Shown one piece after another: positions 1-39,651 of a stretch of DNA of 39,651 nucleotides. Below the pieces are notes generated by a model. The model had not been told where the DNA came from. It made no database searches and saw nothing but the letters and a program-made list of their open reading frames with translations. The DNA comes from Syntrophorhabdus sp. PtaU1.Bin058. GTDB lineage: Bacteria > Desulfobacterota > Syntrophorhabdia > Syntrophorhabdales > Syntrophorhabdaceae. The position numbers were made by a program, and so were the translations under genes. The stretch lies in contig MVRS01000223.1 in assembly GCA_002067975.1 (NCBI GenBank), positions 1 through 39,651 on the forward strand, given 5' to 3'. Position 1 is the stretch's first letter; each line of letters starts with the position of its first letter.

Positions 1-147
1 ATTGAATGTGTAGAAAACGGGGAATCACTGGAATTTATCGCCTTTGAGCTCCGTGAGGCGCTTCACCATCTCGGAGAAATAACCGGCGAAACCTTCACCG
101 ACGACATCCTTCACGAAATATTTTCAAGATTCTGCATAGGAAAATAA
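1..147 (+). CDS. mnmE: tRNA modification GTPase MnmE (TrmE), C-terminal fragment
   Basis: The first 48 codons are open in frame 1 and end at a TAA at 145-147. The translation ends in FSRFCIGK, the conserved C-terminal Cys-Ile-Gly-Lys tail of MnmE. It is preceded by the helical stretch [14 protein letters not shown], typical of the last helices of this protein. MnmE works with MnmG in forming the 5-carboxymethylaminomethyl group on wobble U34 of certain tRNAs; the tail Cys is important for activity in characterised homologues. The G domain and N-terminus lie upstream of the window. The call rests on a short but very characteristic tail. Confidence 0.9.
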
Positions 148-345
148 ACTGCCTTAGCCTTCAGCCGTCTGCTATCAGCTGATAGCAGATCGTATTTCGT
201 ATATCGTATATCGTAACTTCCGATTCATCCCTTCACGACCTTCCGGGGTATTGCCTTCTGCTTTCTCATCTTCTTATCCTCGCCTCGCCTCACGGTTTTT
301 TATTATCCTCTCGATATACGATATACGAACTACGATATACGCAGT
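148..345. repeat. intergenic word-array island with inverted CGTATATC arms
   Basis: There is no gene between 148 and 495. The left arm at 190-216 is made of CGTATTTCGTATATCG-type words. The right arm at 311-341 is made of their reverse complement (CGATATACGATATACG, CGAACTACGATATACG). Between them (about 240-300) are pyrimidine-rich CTTCTGCTTTCTC-like and CCTCGCCTCACGG words that recur near 24920-24970. The arms could pair over about 25 bp. No promoter or ORF is evident in this part. Confidence 0.65.
168..189. repeat. 22-bp perfect palindrome after mnmE
   Basis: Positions 168-178 and 179-189 are exact reverse complements with no loop (half-site CTGATAGCAGA). It lies 20 bp after the mnmE stop and leads directly into a run of CGTATATC-type words. 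It could form a cruciform or act as a weak transcription end, but no T-run follows. Its GCTGATAGC word recurs at 17057-17090, 9922 and 23270, so it belongs to the intergenic word arrays described elsewhere. Confidence 0.7.
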
Positions 346-354
346 TGTATCATT

Positions 355-390
355 TTGGTTATTTTTGGTTATTATTGGTTACATATTTGG
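355..390. promoter_or_regulatory. helically phased TTGGTT repeats upstream of the aldehyde oxidoreductase
   Basis: TTGGTT occurs at 355-360, 365-370 and 375-380, exactly 10 bp apart, with a related TTTGG at 386-390. Such phasing places the motif on one face of the helix and is typical of a cooperative activator or repressor site. It lies 106-141 bp upstream of the oxidoreductase start. The binding protein is unknown. Confidence 0.45.
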
Positions 391-410
391 ATTTACTCTT
401 TGTTCCTTAA

Positions 411-470
411 TATACTGTAATTATTAGCATTGCAAAAACCACAGACTGGTATATACTGTAAGTATTGCAA
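411..470. promoter_or_regulatory. direct repeat TATACTGTAA...TTGCAA in the leader of the oxidoreductase
   Basis: TATACTGTAA occurs at 411-420 and again at 452-461, 41 bp apart (about four helical turns). Each copy is followed by a TATT...TTGCAA segment (ending at 435 and 470). The second copy ends 25 bp before the start codon at 496, so it could overlap the promoter or the untranslated leader. A purine-rich ribosome site (AAGGGAGA) follows at 483-490. Confidence 0.4.
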
Positions 471-495
471 TATATAAAATATAAGGGAGATAGCC

Positions 496-2232
496 ATGGA
501 CAAGATTCTAAGGATCGATATGGGGGCCGAAGGAGGCCCCAGGGCAACGGCATCACCTGTCGGTGCATACACCGGTCTCGGCGGGAGAGGGCTTACATCA
601 TCCATCGTCTCGAAAGAGGTTGATCCCTTGTGCCATCCCCTTGGCCCGGGGAACAAGCTCATCATAGCGCCGGGTTTATTGAGTGGAAGCATTGCCGCCA
701 TGTCTGGAAGGATCTCGGTAGGCTGTAAAAGCCCTCTCACAGGAGGGATAAAGGAGGCCAACGCAGGAGGGCAGCCGTCGCAGATGCTGGCAAGGCTCGG
801 TTACACGGCAATCGTCCTCGAAGGAAAACCGAAAAACGGCAGTCTTTACAAAATCTTCATCAATAAGGACGGGGTGAAGATCTCCGAGGATATGAGCCTG
901 AAGATGTTGAGCAACTATCAGGTGGTTGAGAAGATGAAGGGGGAATTCGGGAATAAGATCGCCTGCATCTCCATCGGTCAGGCAGGCGAGATGCGCCTCT
1001 CTGCTGCATCGATAGCATTCACCGACATGGAACTGAGACCGACCCGTCATGCAGGACGGGGCGGGGTTGGCGCAGTTATGGGCTCCAAGGGGGTCAAGGT
1101 CATTGTCGTAGACGATACCGATCTGCCGATGTGTCAGCCCAAAGACCCTGAAAAGTTCAGGGCGGCAAATATAAAATTCGTCGAGGGGCTCCGCGCTCAT
1201 GCAGTCACGGGCCAGGCACTCCCCTCATACGGCACAAACGTCCTCACGAACATTATCAATGAAGCGGGCGGATATCCCACATACAATTTCAAACAAGGCA
1301 GGTTCCGGGGAGCGGCAAAGATCAGCGGCGAGACATACGCCGAGCTTGAAACAAAACGGGGCGGCCTCGCTACGCACGGATGTCACAAGGGATGCGTGAT
1401 CCGCTGTTCAGGTATTTATAACGACAAAGACGGCCATTTTATCAGCAAACAGCCGGAATACGAGACCGTCTGGGCACACGGCGGCAATTGCGGGATCGAC
1501 GACCCCGACAAGATCGCCATGCTTGATTTTCTCGATGACGATATCGGTCTTGATACCATCGAGATGGGCGCGACGATAGGGGTAGCCATGGACGGGGGTC
1601 TCATACAGTTCGGCGACGCAGACGGGGCGATAAACCTCATCAAAGAGATTGGGAAGGGCACACCCCTGGGGCATATCATCGGAAGCGGAGCCGAGGTAAC
1701 AGGCAAGGTCTTCGGTGTCGAAAAGGTACCTGTCGTGAAAGGCCAGGCCCTGCCTGCCTATGACCCGCGCGCAGTCCAGGGCATGGGGGTCACCTACGCG
1801 ACAAGTCCCATGGGTGCAGACCATACGGCAGGATATGCCGTGGCAACGAACATCCTGAAGGTCGGCGGCGACGTAGATCCCCTGAAGCCCGCCGGCCAGG
1901 TCGAACTTTCCAGAAACCTCCAGGTTGCCACCGCAGCGGTAGATTCCACGGGCATGTGTCTTTTTATCGCCTTCGCGATCCTCGATCAGCCGGAGACATT
2001 CCAGGCCCTTCTCGATATGCTCAATGCCTTCTATGGGATCGAACTCACCGCTGAAAAGGTCGTGGAACTGGGCAAGACAATACTCACGCTGGAGAGGGAT
2101 TTCAATATACGCGCAGGGTTCACCTCAAAACAGGACCGCCTGCCCCTCTTTTTCAAGAACGAGCCCTTGCCCCCTCACAACGTGACATTCCAGGTCAAGG
2201 ATGAAGAGTTGGATACGGTATTCAACTGGTAG
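496..2232 (+). CDS. aldehyde:ferredoxin oxidoreductase (tungsten/molybdenum pterin enzyme)
   Basis: This 578-residue protein has the full length and layout of the AOR family, which oxidises aldehydes to acids (or runs in reverse) with ferredoxin, using a bis-pterin tungsten or molybdenum cofactor and one [4Fe-4S] cluster. The N-terminal domain (1-205) has the family patterns GAYTGLGGRGL, SGRISVGCKSPLTGG and RHAGRGGVGAVMGSKG. Cluster ligands are probably C296, C300, C304 and C488. The first three are spaced C-x3-C-x3-C instead of the classic C-x2-C-x3-C. The cofactor-pocket region at 423-448 reads DPRAVQGMGVTYATSPMGAD. The ATG follows an AAGGGAGA ribosome site at 483-490. The downstream cofactor-type genes fit a tungstopterin enzyme. 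The natural substrate cannot be told from sequence. Confidence 0.93.
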   Translation: MDKILRIDMGAEGGPRATASPVGAYTGLGGRGLTSSIVSKEVDPLCHPLGPGNKLIIAPGLLSGSIAAMSGRISVGCKSPLTGGIKEANAGGQPSQMLARLGYTAIVLEGKPKNGSLYKIFINKDGVKISEDMSLKMLSNYQVVEKMKGEFGNKIACISIGQAGEMRLSAASIAFTDMELRPTRHAGRGGVGAVMGSKGVKVIVVDDTDLPMCQPKDPEKFRAANIKFVEGLRAHAVTGQALPSYGTNVLTNIINEAGGYPTYNFKQGRFRGAAKISGETYAELETKRGGLATHGCHKGCVIRCSGIYNDKDGHFISKQPEYETVWAHGGNCGIDDPDKIAMLDFLDDDIGLDTIEMGATIGVAMDGGLIQFGDADGAINLIKEIGKGTPLGHIIGSGAEVTGKVFGVEKVPVVKGQALPAYDPRAVQGMGVTYATSPMGADHTAGYAVATNILKVGGDVDPLKPAGQVELSRNLQVATAAVDSTGMCLFIAFAILDQPETFQALLDMLNAFYGIELTAEKVVELGKTILTLERDFNIRAGFTSKQDRLPLFFKNEPLPPHNVTFQVKDEELDTVFNW

Positions 2233-2253
2233 CGTGCACAAAACAGATCAAAC

Positions 2254-2293
2254 AAAAAGGGAGAGGCTTTTGTCCGGCCTTCTCCCTTTTTAT
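2254..2293 (+). terminator. intrinsic terminator or attenuator after the oxidoreductase
   Basis: AAAAAGGGAGA (2254-2264) pairs perfectly with TCTCCCTTTTT (2281-2291), giving an 11-bp stem with a 16-nt loop and a T-run in the descending arm. It sits between the oxidoreductase stop and the next gene on the same strand. It may therefore lower expression of the accessory genes relative to the enzyme instead of ending the operon fully. Confidence 0.8.
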
Positions 2294-2315
2294 ACTCGGT
2301 AAGGCCAAATAAGTA

Positions 2316-2942
2316 ATGCCGGATACGATATCGACAGCAGCCATCACCTTCATCGTCTCGCAACAGGCCCTTAAAGAGTTCTCCCAGATCCTGCAACGAG
2401 GTTTCTTTATCAGGATCAAAACAGGCCGTCCCCTTGAGGAAGTGCTTGTCGAACAGATGGGTATTGAAAAGAGGTACGTTGAGGAGCAATTGAGCACGAT
2501 ATTCCTCGATGGACAGCCCGTAGACGACCTTCACACCGCCGTTGTTCATGATGGGTCAACCCTTTCCCTCTCCGCGGCTATGCCCGGATTGGCAGGCGCC
2601 TCCATGCGGCGGAAAGGGGTATATGCATCGTTCCGGAGCACCATTGCCTACCGGGAAAAAGGGGGCACTGATGCCGGCCATGAGGGCTCCATCGAGGTCA
2701 AGCTCTTTAATCTCGTCATGATCGATCTGGGTCCGCACTTTTTCAAGAGAGGGATCTATCTCAGGTCCGATACCCTTGCGGAGTTCCTCACCTCCATGAC
2801 GGTCGATATCCGGACAGGATGCAGGCTGATACTTCTTGGCAACAGACCGGTTCCGGGTGACGCTGTTGCCGGGATACTGAAGAATATGGGGACCGATATG
2901 ATAGAGGTCTTTGTCATCTGTCAAAAAGATGTGGTATTCTGA
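2316..2942 (+). CDS. uncharacterised protein of the oxidoreductase cluster, partly MoaD-like
   Basis: This 208-residue protein is not one I can name. It lies between the oxidoreductase and the MoaD/ThiS gene and ends 3 bp before the latter, so it is almost certainly co-transcribed with it. Residues about 28-95 follow the pattern of the neighbouring MoaD protein: a GFFIRIKTGRPLEEV strand-turn, a MGI helix, then IFLDG, DGSTLSL and a G-L-A-G-A in place of the terminal glycines. This suggests a beta-grasp domain that cannot act as a free C-terminal carrier. The remaining 110 residues (GSIEVKLF to the end) match nothing I recognise. It has no signal peptide or membrane segment. A role in cofactor assembly or enzyme maturation is inferred from position only. 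The start at 2316 has only a weak upstream AAGG. Confidence 0.75.
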   Translation: MPDTISTAAITFIVSQQALKEFSQILQRGFFIRIKTGRPLEEVLVEQMGIEKRYVEEQLSTIFLDGQPVDDLHTAVVHDGSTLSLSAAMPGLAGASMRRKGVYASFRSTIAYREKGGTDAGHEGSIEVKLFNLVMIDLGPHFFKRGIYLRSDTLAEFLTSMTVDIRTGCRLILLGNRPVPGDAVAGILKNMGTDMIEVFVICQKDVVF

Positions 2943-2945
2943 TCT

Positions 2946-3170
2946 ATGCATGTAACAGTAAAGCTATTCGCTACCCTCAGGCAGGGACGGTTCAATGAGG
3001 AAGAGAGGGAATTTCCTGCCGGCACAACGATCGGGCATATAGTTCGCACATTGGGGATAAGCGAAAAGGAGGCAGCCCTGATCTTCGTCAACGGCCGTCA
3101 TGCAAAGACAGGTGACGAGCTCCACGACGGGGATACGCTGGCTGTCTTTCCGCCTATCGGAGGTGGATAA
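2946..3170 (+). CDS. MoaD/ThiS-family sulfur carrier protein
   Basis: This 74-residue protein has the beta-grasp pattern of MoaD/ThiS: VKLFATLRQGR at the N-terminus, FVNG at 47-50, DGDTLAVFPPIGGG at the end. The terminal Gly-Gly is the residue pair that is adenylated and then thiocarboxylated in this family. The protein probably provides sulfur for the dithiolene of the pterin cofactor used by the upstream oxidoreductase, and the ThiF-like protein encoded next is its natural activating partner. The codons for the terminal glycines (GGAGGTGG) also form a strong Shine-Dalgarno sequence for the next gene. Confidence 0.88.
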   Translation: MHVTVKLFATLRQGRFNEEEREFPAGTTIGHIVRTLGISEKEAALIFVNGRHAKTGDELHDGDTLAVFPPIGGG

Positions 3171-4002
3171 GCTGGACGATCTGACAACATTCCTCGCTGC
3201 AGAGGCGCAAAGCGGCACTATTGCCTGGGATGTCCAATCCCGCGCCGCAAAGCGGTTTCACCTGACATACACCGAGGTCGAAGAGGCGATCCTGGAACTC
3301 AGCCTCATCCCCCTCCGTTATCGGAGGAACGGGAATCTCATTACCCCTCCTGACCAGCTCCGGCTCTTGAAGAGCAGCGTTGCGGTCATCGGCTGCGGCG
3401 GCCTTGGCGGATACATTGTTGAGGAGACGGCACGTCTCGGTATAGGGCGGATTGTCGTCGTAGATCCCGACCGCTTTGAGGAGCACAACCTCAACCGGCA
3501 GCCCTTTTCAACCCTCCGGACCGTGGGGATGCCAAAGGTAGAGGCGGCAGTGCAAAGGGTAACAGAGATCAATCCCGTTGTTACGGTCGTACCTGTCAGA
3601 GAGGCCTTTTCAAGGATCAATTCCGGAGTCATCTTGAAGGACATCGATGTCGCTGTAGATGCCCTCGATACCATCGCCGCCCGTATCGAACTTGCAGAGA
3701 CGTGCGATGCACTGTCAATCCCCATGGTATACGGAACTGTCGGAGGTTGGTACGGACAGGTCGCAACCCAGATGCCGGGTACCGGGAATGTCTGGAAGAT
3801 ATTAAAAAACTATCCTGATGGTGAGGGGATCGAAAAGGTTGCGGGCGTACCCTCTTTCGGACCGGCGGTCATAGCAGGACTTGAAACGGCAGAGGTATGC
3901 AAGATACTTCTCAACCAGGGCAACCTCTTGCAGGGCAGGATGCTCTTTATTAACCTCCTCGACATGGAGGTGGAAGAGATCGCGCTGCCCAACACTAAAT
4001 AA
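3163..4002 (+). CDS. ThiF/MoeB/HesA-family adenylyltransferase (E1-like)
   Basis: The protein carries the Rossmann nucleotide site AVIGCGGLGGYI, the acidic DPDRFEEHNLNRQ segment with the catalytic-type Asn/Arg, and the downstream DALDTIAAR motif. These define the enzymes that adenylate the C-terminus of MoaD or ThiS. The pairs of CxxC zinc ligands found in MoeB are absent, and no obvious transfer cysteine is present. The start is uncertain. ATG 3100 would overlap the MoaD gene by 71 bp and has no ribosome site. GTG 3163 overlaps it by 8 bp but sits directly on the GGAGG. CTG 3172 has the best spacing (GGAGGTGG, 5 nt). The N-terminal 60 residues before the Rossmann site look helical and may be a recognition domain. 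It converges on nrpR, 10 bp away. Confidence 0.87.
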   Translation: MDKLDDLTTFLAAEAQSGTIAWDVQSRAAKRFHLTYTEVEEAILELSLIPLRYRRNGNLITPPDQLRLLKSSVAVIGCGGLGGYIVEETARLGIGRIVVVDPDRFEEHNLNRQPFSTLRTVGMPKVEAAVQRVTEINPVVTVVPVREAFSRINSGVILKDIDVAVDALDTIAARIELAETCDALSIPMVYGTVGGWYGQVATQMPGTGNVWKILKNYPDGEGIEKVAGVPSFGPAVIAGLETAEVCKILLNQGNLLQGRMLFINLLDMEVEEIALPNTK

Positions 4003-4012
4003 CCGATAATTG

Positions 4013-5020
4013 CTACAAATAATCCTTTATCCTGTTCGCCATCTCATCGTACCGGAAGAGCCTGCTGAAATCAATAAGACCGGCAAGCGCCCGTGAATAG
4101 GCACGGACACCCGTTTCCTCCAGGATGGACACGGGATTGAGGCCGCCGATGATGATCGCGCCGATCCTCCCTTCATTGACCGGTATATCGAGGAGCGTCT
4201 GGCCGGGCCTGCCTATGCGGGCAAGACTGCCGAGACCGATCCGCTTCAGCTTTTCCGCAAGCTGTATAACGAGTTCCCTGCTCTCTGCGGGAAACTCGCG
4301 GAAGCTGGCCCCGATCCTTCCGTCGCCGGTCTCGATCGCGCCTATGTAGTTTGTCATACCGCTCCGTATAAAGATCTCGAGGGGATCTATGCTCGTTCCG
4401 TCGTACATGATGATCTCCACAAAACGCACCGGCTCTTTATCCTGCAGTTCAAGAAGCCCCCCGAACCTGGAGATCGTCGGGATCCCGTGTTTCAGCAGGA
4501 CGCCGTTCAGGGTGATGGAACAGACCGTACCGACGCCGATCATGCCTTCGGGAACAGATATGTGCCCCAGCGATTCACCCGGACCGAGGAACGTCATGAG
4601 ATGCCCCATGGCGTACCCGTCTGCGTAAACCTTGTTTATATAAGGGATGTTCTTTGCGAATTGTGCCGGCTCCACTATCGTCACATTGATCACAACGGTC
4701 CCTGAGGTGGTGTTGAGGTCGAAGTTCATCTGATAGGTCATCCGGTCGATCTTTGCCGATAGAAACCCCACCCTCTCAAAGATCTTTGCCGAATCAAACT
4801 CGCTTATCCCTTTTTCGGTAATCCGGTGACCCTTTTTGCCGTTACAGGTCGTCAGACCATCCTGGCTCAGTTTTGAAAGATAGAGTCTGACGGTACGCTC
4901 ACTCATCTCATGCCCGAGCAGTTTCAACTCCCCTGCAATACGCGTGCTGGTGATAGGTATCTCTGTATTTTTCAGAACATTTAAGATGAGAAGTTCCTTT
5001 CTTTTCTGCTTTTCAACCAT
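4013..5020 (-). CDS. nrpR: NrpR-family transcriptional regulator (winged helix plus NRD/DUF128)
   Basis: This is a 335-residue protein. Residues about 8-75 form a winged helix (SERTVRLYLSKL recognition helix, then GKKGHRITEKG wing). Residues about 80-320 form one NrpR regulatory domain with its recurrent glycine-rich segments (GPGESLGHISVPEGMIGVGTVCS, then GIPTISRFGGLLE and a repeat-like GRIGAIIIGGLNP). In methanogens NrpR represses nitrogen-assimilation genes and is released by 2-oxoglutarate; bacterial members are less studied. The ATG has an excellent ribosome site (AGGAGGT, 7 nt). It is divergent from an FMN-type glutamate synthase with palindromes in between, which suggests control of that gene and of itself. 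Only one regulatory domain is present, so a dimer or tetramer would be needed. Confidence 0.87.
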   Translation of the reverse strand: MVEKQKRKELLILNVLKNTEIPITSTRIAGELKLLGHEMSERTVRLYLSKLSQDGLTTCNGKKGHRITEKGISEFDSAKIFERVGFLSAKIDRMTYQMNFDLNTTSGTVVINVTIVEPAQFAKNIPYINKVYADGYAMGHLMTFLGPGESLGHISVPEGMIGVGTVCSITLNGVLLKHGIPTISRFGGLLELQDKEPVRFVEIIMYDGTSIDPLEIFIRSGMTNYIGAIETGDGRIGASFREFPAESRELVIQLAEKLKRIGLGSLARIGRPGQTLLDIPVNEGRIGAIIIGGLNPVSILEETGVRAYSRALAGLIDFSRLFRYDEMANRIKDYL

Positions 5021-5063
5021 GGTCGAAACCTCCTGCTACAATAATCTTTTACTACATAATTAG

Positions 5064-5098
5064 CGGCAATACAATTTTTTATATTGGCAATTTTGCCG
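5064..5098. promoter_or_regulatory. candidate NrpR operator near the nrpR start
   Basis: GGCAA half-sites at 5065-5069 and 5086-5090 face TTGCC at 5093-5097. The close pair forms GGCAA-TT-TTGCC. The wider pair, CGGCAA (5064-5069) with TTGCCG (5093-5098), is also an exact inverted repeat. The block lies 44-78 bp upstream of the nrpR start, which fits autoregulation. The protein bound is inferred from context. Confidence 0.45.
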
Positions 5099-5226
5099 TT
5101 ATTTGTATTTTATTACCAGAATCATTATGAAAGCAAGAGAAAAGTATAATCCATTATTATATATATTATACAATGTGTTAAACGATATTTACCTCTGACA
5201 TTTTTCTTGACACAATTATTATATTA

Positions 5227-5242
5227 TGGCAATGTAGTGCCA
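5227..5242. promoter_or_regulatory. candidate NrpR operator TGGCA-N6-TGCCA upstream of glutamate synthase
   Basis: This is a perfect inverted repeat of TGGCA and TGCCA with a 6-bp spacer, 48 bp before the synthase start. The geometry equals the GGAA-N6-TTCC operator described for methanogen NrpR. A TTGACA (5207-5212) lies 14 bp upstream and may be a -35 element, although no good -10 is found at the usual distance. If it is the -35, the palindrome covers the core promoter, as expected for a repressor site. Confidence 0.5.
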
Positions 5243-5290
5243 ATATTGTGGCATAAAATTACCGCAAAGTAAATCTATCAGGAGGACAAC

Positions 5291-6961
5291 ATGATTGAAT
5301 GGCCAAAATCCAACGATGCCATAGGCACCGTAAACCGCGGCAACCCGGCAGAATCAGGGCTCTGTACATTATGCCGTGCAGATTGCAAGGGGAGATGCGA
5401 GACATGGCTTTCAAGCCTTAAAGGCAGAAAGATCCTCTACCCGAGAGACTTTGGCGTTATTACCGCCGGAAGCGCAAATACCTGTCATATAGGCGTTTCA
5501 TACAACTCTTTGAGAATACAGGGATACAACTACGGGGCAAGCGGTCTGCGGAAGGGGCTCAAGAACAATCCCGATGACTGTATCTTCCCGAACGTCAACG
5601 TCGAGACCGAATTCGGGAACGATGTAAAGACAAAATGCAGGATCCCTATCATGACCGGCGCCCTTGGATCGACCTTTATCGCGGCAAAGTACTGGGATTC
5701 TTTCTCAATAGGCGCTGCCCTCGTCGGCATCCCCATCGTTGTCGGTGAAAACGTTGTCGGTATCGACCGGGAGGCGGTAATAAAGAACGGGAAGATAACA
5801 AAGGCCCCTGAACTCGACAGGAGGATCGCAACCTATCTCCGTTACTTTGACGGTTACGGCGCGATCATCGTCCAGATGAACGTTGAGGATACGAGGAACG
5901 GCGTTGCGGAATACGTCATCAACAAATACGGCGAAAAGGTCATCATTGAACTAAAATGGGGCCAGGGGGCAAAGGATATCGGCGGCGAGATCCAGGTTGA
6001 TAACCTCAATTATGCATTGTTTCTGAAAGACAGAGGATATGTCGTCGATCCGGACCCGACGAAACCCGAGGTACAGAAGGCCTTTGAACACGGGGCGATC
6101 AAGTCTTTTGCACGTCACAGCAGGCTCGGATACACCGACCTGTCGTCCCCCGAAAGGGTACAGGAAGCATTCATGGAGTCGGTGGAATATCTGCGTAAGA
6201 TAGGCTACAAGAGGATCTCCCTCAAGACAGGCTCTTACGGTATGGAGGCCCTCGCCATGTCGATCAAGTTTGCCACCGATGCAAAACTCGATCTCCTGAC
6301 CGTTGACGGCTCCGGCGGCGGAACAGGAATGAGTCCCTGGAACATGATGGAGACCTGGGGTGTCCCTTCGATCATCCTTCACTCCAAGGTATATGAATAC
6401 GCATCGATCCTCGCCGCGCGGGGCGAAAGGGTTGTCGATATCGCCTTTGCCGGTGGCCTCGCACGAGAAGATCACATATTCAAGGCCCTCGCGCTCGGTG
6501 CACCTTTTACCAAACTGGTCTGCATGGGCAGGGCCGCCATGATACCGGGGTTCCTCGGCTCCAACATCGAAGGCGTCCTTAAACCGGAACGGAGAAAGGA
6601 TGTGAACGGGAACTGGGACGAACTGGCGCCTTCCGTAAAAGAGCTTGGTTCCAAGGCAGAAGAGATCTTTGCAGGGTACTATGACGTACAGAAAAAGGTC
6701 GGTGCGGCAGAAATGAAAAAGATCCCCTTCGGCGCAATCGCCATGTGGACATTGGCAGATAAACTGACCGCAGGGCTTCAGCAGCTTATGGCCGGCGCTC
6801 GCAAATTCAGCATCCCGGAGATCTCGCGGAGTGACCTCTTTTCAGGCAACAGGGAAACGGAGAAAGAGACCAGGATCCCTTTTATAGCAGACGTCCTCGA
6901 TGAAAGCGCAAAGAGGATACTGAACTCCGATTACAAGGTCTCCGCTAAAAAGACTCGATAG
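5291..6961 (+). CDS. FMN-binding glutamate synthase family protein
   Basis: The 556 residues match the stand-alone FMN/synthase domain of glutamate synthase found in archaea and many anaerobes. An N-terminal cysteine group C25-x2-C28-x3-C32-x3-C36 may bind an Fe-S cluster. The TIM-barrel core shows LKWGQGAKDIGGEI (221-234), the FMN-loop signature TVDGSGGGTGMSP (337-349) and IAFAGGLAREDHIFKALALGA (384-404). The classical enzyme transfers ammonia to 2-oxoglutarate; this form lacks the glutaminase domain, so it must obtain ammonia from elsewhere or do another flavin-dependent reaction. The ATG follows AGGAGG (5280-5285). The divergent nrpR and the TGGCA palindrome upstream point to nitrogen control. 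Confidence 0.9.
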   Translation: MIEWPKSNDAIGTVNRGNPAESGLCTLCRADCKGRCETWLSSLKGRKILYPRDFGVITAGSANTCHIGVSYNSLRIQGYNYGASGLRKGLKNNPDDCIFPNVNVETEFGNDVKTKCRIPIMTGALGSTFIAAKYWDSFSIGAALVGIPIVVGENVVGIDREAVIKNGKITKAPELDRRIATYLRYFDGYGAIIVQMNVEDTRNGVAEYVINKYGEKVIIELKWGQGAKDIGGEIQVDNLNYALFLKDRGYVVDPDPTKPEVQKAFEHGAIKSFARHSRLGYTDLSSPERVQEAFMESVEYLRKIGYKRISLKTGSYGMEALAMSIKFATDAKLDLLTVDGSGGGTGMSPWNMMETWGVPSIILHSKVYEYASILAARGERVVDIAFAGGLAREDHIFKALALGAPFTKLVCMGRAAMIPGFLGSNIEGVLKPERRKDVNGNWDELAPSVKELGSKAEEIFAGYYDVQKKVGAAEMKKIPFGAIAMWTLADKLTAGLQQLMAGARKFSIPEISRSDLFSGNRETEKETRIPFIADVLDESAKRILNSDYKVSAKKTR

Positions 6962-6978
6962 CATAGACCTGAAATTAT

Positions 6979-7008
6979 GAAGGGGCTGCAACCCCATGCG
7001 GCTCCTTC
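6979..7008 (+). terminator. hairpin after glutamate synthase
   Basis: GAAGGGGCTGC (6979-6989) can pair with GCGGCTCCTTC (6998-7008), an 11-bp stem with two G-U pairs and an 8-nt loop, 18 bp after the stop. The following TCTTGATATTTG is only moderately T-rich, so termination may be incomplete. The rest of the gap up to 7238 is AT-rich with two AGAGTATGG copies (7072 and 7101) and no recognisable gene. Confidence 0.5.
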
Positions 7009-7238
7009 TCTTGATATTTGTACGTTTTGTGACGCCCGTCATTTCCTTTTTCTTATTCCTTCTGTATATATAGAGTATGGTTGCACAAATTTCATACAAG
7101 AGTATGGAAATAAGGTACGGTTATTTTGGTGTTTTTTACGACAGGGAGGTCTTTTTTATCCATTCACGGTGTGTGCCTGCATTATTAATAGCGATAGCCT
7201 TAGACAAGGTCGTAACATACCATTAGGAGGTGGACACC

Positions 7239-7436
7239 ATGATAAAAGAGATACGCTTTCTGGTAACGGGAGAAGTAAGAAAACCGAAAACGGGTGATTG
7301 GTTTCTCAACACCAAAAACCTGCCCATCCGCGCAGCACAGGATTTTAATACAACCACCTTCCCTATCTTAAAGATGGAAGTGGTGTTGCGCGAAGATGTC
7401 AACAACCAGCCTACCCCGGGAAATCCTCGTACCTGA
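7239..7436 (+). CDS. small uncharacterised protein, 65 aa
   Basis: The ATG at 7239 has a strong ribosome site (AGGAGG at 7225-7230, 8 nt away), and a strong terminator follows 11 bp after the stop, so this is a compact monocistronic unit. The protein begins MIKEIRFLVTGEV and ends in a proline-rich tail (NNQPTPGNPRT). It has no signal peptide, membrane helix or metal motif and I do not recognise a family. The N-terminus alternates hydrophobic and charged residues as a beta strand would; NTTTFPILKMEVVL may be another strand. Small monocistronic proteins of this kind can be regulators or stress proteins, but nothing here shows which. Confidence 0.7.
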   Translation: MIKEIRFLVTGEVRKPKTGDWFLNTKNLPIRAAQDFNTTTFPILKMEVVLREDVNNQPTPGNPRT

Positions 7437-7447
7437 TCCACAAAAAA

Positions 7448-7485
7448 ACGCCCGGAAGCGTTCTTGCTTCCGGGCGTTACTTTTC
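7448..7485. terminator. strong bidirectional intrinsic terminator
   Basis: ACGCCCGGAAGC (7448-7459) pairs perfectly with GCTTCCGGGCGT (7466-7477), a 12-bp stem with the 6-nt loop GTTCTT. A7 precedes the stem and TACTTTT follows it, so it can act on either strand. It closes the 65-aa gene. The next 270 bp contain no gene. Confidence 0.88.
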
Positions 7486-7498
7486 CCCGGAAAAAAAT

Positions 7499-7645
7499 AG
7501 TATTTCGTATACCGTACATCGTATATCGTAAGGAATCTCTTGCAGTCCACACTATACGTCATTGCCAGTATTCAAGTATCCAGATGGGTATCCGATTCTC
7601 TTGCAGTTCACTATATACGATATACGAAATACGATATACTATGCA
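7499..7645. repeat. intergenic word-array island with inverted arms and an internal direct repeat
   Basis: The left arm (7499-7530) has CGTAT/CGTATATCG words. The right arm (7612-7641) has the reverse complement (ATATACGATATACGAAATACG). Between them, ATCTCTTGCAGT (7535-7546) and ATTCTCTTGCAGTTCACTA (7595-7613) are near-identical direct copies of about 24 bp flanking AGTATCCAG-type words that recur at 17117-17160. The 7437-7755 gap otherwise holds only the terminator and the ribosome site of the next gene. Confidence 0.6.
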
Positions 7646-7755
7646 TTTTATACATACTTTCGACTGGCAATCGGGACGTTTCTTGCGTAATATATCCCGG
7701 AGGGGAAGACGGTAAGGCTTATCGAAAAGGGACAATACGTGGAGGTGTCGAGCGA

Positions 7756-8310
7756 ATGACAAGAGACGATGCATTAACATTGCTTAAGCAATACGTTAAG
7801 AACGAGAGGATGCTGAACCACTGTTACGCCTCAGAGGCGGTGATGAGGGCGCTGGCGCAAAGGCTGGGGCAGGATGAGGAGAAATGGGCCGTCACAGGCC
7901 TTCTTCACGACATTGACATAGAACTGGTCGATGCCGACCTCAACCGCCATGGACGTGAAGCAGAGAGGATACTCGGGGAAAAGGGCGTTGATGCCGAAAT
8001 CATTGATGCGATCGTGATGCACAACGAGACCGTTGCAGGAAAAAAACGCGAGACCCTGTTCCAGCACGCGCTCGCCGCAGGCGAGACCGTAACAGGGCTT
8101 ATTGTGGCGACGACGCTCGTCTATCCTGACAAGAAGCTCTCAAGCGTTAAACCGAAATCGGTCGTAAAGAGGATGAAGGAGAGGGCCTTCGCCGCATCGG
8201 TCAACAGGGACAACATCATGGAGTGCGAGGCAATCGGCATCCCCTTGAACGAATTCGTTGAGATCTGCATCGGCGCGATGAACGGGATCAGCGGCCAACT
8301 GGGATTATAG
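7756..8310 (+). CDS. HD-domain (HDIG-type) phosphohydrolase-like protein
   Basis: The 184-residue protein has the HD order: H22 (NHCYASEAV), the HD pair H51-D52 in LLHDIDIEL, H89 in AIVMHNE, and a later helix with D-K-L. HD proteins of this small single-domain class hydrolyse phosphate esters or nucleotides, but the substrate is unknown. The ATG at 7756 is chosen because of GGAGG at 7741-7745. The reading frame remains open upstream to 7540, but this extension translates word-array repeat and is not protein-like. It ends one base before a TIR-like repeat. Confidence 0.82.
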   Translation: MTRDDALTLLKQYVKNERMLNHCYASEAVMRALAQRLGQDEEKWAVTGLLHDIDIELVDADLNRHGREAERILGEKGVDAEIIDAIVMHNETVAGKKRETLFQHALAAGETVTGLIVATTLVYPDKKLSSVKPKSVVKRMKERAFAASVNRDNIMECEAIGIPLNEFVEICIGAMNGISGQLGL

Positions 8311-8313
8311 AGA

Positions 8314-8548
8314 TGAGCATCGGCGCCGGACATTTCCCCGCAAACACGCTCATTACGCTCCAGCGGCTACTGTTACCGGGGCTCACGTCGCCCCCTCCAC
8401 GAACAAAGTCCGTGGAGCCACCCCTTCTCACCCACGTTGTGGGCTGGTTTATATCGCTCGCGTTCGGCTTCGGAACTTTTGCTTCGCAAAAGACCGAGCT
8501 TCCTCGCCTCACGACGGTTTGCTACGGGAAAGCCCGACACCGATGCCC
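8314..8548. mobile_element. MITE-like intergenic element with imperfect terminal inverted repeats
   Basis: The left end (8314-8348) read in reverse complement gives GTGTTTGCGGGGAAA...CGCCGATGCTC. The right end (8517-8548) reads GTTTGCTACGGGAAAGCCC then ACACCGATGCC. These match over about 32 bp with a few differences. A third copy of the end is at 13541-13571. The 235-bp interior has no ORF and is rich in hairpins, including CTTTTGC-TTC-GCAAAAG (8477-8493) and the structured repeat at 8373-8443. No target duplication could be identified. It fills the gap between the HD gene and the MFS gene. Confidence 0.4.
8373..8443 (+). repeat. structured three-hairpin repeat, copy 1
   Basis: Hairpin P1 GGGGC-TCACGTC-GCCCC (8378-8394) is followed by P2 CTCCACG (8395-8401) pairing with CGTGGAG (8411-8417), then P3 CCCAC-GTT-GTGGG (8431-8443). 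P1 and the connectors are nearly identical to a copy at 16885-16956. P2 and P3 have other sequences there but are still perfectly paired. The direction given is that of the shared sequence; transcription has not been shown. Confidence 0.55.
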
Positions 8549-8578
8549 TCAGCGACGCATGCCGTTTTCGTTTGTTTT

Positions 8579-8655
8579 AACGTTGAACGTTGAACATAGA
8601 ACGTTGAACAGCTTTTTGTCCCCTTACGACTTACCACTTACGAATTACGGGTTTA
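8579..8655. repeat. word-array island: GTTGAAC words then CTTACG words
   Basis: AACGTTGAACGTTGAAC-type words (8579-8610) are followed by AGCTTTTTGTCCCC and then by CTTACGACTTACC and ACTTACGAATTACGGG words. The same composite order (GTTGAAC block, AGCTTTT link, CTTACG or CTCACG block) occurs in reverse complement at 15564-15601. It ends about 10 bp before the start codon of the MFS gene, so it makes up that gene's leader. Confidence 0.6.
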
Positions 8656-8664
8656 CTATTGCAT

Positions 8665-9912
8665 ATGAACATTAATCCATACCTCAAGATTTTCACAAGC
8701 CGCCGCATGGCGGTAATGCTGCTCCTCGGCTTCTCTTCCGGGCTGCCTCTGCCGCTTACCAGCGGCACACTCCAAGCCTGGCTTACCGTCACGGGGATCG
8801 ATCTGAAAACGATCGGCATCTTCTCACTCATCGGTCTCCCCTATACCATCAAATTCCTCTGGTCGCCCTTCATGGACCGTTTCGTCCCTCCATGGCTCGG
8901 GAGGAGAAGGGGCTGGGTATTCCTCACCCAGGTCGCCCTCCTGATATGCATCGTTTTCATGGCCCTTGCATCTCCGGAGAAGGCCCCTTTTATGCTCGCC
9001 GTGGTGGCCATGATCGTGGCCTTTATGTCCGCCTCGCAGGACATCGTCATCGACGCGTACCGTACCGATGTGCTGCCGGACGTCGAAAGGGGCATGGGCG
9101 CCGCGGTCTTTGTCTTCGGTTACCGCATTGCCATGATCGTGGCCGGTGCCGTGGCCCTCATCCTGTCCGAGGTAGTCGGCTGGCAGACAACCTATCTTAT
9201 CATGGCATCGGTCATGGTGATCGGCATGTCCGGCTCCTTCATCGGGGAAGAACCTCCAAAGAAAGTGGTACCGCCGAAGACCATGCAGGAGGCCGCCTGG
9301 GGACCCCTCAAGGATTTTCTGTCCCGCAAATCCTCCATACTGATGCTCCTTCTCATAGTCCTCTACAAGCTCGGCGACGCTTACGCCGGGGCGCTTACAA
9401 CGACGTTCCTCATAAGGGGCGTGCATTTTTCGCCGACCGACGTGGGGACGATCAACAAGGGCATGGGGCTCGTAGCGACGATCGTGGGAGCACTTTTCGG
9501 CGGCGCCCTCATGGTGCGGCTCGGCCTCTTCAGGTCGCTTATGGTATTCGGCCTCCTCCAGATGGTCTCCAATCTGTCCTTTATGGTCCTCGCCTGGACA
9601 GGGAAAAATTACGCCATGCTGATCGTGGCCGTGGCCTTTGAAAACCTCTCCGGCGGCATGGGCACGGCTGCATTCGTCGCCTTTCTGATGGCGCTCTGTA
9701 ATCCCCGGTTCAGCGCCACCCAGTTTGCCCTCCTCTCTTCCCTTTCAGCGCTCGGGAGGGTACTCATCTCGCCGACCTCCGGCTATGCCGTCGAGATGAT
9801 CGGCTGGGCGAATTTCTTCCTCTTCAGCACATTCACCGCCCTACCCGGCCTGTGGCTGGTCTGGTATCTCCGTGATGAGATACTGGCAATGCAGGATAAA
9901 AACTCCGGTTAA
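8665..9912 (+). CDS. AmpG-like MFS transporter
   Basis: This is a 415-residue protein with about 12 membrane helices. The AmpG-family patterns are present: LGFSSGLPLPLTSGTLQAWL near the N-terminus, IKFLWSPFMDRFVPPWLGRRRGW in the first loop and MSASQDIVIDAYRTDVL in helix 4-5. AmpG carries GlcNAc-anhydroMurNAc muropeptides into the cytoplasm for wall recycling. Many AmpG-like proteins in anaerobes are not tested, so a different solute is possible. ATG 8665 is used; an in-frame TTG two codons upstream exists. No good ribosome site is seen, because the leader is repeat sequence. There are no wall-recycling genes next to it. Confidence 0.85.
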   Translation: MNINPYLKIFTSRRMAVMLLLGFSSGLPLPLTSGTLQAWLTVTGIDLKTIGIFSLIGLPYTIKFLWSPFMDRFVPPWLGRRRGWVFLTQVALLICIVFMALASPEKAPFMLAVVAMIVAFMSASQDIVIDAYRTDVLPDVERGMGAAVFVFGYRIAMIVAGAVALILSEVVGWQTTYLIMASVMVIGMSGSFIGEEPPKKVVPPKTMQEAAWGPLKDFLSRKSSILMLLLIVLYKLGDAYAGALTTTFLIRGVHFSPTDVGTINKGMGLVATIVGALFGGALMVRLGLFRSLMVFGLLQMVSNLSFMVLAWTGKNYAMLIVAVAFENLSGGMGTAAFVAFLMALCNPRFSATQFALLSSLSALGRVLISPTSGYAVEMIGWANFFLFSTFTALPGLWLVWYLRDEILAMQDKNSG

Positions 9913-9946
9913 TAACTCATAGCTGATCGTATATCGTATATCGGGA
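9913..9946. repeat. short word-array island (AGCTGATCGTATATCG)
   Basis: Immediately after the MFS stop, TAATAACT, AGCTGA and two CGTATATCG words run together. The same junction (TAATAACTGATCGTATATCG) follows the permease stop at 23270 and a similar one follows mnmE at 180-216. Confidence 0.55.
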
Positions 9947-10028
9947 TTGTATAAAGAAATTCGTTCGGCGCGATCGGAGATTATCCTGGGTTGTAAAATA
10001 AAAAATAGAAAAAGGGATTAAGGGCTGT

Positions 10029-10034
10029 TATAAT
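10029..10034 (+). promoter_or_regulatory. -10 element (TATAAT) of the toxin-antitoxin operon
   Basis: A consensus TATAAT lies 28 bp upstream of the antitoxin start. The -35 region at the expected distance (about 10006-10011) is A-rich and not consensus, so an activator or weak basal promoter is possible. The antitoxin itself may regulate here, as is usual for such operons. Confidence 0.4.
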
Positions 10035-10061
10035 TAAGACAATGCAAATGCGAGGTGTAAG

Positions 10062-10310
10062 ATGCCTGTAGCGCTCAAGAAGAAGGACGATAATATCAAA
10101 ATCAAGGAATATATAACAGACCACAGGGGGCACAAAATAGCTGCGGTTATTGACATTGCGGAATTAAACAGGATCAGGAAGGTATTAAAAACTATCCCTC
10201 CTTCAGAGATATGGCTCTATAAAAATGAAGAGGCTATCGGATGCGTCCAGGAAGGTTTAAGGGATGCAAAAAAAGGCAACATTTCCAAGCTGAACCTGAA
10301 AGATATTTAG
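10062..10310 (+). CDS. putative type II antitoxin
   Basis: This 82-residue, highly charged protein precedes a RelE-like toxin by 10 bp. Residues 17-40 (EYITDHRGHKIAAVIDIAELNRI) resemble the N-terminal strand-helix of Phd/RelB-like antitoxins, and the C-terminal half (KNEEAIGCVQEGLRDAKKGNISKLNL) resembles the toxin-wrapping tail with the common 'GL.DA..G' ending. It probably neutralises the toxin and represses the operon. The ATG has GAGGTG at 10052-10057, 4 nt upstream. Confidence 0.72.
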   Translation: MPVALKKKDDNIKIKEYITDHRGHKIAAVIDIAELNRIRKVLKTIPPSEIWLYKNEEAIGCVQEGLRDAKKGNISKLNLKDI

Positions 10311-10320
10311 GATTCTTGCT

Positions 10321-10614
10321 TTGTTCGAAATATTTCTCACCGACCTCGCAAGAAAACAGTTGAATTTGCTTAAAACAGACAAGGGGCTTGTAAAAAGATA
10401 CAAAGCAGTGAAGAAATCAATCCTGTTTCTGTCGCAAAATCCCAAACACCCCGGCCTTCGGACACATGAATTCACTACCTTGAAGGGGCCGAAGGGGGAA
10501 AAGATATTCGAAGCATATGCAGAACAGTCGACACCGGCAGCTTACAGAATATTCTGGTATTACGGTCCCGGTGAAAATCAAATAACAATTGTAGCAATAA
10601 CGCCCCATCCATAG
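10321..10614 (+). CDS. RelE/ParE-superfamily toxin
   Basis: The 97-residue basic protein begins at a TTG codon (10321), 10 bp after the antitoxin. It has the RelE-fold order: FEIFLTDLARKQLNLL helix, KRYKAVKKSILFLSQNPKHPGLRTHEF, a strand with FEAYAEQSTPAAYRIFWYYG and the C-terminal QITIVAITPHP. The YRIFWYYG strand and the terminal IVAITPH are typical of ribosome-dependent mRNA interferases of this superfamily. The exact subfamily is not assigned. A TTG start and short spacing fit translational coupling with less toxin than antitoxin. Confidence 0.75.
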   Translation: MFEIFLTDLARKQLNLLKTDKGLVKRYKAVKKSILFLSQNPKHPGLRTHEFTTLKGPKGEKIFEAYAEQSTPAAYRIFWYYGPGENQITIVAITPHP

Positions 10615-10682
10615 TTATGCTAACGCTCTCTCATATAAAACTCTTTATCGACTGCACCCTCGCCCTCTTCCTCTCTATTGCC

Positions 10683-10800
10683 CTTACACCCCACTACTTA
10701 CGGTTTCTCTCGCCGAACACCGGCGACCAGCAAGCAGGTACCCCTTACGCCGAACGCTTTCCTTTCATTTCGATATACGAACTACGATATACGATCTACC
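10683..10800. repeat. word-array island between toxin and MATE genes
   Basis: CCCTTACACCCC and CTACTTACGGTTTCTC words (from 10683), CCCCTTACGCCG (10740-10751) and CGATATACGAACTACGATATACG (10774-10796) follow each other. The last is the same composite as at 312-341. The island runs up to 5 bp before the stop codon of the converging MATE gene. No gene is supported between 10615 and 10805. Confidence 0.5.
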
Positions 10801-10805
10801 ATGTT

Positions 10806-12134
10806 TTACATCAGCCACTTTCTCTGCCAGTACCTTCTCGTTATAAAGACCGCCATGATGAGCTGTGAGAGGTTCATCGTCCACCAGACCGATACTGCAC
10901 CGAAGCCCAGAAGGACAACAAGAATATAGCTCAAAGGAATTCTGACAAGCCAGATGCCGATGATCACGTTGAACATGATCGATCTCGTGTCCCCGGCGCC
11001 GCTTAAGCCCCCTCCGAGGATGACCCAGAGCGCCATAAACGGCTCACTGAGCATGTTTATATAGAGGTACCTGATGGTCTCGGCGATAACAGTCCCGTTA
11101 TGTGAAAGCAGCAGTGCGATCCACCGGGCGCCTGTAATTACAACAACCGTAAGGAGCACAACGATACCCACGCCCATGAGCATTGTAACAAGGCCTCCTC
11201 TGAAGGCGTCCCTTTTCTTCCCCTCGCCTATCAGGTTGCCCACAATCACCGCATTGGCCATGTTGAAGGCTATCGCGGGGAGGAAGATCGCCGATTCTAT
11301 CCTGGTGCCCGTCGCAAGGGCTGCAAGGATCTCTATGCTCTTTTCCGGCAATGAGCTGAGTATAAGGAACATCACCATGGAATGGACCTGCCACAGTGCC
11401 TGCGTGACCCCTGCAGGCCACCCGATGGAGACAACATCACGAACTATACGGAAGGAAAATGTCCTGGCCTTGTCTAAGAATACCCTGCAATGTCCGAGGT
11501 TGAGGATGCTCCCTGCGAATACGCTTAAGGCCGTTGAGAGCGCTATGCCCCAGAAACCGAGCCTTGTGTGGAAGACGATGATAAAATTAAGGGTTATGTT
11601 CAGCAAACAGGCAATCGCCATCGTCACGAGTGACCTTCTGATCATCCTGCAGGAACGCAGGATCCCGTTTGTGCTTATCAGGAGGTAATGAAAAACCAGG
11701 CCGCAGGCGTAGATCTTTCCCAGTTGCGTCCCATATAGTTTAAGCTCCGCAGGTATGTTGACGATCTCCATGAACCGTGAGGTAAAGAAGATGCCTGCGG
11801 CGCTTAAGACGGCGCCGCTTACCGCCGTTGTTACAATGATGGACCATACGGTCTCAGCCAGCGTGCTGCGGTCACCGGCAGTAAATAGGCGGGAGACAAC
11901 GGAAACGGTCCCAATAGAAAGGGCATTCGCGATAATGATGAAGATAAAATAGAACTGGACCACAAACCCGTAGGTCGCCTGGATTTCCTTCCCCACGCGC
12001 CCTGCGATATAGATATCGGTCATGCCGATGAGAAATTCGAAAAACATGATAAGCGTCATCGGCCAGCTATTGGTCCAGCTTTCAGATATATATGATCGTA
12101 TATCCTGACGCTGCAGGATGGTCCTTATAGTCAT
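10806..12134 (-). CDS. MATE-family efflux transporter
   Basis: The 442-residue protein has about 12 hydrophobic helices in two related halves. The N-terminal half has the MATE pattern SWPMTLIMFFEFLIGMTDIYIAG (about 23-45) and a long loop-helix with LSIGTVSVVSRLFTAGDR. The second half has IGWPAGVTQALWQVHSMVMF and VGNLIGEGKKRDAFRGG (the GxxxGxGxxxRA-like loop). MATE proteins export cationic or other compounds using Na+ or H+ gradients. It stands alone and is divergent from the HDOD gene, with a 124-bp shared upstream region. The substrate cannot be told. Confidence 0.9.
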   Translation of the reverse strand: MTIRTILQRQDIRSYISESWTNSWPMTLIMFFEFLIGMTDIYIAGRVGKEIQATYGFVVQFYFIFIIIANALSIGTVSVVSRLFTAGDRSTLAETVWSIIVTTAVSGAVLSAAGIFFTSRFMEIVNIPAELKLYGTQLGKIYACGLVFHYLLISTNGILRSCRMIRRSLVTMAIACLLNITLNFIIVFHTRLGFWGIALSTALSVFAGSILNLGHCRVFLDKARTFSFRIVRDVVSIGWPAGVTQALWQVHSMVMFLILSSLPEKSIEILAALATGTRIESAIFLPAIAFNMANAVIVGNLIGEGKKRDAFRGGLVTMLMGVGIVVLLTVVVITGARWIALLLSHNGTVIAETIRYLYINMLSEPFMALWVILGGGLSGAGDTRSIMFNVIIGIWLVRIPLSYILVVLLGFGAVSVWWTMNLSQLIMAVFITRRYWQRKWLM

Positions 12135-12258
12135 CTCAACCCCGGTTTACTGGAGACCATTATAAATCGAGGACGCATATTTTACAAATACCAATGATTT
12201 TTTCATTCCACTATCCCCCATTTTCTGGTATTAATGACAGTAGAGTTTAAGGTCAAAC

Positions 12259-13401
12259 ATGCCTGTAATGTTCTTCATATCACTGGGTCTTATCATTGTA
12301 ATCCTCATCGTCTATACCATATACAAGGTGCGCCAGTTCAAATCGAATATAGGGAGGCCTTCTTTAAGTTTTTCTGTGGCGGACCTGAAACAGAAAGAAG
12401 ATGCCTTCCTCTCTGCCCGGTTACAGAAGACGGCTACCGAAAAGGCCGCTGTCCTGGAGGCCTGCCCGGCGCTTCGGGAGGTTCACTATGTATACGTGGC
12501 AGAGGAGCTTTTCCCTGTATCGCACCTCGCCGTTGACGACATCGTTCAAAAAACGCTGGAGCAAAAGGCATCCGGCCTTCCCCCTGTTTCGGCTGCATCA
12601 CTCACGCTCCTCGACCTGCTGCAGGACCCGGAATCAAACCCGGGCGAGATAACTTCTTTTGTGTCCACTAACCCGGTTTTTTCAGCAAAGATCCTCCATA
12701 CGATCAACTCGGTCTATTTCAACCTGCCGCAAAGGGTTACCTCTGTAGGAAGGGCAATAACCCTGCTCGGCTATAACAATGTGAGGTCCCTGGTATTTGA
12801 AGACATCCTCAGCAACACCCTGCCTTCAATACGGGACACCCATCGTGAACTCTACGTAAATATGTGGACCCACTCTGCTGTTGTCTCTGCCTGTTCAGGG
12901 TATCTCGGGAAGTCGCTGTTCAGACTTTCCGAATATACACTTGGGACCATCGGGCTCCTCCATGACATAGGAAAATATTTCTTCCGGTTCCTTGAAAAAA
13001 GGGAGACCCCTGTAGCAGACCTCCCGACGGTCATTGAGGAAGAAAAGCAGTACGGCATGAACCATGCCATTATCGGTGCGATCGTTGCACATAAATGGCA
13101 GCTACCTGACATCGTCACCGGTGCCATCGAGCATCATCACTCCCCGTCATTCTTCCCGCCTGACCGCATCCCGGATGCGTGTCTTAAAGAGAGTCTTGTT
13201 ATATGTCTTGCGGACCTGGTCTGCAAGGTCCTCGGATACATAGGGCAGGGAGGAGACCTGCTGCCCGTCCGTGATGAGTATTACAAAAGATACGGCCTGA
13301 AAAATGACCTCGTTGAGATCGTCACACCGGCGCTTATCAGGGACATCGATAAGGCACGCCAGACCGTTCAATCATACATGAGCGCAAACCCGGCGCAATA
13401 A
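12259..13401 (+). CDS. membrane-anchored HDOD-domain signalling protein
   Basis: This is a 380-residue protein. Residues 4-22 are a single membrane helix (FFISLGLIIVILIVYTIY). The HDOD domain spans about 105-320: LPPVSAASLTLLDLLQDPESNPGEI, the STNPVFSAKILHTINS helix, RAITLLGYNNVRSLVF, then THSAVVS, LLHDIGKYF and HHHSPS. The LLHDIGKYF keeps the HD pair, so this is less degenerate than many HDOD domains. HDOD proteins usually act in signalling, chemotaxis control or stress networks. It is monocistronic and divergent from the MATE gene. The start is the ATG after TAAGG (12247-12251). Confidence 0.85.
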   Translation: MPVMFFISLGLIIVILIVYTIYKVRQFKSNIGRPSLSFSVADLKQKEDAFLSARLQKTATEKAAVLEACPALREVHYVYVAEELFPVSHLAVDDIVQKTLEQKASGLPPVSAASLTLLDLLQDPESNPGEITSFVSTNPVFSAKILHTINSVYFNLPQRVTSVGRAITLLGYNNVRSLVFEDILSNTLPSIRDTHRELYVNMWTHSAVVSACSGYLGKSLFRLSEYTLGTIGLLHDIGKYFFRFLEKRETPVADLPTVIEEEKQYGMNHAIIGAIVAHKWQLPDIVTGAIEHHHSPSFFPPDRIPDACLKESLVICLADLVCKVLGYIGQGGDLLPVRDEYYKRYGLKNDLVEIVTPALIRDIDKARQTVQSYMSANPAQ

Positions 13402-13592
13402 GGACCGAGGGACGAGGGATGTCCGCTGCGCTTAAGACGAGGGACGATGGAAATCAGAAGAGCAGAAAGCAGAATAGCCCGGCATTCTGATTGTCTCTTG
13501 AGTTCCTTTTGTTTCTTACCATTCACCGTCTTTATCCAGTGTGTTTGCGGGGAAAGCCCAACACTGATGCTCCCACAACCAGCATCTTTTTG
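13402..13592. repeat. intergenic repeats between HDOD and cNMP-binding genes
   Basis: GGACCGAGGGACGAGGGA and GACGAGGGACGATGG words (13403-13450) form a further word family. 13541-13571 is a third copy of the terminal repeat seen at both ends of 8314-8548 (GTGTTTGCGGGGAAAGCCC, then ACACTGATGC). It can form GATGCT/AGCATC hairpin (13566-13586) followed by TTTTTGC, which may end transcription of either converging gene. No ORF is supported. Confidence 0.5.
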
Positions 13593-14069
13593 CTATTCGT
13601 AGAGATATTCCACCAGCATCCAGTCCGTAAGTCTCAGCCTGTGGCTCATGAGCTGGGCGAGCCTCGAAAAGATCACATTGCCGAGTTTTGGGTTATCATT
13701 GAGGAGAAGCTCAAAATTTTCTTTTGTCAGGACAAGTATCGTAGTATCTTCAACGGCGACAGCAGATGCTGAACGGGGCAATCCATCAATGATGCTCATC
13801 TCTCCGAAGGTCCTTCCGGGTCCTATCTCCGATATCATCTTCTCCTGTTTGCGGGAGTCTCCCTTGGCGATCCTTACAAGTCCGTCAACGATGAAACACA
13901 TGTATGGTTCCCTGGAACCTTCATTAAAGATCTGGGCATCCTTCGCTGCCTTTGCTGCATAAACATACTGAGCAAAACGCTCAAGCTGCTCATTCGCCAG
14001 CTCTTTGCCCCATTCGGTCTTCTGAAGCATCCCCATGCGTTCCACAAGGGATGACGTGATATGATCCAT
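13593..14069 (-). CDS. cyclic-nucleotide-binding domain protein without DNA-binding domain
   Basis: The 158-residue protein is a single Crp/Fnr-type effector domain. Residues about 35-145 are the beta-roll, with the phosphate-binding cassette FGEMSIIDGLPRSASA at 88-103 keeping the Glu and Arg that contact cyclic nucleotides. There is no helix-turn-helix after it, only one helix (RLAQLMSHRLRLTDWM). It may bind cAMP or cGMP and act on a partner. ATG 14069 is chosen because of AAGGAGAG just upstream; an ATG eight codons earlier lacks one. It is the last gene of the minus-strand sulfur-related set, 30 bp after the flavoprotein. Confidence 0.82.
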   Translation of the reverse strand: MDHITSSLVERMGMLQKTEWGKELANEQLERFAQYVYAAKAAKDAQIFNEGSREPYMCFIVDGLVRIAKGDSRKQEKMISEIGPGRTFGEMSIIDGLPRSASAVAVEDTTILVLTKENFELLLNDNPKLGNVIFSRLAQLMSHRLRLTDWMLVEYLYE

Positions 14070-14099
14070 GATCTCTCCTTTCCCTTGTCGCATTCCCTT

Positions 14100-15533
14100 T
14101 TATTTGGTCTCATTCAGCTTCTTTACTGCTACGTTTGCCGCCACCAGGATGGGATCCCAGACCGTTGCAAAGGGCGGTGCATAACCGAGATCGAGCCTTG
14201 CCACGTCCCCGACGGTCATCCTGCTGTAGAGACAGGCCGCCAGGGTATCGATCCTGTGTGCCACTCCCTCTTCCCCGACCATCTGCGTCCCGAGGAGCCT
14301 CCCGGTCTCACTGTCCACGAAAAACGATACAAGGATCCGCTTGCCCGAAGGATAGGCGCTGCTTCGTGACCGTCCTTTAATAGTCGAAACAAAGAATTTG
14401 TACCCTTCCCGCTCCGCCTCCAGCGGAGAAAGGCCTGTACGGGCAACCTCGAGATCAAAGACCTTTGTGATCGCCGTCCCTACAATGCCTTCAAAGACAT
14501 TGTTCATACCAGCAGCATTCTCGCCTGCGATCCTCCCCTGCTTGTTCGCTGTTGTCCCCAGGGGGATATAGACCTTCTTGCCGGTCACGAGGTGTTTTGC
14601 CTCTGCACAATCGCCTGCAGCATATACATCGGGCATGTTGGTCCTCAGGTAGTCGTCAACCTTTACAGCGCCGTTGGCGCCGAGCTCGATCCCCGCCTCC
14701 CGGGCAAGTTGCGTATTCGGCCTGGCCCCTATGGCAAGGAGGACGAGGTCGGCATCGAATACGCCTCTGTCCGTCCTGACGCCGGTGACCATTCCATCGC
14801 TTCCTTCAAAACCCTCAACAGACGTCTCCTTTAACAGCTTCACCCCTTCGGCCAGTATCTTTTCTTCAACCACATCGGTAATGCTCTTGTCCATGGTGCC
14901 CAGGACCCTGTCCATCTTCTCGATAACGGTGACATCGAGTCCCCGTTTGCGGAGCGATTCACACATCTCCATACCGATATATCCGCCGCCGACGATAACC
15001 GCCTTCATGGCCCTCTTTTCAGCACCATACCGGTTTATGTAAAGACACTCAGGCGAACCTACACAGACCTGAAAGGAACCCCATTCGTCAATAAACTTTT
15101 TGATCTCTATCCCATCGAGGAGCGTCCTTATTGTAAAGACATGCTTGAGGTCAATACCGGGCAGCGGAGGCTTCACCGGCAGCCCGCCTGTTGCAATGAC
15201 AAGCCTGTCGTATGGGAACCTCTTTTCTTCTTTTGTATCGAGGTTTCTTGCCGATACCTCTTTTTTGCTAAAATCTATTGCAGTTGCCTCATGCCTCGTA
15301 AGCACCATGATGCCGCGTTCTTCTGTGGCAACCTTCGGTGTCAGGGATATGAGATCCTGAAAATCCTTCACATCGTCTGAGACATAGTAAGGAAGGCTGC
15401 ACGCGCCGTAGGAGATAAAATAATCCTTCTCAAGAACAATCGCCTCTGCCTCCGGCTTCAACCTCCGGTAGCTGCTGGCTGCGCTCATTCCGGCCGCCAC
15501 ACCGCCTATCACGACCAACCGTTCCTTGCCCAT
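14100..15533 (-). CDS. CoA-disulfide reductase / NADH-dependent persulfide reductase-like flavoprotein
   Basis: The 477-residue protein has two dinucleotide sites: FAD at 9-14 (GGVAAGMSAA) and NAD(P)H at 182-187 (GGGYIG). The single redox cysteine C45 lies in SYGACSLPYY, as in CoA-disulfide reductase and NADH oxidase. The TNMPDVYAAGDCAE FAD motif and the C-terminal dimerisation domain (from about 340) are present. Family reactions are NAD(P)H-dependent reduction of CoA disulfide, CoA persulfide or oxygen. Residues 151-173 are an insertion not seen in typical members and carry C157 and C163 (C-x5-C). YeeE/YedE genes upstream favour a persulfide or polysulfide substrate. The start has AAGGAGA about 8 nt upstream. 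Confidence 0.86.
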   Translation of the reverse strand: MGKERLVVIGGVAAGMSAASSYRRLKPEAEAIVLEKDYFISYGACSLPYYVSDDVKDFQDLISLTPKVATEERGIMVLTRHEATAIDFSKKEVSARNLDTKEEKRFPYDRLVIATGGLPVKPPLPGIDLKHVFTIRTLLDGIEIKKFIDEWGSFQVCVGSPECLYINRYGAEKRAMKAVIVGGGYIGMEMCESLRKRGLDVTVIEKMDRVLGTMDKSITDVVEEKILAEGVKLLKETSVEGFEGSDGMVTGVRTDRGVFDADLVLLAIGARPNTQLAREAGIELGANGAVKVDDYLRTNMPDVYAAGDCAEAKHLVTGKKVYIPLGTTANKQGRIAGENAAGMNNVFEGIVGTAITKVFDLEVARTGLSPLEAEREGYKFFVSTIKGRSRSSAYPSGKRILVSFFVDSETGRLLGTQMVGEEGVAHRIDTLAACLYSRMTVGDVARLDLGYAPPFATVWDPILVAANVAVKKLNETK

Positions 15534-15552
15534 AATATTCTCCTTTTCTAAA

Positions 15553-15722
15553 GCCGAATAAAGGTCGTGAGGCGTTAGGCGAAAAGCTGTTCAACGTTCA
15601 AATTCATACCATCCACTGTTCTCCGGCCTATTCAGTCTTTCTGTTGTGTGTTAACATTGAACGTTGAACACAGAACATTGAACGGGTGTTATTTTTCCCC
15701 TTACGCCTCACGATTTACGGCT
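15553..15722. repeat. word-array island with inverted GTTGAAC/CTCACG arms
   Basis: The left arm 15564-15601 (TCGTGAGGCGTTAGGCG, AAAAGCTG, TTCAACGTTCAA) is the reverse-complement form of the right-hand composite: ATTGAACGTTGAACAC and AGAACATTGAAC (15656-15683) then CCCCTTACGCCTCACG (15697-15712). The same composite in direct form is at 8579-8655. It separates the YeeE gene from the flavoprotein gene on the same strand and could fold back to act as a processing or termination structure. Confidence 0.6.
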
Positions 15723-15724
15723 AT

Positions 15725-16252
15725 CTATAATCCCTTCTTCTCAAAAAACCTGAACATGAGGATGCCGATGATCACGAAGGCAGCAACAACGATCCAGTGG
15801 TTTATTCCCAGTGCCTGTGGGATGGTGATCTTCCCGAAATCTCCCCACTGCAGCACCGTTCTCTTCAGGAAGGAATACATTTCGGCAAAGATGCCTGCCC
15901 CGACAAGCATCCCGAGGATGCCCCAGACTGCGTCCCATCTCCCTTCACCGAGCGCCCCGAGTTGCGTACCGGGACAATAACCCAGCAACGCCCAGCCGAT
16001 CCCGAAGATAAGCCCGCCGACGATATTGCCGCCAAGCACCGTTGCCTTTAAAGAAAGTTTCGCAATACCGAGATCTTTCAGGATGTATACGCCTACCATA
16101 GCGACGAGGATCGAGGTGAACATGAATTTCACGATCGTCATATCCAGGAGGCGGAGCGCCCCAAGCTGTTTGTCATACCTGATTACCCTTCCCTTCTGGA
16201 GGAGGAACCCGAAGATGATGCCTGTAACTAATCCGTAGATAAGCTCGTTCAT
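15725..16252 (-). CDS. YeeE/YedE-family membrane protein, half-size (second of pair)
   Basis: The 175-residue protein has about 5 membrane helices. The family motif GYCPGTQLGALGEGRWDA starts at 91, with C93 in the GxCPGT loop. YeeE/YedE proteins move thiosulfate or other reduced sulfur species through the membrane by thiol relay. Full-length members (about 350 aa) have both halves in one chain; here two 175-aa genes overlap by 4 bp (ATGA), so they probably form a heterodimer. An N-terminal GFLLQKGR fits the family start. It is followed, after a repeat island, by a persulfide-reductase-like flavoprotein. Confidence 0.87.
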   Translation of the reverse strand: MNELIYGLVTGIIFGFLLQKGRVIRYDKQLGALRLLDMTIVKFMFTSILVAMVGVYILKDLGIAKLSLKATVLGGNIVGGLIFGIGWALLGYCPGTQLGALGEGRWDAVWGILGMLVGAGIFAEMYSFLKRTVLQWGDFGKITIPQALGINHWIVVAAFVIIGILMFRFFEKKGL

Positions 16253-16776
16253 CTCCCCTCACCTCCTTTGTAGAGAATCCTTGCGACAACAATGCCGCCG
16301 ACAAAAAAACATATCAGGGATACGTATCCGCTGACAGCCAACTGGAGCGAACCGCTCAGCCCGTGGCCGCTCGGGCACCCATCAGCAAGGCGGGCGCCAA
16401 ATATTGCAACGGCACCCCCGATAAATGCGACGATCGCCCGCTTTGCCTTGCCCGGTCCGAAACGTTCCTGCCACATGTCAGGGACACCCTGAAGGCGGAA
16501 CGTCTTTGACGTGGTCGATGCAATAAGAGAACCGATAAAGATACCTATTACAAAAAGGAACTGCCAGTCGATCTTCGGCACTTCCTTTTTGAAATATTCC
16601 ATACTCCCGACCCGTTCAGCTTCGAATACCTTTTCGATAAAACCGGTAGAACGGACGAACGTAGTTGAGGCGCCGACATATTTCCCTGTAAACCAGACAG
16701 AGGCGATGAGGAGAAGGCCTGTCAGGAAACCGGCAACGTACGGGTTCCAGCCCTTGTCATTTCCCTTTTGTTCCAT
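16249..16776 (-). CDS. YeeE/YedE-family membrane protein, half-size (first of pair)
   Basis: The 175-residue protein has about 4-5 membrane helices and the motif FGARLADGCPSGHGLSG (126-142), in which C134 is the conserved pore cysteine of the N-terminal half of this family. It likely pairs with the next gene product. The start has a strong ribosome site (AAGGAGGT, 8 nt). Residues 35-70, between two helices, form an outer loop (RSTGFIEKVFEAERVG) common in the deltaproteobacterial half-size proteins. It is the first gene of the minus-strand set that runs to 13593. Confidence 0.87.
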   Translation of the reverse strand: MEQKGNDKGWNPYVAGFLTGLLLIASVWFTGKYVGASTTFVRSTGFIEKVFEAERVGSMEYFKKEVPKIDWQFLFVIGIFIGSLIASTTSKTFRLQGVPDMWQERFGPGKAKRAIVAFIGGAVAIFGARLADGCPSGHGLSGSLQLAVSGYVSLICFFVGGIVVARILYKGGEGR

Positions 16777-16884
16777 ATTCTTTCTACCTCCTTTCTTATA
16801 GCTTTTGTCTTATAGCCCACGGCTTATTGTTAAAATAAAGAATGGTACTAACTCTTCTATAACAACGATAAGGGCATATGTCAA

Positions 16885-16956
16885 TTACCGGGGCTCACGT
16901 CGCCCCCTCTTCGGGCACAAGCCCGAAGAGACTCCCCCTCGCGCCCGAGAACGGGC
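16885..16956 (+). repeat. structured three-hairpin repeat, copy 2
   Basis: P1 GGGGC-TCACGTC-GCCCC (16890-16906) is identical to copy 1. P2 is CTCTTCGGGC (16907-16916) paired to GCCCGAAGAG (16921-16930) with loop ACAA. P3 is GCCCG-AGAA-CGGGC (16943-16956). The connectors TTACCG before P1, GAG-N-C-N-CCCC between P2 and P3, and GGGCT at the end match copy 1 at 8373-8443. It lies in the 466-bp gap between the YeeE and STAS genes, which contains no supported gene. Confidence 0.55.
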
Positions 16957-16959
16957 TAC

Positions 16960-17004
16960 AGAATCTTATAGGTCCAATAAGTCCTATAGGACCTATAAGA
17001 TTCT
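16960..17004. repeat. 16-bp perfect inverted repeat with TATAGGTCC words
   Basis: AGAATCTTATAGGTCC (16960-16975) is the exact reverse complement of 16989-17004, with a 13-nt loop that itself contains AAGTCCTATA. The TTCTTTTC after it could make it a terminator on the plus strand; on the minus strand it lies upstream of the YeeE operon. The words resemble the other intergenic arrays in style. Confidence 0.6.
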
Positions 17005-17160
17005 TTTCGCTTTTCACTCTCAGCTCTCCGCTCCAAGCTCTCTGCTGCCTTTATTGCTGATAGCTGAGAGCTGAAAGCTGTTAGCTGAATAAGTCACCGG
17101 TATACAGCGACGAGAGACCAGTGACGAGTATCGAGTATCCAGTATCGAGCATCCAGTGTC
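17005..17160. repeat. word-array island of three families upstream of the STAS operon
   Basis: CTCAGCTCTCCGCTCC-type words (17016-17045) are followed by CTGCCTTTATT, then by GCTGATAGCTGAGAGCTGA and AAGCTGTTAGCTGA words (17057-17090), then by GACGAGTATCGAGTATCC and AGTATCGAGCATCCAGTG words (17125-17157). The CTGCCTTTA link also occurs at 31456-31464 and, as CTGCCTTTT, at 24952-24960. No promoter is obvious before the STAS gene start at 17243. Confidence 0.6.
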
Positions 17161-17242
17161 CGCCAACACCTTTGTCACACAAATTCTGTTGATTTTTCAA
17201 GGTCTTCCATTTAAAATGCTTAAAAAACCAGAAGGAGTTGTT

Positions 17243-17575
17243 ATGGAGATAAACACCCGGCAAGAAAAGAACGCAACGGTTGTTGTAGTTCAGGGAAGGA
17301 TAGACGCCGTTACTGCCCCTGAATTTGAAAACTACCTCTCAGACCTTATATCGAAGGGTAATCGCAATTTTATCGTCAATCTCAGCGCTCTGGAATATAT
17401 CAGCAGCGCCGGGCTTCGGAGTATTCTCGCCACTGCGAAAAGGTTAAAAACCGAACAGGGCGATATTAGGTTTGCGGGTCTCCAGGGTCCCGTTGAAGAG
17501 GTCTTCAAGATATCAGGTTTTTATTCAATCTTTAAGATATTCGATTCGGATGCATCAGCCCTGGATAACGCCTAA
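17243..17575 (+). CDS. STAS-domain anti-sigma factor antagonist-like protein
   Basis: The 110-residue protein is a lone STAS domain: VVVVQGRIDAVTAPEFE (13-29), NFIVNLSALEYISSAGLRSIL (42-62). S55 in YISSAGL is at the place of the phospho-acceptor serine in SpoIIAA and RsbV. Such proteins bind the HATPase kinase when unphosphorylated and so switch partner release. The next gene, 6 bp on, encodes such a kinase. The ATG at 17243 has AAGGAG (17232-17237). The upstream in-frame extension covers repeat sequence and is not used. It is the first gene of a six-gene operon ending at 23269; no sigma factor gene is present. Confidence 0.85.
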   Translation: MEINTRQEKNATVVVVQGRIDAVTAPEFENYLSDLISKGNRNFIVNLSALEYISSAGLRSILATAKRLKTEQGDIRFAGLQGPVEEVFKISGFYSIFKIFDSDASALDNA

Positions 17576-17581
17576 GAGATA

Positions 17582-18001
17582 GTGGAAGCCCTGTCGGAAA
17601 TACGGGTACCCGCAAAACTCGACCATCTTCATACGCTGATCGATCTTGTAAGCAATTGCGCAAAGGAGCAGGGATTAAGCGGGAAACGGATCAATGAGAT
17701 AGAGATAGCCACAGAAGAGGCGCTCGTCAATATCTTCCGTTATGCCTATCAGGGACAGGAAGGTGATGTAGAGATATCATGCAGGGCCGAGCATGGCAAA
17801 ACATTCATTATTCGGATCATCGATGCCGGAATGGCCTTCAACCCTCTCTCGCTTGCCGAACCCGACACAACGCTGGATATCAGCGAGCGGCAGATCGGCG
17901 GCGTCGGCGTATTCCTCATAAGAAAACTCATGGATGATGTGATATACAGAAGAGACGGTGATAAAAATATACTGGAATTGGTCGTTAATATTGAGGTGTA
18001 A
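17582..18001 (+). CDS. HATPase-domain anti-sigma-type serine kinase (RsbW/SpoIIAB-like)
   Basis: The 139-residue GHKL ATPase has the N-box EIATEEALVNIFRYAY (41-56), the G1 box RIIDAGMAFNPL and the G2 box GGVGVFLIRKLMDD (about 105-118). In known systems the kinase phosphorylates its STAS partner and sequesters a target, often a sigma factor. Here the gene after it is a TolC, and no sigma factor is nearby, so the target may be another protein. It begins at GTG 17582, 6 bp after the STAS stop, with only a weak purine stretch (AAGAGA) upstream, which suggests translational coupling. Confidence 0.84.
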   Translation: MEALSEIRVPAKLDHLHTLIDLVSNCAKEQGLSGKRINEIEIATEEALVNIFRYAYQGQEGDVEISCRAEHGKTFIIRIIDAGMAFNPLSLAEPDTTLDISERQIGGVGVFLIRKLMDDVIYRRDGDKNILELVVNIEV

Positions 18002-18013
18002 GGAGACGATACA

Positions 18014-19591
18014 ATGTTTTCGTATCTATTGATAAGGACGGTTGCAGTCCTTATCGTTCTCTGTATCGTCATTTCTCCTTCATTCGGCCAGGTCGGCATC
18101 AAGGATACATCAAACGTTCCTGCCTCGCAGAACGGACAACAGGATACGTTACCGGGTAAGAGAGAAAATGATATCAAAAAACTTACCCTTGCCGATTGTG
18201 TCATCCTGGCGCTTAAAAATAATATCGACCTGAAGAACACATTTCTCAACAGGATCACCCAAAGGTTCAGCGTAAAGGTTGCGGAGAACAAATTCAGACC
18301 ACAGGGAAACGTAGCCCTTACGACGAAACGGAGCTCAACCTATCCCGATGTCGATACGGGAAGGACCACCGGCTCAACCCAGACGGCAAACACCAGTGTG
18401 ACCCTTAATGTACCCACAGGCGGCAACTTCGCCCTCGCCTGGAACAACCAGGCAACGAAGTCCGATGTCGCCGAGGCATACGGGTACAACCCTGCATGGA
18501 CACTGTCATATACCCAGCCCCTTCTCAAGAACGCCGGGAAAGAGGTGGCAACCGCCGATCTTGTGATCGCCCGCATTACCGAAGAAGGCAATATCCTTGA
18601 CCTGAAAGACGCCATTATCAATACGATCGGGAGCGTATCCACCCAGTACCGGGCATACGTACAGGCCTTGCGCCAGCTCGAAATAGACAAGGAATCGCTG
18701 GAGACCACGAAAAAGACCCATGAATACAATAAGGCAATGGTAGCGGCAGGCAGGCTGGCGGAATCGGAATTGCTCCAGTCTGAGGCAGGCATCGCGTCAC
18801 AGAACATCACCATCATCCAGGACAAAAACAGCATTGACAGCGCACGGCTCGCCCTTCTGCAAACGCTCAACCTCGACAGCCAGACCCAGTTTGAGCCTGT
18901 AGAGGAAACCGAGACGATGGTCGCTCCCCCCACATTTAAAGAGGCTATGGGGATCGCCCAGAAAAACAGGTCAGATTACCTGAAACAGTTGCAAAGCCTT
19001 GAGACGGCGAGGCTGCAATACAACGTAGCAAAAAACGGCCTTCTATGGGATTTTTCGGTCAGCGCAGGCGTAGGGAGCGGCATGACGAATTCCAGGTTCG
19101 GAGCAGCATACAGCGGCGCCGGCAGTCTGGGAAAAAGCGACTGGAATGTGGGCGCAGTCCTTACGATACCCCTCAATACCACGGATCTCACAAACACCTA
19201 CCTCATTGCAAAAGTGGCATACGATACACAGAAGAATAACTTTATAAAGCTCGAAAAAACCATTGAAGCAAACGTCCTGAACGCAATCAGGGATGTCGAG
19301 ATGCAGTACCAGCAGCTTCAACTCGCAAAGCGCAACACAATCCTGCAACAGAAAAAGTTCGACGCTGAGAACGAAAAGATGAAGGTCGGCAGGAGCAGTC
19401 TTTTCCAGCTTCTCAGTTTTCAGGACAGCCTTGTTACCGCACACAACACCGAGTTGACGGCGCTCATCACTTACCTCAATTCTTTGACAACACTCGACCA
19501 GACACTGGGGACAACCCTGAAGACATGGAGTATAGACGTTAAAAAGGATGACGACGAGGTCAGGATAGCAACAAAAAACAACGGTAAATAA
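18014..19591 (+). CDS. TolC-family outer-membrane efflux protein
   Basis: The 525-residue protein has a signal peptide (MFSYLLIRTVAVLIVLCIVISPSFG, cleavage near 25). Two OEP repeats follow, each a long coiled coil and barrel strand: LTLADCVILALKNNIDLKN (57-75), then SELLQSEAGIASQNITIIQDKNSID, and a second set with NTTDLTNTYLIAKVAYDTQ and EMQYQQLQLAKRNTILQQKKFDAENEKM. It would form the outer-membrane duct of the export pump encoded downstream. It lies 12 bp after the kinase gene and 41 bp before the PAS-adaptor gene. Its N-terminal part is longer than usual, with a polar linker (26-50). Confidence 0.88.
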   Translation: MFSYLLIRTVAVLIVLCIVISPSFGQVGIKDTSNVPASQNGQQDTLPGKRENDIKKLTLADCVILALKNNIDLKNTFLNRITQRFSVKVAENKFRPQGNVALTTKRSSTYPDVDTGRTTGSTQTANTSVTLNVPTGGNFALAWNNQATKSDVAEAYGYNPAWTLSYTQPLLKNAGKEVATADLVIARITEEGNILDLKDAIINTIGSVSTQYRAYVQALRQLEIDKESLETTKKTHEYNKAMVAAGRLAESELLQSEAGIASQNITIIQDKNSIDSARLALLQTLNLDSQTQFEPVEETETMVAPPTFKEAMGIAQKNRSDYLKQLQSLETARLQYNVAKNGLLWDFSVSAGVGSGMTNSRFGAAYSGAGSLGKSDWNVGAVLTIPLNTTDLTNTYLIAKVAYDTQKNNFIKLEKTIEANVLNAIRDVEMQYQQLQLAKRNTILQQKKFDAENEKMKVGRSSLFQLLSFQDSLVTAHNTELTALITYLNSLTTLDQTLGTTLKTWSIDVKKDDDEVRIATKNNGK

Positions 19592-19632
19592 CGAATGACA
19601 CGGTCGATGATGAAAACAACGGGGGCAGTAAA

Positions 19633-21411
19633 GTGGTCAGGGAGATAGTCTACAAAAATATTCTGGGCAACATGCGCGACGGCGTCATGACCATCGGTAC
19701 GGACGGCATGATAATCACCTTCAACAATGCAGCGGAGACAATCCTGGACCTGAAAGGCGAGGATGTTGTGAACAGGCTCTTCGGCGAGGTCTTCCTCGTT
19801 GCGGAAGAGAACGACGAATTCAACCAGACGATCCTGAACGCAGTCTATGAATCGGCAATGGTGCATAACGCACGGGTGCATTATAAGACAGCGCAGAAGG
19901 ATCTGATCCTCAATGTTACCACCTCCTTCCTTAAGTCGCCGGAAGGGAAAGAAGATGAAAAAGGCGCTGTCATCGTAGTCTTTCAGGACATTACCGAGGT
20001 TGAACAATTACGGGAAACAGAGGTTCATCTCACTGACGAACTAAAATCACAGCATAAGGAACTGCAGACTGCTTACACCGACCTCGAAGGGGCAAACACG
20101 AACCTTCAGACAGCCCTGAAAAAGGTCCACATGATCCGCGTAGTCGCTACAGCCTTTATCATAGTGCTCTTCGTGACCCTCGGCCTTATAAGCTGGAAGA
20201 GGATCATACCGCCCGGCAGCAAACCTGGAACAGAAACCCGCGCAGAGATAAAGGACCCTTCCAAGATGAAGACGTTCATCGTGAGCGAACAGAGATTGAC
20301 CGATGCGATCGCCCTCAAAGGGTCCCTGAAGCCCATTAACGTGGTCAACATCACAAGCCCATTCACCGGCAAGGTGAAGGAAAAGCTCTTCCAGTACGGG
20401 GAATCCGTCCGGAAGGGACAGTTGCTTTTAAAGATGGACGCGACGGAAACGGAGACCAAATACGGGGAGGCCAACGTCACGTACATAAAGGCCCTCGAAA
20501 AGATGAGAGAGATGGAAAAATGGGACAATGCCGATGAGGTAACGAAGGCAAGGCGGTCCGTTACCAAATCGAAGATGACCCTTGATACTGCAAAGAGCAA
20601 ATTTGAACAGAGCAATACCCTGTTTAAAAAGGGATACATCTCTGCGACTGATTTCGAAAGCGACAAGCAGCAGTACGAAACTTCCAAGATGGACTATGAC
20701 GCCTCTCTCCAGGAATTGCAGACTGCCCTCAACAAAGGCAAGGGGGACAATTACCGCGTAACAAAGATCGAGCTGGATAATGCGAGGACAAAGCTGCAGG
20801 TACTGGAGCAGCAATTGCAAAAGGCAAACGTCGTCGCGCCGGTCTCAGGCACGGTGATCCTGCCTGACGCGGGTTCCGATAAAGACAAAAAAGGGAAGCT
20901 CATAGAGGTCGGCATGTCCTTCACTGAAGGCGACCTGCTTGTATCCATCGGTGATACGGGAGGGTTTTCGGTGACGGCCGAGGTGGACGAGATGGAGGTG
21001 TTAAAACTCAAAAAGGGCCAGGAAGCCGTTATCACCGGCGACGCCTTTTCGGGCATAACGCTTAAGGGGACCGTCTCCCATGTCTCATCGCAGGCGTCAA
21101 AAGGTGACGGCTCCAAGAAGACACCTACCTACGGGATAATCGTATCCGTCGAACAATCTCCGCCCGAGGCAAGAGAGAAGCTGCTCCTCGGTATGTCCTG
21201 CAAGGTACAGATAACAACCCTGGACAGACCGAATACCATCATGGTCCCGATCCAGGCCGTCAGTATCGAAGGCAGAGACAGTTACGTGATGATGAAGGAC
21301 AGGAAGACAAATGAAATAAAAAAGGTCAAGGTGGAAGCAGGCATCACCACCCTTGATTCCGTGGAGATAATAAAGGGATTGACGAAGGGGGAAGAAATAC
21401 TTCTGCCCTGA
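19633..21411 (+). CDS. PAS domain fused to membrane-fusion (HlyD/MacA-type) adaptor
   Basis: The 592-residue fusion protein has four parts. Residues 5-120 are a PAS domain (ILGNMRDGVMTIGTDGMIITFNNAAETIL and the terminal VIVVFQDITEVEQLRE that usually links PAS to an output). Residues 121-165 are coiled coil. Residues 169-187 are a single membrane helix. Residues about 230-592 are a periplasmic adaptor with split lipoyl halves (GKVKEKLFQYGESVRKGQ and APVSGTVILPDAG), a hairpin coiled coil (280-410) and beta-barrel and membrane-proximal parts. MacA adaptors normally have only a short N-terminal anchor. Here the cytoplasmic PAS could let the pump sense a ligand or redox state. The start is GTG 19633 after a weak GGGGGC. 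ATPase and permease genes follow at 6-7 bp spacing. Confidence 0.88.
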   Translation: MVREIVYKNILGNMRDGVMTIGTDGMIITFNNAAETILDLKGEDVVNRLFGEVFLVAEENDEFNQTILNAVYESAMVHNARVHYKTAQKDLILNVTTSFLKSPEGKEDEKGAVIVVFQDITEVEQLRETEVHLTDELKSQHKELQTAYTDLEGANTNLQTALKKVHMIRVVATAFIIVLFVTLGLISWKRIIPPGSKPGTETRAEIKDPSKMKTFIVSEQRLTDAIALKGSLKPINVVNITSPFTGKVKEKLFQYGESVRKGQLLLKMDATETETKYGEANVTYIKALEKMREMEKWDNADEVTKARRSVTKSKMTLDTAKSKFEQSNTLFKKGYISATDFESDKQQYETSKMDYDASLQELQTALNKGKGDNYRVTKIELDNARTKLQVLEQQLQKANVVAPVSGTVILPDAGSDKDKKGKLIEVGMSFTEGDLLVSIGDTGGFSVTAEVDEMEVLKLKKGQEAVITGDAFSGITLKGTVSHVSSQASKGDGSKKTPTYGIIVSVEQSPPEAREKLLLGMSCKVQITTLDRPNTIMVPIQAVSIEGRDSYVMMKDRKTNEIKKVKVEAGITTLDSVEIIKGLTKGEEILLP

Positions 21412-21417
21412 CCGAAT

Positions 21418-22083
21418 ATGCTGCGCTTAACCGATATACACAAATCCTACCGGGTCGGACCGACAACAGTCGATGTGCTGAAGGGTATCTCCCTCATGGT
21501 TGAACAGGGCGAACTCCTCTCCATTATCGGTCCTTCCGGGAGCGGGAAATCAACGCTTATGAATATCATGGGGCTCCTGGAACAGCCTTCCGCAGGGACA
21601 TATACAGTAGGTGAGACGAAGATAACCTATGATGACGACAGGACACTTTCGAGCCTCCGGAACAGGATGATCGGTTTTGTCTTTCAACAGTACCATCTGT
21701 TGCCGCGATTAACGGCCATAGACAACGTCGGTCTGCCTCTCATCTACCGGGGGATCGACGAAAAAGAGATCGCAGAACGATCAACGGAGTATATCAAAAA
21801 GGTCGAGATGCAGGAAAGGTCCCACCATAAACCGATGGAGCTCTCGGGCGGGCAGCAGCAGAGGATCGCAATTGCACGGGCCCTTGTGGGAAGTCCTGCG
21901 ATAATCCTTGCAGACGAGCCGACGGGCGCCCTCGACACCCATACAGGACAGGAGATCATGAACCTCTTCAAGAGATTGAATGAGGAAGAGGGGATCACGA
22001 TCGTGGTCATCACCCACGATCCCAAGATAGCCGCGCAATGCAAACGCAAGGTCGAATTAAGGGACGGCATCATTACCGGATGA
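21418..22083 (+). CDS. ABC transporter ATP-binding protein (MacB/LolD class)
   Basis: The 221-residue ATPase has Walker A GPSGSGKST (38-46), Q-loop FVFQQYHLLPRLTAIDNV, signature LSGGQQQRIAIARAL and Walker B IILADEPTGALD with the H-loop ITHDP. The length and the LxRLTAxxNVxLPL pattern place it with the MacB/LolD/FtsE group, which drive mechanotransmission to a periplasmic partner. The separate permease gene follows 7 bp later, so this is the ATPase of a split MacAB-like pump. Confidence 0.93.
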   Translation: MLRLTDIHKSYRVGPTTVDVLKGISLMVEQGELLSIIGPSGSGKSTLMNIMGLLEQPSAGTYTVGETKITYDDDRTLSSLRNRMIGFVFQQYHLLPRLTAIDNVGLPLIYRGIDEKEIAERSTEYIKKVEMQERSHHKPMELSGGQQQRIAIARALVGSPAIILADEPTGALDTHTGQEIMNLFKRLNEEEGITIVVITHDPKIAAQCKRKVELRDGIITG

Positions 22084-22090
22084 AAAAACT

Positions 22091-23269
22091 ATGATAATCA
22101 AGGCAAATATCAAGGAGGCGCTGAAAAGCCTTATAACGGCAAAACAGCGCACGATCCTCGCCCTTATCGGCATTGTCATCGGTATCGGGTCCGTCATCGG
22201 CATGGTATCGATCGGCACGATCGTACAGAACGAGGCCCTGAAGCAGTTCAGGGACATGGGCATCGATATCGTCTCGGTCACAAAGGATTATGAAGACCAG
22301 GGCGGCGACAAAGGGTTCAGCATCGATGACATCTATAGCCTGCCGGATTACAGTCCCTTGATCAAAAAGGTGGCACCCTATATTATATCGAGCACACAGT
22401 ATTCATACATGGGTCAGGATCTGTATATCGAACTCATGGGTGTCGATGAATCGTTTTTCGATCTCAATAAATTATATGTCCGGGAAGGTCGTCTGTTGTC
22501 CGATCTCGACAGGGACAGGTTTTTCTGCGTCATCGGCGCAGAGACCGCGGATATGCTGCGAAGGGTCGGCATCAGAAAACTCATTGGAGGGCAGTTTCTG
22601 TTCGGGGATCGCATCTACACTGTGGTCGGCATCCTCAAAGATCTCCCTGAGGGCGGCGGCATGAGACCGTCCGGTATCAACAGAAGCGCCATCACCCATA
22701 TCAGTACGGCCTTGCGCGCATTCACAACAAATGATATCACCACCTTCATGGCAAGGGTAAACACGCAGGACAGCAAGACAGTCAAGGACGTCATAGAGAA
22801 TTATTTCAATAAAAAGGCAAGAGGGCTCCGCGTAAGGGTGCGCACTGCGGAAGAATTGATAACACAGATGCAAAAACAGATGCAGCTTTTTACCCTGTTG
22901 CTCGGTGCAATAGGGAGCATCGCCCTCATCGTCGGGGGCATCGGTGTCATGAACGTCATGCTCATTTCAGTGACGGAGCGCCGTAAGGAGATAGGCATAC
23001 GAAGGGCCCTCGGCGCCCAGAGGAACGATATTGAGACACAGTTCATCATAGAGTCGGTCACCCTCTGCTTTGTCGGCGGCATTATCGGCATAATCATGGG
23101 GATCGTCATTTCTTACGTCTTTGCGCATTTTTCCAAATGGGAGTTTCTCATATCGCAGTCTGCAATTGTCCTTGGCTTTGGTGTTGCAACGGCGGTGGGG
23201 GTCTTTTTCGGCTATTACCCTGCCCGCTCAGCATCCCGTCTCGACCCTGCAACGGCGCTGAGGGAATAG
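22091..23269 (+). CDS. ABC transporter permease (MacB/FtsX-like)
   Basis: The 392-residue protein has the N-terminal membrane helix (LALIGIVIGIGSVIGMVSIG), a large periplasmic domain of about 230 residues (MacB-PCD type) and three C-terminal helices with TERRKEIGIRRALGAQRNDI and the final FGYYPARSASRLDPATALRE, the standard FtsX ending. It completes the pump with the PAS-adaptor and TolC. The start is the ATG 7 bp after the ATPase gene, and no terminator is seen after the stop other than a word-array island. Confidence 0.92.
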   Translation: MIIKANIKEALKSLITAKQRTILALIGIVIGIGSVIGMVSIGTIVQNEALKQFRDMGIDIVSVTKDYEDQGGDKGFSIDDIYSLPDYSPLIKKVAPYIISSTQYSYMGQDLYIELMGVDESFFDLNKLYVREGRLLSDLDRDRFFCVIGAETADMLRRVGIRKLIGGQFLFGDRIYTVVGILKDLPEGGGMRPSGINRSAITHISTALRAFTTNDITTFMARVNTQDSKTVKDVIENYFNKKARGLRVRVRTAEELITQMQKQMQLFTLLLGAIGSIALIVGGIGVMNVMLISVTERRKEIGIRRALGAQRNDIETQFIIESVTLCFVGGIIGIIMGIVISYVFAHFSKWEFLISQSAIVLGFGVATAVGVFFGYYPARSASRLDPATALRE

Positions 23270-23404
23270 CTAATAACTGATCGTATATCGTAGTTCGTAT
23301 ATAGGCCGTATATCGTATTTCGTATATCGTATATCGAAAAACCCGTAAGGCGTGAGACGTGACGGGAGAAAGGCAGCGGAGAGCGTAAGAGCCGAGAGCG
23401 AAGA
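23270..23404. repeat. word-array island after the efflux operon
   Basis: TAATAACTGATCGTATATCG then GTAGTTCGTATATAGG and CGTATATCGTATATCG words (23270-23337) run into CCCGTAAGGCGTGAGACG (23341-23358) and GGAGAGCGTAAGAGCCGAGAGCG words (23375-23400). The last group is the reverse complement of the CTCTTCGCTGCC block at 24920-24958. No gene is supported here. Confidence 0.6.
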
Positions 23405-23434
23405 GTGGAAAGCAAAGAACAGATGGAGGGTGGA

Positions 23435-23842
23435 ATGAAAAAAACGGTTTTAACAGTCTTTGTGATGACCTGCCTGCTGATCCTGTTCATGTCCCATGGG
23501 TGCGCCCAGGAATCAGCCATGAAACGGAAAAAGGTCTTCAGCGGTTCCGAAACTCCCTTTGTGATGAAGGCCGGCGACGAGTTCGTCCTGACGCTCGAAT
23601 CGAATCCTACAACAGGCTACCGGTGGCAGATCGCAGACAAGCCGGACGAAAAGATAGTCAGGCTCATCGGCTCGGAATACAAGGCCCCGGACACGAAGCT
23701 CGTCGGAGCAGGGGGTAACGAGATCTGGACCTTCAGGGCGGAAGGCAAGGGGAAGGCTGCGATCAATCTCATATATGTCCGTCCCTGGGAAAAGGGCACT
23801 CCTCCTGCAAAGACGGCAAACGTGACGATAGTGGTGGATTAG
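23435..23842 (+). CDS. chagasin-like cysteine protease inhibitor (I42 family), lipoprotein
   Basis: The 135-residue protein has a lipoprotein signal (LLILFMSHGC, lipidated C23). The inhibitor fold motifs come in order: NPTTGYRW at 57-64, GAGG at 91-94 and RPWE at 116-119, which form the three loops that enter the protease active site in chagasin. It probably acts in the periplasm or at the cell surface against papain-type proteases. The ATG at 23435 follows GGAGGGTGG directly; an in-frame ATG ten codons earlier has no ribosome site. It converges on the MBL gene with a 4-bp overlap. Confidence 0.88.
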   Translation: MKKTVLTVFVMTCLLILFMSHGCAQESAMKRKKVFSGSETPFVMKAGDEFVLTLESNPTTGYRWQIADKPDEKIVRLIGSEYKAPDTKLVGAGGNEIWTFRAEGKGKAAINLIYVRPWEKGTPPAKTANVTIVVD

Positions 23843-24792
23843 ACCTCGATCTCCATTCCGTCGTATGCAAGATCAATTATAAGCGGATAGGACTCTGCGT
23901 AGAGTGCGAGATATCTTCTCGTCTTTTCCAGAAATTCTTCCAGTGTAGCGTCATCGACCGTCGGTTCGTTGTGATACATACAGAGGCGCTTCACTCCTGC
24001 CCTGACGCTCAATTCGACGGCGCTCATGTTGTTCGAATGTCCCCAGTCCTCCTTCGCCAGTACAGCCTCGGAGAAGGCATACTGAGCGTCAAAGATCAGG
24101 AGGTCGGCATCCCGGAAAAAGGCGATGAACGGATAATTCGCATTATCGACATCCTGCTTGTGCTCGGAATCCGTGGAATAGACGATACTCTTGCCGTCCT
24201 TCTCAAACCTGTAGCCATAGGAATGACCGGGGTGGCTCTGCTGAAAGGTCTTTACGGTGAACCCGCCTATCGTGTATGTCTTTCCGGGCTCAAGGACGGT
24301 AAAACGTATATCGCTGCTCATTGCCTCGAGGGGCACCGGGAAATTGTCAAAATTCTGCTGTGTAACGAATGACCCTTCAAGGCGGTCGTGGCACCCGTAG
24401 ATATTCACCTTGTTGCCGGGTATGTATGCAGGGACAAAGAAAGGGAAACCCTGGATGTGGTCCCAGTGGAGGTGGGAAAGAAAGATGTGGAATGCATGCT
24501 GCTTCCGGGCGCCCTGCTGCATAACACGGTTTCCGAAATCTCTCAGTCCCGTCCCGGCGTCACAGATGATGTAATCTTCACCGTCCATGATCTCCGTGCA
24601 GGACGTGTTCGTACCGTAGCCCCCTTTTACGGAAAAAGGAAGACCTGTGTCTATGAACTGCTGGATCGCGTTGTCGTCATAGGAGGGCAGACCCTCAGAT
24701 GCCTTTATTGCCTTGAATATCTTTGTCCTGATTATCTCCGCCGTAACAGATGCCGGCAGCGAACCGCGTGTTCCCCAGAAATGCACCTTCAT
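23839..24792 (-). CDS. MBL-fold metallohydrolase (RNase Z / cyclic phosphodiesterase-like)
   Basis: The 317-residue protein starts MKVHFWGTRGSLPAS, the usual entry of this MBL subclass. The metal site is H107-x-H109-x-D111-H112 (HLHWDHIQG), with the later HSYGYR, STDSEH, FDAQ and MYHNEP segments that supply further ligands. Members cleave phosphodiesters such as cyclic phosphates; the substrate here is unknown. A 50-residue stretch (14-62, TAEIIRTKIFKAIKASEG...) between the first strand and GGYGTNTSC is an insertion that many relatives with response-regulator or cNMP partners also show. Ribosome site GGAGGGGTGG lies just upstream of the ATG. Confidence 0.85.
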   Translation of the reverse strand: MKVHFWGTRGSLPASVTAEIIRTKIFKAIKASEGLPSYDDNAIQQFIDTGLPFSVKGGYGTNTSCTEIMDGEDYIICDAGTGLRDFGNRVMQQGARKQHAFHIFLSHLHWDHIQGFPFFVPAYIPGNKVNIYGCHDRLEGSFVTQQNFDNFPVPLEAMSSDIRFTVLEPGKTYTIGGFTVKTFQQSHPGHSYGYRFEKDGKSIVYSTDSEHKQDVDNANYPFIAFFRDADLLIFDAQYAFSEAVLAKEDWGHSNNMSAVELSVRAGVKRLCMYHNEPTVDDATLEEFLEKTRRYLALYAESYPLIIDLAYDGMEIEV

Positions 24793-24877
24793 ATGATCTC
24801 CACCCCTCCTGGAATTCTTTGAAGCGGATTATAACAGGAAACGGCAGGGCCGCGCAAGTCGATAGTGAGGGGCATAA

Positions 24878-25018
24878 ACCCGTAAGTCGTTAGTCGTTAG
24901 GCGTAAGGCGAGAGAACCCGGACTCTCTGCTTTCATCTCTTTCGCTCTTCGCTGCCTTTTCCCCTCACGACTTACGGGATTTGTCGCCTCACGACTTACG
25001 CCTTACGGATGTTTCATA
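24878..25018. repeat. word-array island upstream of the acyl-CoA synthetase
   Basis: CCCGTAAGTCGTTAGTCG and GTTAGGCGTAAGGCG (24879-24910) face CTCACGACTTACGGG (24964-24978) and CGCCTCACGACTTACGCC (24985-25002), which are their reverse complements. Between them is CTTTCATCTCTTTCGCTCTTCGC (24929-24952, a 24-nt pyrimidine-rich stretch given here in part). The inverted copies could form a 10-16 bp stem. No gene lies between 24793 and 25056. Confidence 0.6.
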
Positions 25019-25056
25019 TCGTCTGCTTATTGTATTTTCCACGCTAAAGGATTACA

Positions 25057-26469
25057 ATGACTTCAACGCGCTTCAACAATTGGTCCGCTCAAGAGGGGAA
25101 GATGGATCTTAAACGGCTGTTTAAACCGGAAACAATGGCGGTCATCGGAGTTTCTCTCAACAACGAATCCCATCCGGCAAACGTCATATATAACAAAAAC
25201 CATCTCCGTTACCAGATCCCGGTCTATGCGGTAAACAGCAAGGGCGGCCTGATCCGCGGAGAGCCCGTGTACCCGAAGATCGGCGATATCCCGGCAAAGA
25301 TCGACCTGGCGATCATCGCCACGAAGGCCGACATTGTCCCCACGGTGACGGCTGAATGCATTGAGGCCGGCGTGGGAGGCGCAGTGGTCATTTCAGGCGG
25401 ATTTTCAGAGGCAGGCTTTACCGATCTCCAGGACAGGCTTGTATCAACGGCAAGGGAGGCCGGTTTCCCGTTCATCGGGCCCAATTGCCTCGGGATCTTC
25501 TCCCCTTTCCTCATGGACACCTTCTTCATACCGGGCGAGAGGATGGTAATACCGCGTAAGGGGAAAGTTGCCATGGTCAGCCAGAGCGGGGGTATTCTTG
25601 TAGACCATATGGCCAAATGCGCCCTCGAAGGGGTCGGGGTGTCGCTTGCCGTCAGCATAGGCAACAAGGCCCTCATCAACGAGATCGATATGCTCAAATA
25701 TCTCAGCGAAGACCCCGGGACCGAGGTGATCACCTTTTACCTTGAGGGGTTTGACGAAAACGAGGGACGGGCATTCGTGCTTGCCGCAGCAACATGCGGA
25801 AAGCCCGTGATCGTCCTCAAATCAGGCAGAACACCCGCGGGAAGCAATGCCGTGAAGAGCCACACGGCGTCGATCGCCGGTGATTACGAGGTCTTTTCTT
25901 CTGTCATGGCGCAGCATGGAGTGGTTGAGGCAACGGACGAGTATGAGATCGTGACCTTTGCCGAGTCCCTCAGTTGTTATAAAAAAACGATCAACGGGAA
26001 CATCGGGATTATTACAGGCAGCGGGGGACACGGCGCCTTAGCTACCGATGCCTGCCTCTCCCATGGGCTCAAGGTGCCGAGATTCAGCGAAGCGGAACAG
26101 GCAGAGCTTCACAACAGCGTATCGCCGACAATAAAGAATATTGCATCTTTCAGTAATCCGGTGGACCTTACAGGGAGTGCGACGGATGACGATTTTGTGG
26201 CAGCAGCCCTCACCTTAAGCAGAAACAACAATATAGAATGCATCATCGTGCTGCTTCTCCCCTATCTCCCCGGGATCACCATGGACCTCGGGGCCAGGCT
26301 GAACTTTGTCTATCAACAGGAGGGCAAGCCTATCGTGGCGTATGTGCCCCACGTGGACAAATACAGCATGCTCATCGACGGCTTTACATTAAACAATATG
26401 CCCGTTGCCCATACCGTAGAAGACGCAGTGCACATGGCGGAGGCGATGAGGAGGTACAGACCATGCTAG
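25057..26469 (+). CDS. acyl-/acetyl-CoA synthetase (ADP-forming), alpha-type subunit
   Basis: The 470-residue protein has the CoA-binding Rossmann domain (AVIGVS at 28-33), GPNCLGIF (141-148), the succinyl-CoA-synthetase-like ligase part (VAMVSQSGG at 171-179) and SHTASIAGD, where H269 is the likely phosphohistidine. Such enzymes couple hydrolysis of an acyl-CoA to ATP formation from ADP, typical of peptide or acid-fermenting anaerobes. Substrate preference is not visible. ATG 25057 has AAAGG 6 nt upstream; ATG 25102 (MDLKRLF) also has a ribosome site (GAGGGG) and may be the true start. Its last codons lie in a 53-bp tandem duplication. Confidence 0.9.
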   Translation: MTSTRFNNWSAQEGKMDLKRLFKPETMAVIGVSLNNESHPANVIYNKNHLRYQIPVYAVNSKGGLIRGEPVYPKIGDIPAKIDLAIIATKADIVPTVTAECIEAGVGGAVVISGGFSEAGFTDLQDRLVSTAREAGFPFIGPNCLGIFSPFLMDTFFIPGERMVIPRKGKVAMVSQSGGILVDHMAKCALEGVGVSLAVSIGNKALINEIDMLKYLSEDPGTEVITFYLEGFDENEGRAFVLAAATCGKPVIVLKSGRTPAGSNAVKSHTASIAGDYEVFSSVMAQHGVVEATDEYEIVTFAESLSCYKKTINGNIGIITGSGGHGALATDACLSHGLKVPRFSEAEQAELHNSVSPTIKNIASFSNPVDLTGSATDDDFVAAALTLSRNNNIECIIVLLLPYLPGITMDLGARLNFVYQQEGKPIVAYVPHVDKYSMLIDGFTLNNMPVAHTVEDAVHMAEAMRRYRPC

Positions 26470-26515
26470 TTAAAGACGCAGTGCACATGGCGGAGGCGAT
26501 GAGGAGGTACAGACC
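26420..26515. repeat. 43-bp tandem duplication (period 53) at the alpha-beta junction
   Basis: Positions 26420-26462 and 26473-26515 are identical over 43 bp. The first copy encodes the alpha-subunit end (DAVHMAEAMRRYRP). The second is intergenic and carries the GAGGAGG that serves the beta start. The copies are identical at every position, so the event is probably recent or is kept by recombination. Confidence 0.92.
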
Positions 26516-26525
26516 GTCATGTTAA
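26463..26525 (+). CDS. 20-codon coupling ORF between the synthetase subunits
   Basis: This ORF starts at ATG 26463, which overlaps the alpha stop as ATGCTAG (7 bp). It ends in TAA 26523-26525, which overlaps the beta start as ATGTTAA (7 bp). It reads MLVKDAVHMAEAMRRYRPSC, so most of it repeats the alpha C-terminus through the tandem duplication. The ribosome site for ATG 26463 is GAGGAGG in the first copy. The peptide is probably not functional; the ORF likely passes ribosomes from alpha to beta. Confidence 0.5.
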   Translation: MLVKDAVHMAEAMRRYRPSC

Positions 26526-27199
26526 GGGAAGAGGTCCTCTCATTACTGTCTGAAGCATCTTCAAGAGGATGGCTGATGGAGCCGCAGGCAAAAGAGGTCT
26601 TTCGTCTCGCCGGTCTCGATGTGACACGGTTCCTCTGGACGGAAAAGATTCAGGAGGCAGCCCGGTTTGCCTCTGAGATCGGGTATCCTGTAGTTGCAAA
26701 GGTGGTCTCCCCTGAAGTGATCCACAAATCCGATGTCTCCGGGGTCGTCCTCGGGATCTCCAACGATAAGCAGCTCGGAGAGGCCTTTAAGGCGATGAGT
26801 ACGATCAGGGGATTCCAGGGGGTCATTGTGGAGGAGACGGTGCGCGGGACGGAGCTCATCCTGGGGATGAAGCTGGATAAACAATTCGGGCCCATTATCA
26901 TGCTCGGAACGGGCGGGACGGCAGTGGAGATATACAAGGACGTGGCGATCAGGATGGCGCCGCTTCGTGAACAGGATATCGAATCCATGCTGACGTCCCT
27001 CAAGGCACGTCCTCTCCTTGAAGGATACAGGGGCGCAGAGCCGATCAGCGTCGAGGCCCTCAAAACGATGCTCCTCGCCTTTTCATCGCTGGTTATGGAA
27101 TTCGAAAACAAGGTGGAATCGATAGACCTGAACCCGGTTATCTGCAACGCCTCGCGGTGCGTGATAACCGATGCACGGATAATGCTCGCCGGCCGTTAA
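26519..27199 (+). CDS. acyl-/acetyl-CoA synthetase (ADP-forming), beta-type (ATP-grasp) subunit
   Basis: The 226-residue protein is an ATP-grasp_5 domain: EAKxVFRLAGLDVTR-like N-terminus (AKEVFRLAGLDVTRF), VVAKVVSPEVIHKSDVSGVVLGI (57-79), the EETVRGTELILGMKLDKQFGPIIMLGTGG nucleotide region and the Mg-binding ESIDLNPVI near the end. It takes the phosphate from the alpha phosphohistidine and transfers it to ADP. It pairs with the alpha subunit just upstream. The ATG has GAGGAGG 14 nt upstream in the duplicated segment, so coupling via the mini-ORF is likely important. Confidence 0.9.
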   Translation: MLREEVLSLLSEASSRGWLMEPQAKEVFRLAGLDVTRFLWTEKIQEAARFASEIGYPVVAKVVSPEVIHKSDVSGVVLGISNDKQLGEAFKAMSTIRGFQGVIVEETVRGTELILGMKLDKQFGPIIMLGTGGTAVEIYKDVAIRMAPLREQDIESMLTSLKARPLLEGYRGAEPISVEALKTMLLAFSSLVMEFENKVESIDLNPVICNASRCVITDARIMLAGR

Positions 27200-27233
27200 C
27201 CCATGCCTCGATCGATATAATGAGACCGTGAAT

Positions 27234-27290
27234 CGTAAGGCGTGAGGCGATTTAACCCCTTACGACTTACGCCTCACGCCTTACGGGTAT
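27234..27290. terminator. 16-bp inverted word-array repeat between converging genes
   Basis: CGTAAGGCGTGAGGCG (27234-27249) is exactly complementary to CGCCTCACGCCTTACG (27270-27285), with a 20-nt loop containing CTTACGACTTACG-type words. It lies between the beta subunit (plus) and the phosphatase (minus) genes. It can act as a terminator for both, but T-runs are short. It is the clearest case of an array folded into a perfect inverted repeat. Confidence 0.55.
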
Positions 27291-27297
27291 TTCGCTG

Positions 27298-29253
27298 TTA
27301 GTCGCCTTTATAGGTGATCATCATCATCGTGATGTCGTCGGACTGAGGTGTGCTGCCGGCGAATTCACCTATCTCCTGCATCACCGCGCTGATGACCTGA
27401 TCAACGGTTTTGTCCTGGTATTTTGTCAACTCTTTCCGGAGGCGTTCCTCGGAGAAGAGCTCGTTCCTTTCGTTCATCGCCTCTGTAACTCCATCAGTAT
27501 AGAGAAACAGCGAATCACCCTGTCCGAGTGTGATACTACGGGTAGTGTATTGAGCCTCCTCCATTACACCCACAAGAAGCTCGCCGGACTTTTCAAGGTA
27601 GGAGACGTCTCCGTCTCTCTTCATCAGTAACGGGGGATTGTGCCCTCCGTTCGTATACTGCACTTCTCCTGTCCTGATGTTCAGGATCCCGCAAAAAACC
27701 GTCACGAACATACTCATGTCATTACCTATGCAGAGGTCTTCGTTTACCCTGGAGATAATCTTGTCGGTGGTCAGGCCCATTGTTGCCTTGGCCTTGATAA
27801 GGGTCTTCGTAAGCGCCATAAACAACGCCGCAGGGATACCCTTGCCGGAGACATCGGCAATGACAAAACAGAGTTGCTCATCGTCTATGAAGAAGAAGTC
27901 GTAAAGGTCTCCTCCGATCTCCCTGGCAGGTTTTATCATGGCATAGATATCAAACTCTGTCTTCTCCGGGAATGGTGGGAACTTCTTCGGGAGGATGCCC
28001 ATCTGGATATCATGGGCGATCTTCAACTCGCTCTCCATGCGCTCCCTTGACGCAGTTGCCTCTGTAAGCTCCCTGATATATTCCTTCAGGGACTCCTTCA
28101 TGAAACTGAATGCCTCGGAGAGCTTACCTACTTCATCACCTGTCTTCACGGGCGGCAATTCAATATCAAAGTTGCCTGATCCGATATGCTCCGTTGCCCT
28201 TACCATATGCCTTAACGGTTTTGTTATGGACCTCGCGATGAACACGACCGCCACGGCAAGCAGGAGGAGACCGGTAATCCCCAGGACAAGCACGACCTGG
28301 TTGAGGCTGGTAATATCCGCCATCAGCTCATCCTGCGGGAAAAGTATGCCGAGGGACCAGCCGCTTGACTTTATCGGCACATAGGCCATCCAGCAGGATT
28401 TTCCGGTAACCGCACTCTTGACCCACATGGGTGCGATACCCGACTCCCCCCTTATCATCTTCCGTCCGACCTCCCTGAGATTGTCATCCTCTCTTGCTTC
28501 GGCAATGGTAAAGATCGTCTCGTTCATGATGAACTCTTTTATAGGGTGTGTCACAAAGGTCCCGTTCTTGGATATCAAAAAACCATACCCTGATTTAAGG
28601 ATCTTGATAGAGGAAACGATATTGCGCAGGCTTTCGAGGGATACGTCTACAACGACAATGCCCGCTATCTGTCTTTTGTTGCCGATCTTTTTATAAAAGG
28701 GGACGGAATAGGAAGACATCAGTATGCCGCCGCCTTCACCGAAATAGGGCTCTATCCATTGCGGAGATCCGAGCTCCTTCGGGATCTGGTACCAGTCCCA
28801 GTAAAAATAGTTATAATATTTATCGAGATATTTAAAATTTATCCCCCCGTAGGCCTTATAGAAATAAGGCGCAAAAAACTCCTGGTCTTTCTTGAACATA
28901 TAAGGCTCAAAGGCGATTGATGCCCCGTATACCTCGGCATTATTCTCAACAACCGCATAGAGGACCTGAAAAAGCTCCTGTTCGTCGTTCGTGCTGTTCT
29001 CCAGAAAGTATGCTATGTTTTCAGGTATCTTCTGCGTGGCGCTCAACAGGACCTCGATCCTGTTCGTTGTCGTGGTGATAAGGTTGCTGGAATTCTCCCT
29101 GATGCCTTTCTCTATCATCCGTCTGGAGACAAAATAGTTGTAACTGAAGATAGCGGCGAATATGCAGGCACTGCTCAGGGTAAAGAAGAGGACGAGTTTG
29201 AATGCTATCCCTTTATTTCTCAGCATATTTCGCACACTCTTTATAAAAATCAT
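27298..29253 (-). CDS. Cache-HAMP-PP2C (SpoIIE-type) serine phosphatase
   Basis: The 651-residue membrane protein has a membrane helix at 17-40, an extracytoplasmic Cache sensor at about 45-310 (YGASIAFEP, then WIEPYFGEGGGILMSSYSVPFY, IVVVDVSLESL), a second helix at 319-340, HAMP at 341-395 and a PP2C domain from about 430. The PP2C motifs are AREIGGDLYDFF (443-454), VIADVSGKGIPAAL (464-477), LYTDGVTEA (584-592) and SDDITM (638-643), with metal Asp residues kept. These enzymes dephosphorylate STAS antagonists in partner switching. The gene overlaps the binding-protein gene upstream by 41 bp, so the two are coupled. ATG 29226 (MLRNKG) is an alternative start that would cut the overlap to 14 bp. 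Confidence 0.91.
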   Translation of the reverse strand: MIFIKSVRNMLRNKGIAFKLVLFFTLSSACIFAAIFSYNYFVSRRMIEKGIRENSSNLITTTTNRIEVLLSATQKIPENIAYFLENSTNDEQELFQVLYAVVENNAEVYGASIAFEPYMFKKDQEFFAPYFYKAYGGINFKYLDKYYNYFYWDWYQIPKELGSPQWIEPYFGEGGGILMSSYSVPFYKKIGNKRQIAGIVVVDVSLESLRNIVSSIKILKSGYGFLISKNGTFVTHPIKEFIMNETIFTIAEAREDDNLREVGRKMIRGESGIAPMWVKSAVTGKSCWMAYVPIKSSGWSLGILFPQDELMADITSLNQVVLVLGITGLLLLAVAVVFIARSITKPLRHMVRATEHIGSGNFDIELPPVKTGDEVGKLSEAFSFMKESLKEYIRELTEATASRERMESELKIAHDIQMGILPKKFPPFPEKTEFDIYAMIKPAREIGGDLYDFFFIDDEQLCFVIADVSGKGIPAALFMALTKTLIKAKATMGLTTDKIISRVNEDLCIGNDMSMFVTVFCGILNIRTGEVQYTNGGHNPPLLMKRDGDVSYLEKSGELLVGVMEEAQYTTRSITLGQGDSLFLYTDGVTEAMNERNELFSEERLRKELTKYQDKTVDQVISAVMQEIGEFAGSTPQSDDITMMMITYKGD

Positions 29254-30235
29254 TGTAATCAGGCACCTGTTCTATCAAACCGCTGCGCTTAAGCTCGCCG
29301 GCAACCCTGAGGTAATCCTGTTTATTCAGACTGCCGATGGTAATGCCCTTATCGTCCTCCGGCAGGATCAGGTCTTTCATCCTGTTGAGCATCCACCTCT
29401 GGTGAACCCTGTTGGCAGGGACATTTGCCATTGCCATGTACTTGAGAATGATGTCCAGTGCCTCTTCGGGATGCTTGAAGGCGTAGAGCCATCCTTCGAC
29501 AGATGCCTTCGCAAAATTGCAGGCAACAACGGGATCCCTGGCGAAGGTCTGCTCAAGGGTATAGATACCGTCCTCAGGAAAATTTAATCCGTATTCATGG
29601 AAAAAGAAGCTTGTCAGTTCATCGGGATTGACCCCGGCGCTTATGATCGTGTGATATTCATTGTACCACATGGCAGATGCCACATCCACCCCGCCTCTCA
29701 GGAAAAGGTTTACCGAATAAGACTGGGGGATGATCTTCACGTGAAGATTAAATTTTTTGAAAAATGCCAGAGGTTGCAAACGGAACTCATCCCTCCATAG
29801 ACCCACCTTTTTGTCGTTCATGTCCTCGGGCTTCCTGATCCCTCTTTCCTTTTTTGCCACGAGCATGAGGGCAGACCTCTGCACGATCTGTGAGATGTTT
29901 ACGAGCTTTACGCCCTGAGACCGCTTCTGTATCGCTGTAGAAAGCCACACGGTGCCGAAATCCGCCTCCCCTTTCTCCAGCAGGTCAACGGGGACGCTGT
30001 ACGGCCCTCCCATCATTATGTTAAGGTTGATCCCGTATTTCTGGTATATGCCTTTTTCAAAGGCAACGTAATACCCGGCAAATTGCGCCTGCGGACTCCA
30101 CTGAGGTATGAAGGAGACATTCTTAAGGACTGCCTCGGCATAAAGCGCGTTCATCAAAAAGTGGAAAAACGTCACTGAAAAGACTAAACAACGGAGGATG
30201 TTAGACAATCGGGATTTTATTCTTCTCTTCTTCAT
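29213..30235 (-). CDS. NMT1/THI5-like periplasmic substrate-binding protein
   Basis: The 340-residue protein has a signal sequence (about 1-34, hydrophobic VFSVTFFHFLMNALYA). The mature part starts LKNVSFIPQWSPQAQFAGYYVAFEKGIYQKYG, the hallmark of NMT1/THI5 solute-binding proteins for pyrimidine or sulfonate-like ligands. GGPYSVPVDLLEKGEADFG fits too. No permease or ATPase gene is near. It is instead followed by, and overlaps by 41 bp, a Cache-PP2C sensor gene, so it may deliver a ligand signal to the sensor and not to an importer. The ligand is not known. Confidence 0.87.
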   Translation of the reverse strand: MKKRRIKSRLSNILRCLVFSVTFFHFLMNALYAEAVLKNVSFIPQWSPQAQFAGYYVAFEKGIYQKYGINLNIMMGGPYSVPVDLLEKGEADFGTVWLSTAIQKRSQGVKLVNISQIVQRSALMLVAKKERGIRKPEDMNDKKVGLWRDEFRLQPLAFFKKFNLHVKIIPQSYSVNLFLRGGVDVASAMWYNEYHTIISAGVNPDELTSFFFHEYGLNFPEDGIYTLEQTFARDPVVACNFAKASVEGWLYAFKHPEEALDIILKYMAMANVPANRVHQRWMLNRMKDLILPEDDKGITIGSLNKQDYLRVAGELKRSGLIEQVPDYNDFYKECAKYAEK

Positions 30236-30379
30236 CCGGCACGTCTATTATTGTTGCATAGAACGTCAACAGTTAACAGTAAAAATAATAAAAAAAGGAA
30301 CCCGCATATTGATTTTTTTGTTCAAAATAGTCACAATATCCTTAAGCAATATATATTGAAAAAGGAAAGGAAGACACAG

Positions 30380-30556
30380 ATGGATAAGGAAAAGATCATA
30401 AAGAAGATCAAGGCCAGAGCGAGAAACAACAGGATTCCATGTAAAAAGGTGTTGCAGATAGCCGCGGAAGAGAATATAACGCCCAAGGCCATCGGGAAGA
30501 TCCTGAACGAGAACAGCATCAAGATCGTGACGTGCCAACTCGGCTGCTTTCAGTAA
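30380..30556 (+). CDS. small HTH-like protein ending in CQLGCFQ
   Basis: The 58-residue protein is basic at the N-terminus (MDKEKIIKKIKARARNNRI). It then has a helix-turn-helix-like run (PCKKVLQIAAEENITPKAIGKILNENSIKI, here split at the turn ENITP) and ends in TCQLGCFQ with C52 and C56. Small proteins with a similar 'CQLGCF' end occur in anaerobes, from memory; I know no function. The ATG at 30380 is preceded by AAAGGAAAGGAAG. An in-frame upstream extension to 30251 is AT-rich and looks like leader. The gene is divergent from the binding-protein gene and convergent on the MBL gene. Confidence 0.65.
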   Translation: MDKEKIIKKIKARARNNRIPCKKVLQIAAEENITPKAIGKILNENSIKIVTCQLGCFQ

Positions 30557-30561
30557 AAAAG

Positions 30562-30619
30562 GTGAAAGGTAAAAGGCTTAAAGCATATTACTTTTCACAT
30601 TTCACTTTTTACCTTTCAC
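30562..30619. terminator. 13-bp inverted repeat of GTGAAAGG words between converging genes
   Basis: GTGAAAGGTAAAA (30562-30574) is the exact reverse complement of 30607-30619, with a 32-nt loop containing CTTTTCACATTTCAC words. It lies between the 58-aa gene and the MBL gene, so it can end both. It is one more word family arranged as inverted arms. Confidence 0.5.
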
Positions 30620-30627
30620 TCTGCGGG

Positions 30628-31353
30628 CTACCGCAGATATTGTTCCCACATCTTCGCGGTTTTCCGGATGTAGTCCTTCGGCAAGCCCTGAACGATCTGA
30701 TTATGACCGGGCAGCAGGATGTCGACATTCAGTTCGGCAAGACGGTAAAGGGATTTTTTTAAGGCATCGGGATCAGCGCCAAAAAGGTCAAAACGGCCGA
30801 TTGCGTAATCGGCATAGACTACGTCCCCGGGTATCAGAATATTCGCGACCTCATTATAGAGTGCAATACCGCCCATTGAATGCCCCGGGATGTGGATCAC
30901 CTCCCATACCATATCCCCGATCTCAAGGATATCCTTGTCTTCAAGCTTGCGCTCAACGGAAAATTTAAAGGAATCGGCCTTCAGCCCGTACTGCATCTGG
31001 CACATACCCTTGAACTCATCCATGCCGTAGACAGGCCTGTCATCTCCCTTTTCCAGCGGCTCTGCTTCGAGCCTGTGGACCCACAATTCGGCATGGGGGA
31101 TCTGTTTTTTTACCTCATTAAGGCAGCCTATGTGGTCAAGATGGGTATGGGTCATGATAACCCTCTTGATCGAAGAAAGACTGATCCCCAGTTTCTTTAT
31201 GGATTCTACCTTGTAAGCGCCCTTCCCCGTCAGGCCTACATCAATAACCGACATATCGCCGGAATCAGGCTTGCCGATAACGTACGTATGGGAATCAGGA
31301 ATAAATTCGTCCATCCCCTGTATGAAATATATACCTTCCGTCACCTTTGCCAT
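30628..31353 (-). CDS. MBL-fold metallohydrolase (glyoxalase II / beta-lactamase-like)
   Basis: The 241-residue protein has the metal motif H69-x-H71-x-D73-H74 (THTHLDHIG), a third histidine in IPGHSMGG and a bridging Asp in IPGDVVYADYA. A last PGHN closes the site. The N-terminus VTEGIYFIQGMDEFIPDSHTYVIG is typical of this broad MBL group. The substrate is unknown; relatives hydrolyse thioesters, lactones or phosphodiesters. The ATG has a strong AAGGAG, 5 nt upstream. Its only neighbour on the same strand is the RND operon, separated by a word-array island. Confidence 0.86.
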   Translation of the reverse strand: MAKVTEGIYFIQGMDEFIPDSHTYVIGKPDSGDMSVIDVGLTGKGAYKVESIKKLGISLSSIKRVIMTHTHLDHIGCLNEVKKQIPHAELWVHRLEAEPLEKGDDRPVYGMDEFKGMCQMQYGLKADSFKFSVERKLEDKDILEIGDMVWEVIHIPGHSMGGIALYNEVANILIPGDVVYADYAIGRFDLFGADPDALKKSLYRLAELNVDILLPGHNQIVQGLPKDYIRKTAKMWEQYLR

Positions 31354-31387
31354 ATCATCTCCTTTTATAGTATAAAGGTCATGCCGT

Positions 31388-31457
31388 AGTCCCTTTACGC
31401 CTTACGGCTTACGGGTTTATGCTTCTCACTATTCACTGTTCACTATCGACTATTCAC
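31388..31457. repeat. word-array island: CTTACG words then ATTCACT words
   Basis: CCCTTTACGCCTTACGGC, TTACGGG, then TTCTCACTATTCACTGTTC and ACTATCGACTATTCACTGCC follow each other. The stop codon of the RND gene (31450-31452) lies inside the last ATTCACT word, so the array extends into the end of the reading frame and encodes its last residues (G-S-E). The CTGCCTTTA link at 31456-31464 is shared with 17042-17050. Confidence 0.6.
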
Positions 31458-34400
31458 TGCCTTTATCCTTTTTTCTCCTCCGTCCAAACCACCTGTTCAG
31501 CTCATCGAAATAGACGTAAAAGACGGGTGTTATATAGAGCGTCATGAGCTGGGAGAGAAAAAGGCCGCCGACAACCGCCACACCCATGGGCTGGCGCGCA
31601 TCGCCCCCTGCACCGATACCGAGCGCAATGGGCAGCGTACCAAAGAGCGCCGCCATCGTCGTCATCATGATAGGCCTGAAGCGGATCATGCAAGCCTTGT
31701 GGATCGATTCCACGGAGTCCAGCCCCTCTGTCCTCTCCGCCTCCAGTGCAAAGTCCACCATCATGATGCCGTTCTTCTTCGCGATCCCTATGAGCATGAT
31801 CATGCCCACCATGCCGTACATGTCAAGCTCCATCCCGAAGATCCACAAGGTCACAAGCGCCCCGCATGCCGCCAGCGGCAAAGCGGTCAGGATCGTAATG
31901 GGATGGATGAAGCTTTCATAGAGGATGCCGAGGACCATATATATGACAAGGACCGTCACGAAAAGCAGAAAACCCATACTCGCAAAGGATTTCTCGAATT
32001 CCTGTGCAGACCCCTGGAATCCCGTCACGATCGACTGGGGCAGGTTTACTTCCCTTGATATCTTCTTTGTAGCATCGACTGCCTCTCCTATCGAGTGGCC
32101 GGGCTTGAGGTTGAATGCTACGGTGGCGGAATTAAGCTGACCGGTATGGTTCACGTTCAGCGGCCCCAGGGTCTCAACGATATGTGCGACGGTGGCGAGG
32201 GGTACCTGTTTCCCCTCGTTTGACTTCACGTAGAGGTAGGACAGGGCGCTCGGATCTTCCTTGAACTGTGGCTGCACCTCGAGTATCACGTAGTACTGGT
32301 TGAGCGCTCCGTAGATCGTGGATATCTTCCGCGAGGCATAGGCTGAGAAAAAGGTATTCTGTATCTGATCAAGGCTTAAGCCCAGCGTTGACGCCTTGTC
32401 CCTGTCGATGTTTATATACAGTTTAGGATTGTTCAACTTTACATCGGAGTTGACATCAACGAGACCGGGGATTATCCGCATCTTGTCTTCAAAGATCTTC
32501 GCATATTTGTAAAGCTCGTTGAGGTCCGAGCTCTGGAGCGTAAACTGGTATTCGGCAAGTGCGCTGCCTGCGCCTATCTGGATCGGGGGCGGGTTCTGCG
32601 GAAAGGCAACAAGGCCGGGGACGCTGTTCAGCTTCGGCCTTAGATCATTGACGATCTCATCGACGGACCTTTTGCGGTCCTTCAGGTCCTTGAGCATGGC
32701 AAATACGATACCGTTGTTATAGGTATTTAAACTCGCAACGGATATAAAGTCCTTTATATCCTCTTCCTGCCTTAAGATCTCGTTGGCCGCCTCCTGGTGC
32801 CGGACCATATCGTCATAGGATATCTTGTCGGCAGCCTGTATCCATGCCATCATGAAGTTCTGATCCTGGCTGGGCAGGAACCCCTTCGGAATTTTCATAA
32901 AGAGGAACGCCGAGATGATGACGACGATGATCGTAGCGGCGAGCGCCAGCCTGCGGTGCTGCAATACCAGCCGGAGGGTGCGGCCGTAGAACCTGATCAT
33001 GCCCTCAAAAACATGTTCAGTTGCGGCGTAGAACCTGCCTTCTTTCTTTTCCTTCACATCCTTGAGTATGCGGCTGCACATCATCGGCGTGAGCGTCAGC
33101 GATATGAAGCCTGAGAGGAGTATGGCCGCGGCAATACAGACTGCGAACTCATGGAAGAGCTTGCCCACAATACCGGGCATAAAAAGGATCGGTATGAAGA
33201 CGACCACGAGGGAAAGGGTCATGGACATGATCGTAAAACCTATCTCCTGCGAGCCGTTATAGGACGCATCCATGGCGCTTTCACCCATTTCCATGCGCCG
33301 CACAATGTTCTCAAGGACAACGATCGCGTCATCGACAACGAGCCCCACGCAGAGAACGAGGGCCATCATGGAGAGGTTGTTGAGGCTGAAGCCCCGCACA
33401 CTCATCACCGCAAAGGTGCCGATAATCGACAGGGGAACGGCAACGTTCGGGATAATGGTTGACCTGAAGGAACGGAGAAAGAGATACACGATGACAAGGA
33501 CGATCAAGATCGTCAGGACCAGGGTAAATTCGACGTCATCGATCGATTCCTTTATGTAATCGGACGCATCGTAGAGGAGGTGCCACTCAACGGACTCAGG
33601 CAGCATCGTCTTCAGCCTTGGGAGCAATTGCTCGATCCCGTCCGCCACCTTTACCGTATTCGACCCGGGCTGTTTCTTGATGGCGAGAACGATCGCCCTC
33701 TGGGCCTTGTCCTTTGAGATGTACCAGGAGGCAAATTGTTTATCGTTCTGGGTGCCGCTGATCGCATCACCGATATCCTTGACCTTCACGGGTTTGCCGT
33801 TCTGGTAGGTGACGATAACGTCCCTGTACGCCTCTCCGATCATCAACTGGCCGTTTGAGTCGATCGTAAAGGCCTGGAAGGGGCCGTCGAGCGTCCCCCC
33901 GGGGAGATTGACGTTTGCCTTCTGGACCGCGCCGGAGACATCGTCGATGCCTATGCCCATGTTTGCAAGGAGCTTCGGGTTTACCTGGATGCGGGCCGCA
34001 AACTTCTGCCCGTACACGATAACCTGAGAGACACCGTTGACCATCGTGAAGTTCTGGGCAAGGTAATTCTCCGCGTAATCGTTGAGCTGGATAAGCGGCA
34101 TGGAATCGGAGGTAAGGGCAAAGTACATGATGGGCTGGTCCGACGGGTTCACCTTGTCATACGTAGGGGGGCTCGGCATGTTGCTCGGCAGGTCTCCCTG
34201 GGCCGCTGCGAGCTTTGCGTTCACGTCCTGCGCGCAGGCATCGATATTCCGTTCGAGGGAGAACTGGAGGATGATCGTCGTAGAGCCGGTATAGCTCGTT
34301 GACGACATCGACGCAAGACCCTGGATCGTCGAGAACTGCTTCTCAAGGGGTTTGGCCACGTTTGACGCCATCGTCTCCGGGCTTGCCCCCGGCAGGGATG

Positions 34401-34545
34401 CCGTGACCTGGATGGTCGGAAAATCAACGGCAGGGAGGTTATTGATCGGCAGGTCCTGAAAGCTTGTGATGCCGAAGAAAAGGAGGCCGAACATGACCAG
34501 GATCGTCATGACCGGCCTTTTTATCCATAACGCGGAGATGTTCAC
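31450..34545 (-). CDS. RND efflux transporter permease (HAE1/AcrB-type)
   Basis: The 1031-residue protein has the AcrB layout: 12 membrane helices, two large periplasmic loops and the proton-relay GLVVDDAIVVLENI in helix 4 near residue 402. The N-terminus NISALWIKRPVMTILVMFGLLFFGI and NVNHTGQLNSATVAFNL fit the MdtB/MdtC-like subgroup. It would export drugs or other amphiphiles in exchange for protons. It is the last gene of a TolC-adaptor-permease operon, overlapping the adaptor by 4 bp (ATGA). Its final codons run into a word-array repeat. Confidence 0.95.
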   Translation of the reverse strand: MNISALWIKRPVMTILVMFGLLFFGITSFQDLPINNLPAVDFPTIQVTASLPGASPETMASNVAKPLEKQFSTIQGLASMSSTSYTGSTTIILQFSLERNIDACAQDVNAKLAAAQGDLPSNMPSPPTYDKVNPSDQPIMYFALTSDSMPLIQLNDYAENYLAQNFTMVNGVSQVIVYGQKFAARIQVNPKLLANMGIGIDDVSGAVQKANVNLPGGTLDGPFQAFTIDSNGQLMIGEAYRDVIVTYQNGKPVKVKDIGDAISGTQNDKQFASWYISKDKAQRAIVLAIKKQPGSNTVKVADGIEQLLPRLKTMLPESVEWHLLYDASDYIKESIDDVEFTLVLTILIVLVIVYLFLRSFRSTIIPNVAVPLSIIGTFAVMSVRGFSLNNLSMMALVLCVGLVVDDAIVVLENIVRRMEMGESAMDASYNGSQEIGFTIMSMTLSLVVVFIPILFMPGIVGKLFHEFAVCIAAAILLSGFISLTLTPMMCSRILKDVKEKKEGRFYAATEHVFEGMIRFYGRTLRLVLQHRRLALAATIIVVIISAFLFMKIPKGFLPSQDQNFMMAWIQAADKISYDDMVRHQEAANEILRQEEDIKDFISVASLNTYNNGIVFAMLKDLKDRKRSVDEIVNDLRPKLNSVPGLVAFPQNPPPIQIGAGSALAEYQFTLQSSDLNELYKYAKIFEDKMRIIPGLVDVNSDVKLNNPKLYINIDRDKASTLGLSLDQIQNTFFSAYASRKISTIYGALNQYYVILEVQPQFKEDPSALSYLYVKSNEGKQVPLATVAHIVETLGPLNVNHTGQLNSATVAFNLKPGHSIGEAVDATKKISREVNLPQSIVTGFQGSAQEFEKSFASMGFLLFVTVLVIYMVLGILYESFIHPITILTALPLAACGALVTLWIFGMELDMYGMVGMIMLIGIAKKNGIMMVDFALEAERTEGLDSVESIHKACMIRFRPIMMTTMAALFGTLPIALGIGAGGDARQPMGVAVVGGLFLSQLMTLYITPVFYVYFDELNRWFGRRRKKDKGSE

Positions 34546-35729
34546 TTTTTAGTACCCGGGGAGCCCTTTTTCTGTTCACCGGCGCCTGCCGGTTGTGCGG
34601 GCGTCCCTGTGCCTCCCGGCGTCAGCGATTCCCGTATCTCAACAGGGAAACCGTCTTTCAGCTTCAGGTGGCCATCGGTCACAACCGTTTCTCCCGCGTT
34701 GACCCCTTTCGATACGACAGTCTCTTCGCCGATCGTCCTTGCAACAATAATGTCCCTGAACTCCGCTTTCTTATCGGGCTTTACAACAAAGACAAAATTC
34801 CCCTTCTGCCCGATCTGCACGGCCTTTGCCGGAACAACAACGGCATTCTGTTCCTCCGCAAGGTTGAGGACAACGTTGACGAACTGTCCGGGCCAGAGAA
34901 GTCTGTCGCTGTTTGTAAATTCCGCCTTGAGTGCGATCATGCCGGTGGTCGTATCGACGGCGTTATCTATGAACGTGAGCCTTCCCTCAACGGGCACGGT
35001 CTGCATCCCCTGGGTACTCACTTTTACCTTCAGTGCCCCCGACGCCATATACCTCCTGATCTCAGGGAGCTGCTTTTCCGGAACGGAAAATTTCACATAT
35101 ATCGGTGAGATCTGGTTTACCACGACGAGCTTCGTATCGTTGTCTTTGATCATCGAGCCTTCCTTGACCAGCTGGGCCCCTGTCCTGCCGTCAAGAGGAG
35201 AACGTATATAACAGTACTCGAGGTTAAGGCGCGCATTCTCGACGTCTGCCTTGCTCGACCTCACCGTTGCCTGCTGCGTAAGGGCAAGGGTCTGTTTGTT
35301 CTCATAGTCCGAGGTTGCGACGGCGCCCTTTTCGAGGAGGTAGGCATAACGTTTTGCCTCATCCTCGTTATACTTGAGCTGGGCCATGTCCTGGGCAAGC
35401 TTTGCCTCGGACATCCTCAGCTTTTCCTGAAAGGGTCCGGGATCGATCGTAAACAGGGACTGTCCCTTCTTCACATCCTGTCCTTCCTTGAAATGGACCT
35501 TGAGGAGCTGACCCACAATCCGCGTGTATACCGTGACCGAGTTATAGGCCTCAACCGTCCCGATCGCCTCTATGATGACGGGCATGGTCTTTTGCACGGC
35601 CTTCCCGACCAGTACGGGCACACCCTGTTGAACGGGGAGCGGCGGCTTCTTCCTTGACAGGTAGCCGTAGACGACCGCGACCACAATAACAACGCAAATG
35701 ATAACAATGATCTTTTTACGCTTCATCAT
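34542..35729 (-). CDS. RND efflux periplasmic adaptor (membrane-fusion protein)
   Basis: The 395-residue protein has an N-terminal anchor (KIIVIICVVIVVAVVYGYLS, 5-24). The lipoyl half GQLLKVHFKEGQDVKKGQSLFTID, coiled-coil helices (SEAKLAQDMAQLKYNEDEAKRYAYLL) and the return half YCYIRSPLDGRTGAQLVKEG are in the usual order, then beta-barrel and membrane-proximal domains. The tail is rich in Pro, Gly and Lys. It joins the RND permease and the TolC protein of this operon; both gene overlaps are 4 bp. It has no sensor domain, unlike the adaptor at 19633. Confidence 0.94.
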   Translation of the reverse strand: MMKRKKIIVIICVVIVVAVVYGYLSRKKPPLPVQQGVPVLVGKAVQKTMPVIIEAIGTVEAYNSVTVYTRIVGQLLKVHFKEGQDVKKGQSLFTIDPGPFQEKLRMSEAKLAQDMAQLKYNEDEAKRYAYLLEKGAVATSDYENKQTLALTQQATVRSSKADVENARLNLEYCYIRSPLDGRTGAQLVKEGSMIKDNDTKLVVVNQISPIYVKFSVPEKQLPEIRRYMASGALKVKVSTQGMQTVPVEGRLTFIDNAVDTTTGMIALKAEFTNSDRLLWPGQFVNVVLNLAEEQNAVVVPAKAVQIGQKGNFVFVVKPDKKAEFRDIIVARTIGEETVVSKGVNAGETVVTDGHLKLKDGFPVEIRESLTPGGTGTPAQPAGAGEQKKGSPGTKK

Positions 35730-37015
35730 CTCTTCCCCATAGCCCTTTCGATGTCAGCCTGTGCTGTCTTGTAATCGTAGAGTGCGCTTATGTTGGCAAG
35801 TTTTGCCTTGCTGTAACTAACGGTAGCATCGGTGACCTCGAGGGGGTCGGCTAAGCCTGCGGAGTATCGCAGATTGGCAAGCTCAAGGTTTTCCGTTGCC
35901 TGTCTTATCTGCACCTCCGTGTTGGAGATCGTTTCCTTCGCCTTGAGAAGGTTCAGGTAGGACTGCTTCACGTCGAGCAGGATATTAAGCCTTTTCGCCT
36001 CGATCTGCGCCTCCACGGATCGTGTCCTGGCAAGCGATTCTTCGATCTTGTTCCTTGTCAGCATCCCCTCGAAGATGTTCATGTTCATCGATACGCCTGC
36101 GTTCCATACCTGTCCAAGGGGATACTGGCTCCCCTGGAAATTGTACCGTGCATTGCCCGATATGGTCGGGTAATAATCCCTTTTCGCGCGGTCGACGGAT
36201 GCCTCTGCGGAATTTTTTTGCGCGGCAAGGGACCGCAGGTCCGGTCTTTGCTGATAGGCCCTGTCAAGCGCGTCCTCAAGGGTTACGGCATACTCTTCGA
36301 AAGAAAGGTTATCATTTATGGTAAACTGGTCTGTCGTGCCAATACCCATTGCGTTATAGAGCTTGACCCACGCAACCTTCAGGTCATTTTCCGCTGTAAT
36401 AAGGTCAAGACGTGCGTTACTTAGATCCAGCTCGGCCTTTGTCACGTCATATTTCGGCTTTTTCCCTGCCTCAAAAAGTATCTTTGCCTGGCCGAGATGC
36501 TCTTTGTACTGCTCCACGATCTCAAGGTTGACGTCTCTTGAACGTTTTGCCTTCAGGACCCCGTAATAGGATGTTTTCAGATTACTAATTACCGTCGTCG
36601 TCACGTCTTCGAGATCAAAGCGGGAGGAATCAACATCGAACTCCTTCGTTTTCACGTCCGTCGGGGTTTTGCCGAAATCATAGATCGTCTGCGACAGCGT
36701 TGCGCTCCCTATGTTCTCGTTGTGCAATCCTGCGGGAAACCAGGGGTCATAGGTATTTTTCTCAACAACATACCTGTTGAAACCCGCCTGGGTATCTACT
36801 TTCGGATAGTAAGGGGCCTTCGCCTGTCCAAGCAGCGACTCTTTTGCACGGACGGTATAGCGGGAACTCATGATCGATGGGTGTTGCGCGAGGGCGATCT
36901 CGATACAGCGCTCAAGGCTAAGCGATTCACCTGCCTTGACAACAGGTCCATCGGCAAAGACAGGGGAGGAGATGATAAAGACAATAAAGACGACAAAACA
37001 GGTGCAATATTTCAT
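35726..37015 (-). CDS. TolC-family outer-membrane protein of the RND pump
   Basis: The protein has a signal peptide (MKYCTCFVVFIVFIISSPVFA) and two OEP repeats, starting SLERCIEIALAQHPSIMSSRYTVRAKESLLGQ and later TLEDALDRAYQQRPDLRSLAAQKNSAEASVDRAK. The end ANISALYDYKTAQADIERAMGKR is typical. ATG 37015 is chosen because it begins at a normal signal peptide; in-frame starts at 37024, 37045 and GTG 37075 exist. It begins the pump operon (TolC, adaptor, permease) and is divergent from the DUF4139 gene, with about 155 bp between. Confidence 0.9.
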   Translation of the reverse strand: MKYCTCFVVFIVFIISSPVFADGPVVKAGESLSLERCIEIALAQHPSIMSSRYTVRAKESLLGQAKAPYYPKVDTQAGFNRYVVEKNTYDPWFPAGLHNENIGSATLSQTIYDFGKTPTDVKTKEFDVDSSRFDLEDVTTTVISNLKTSYYGVLKAKRSRDVNLEIVEQYKEHLGQAKILFEAGKKPKYDVTKAELDLSNARLDLITAENDLKVAWVKLYNAMGIGTTDQFTINDNLSFEEYAVTLEDALDRAYQQRPDLRSLAAQKNSAEASVDRAKRDYYPTISGNARYNFQGSQYPLGQVWNAGVSMNMNIFEGMLTRNKIEESLARTRSVEAQIEAKRLNILLDVKQSYLNLLKAKETISNTEVQIRQATENLELANLRYSAGLADPLEVTDATVSYSKAKLANISALYDYKTAQADIERAMGKR

Positions 37016-37170
37016 AGGCCCCATTACAAATTCGTTTATTATCATCCCTGTGCAGCACACAGAAGAATAAATCACATAATAAAAGAGGAACGGTTTATTG
37101 TCAAGGCTTTCATTGGATTATCTGTCCGGTGTGCAATGAAATATGATAAGATAAAGACCCTGGAGGTGCC

Positions 37171-38601
37171 ATGAGAAAGCTATCCCTTATATCCCTGGTG
37201 ATCGGTCTTTTTATCCTTTTTTGTCCGGATATGTCCGGAGCGGCAGAGGCAGCAACAACGACCGTTGACGACCAGACAGCCGTTGAAGTAACTATCTACA
37301 ACAGCAATATCGGTCTCGTGAAGGACACGAGGGACGTCAGGCTCGCGCGGGGGATCCAGGAACTGCGGTTCATGGATGTCGCGTCGCAGATCATAACGAC
37401 GAGCGTCAATATCCGGTCAATATCCTCCCCCGAAGGCCTTATTGTGCTGGAACAAAACTACGAGTATGACCTCCTGAGCCCGCGAAAGCTCATTGACAAG
37501 TATGTGGGCAAGACGGTGAAGCTCGCCACAAAAAACCCTTACACGGACAAGGAAGAGATCATAACGGCAACGATACTCTCGAACAACGAGGGGACCCCTG
37601 TTTACCGTATCAATAACGAGATCACATTCGGACATCCGGGGAGGATCATCTTCCCGGAGATACCCGGCAACCTTATCGCGAAACCGACGTTGATATGGCT
37701 TCTTGACAATAAGGCAGGGTCCCGGCAAAAGACGGAAACGCTCTACCTTACCAGGGGCATCAACTGGAGGGCCGATTATGTCCTTATCCTCGACCGGAAA
37801 GATGTCATGGGAGATCTCAACGGATGGGTCACCATAGACAATAAAAGCGGGACGGCGTATAAAAATGCCGGGCTCAAGCTCGTTGCAGGCGATATCCACA
37901 GGACACAGGACGACGATCTGAGGAAAGAAAAACTGATGGCTGCAGCCGTTGCCAAGAGGGCTGAACCGGAATTCAAAGAGGCGGCCTTCTTCGAATACCA
38001 TATCTACACGCTGGAAAGAAAGACAACGATCAAGGAAAACCAGACAAAACAGATCAGCCTCCTCGGCGCATCGAATGTGCCGCTGAAAAAGGAATTCATC
38101 TACCGTGGGGCGCCGAGTTACTACAGGAGCAGATACGGGGATGCCATCACGAACGATAAGGTCGGGGTATTCCTCGAGATCCATAACAAAAAGGAGAATA
38201 ACCTCGGCATGCCTTTGCCGAAAGGCATCATCAGGGTATACAAAGAGGACCAGGACAAGAGCCTCCAGTTTGTCGGAGAGGATTCCATCGACCACACGCC
38301 AAAGGACGAAAAGGTCCGCATCAGGATAGGCAATGCATTCGATATCGCAGCCACACGGAAACAGACGGCATGGGAAAAGATCTCGAAAGACACCTATGAG
38401 ATCGCCTTTGAGATCTCCCTGAGAAATCATAAAACAGAAGACGTCACGATCAAGGTTGTCGAGCCTCTTTCATGGGACTGGAAGATCATCGAGTCATCCT
38501 ATCCGTACATGAAAGTAGATGCCCACACGGCCTCTTTCGATGTACCCGTAAAAAAGGACGGCGAGGCAAAGCTCACGTACAGGGCACGGCTGAGGTTCTA
38601 A
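37171..38601 (+). CDS. DUF4139-domain secreted protein
   Basis: The 476-residue protein has a signal peptide (RKLSLISLVIGLFILFCPDMSGA, cleavage near 24-27) and then an all-beta, repeat-like protein. The DUF4139 features are VEVTIYNSNIGLVKDTRDVRL near the N-terminus, YLTRGINWRADYVLILD, VTIDNKSGTAYKNAGLKLVAGDI and the C-terminal LRNHKTEDVTIKVVEPL with GEAKLTYRARLRF. The function of the family is not known; related DUF4140/4139 proteins are found in periplasm or at the surface. The ATG has GGAGG 5 nt upstream. It is monocistronic and convergent with the b561-like gene. Confidence 0.87.
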   Translation: MRKLSLISLVIGLFILFCPDMSGAAEAATTTVDDQTAVEVTIYNSNIGLVKDTRDVRLARGIQELRFMDVASQIITTSVNIRSISSPEGLIVLEQNYEYDLLSPRKLIDKYVGKTVKLATKNPYTDKEEIITATILSNNEGTPVYRINNEITFGHPGRIIFPEIPGNLIAKPTLIWLLDNKAGSRQKTETLYLTRGINWRADYVLILDRKDVMGDLNGWVTIDNKSGTAYKNAGLKLVAGDIHRTQDDDLRKEKLMAAAVAKRAEPEFKEAAFFEYHIYTLERKTTIKENQTKQISLLGASNVPLKKEFIYRGAPSYYRSRYGDAITNDKVGVFLEIHNKKENNLGMPLPKGIIRVYKEDQDKSLQFVGEDSIDHTPKDEKVRIRIGNAFDIAATRKQTAWEKISKDTYEIAFEISLRNHKTEDVTIKVVEPLSWDWKIIESSYPYMKVDAHTASFDVPVKKDGEAKLTYRARLRF

Positions 38602-38608
38602 GAAGGCC

Positions 38609-39007
38609 TTAGATCACCCCTATGATCGAGAGTCCGAGTATTATATTTACAAACATGAGAAGGAGGGTGATCCTTCCCGACCAGACGTGCAGCCTCCTGA
38701 TCACCCGGATATGCTCCCTGAACCTGAATTGCATAAACCCGAGCAGCGGAGCCGCCACAGCAAGGACCACGGCAACGACCCCGATGTAACCGTGCAATAT
38801 CCTCAGATGCCGTCCCCCTGCCAGAACAATATCCAGCACTACTGCGCAGAATCCCATCACTGTGCACGATCCGCCCACTATGCCGCACAGCCTGTGAACC
38901 TTAAGCCACCAGGCCCTTCCCTTCATGAAGCGTACGACGATGAAGCCAGCAAGGAGAAACGCAAAACCGATGCACATGAGGCCGGCATGGGCGTATGAAA
39001 GCATCAT
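38609..39007 (-). CDS. small cytochrome b561-like four-helix membrane protein
   Basis: The 132-residue protein has four membrane helices. Histidines in HAGLMCIGF, KVHRLCGIV, ILHGYIGVV and RRLHVWSGRI occupy the four places that bind two hemes in b561-type proteins, but no biochemical proof exists and other four-helix folds are possible. It would carry electrons across the membrane or be part of a redox sensor. ATG 39007 is chosen because GGGAGG lies 6 nt upstream; an ATG two codons earlier directly abuts it. It follows the PPC-domain gene by 41 bp on the same strand and converges on DUF4139. Confidence 0.72.
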   Translation of the reverse strand: MMLSYAHAGLMCIGFAFLLAGFIVVRFMKGRAWWLKVHRLCGIVGGSCTVMGFCAVVLDIVLAGGRHLRILHGYIGVVAVVLAVAAPLLGFMQFRFREHIRVIRRLHVWSGRITLLLMFVNIILGLSIIGVI

Positions 39008-39048
39008 AGACATCCTCCCGATGGGACGATAACCCCTTCAGAACGGGA

Positions 39049-39492
39049 TCAGTTGCCGGGTAGCCTGAGGAGTACCATATTTGACAGCGGGTCGAGGTCC
39101 CGTATTGCCTTAACCCCTTTGATCTCAACGATGACCGCCTCCATGATGAGGAACGTCTTCGCTGCCTCCCTGAGGCAGCCGGCCTTCACCGTATCCCATT
39201 TCCCGTAGGCGCCGTGGAGATGCAACCTCGGTTCATCCTTGTACCAGAATATCGTACCGATACCCAGCGTCTCATGACTTTCCACGAGTTCCCGCCAGGT
39301 CGGCGTCGGCGGCATCACATCCTGGGTCGGCCCTACGACGATCTTTGCGTCCTTTATGCCGCCGATAAGATAAAAGACGCCTGCCTTTATCTTCTCTCTT
39401 TTGGCAATATCAACGAGGCCTTCGAGTATGTCATCGTCATCGTCGAGCTGCGCCACAACGACCCTGCCCACTTCCCCGACCTGGTATTTCAC
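39049..39492 (-). CDS. PPC/DUF296-domain protein (AT-hook-type companion fold)
   Basis: The 147-residue protein is one PPC domain: EGLVDIAKREKIKAGVFYLIGGIKDAKIVVG (24-54), then EPRLHLHGAYGKWD with the paired histidines H90 and H92 that can bind metal in family members, and LREAAKTFLIMEAVIVEI near the end. Bacterial PPC proteins form trimers; some bind DNA in plants through an extra AT-hook that is absent here. The start is GTG 39492 with GGAGGG 6 nt upstream. The role is unknown; the next gene encodes a b561-like protein. Confidence 0.85.
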   Translation of the reverse strand: MKYQVGEVGRVVVAQLDDDDDILEGLVDIAKREKIKAGVFYLIGGIKDAKIVVGPTQDVMPPTPTWRELVESHETLGIGTIFWYKDEPRLHLHGAYGKWDTVKAGCLREAAKTFLIMEAVIVEIKGVKAIRDLDPLSNMVLLRLPGN

Positions 39493-39564
39493 GTCTGTCC
39501 CTCCTCATCCGGTAAATATAACCGTCCTTATTATAACCCATATTACAATTTTGCATATAGATTT

Positions 39565-39643
39565 CCACGGGCAAGCCCGTGGTGCTAAAATATACACGCT
39601 TCGCGTGCATGACAAACGCATTCACCCACGCTTGAAAGCGTGG
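39565..39643. repeat. three strong hairpins, probable REP-like element, continues off the window
   Basis: CCACGGGC-AA-GCCCGTGG (39565-39582), CACGC-TTC-GCGTG (39595-39607) and CCACGCTT-GA-AAGCGTGG (39626-39643) are three perfect hairpins with 2-3 nt loops in 79 bp. Such tight hairpins resemble REP sequences recognised by RAYT-type (IS200-like) transposases. The right end of the element, and any transposase, lie outside the window. Confidence 0.5.
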
Positions 39644-39651
39644 TCCTCTGT

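Follow-up and report, generated by a model that had tools for sequence, protein, structure and literature searches.

Short inserts that keep neighbouring genes connected are known from mycobacteria, where MIRUs are short units with small ORFs that overlap both contiguous genes (PMC4473831). According to later accounts, they were first described in the operon of a two-component system (Supply et al., 1997, via PMC12548453 and PMC4473831), and their insertion is thought to be possible with little effect on expression (PMC12548453). A second group of systems comprises overlapping gene pairs joined by termination-reinitiation, in which the overlap is most commonly 4 or 1 nt (Huber et al., 2019, 2023). 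The distance between stop and start matters in such coupling: when the stop was moved to +38 nt in E. coli gene pairs, coupled reinitiation fell by 80-100% (PMC10666635). In a third arrangement, a short upstream ORF feeds a coupled gene, its stop overlapping the start of the main gene (PMC12548453).

Here we compare with these systems the junction of two subunit genes of a probable acyl-CoA synthetase in Syntrophorhabdus sp. PtaU1.Bin058. The window, by which we mean the whole stretch of DNA that was analysed, is 39,651 nucleotides long, and all features of the junction lie on its forward strand. The junction resembles a MIRU site in that a short insert stands between co-directional genes and carries a small ORF overlapping both, so that coupling can outlast the insertion. 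It differs in that MIRUs are dispersed, apparently mobile and have -4 nt coupling, whereas the insert here copies the host junction next to itself, was found at one place and overlaps its neighbours by 7 nt. With the termination-reinitiation pairs it shares a stop-start overlap of genes whose products are subunits of one heteromeric enzyme; here, in contrast, the putative coupling would run over two overlaps of 7 nt that follow each other through a 20-codon ORF. As with the short upstream ORFs, the stop of a short ORF overlaps the start of the next gene, but this ORF is internal to the operon and encodes a repeat of the end of the protein before it. We found no description in the open-access literature of a relay made by duplication of a gene junction.

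The gene pair and its relay ORF

The upstream gene (25057-26469, 470 aa) encodes the putative alpha subunit of an ADP-forming acyl/acetate-CoA synthetase, with CoA-binding and Succ_CoA_lig domains (PF13380, PF13607). Against TIGR02717 (ADP-forming acetate--CoA ligase alpha subunit) it scores 357.5 bits, below the curated equivalog cutoff of 567, and we therefore assign no substrate; it belongs to the same superfamily. The downstream gene (26519-27199, 226 aa), starting at ATG 26519, encodes the beta subunit (ATP-grasp_5; PF13549, E 7.4e-63), which is 83-86% identical to its congeneric homologues from residue 1 on. As a pair, the two have the look of a two-subunit ADP-forming acyl-CoA synthetase. 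In the Pyrococcus ACS, for example, a CoA-binding/flavodoxin-like alpha subunit is likewise separate from an ATP-grasp beta subunit (PMC3942289), the difference being that the present pair is bacterial, with genes adjacent and overlapping.

At the junction of the two genes lies an exact direct repeat of 43 bp (26420-26462 and 26473-26515) with a spacing of 53 bp, as the initial annotation had it. A repeat of this length and exactness cannot be chance. The alpha gene ends at TAG (26467-26469), and the distance from this stop to the beta start is +49 nt. The gap is bridged by the relay ORF (26463-26525; MLVKDAVHMAEAMRRYRPSC*), 20 codons reading ATG CTA GTT ... TGT TAA, which by itself matched neither Pfam nor NCBIfam and whose product repeats the C-terminal tail of alpha. 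Its start overlaps the alpha stop in ATGCTAG (26463-26469), and its stop overlaps the beta start in ATGTTAA (26519-26525). The small ORF and both overlaps were described correctly at the outset. They have the stop-start form associated with termination-reinitiation coupling, and the ORF has the same direction as both contiguous ORFs and overlaps them at its ends, as in MIRUs. The ORF listing gives the relay ORF as the tail of a longer frame of 95 aa that has its ATG further upstream, at 26238, inside alpha. The part of that frame upstream of ATG 26463 is the alpha gene read off-frame; ATG 26463 is the start that has a Shine-Dalgarno (SD) sequence.

Each copy of the repeat brings an SD. The ancestral beta SD is encoded within the last alpha codons (AGGAGG, Arg-Arg), and the AGGAGG of copy 1 (26449-26454) stands 8 nt before ATG 26463. 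The copied AGGAGG (26502-26507) stands 11 nt before the beta ATG. Either forms an anti-SD duplex of -13.7 kcal/mol. Folding predictions gave no unusual RNA structure at the junction (z = +0.57), and the RNA model has the start codon of beta largely base-paired.

Single-copy relatives and the ancestral overlap

The junctions of 14 genomes of the family that have the same gene pair, three of them congeneric, were aligned with that of the window. A scan of contigs yielded three loci only, those of Deltaproteobacteria bacterium UBA6106 and UBA7527 (GTDB congeners) and of one more distant MAG. The junction is single-copy in all 14 homologous loci, and the window has two copies at the same place, with 56 extra bases. 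The ancestral state is therefore single-copy and that of the window derived. The comparison thus bears out the suggestions of single-copy ancestry and of an origin of both overlaps by duplication.

An alpha-stop/beta-start overlap of the form ATGNTRA is present in 13 of the 14, reading ATGCTAA in the closest relative (G003) and in G004 and ATGCTGA or similar in the others. In the fourteenth (G014, L009) the junction reads ATACTGA, with ATA where the beta ATG is expected; judging from these letters, its beta gene must use another or an unusual start codon. The initial annotation had proposed ATGTTAA as the ancestral overlap. Given G003, G004 and copy 1 itself, ATGCTAA is more likely to have been the ancestral form.

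The protein ends are untouched. The alpha C-terminus (...EDAVHMAEAMRRYRPC) is the same as in G003, and G004 has it with a single K for R. The beta N-terminus (MLREE...) is identical in the window and in G003, whose contig stops about 194 bases into beta (G003:C146:3-194), so that this comparison takes in the junction and residues 1 to 64 of beta. At the level of the predicted proteins, alpha and beta are thus shown to be intact after the duplication, with neither end changed. The claim that the duplication made alpha end at TAG accordingly holds for the codon, which the 53-bp unit described below explains, and fails for the protein, the end of which has not moved.

The divergence from G003 also gives a relative date. 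In the shared core, four of 43 sites (9.3%) are different in G003, and the whole-gene divergence is 11.8% for alpha (88.2% identical) and 10.3% for beta (89.7% identical, as far as the relative's contig carries the gene). Since the core is as diverged from G003 as the genes are, yet the two copies are identical in it, most of that divergence had built up before the duplication.

The duplication and its frame arithmetic

The simplest event would be a tandem duplication of a 53-bp unit, GTAG...ATGCTA. Copy 1 (26416-26468) is 53 bp long and matches G003 at 10 of 10 edge positions, that is, everywhere outside the 43-bp core. Copy 2 (26469-26524) is 56 bp long: its core is identical, and its edges have GTTA for GTAG, an inserted GTC and ATGTTA for ATGCTA, which amounts to three substitutions and one in-frame insertion of 3 nt. 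The alpha stop is TAG rather than TAA because the TA that ends the first unit meets the G that begins the second. When the homologous 53-bp unit of G003 was duplicated in silico, alpha likewise came to end in TAG, and a relay of 19 aa (MLVEDAVHMAEAMRRYRPC) appeared. The duplication could also be read in another register, AAGAC...TTA, in which copy 1 has gained CTAG and copy 2 has gained GTC; this leaves unexplained why copy 1 should end in the ATGCTA of the relatives. We also looked for templated filler from nearby DNA: within about 400 bp, on either strand, nothing of at least 8 bp matched except the sequence itself.

The length of the unit is what creates the relay. For 13 relatives, we simulated every tandem duplication of 20-120 bp across the overlap. 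A relay ORF arose in 99% of cases when the length was 2 mod 3 and in 0% at other lengths, and units covering the whole overlap preserved the alpha stop in every case. The 53-bp unit falls into the 2 mod 3 class, which makes the relay ORF a by-product of arithmetic; it is expected from the length, and no selection is needed for its origin.

The course of events may then have been as follows. A recent, lineage-specific duplication of 53 bp would have occurred across an ancestral alpha-beta overlap (AGGAGGTACAGACC ATGCTAA). Copy 1 would have retained the full alpha C-terminus and stop, and copy 2 the beta SD and start, which accounts for both proteins being unchanged. The old beta start, now in copy 1, would read copy 2 in the alpha frame and run to the copied alpha stop, where it meets the beta start. 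The relay ORF is probably translated, given the ancestral SD at 8 nt and the overlap with the alpha stop, and beta is probably made both by direct initiation at the copied SD and by reinitiation from the relay. With two routes to beta, the duplication would be near neutral. We consider it likely that this joint explanation, a recent 53-bp duplication with the relay as by-product and a near-neutral effect, is the right one.

The placement of the differences between the copies is a complication. All four events fall in about 10 of the 53 positions, at the edges, and none in the 43-bp core; were the events random, the probability of this would be about 0.001. Such a pattern is not what one would expect of a simple duplication with random mutation afterwards. 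It could stem from a complex one-step event, from selection on the core or from an assembly fault, and we prefer none of these.

Rival readings and wider meaning

The edge-only differences are among the points that could be taken for an assembly artefact, in which the tandem arrangement in the MAG would come from variants of two strains or from a faulty joining of contigs. The assembly is fragmented (3.4 Mb in 263 contigs), and an exact overlap of 43 bp is about the size of an assembler k-mer. The junction, however, is internal to a contig of 39.6 kb, has no Ns and leaves both reading frames intact. Moreover, in sampled stretches of the same assembly totalling 273 kb, it is the sole close exact duplication of 30 bp or longer inside coding DNA, and the sample gave no sign of a widespread fault that makes such duplications. 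On balance we regard an artefact as quite unlikely. Far less probable still, to the point of being hardly credible, is the insertion of a dispersed MIRU-like mobile repeat with its own ORF. Its appeal lies in the matching architecture, with a small ORF that reaches into both neighbouring genes (PMC12548453, PMC4473831); but the inserted DNA copies the adjacent alpha end rather than a dispersed unit, and the alpha-beta DNA, used as a query against the own genome, matches this place only. On these grounds the mobile insert was rejected.

A more serious contender is that the relay is functional, beta being dependent on termination-reinitiation from the mini-ORF and the relay having been kept by selection since the duplication. 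Without the relay, the +49 nt from alpha stop to beta start would exceed the published range of coupling (PMC10666635); direct alpha-beta coupling should thus fail, and the relay would take its place. Coupling from alpha to beta via the relay is plausible on the sequence. The changes in copy 2 all preserve the frame (the 3-nt insertion; silent GTA>GTT and TGC>TGT; missense GAA>AAA), and the ATGNTAA overlap has been retained there. These features hint at use of the relay, but they amount to just four changes in one genome. The beta SD spacing of 11 nt rather than 8 and the predicted pairing of the beta start also favour dependence, although pairing of the start codon is variable in the relatives too (unpaired fraction 0.01-0.62 in the RNA model). 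Against dependence stands also that the relay comes automatically with the 53-bp length and that a full SD precedes beta: because the whole AGGAGG was duplicated along, beta can start alone, and it may be independent of the relay. The proposal of the initial annotation that the relay maintains coupling because the two subunits are required in equal amounts is thus conjectural. A selected, functional relay is therefore a possibility that we take seriously and yet lean against.

The recent duplication with an automatic relay thus stays the preferred reading. Overall, the duplicated junction is a real feature of the sequence, is derived and is probably recent, and its relay, neat as it is, comes automatically with a mostly ordinary local mutation.

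The frame rule itself reaches beyond this locus. For overlaps of this type, any tandem duplication across the overlap with a length of 2 mod 3 automatically yields intact proteins and a small ORF that links them. The rule cautions against taking such relay ORFs as designed, and it is open to testing across prokaryotic genomes. If the present relay is used, the junction is a natural experiment on the tolerance of coupling to insertions and on the birth of small ORFs inside operons. One could go further and see in junction duplications of this length a self-repairing class of mutation, in which the relay ORF is always built, the proteins stay whole and stop-start coupling is restored; they would then be a general and tolerated way for operon overlaps to grow longer and for new small ORFs to arise, with the present junction as a young functional case. 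This generalization is speculative, and we hold it to be rather doubtful.

Finally, the window and the rest of the genome contain repeats of other kinds. Many short arrays with a 7-bp period occur, in the window at 189-381, 7500-7639, 8579-8649, 17056-17161, 23280-23336, 27258-27285 and 31426-31458, and also at L065:27-150; their motifs include ATCGTAT, GTATATC, CTTACGA and TCACTAT, among others. Another contig of the same genome, C210, starts with an array of 79-bp period made of similar ACTATCG-type repeats, the other long array seen in the 273-kb sample, and it also has a homopolymer run of 27 C or more (L065:14905).
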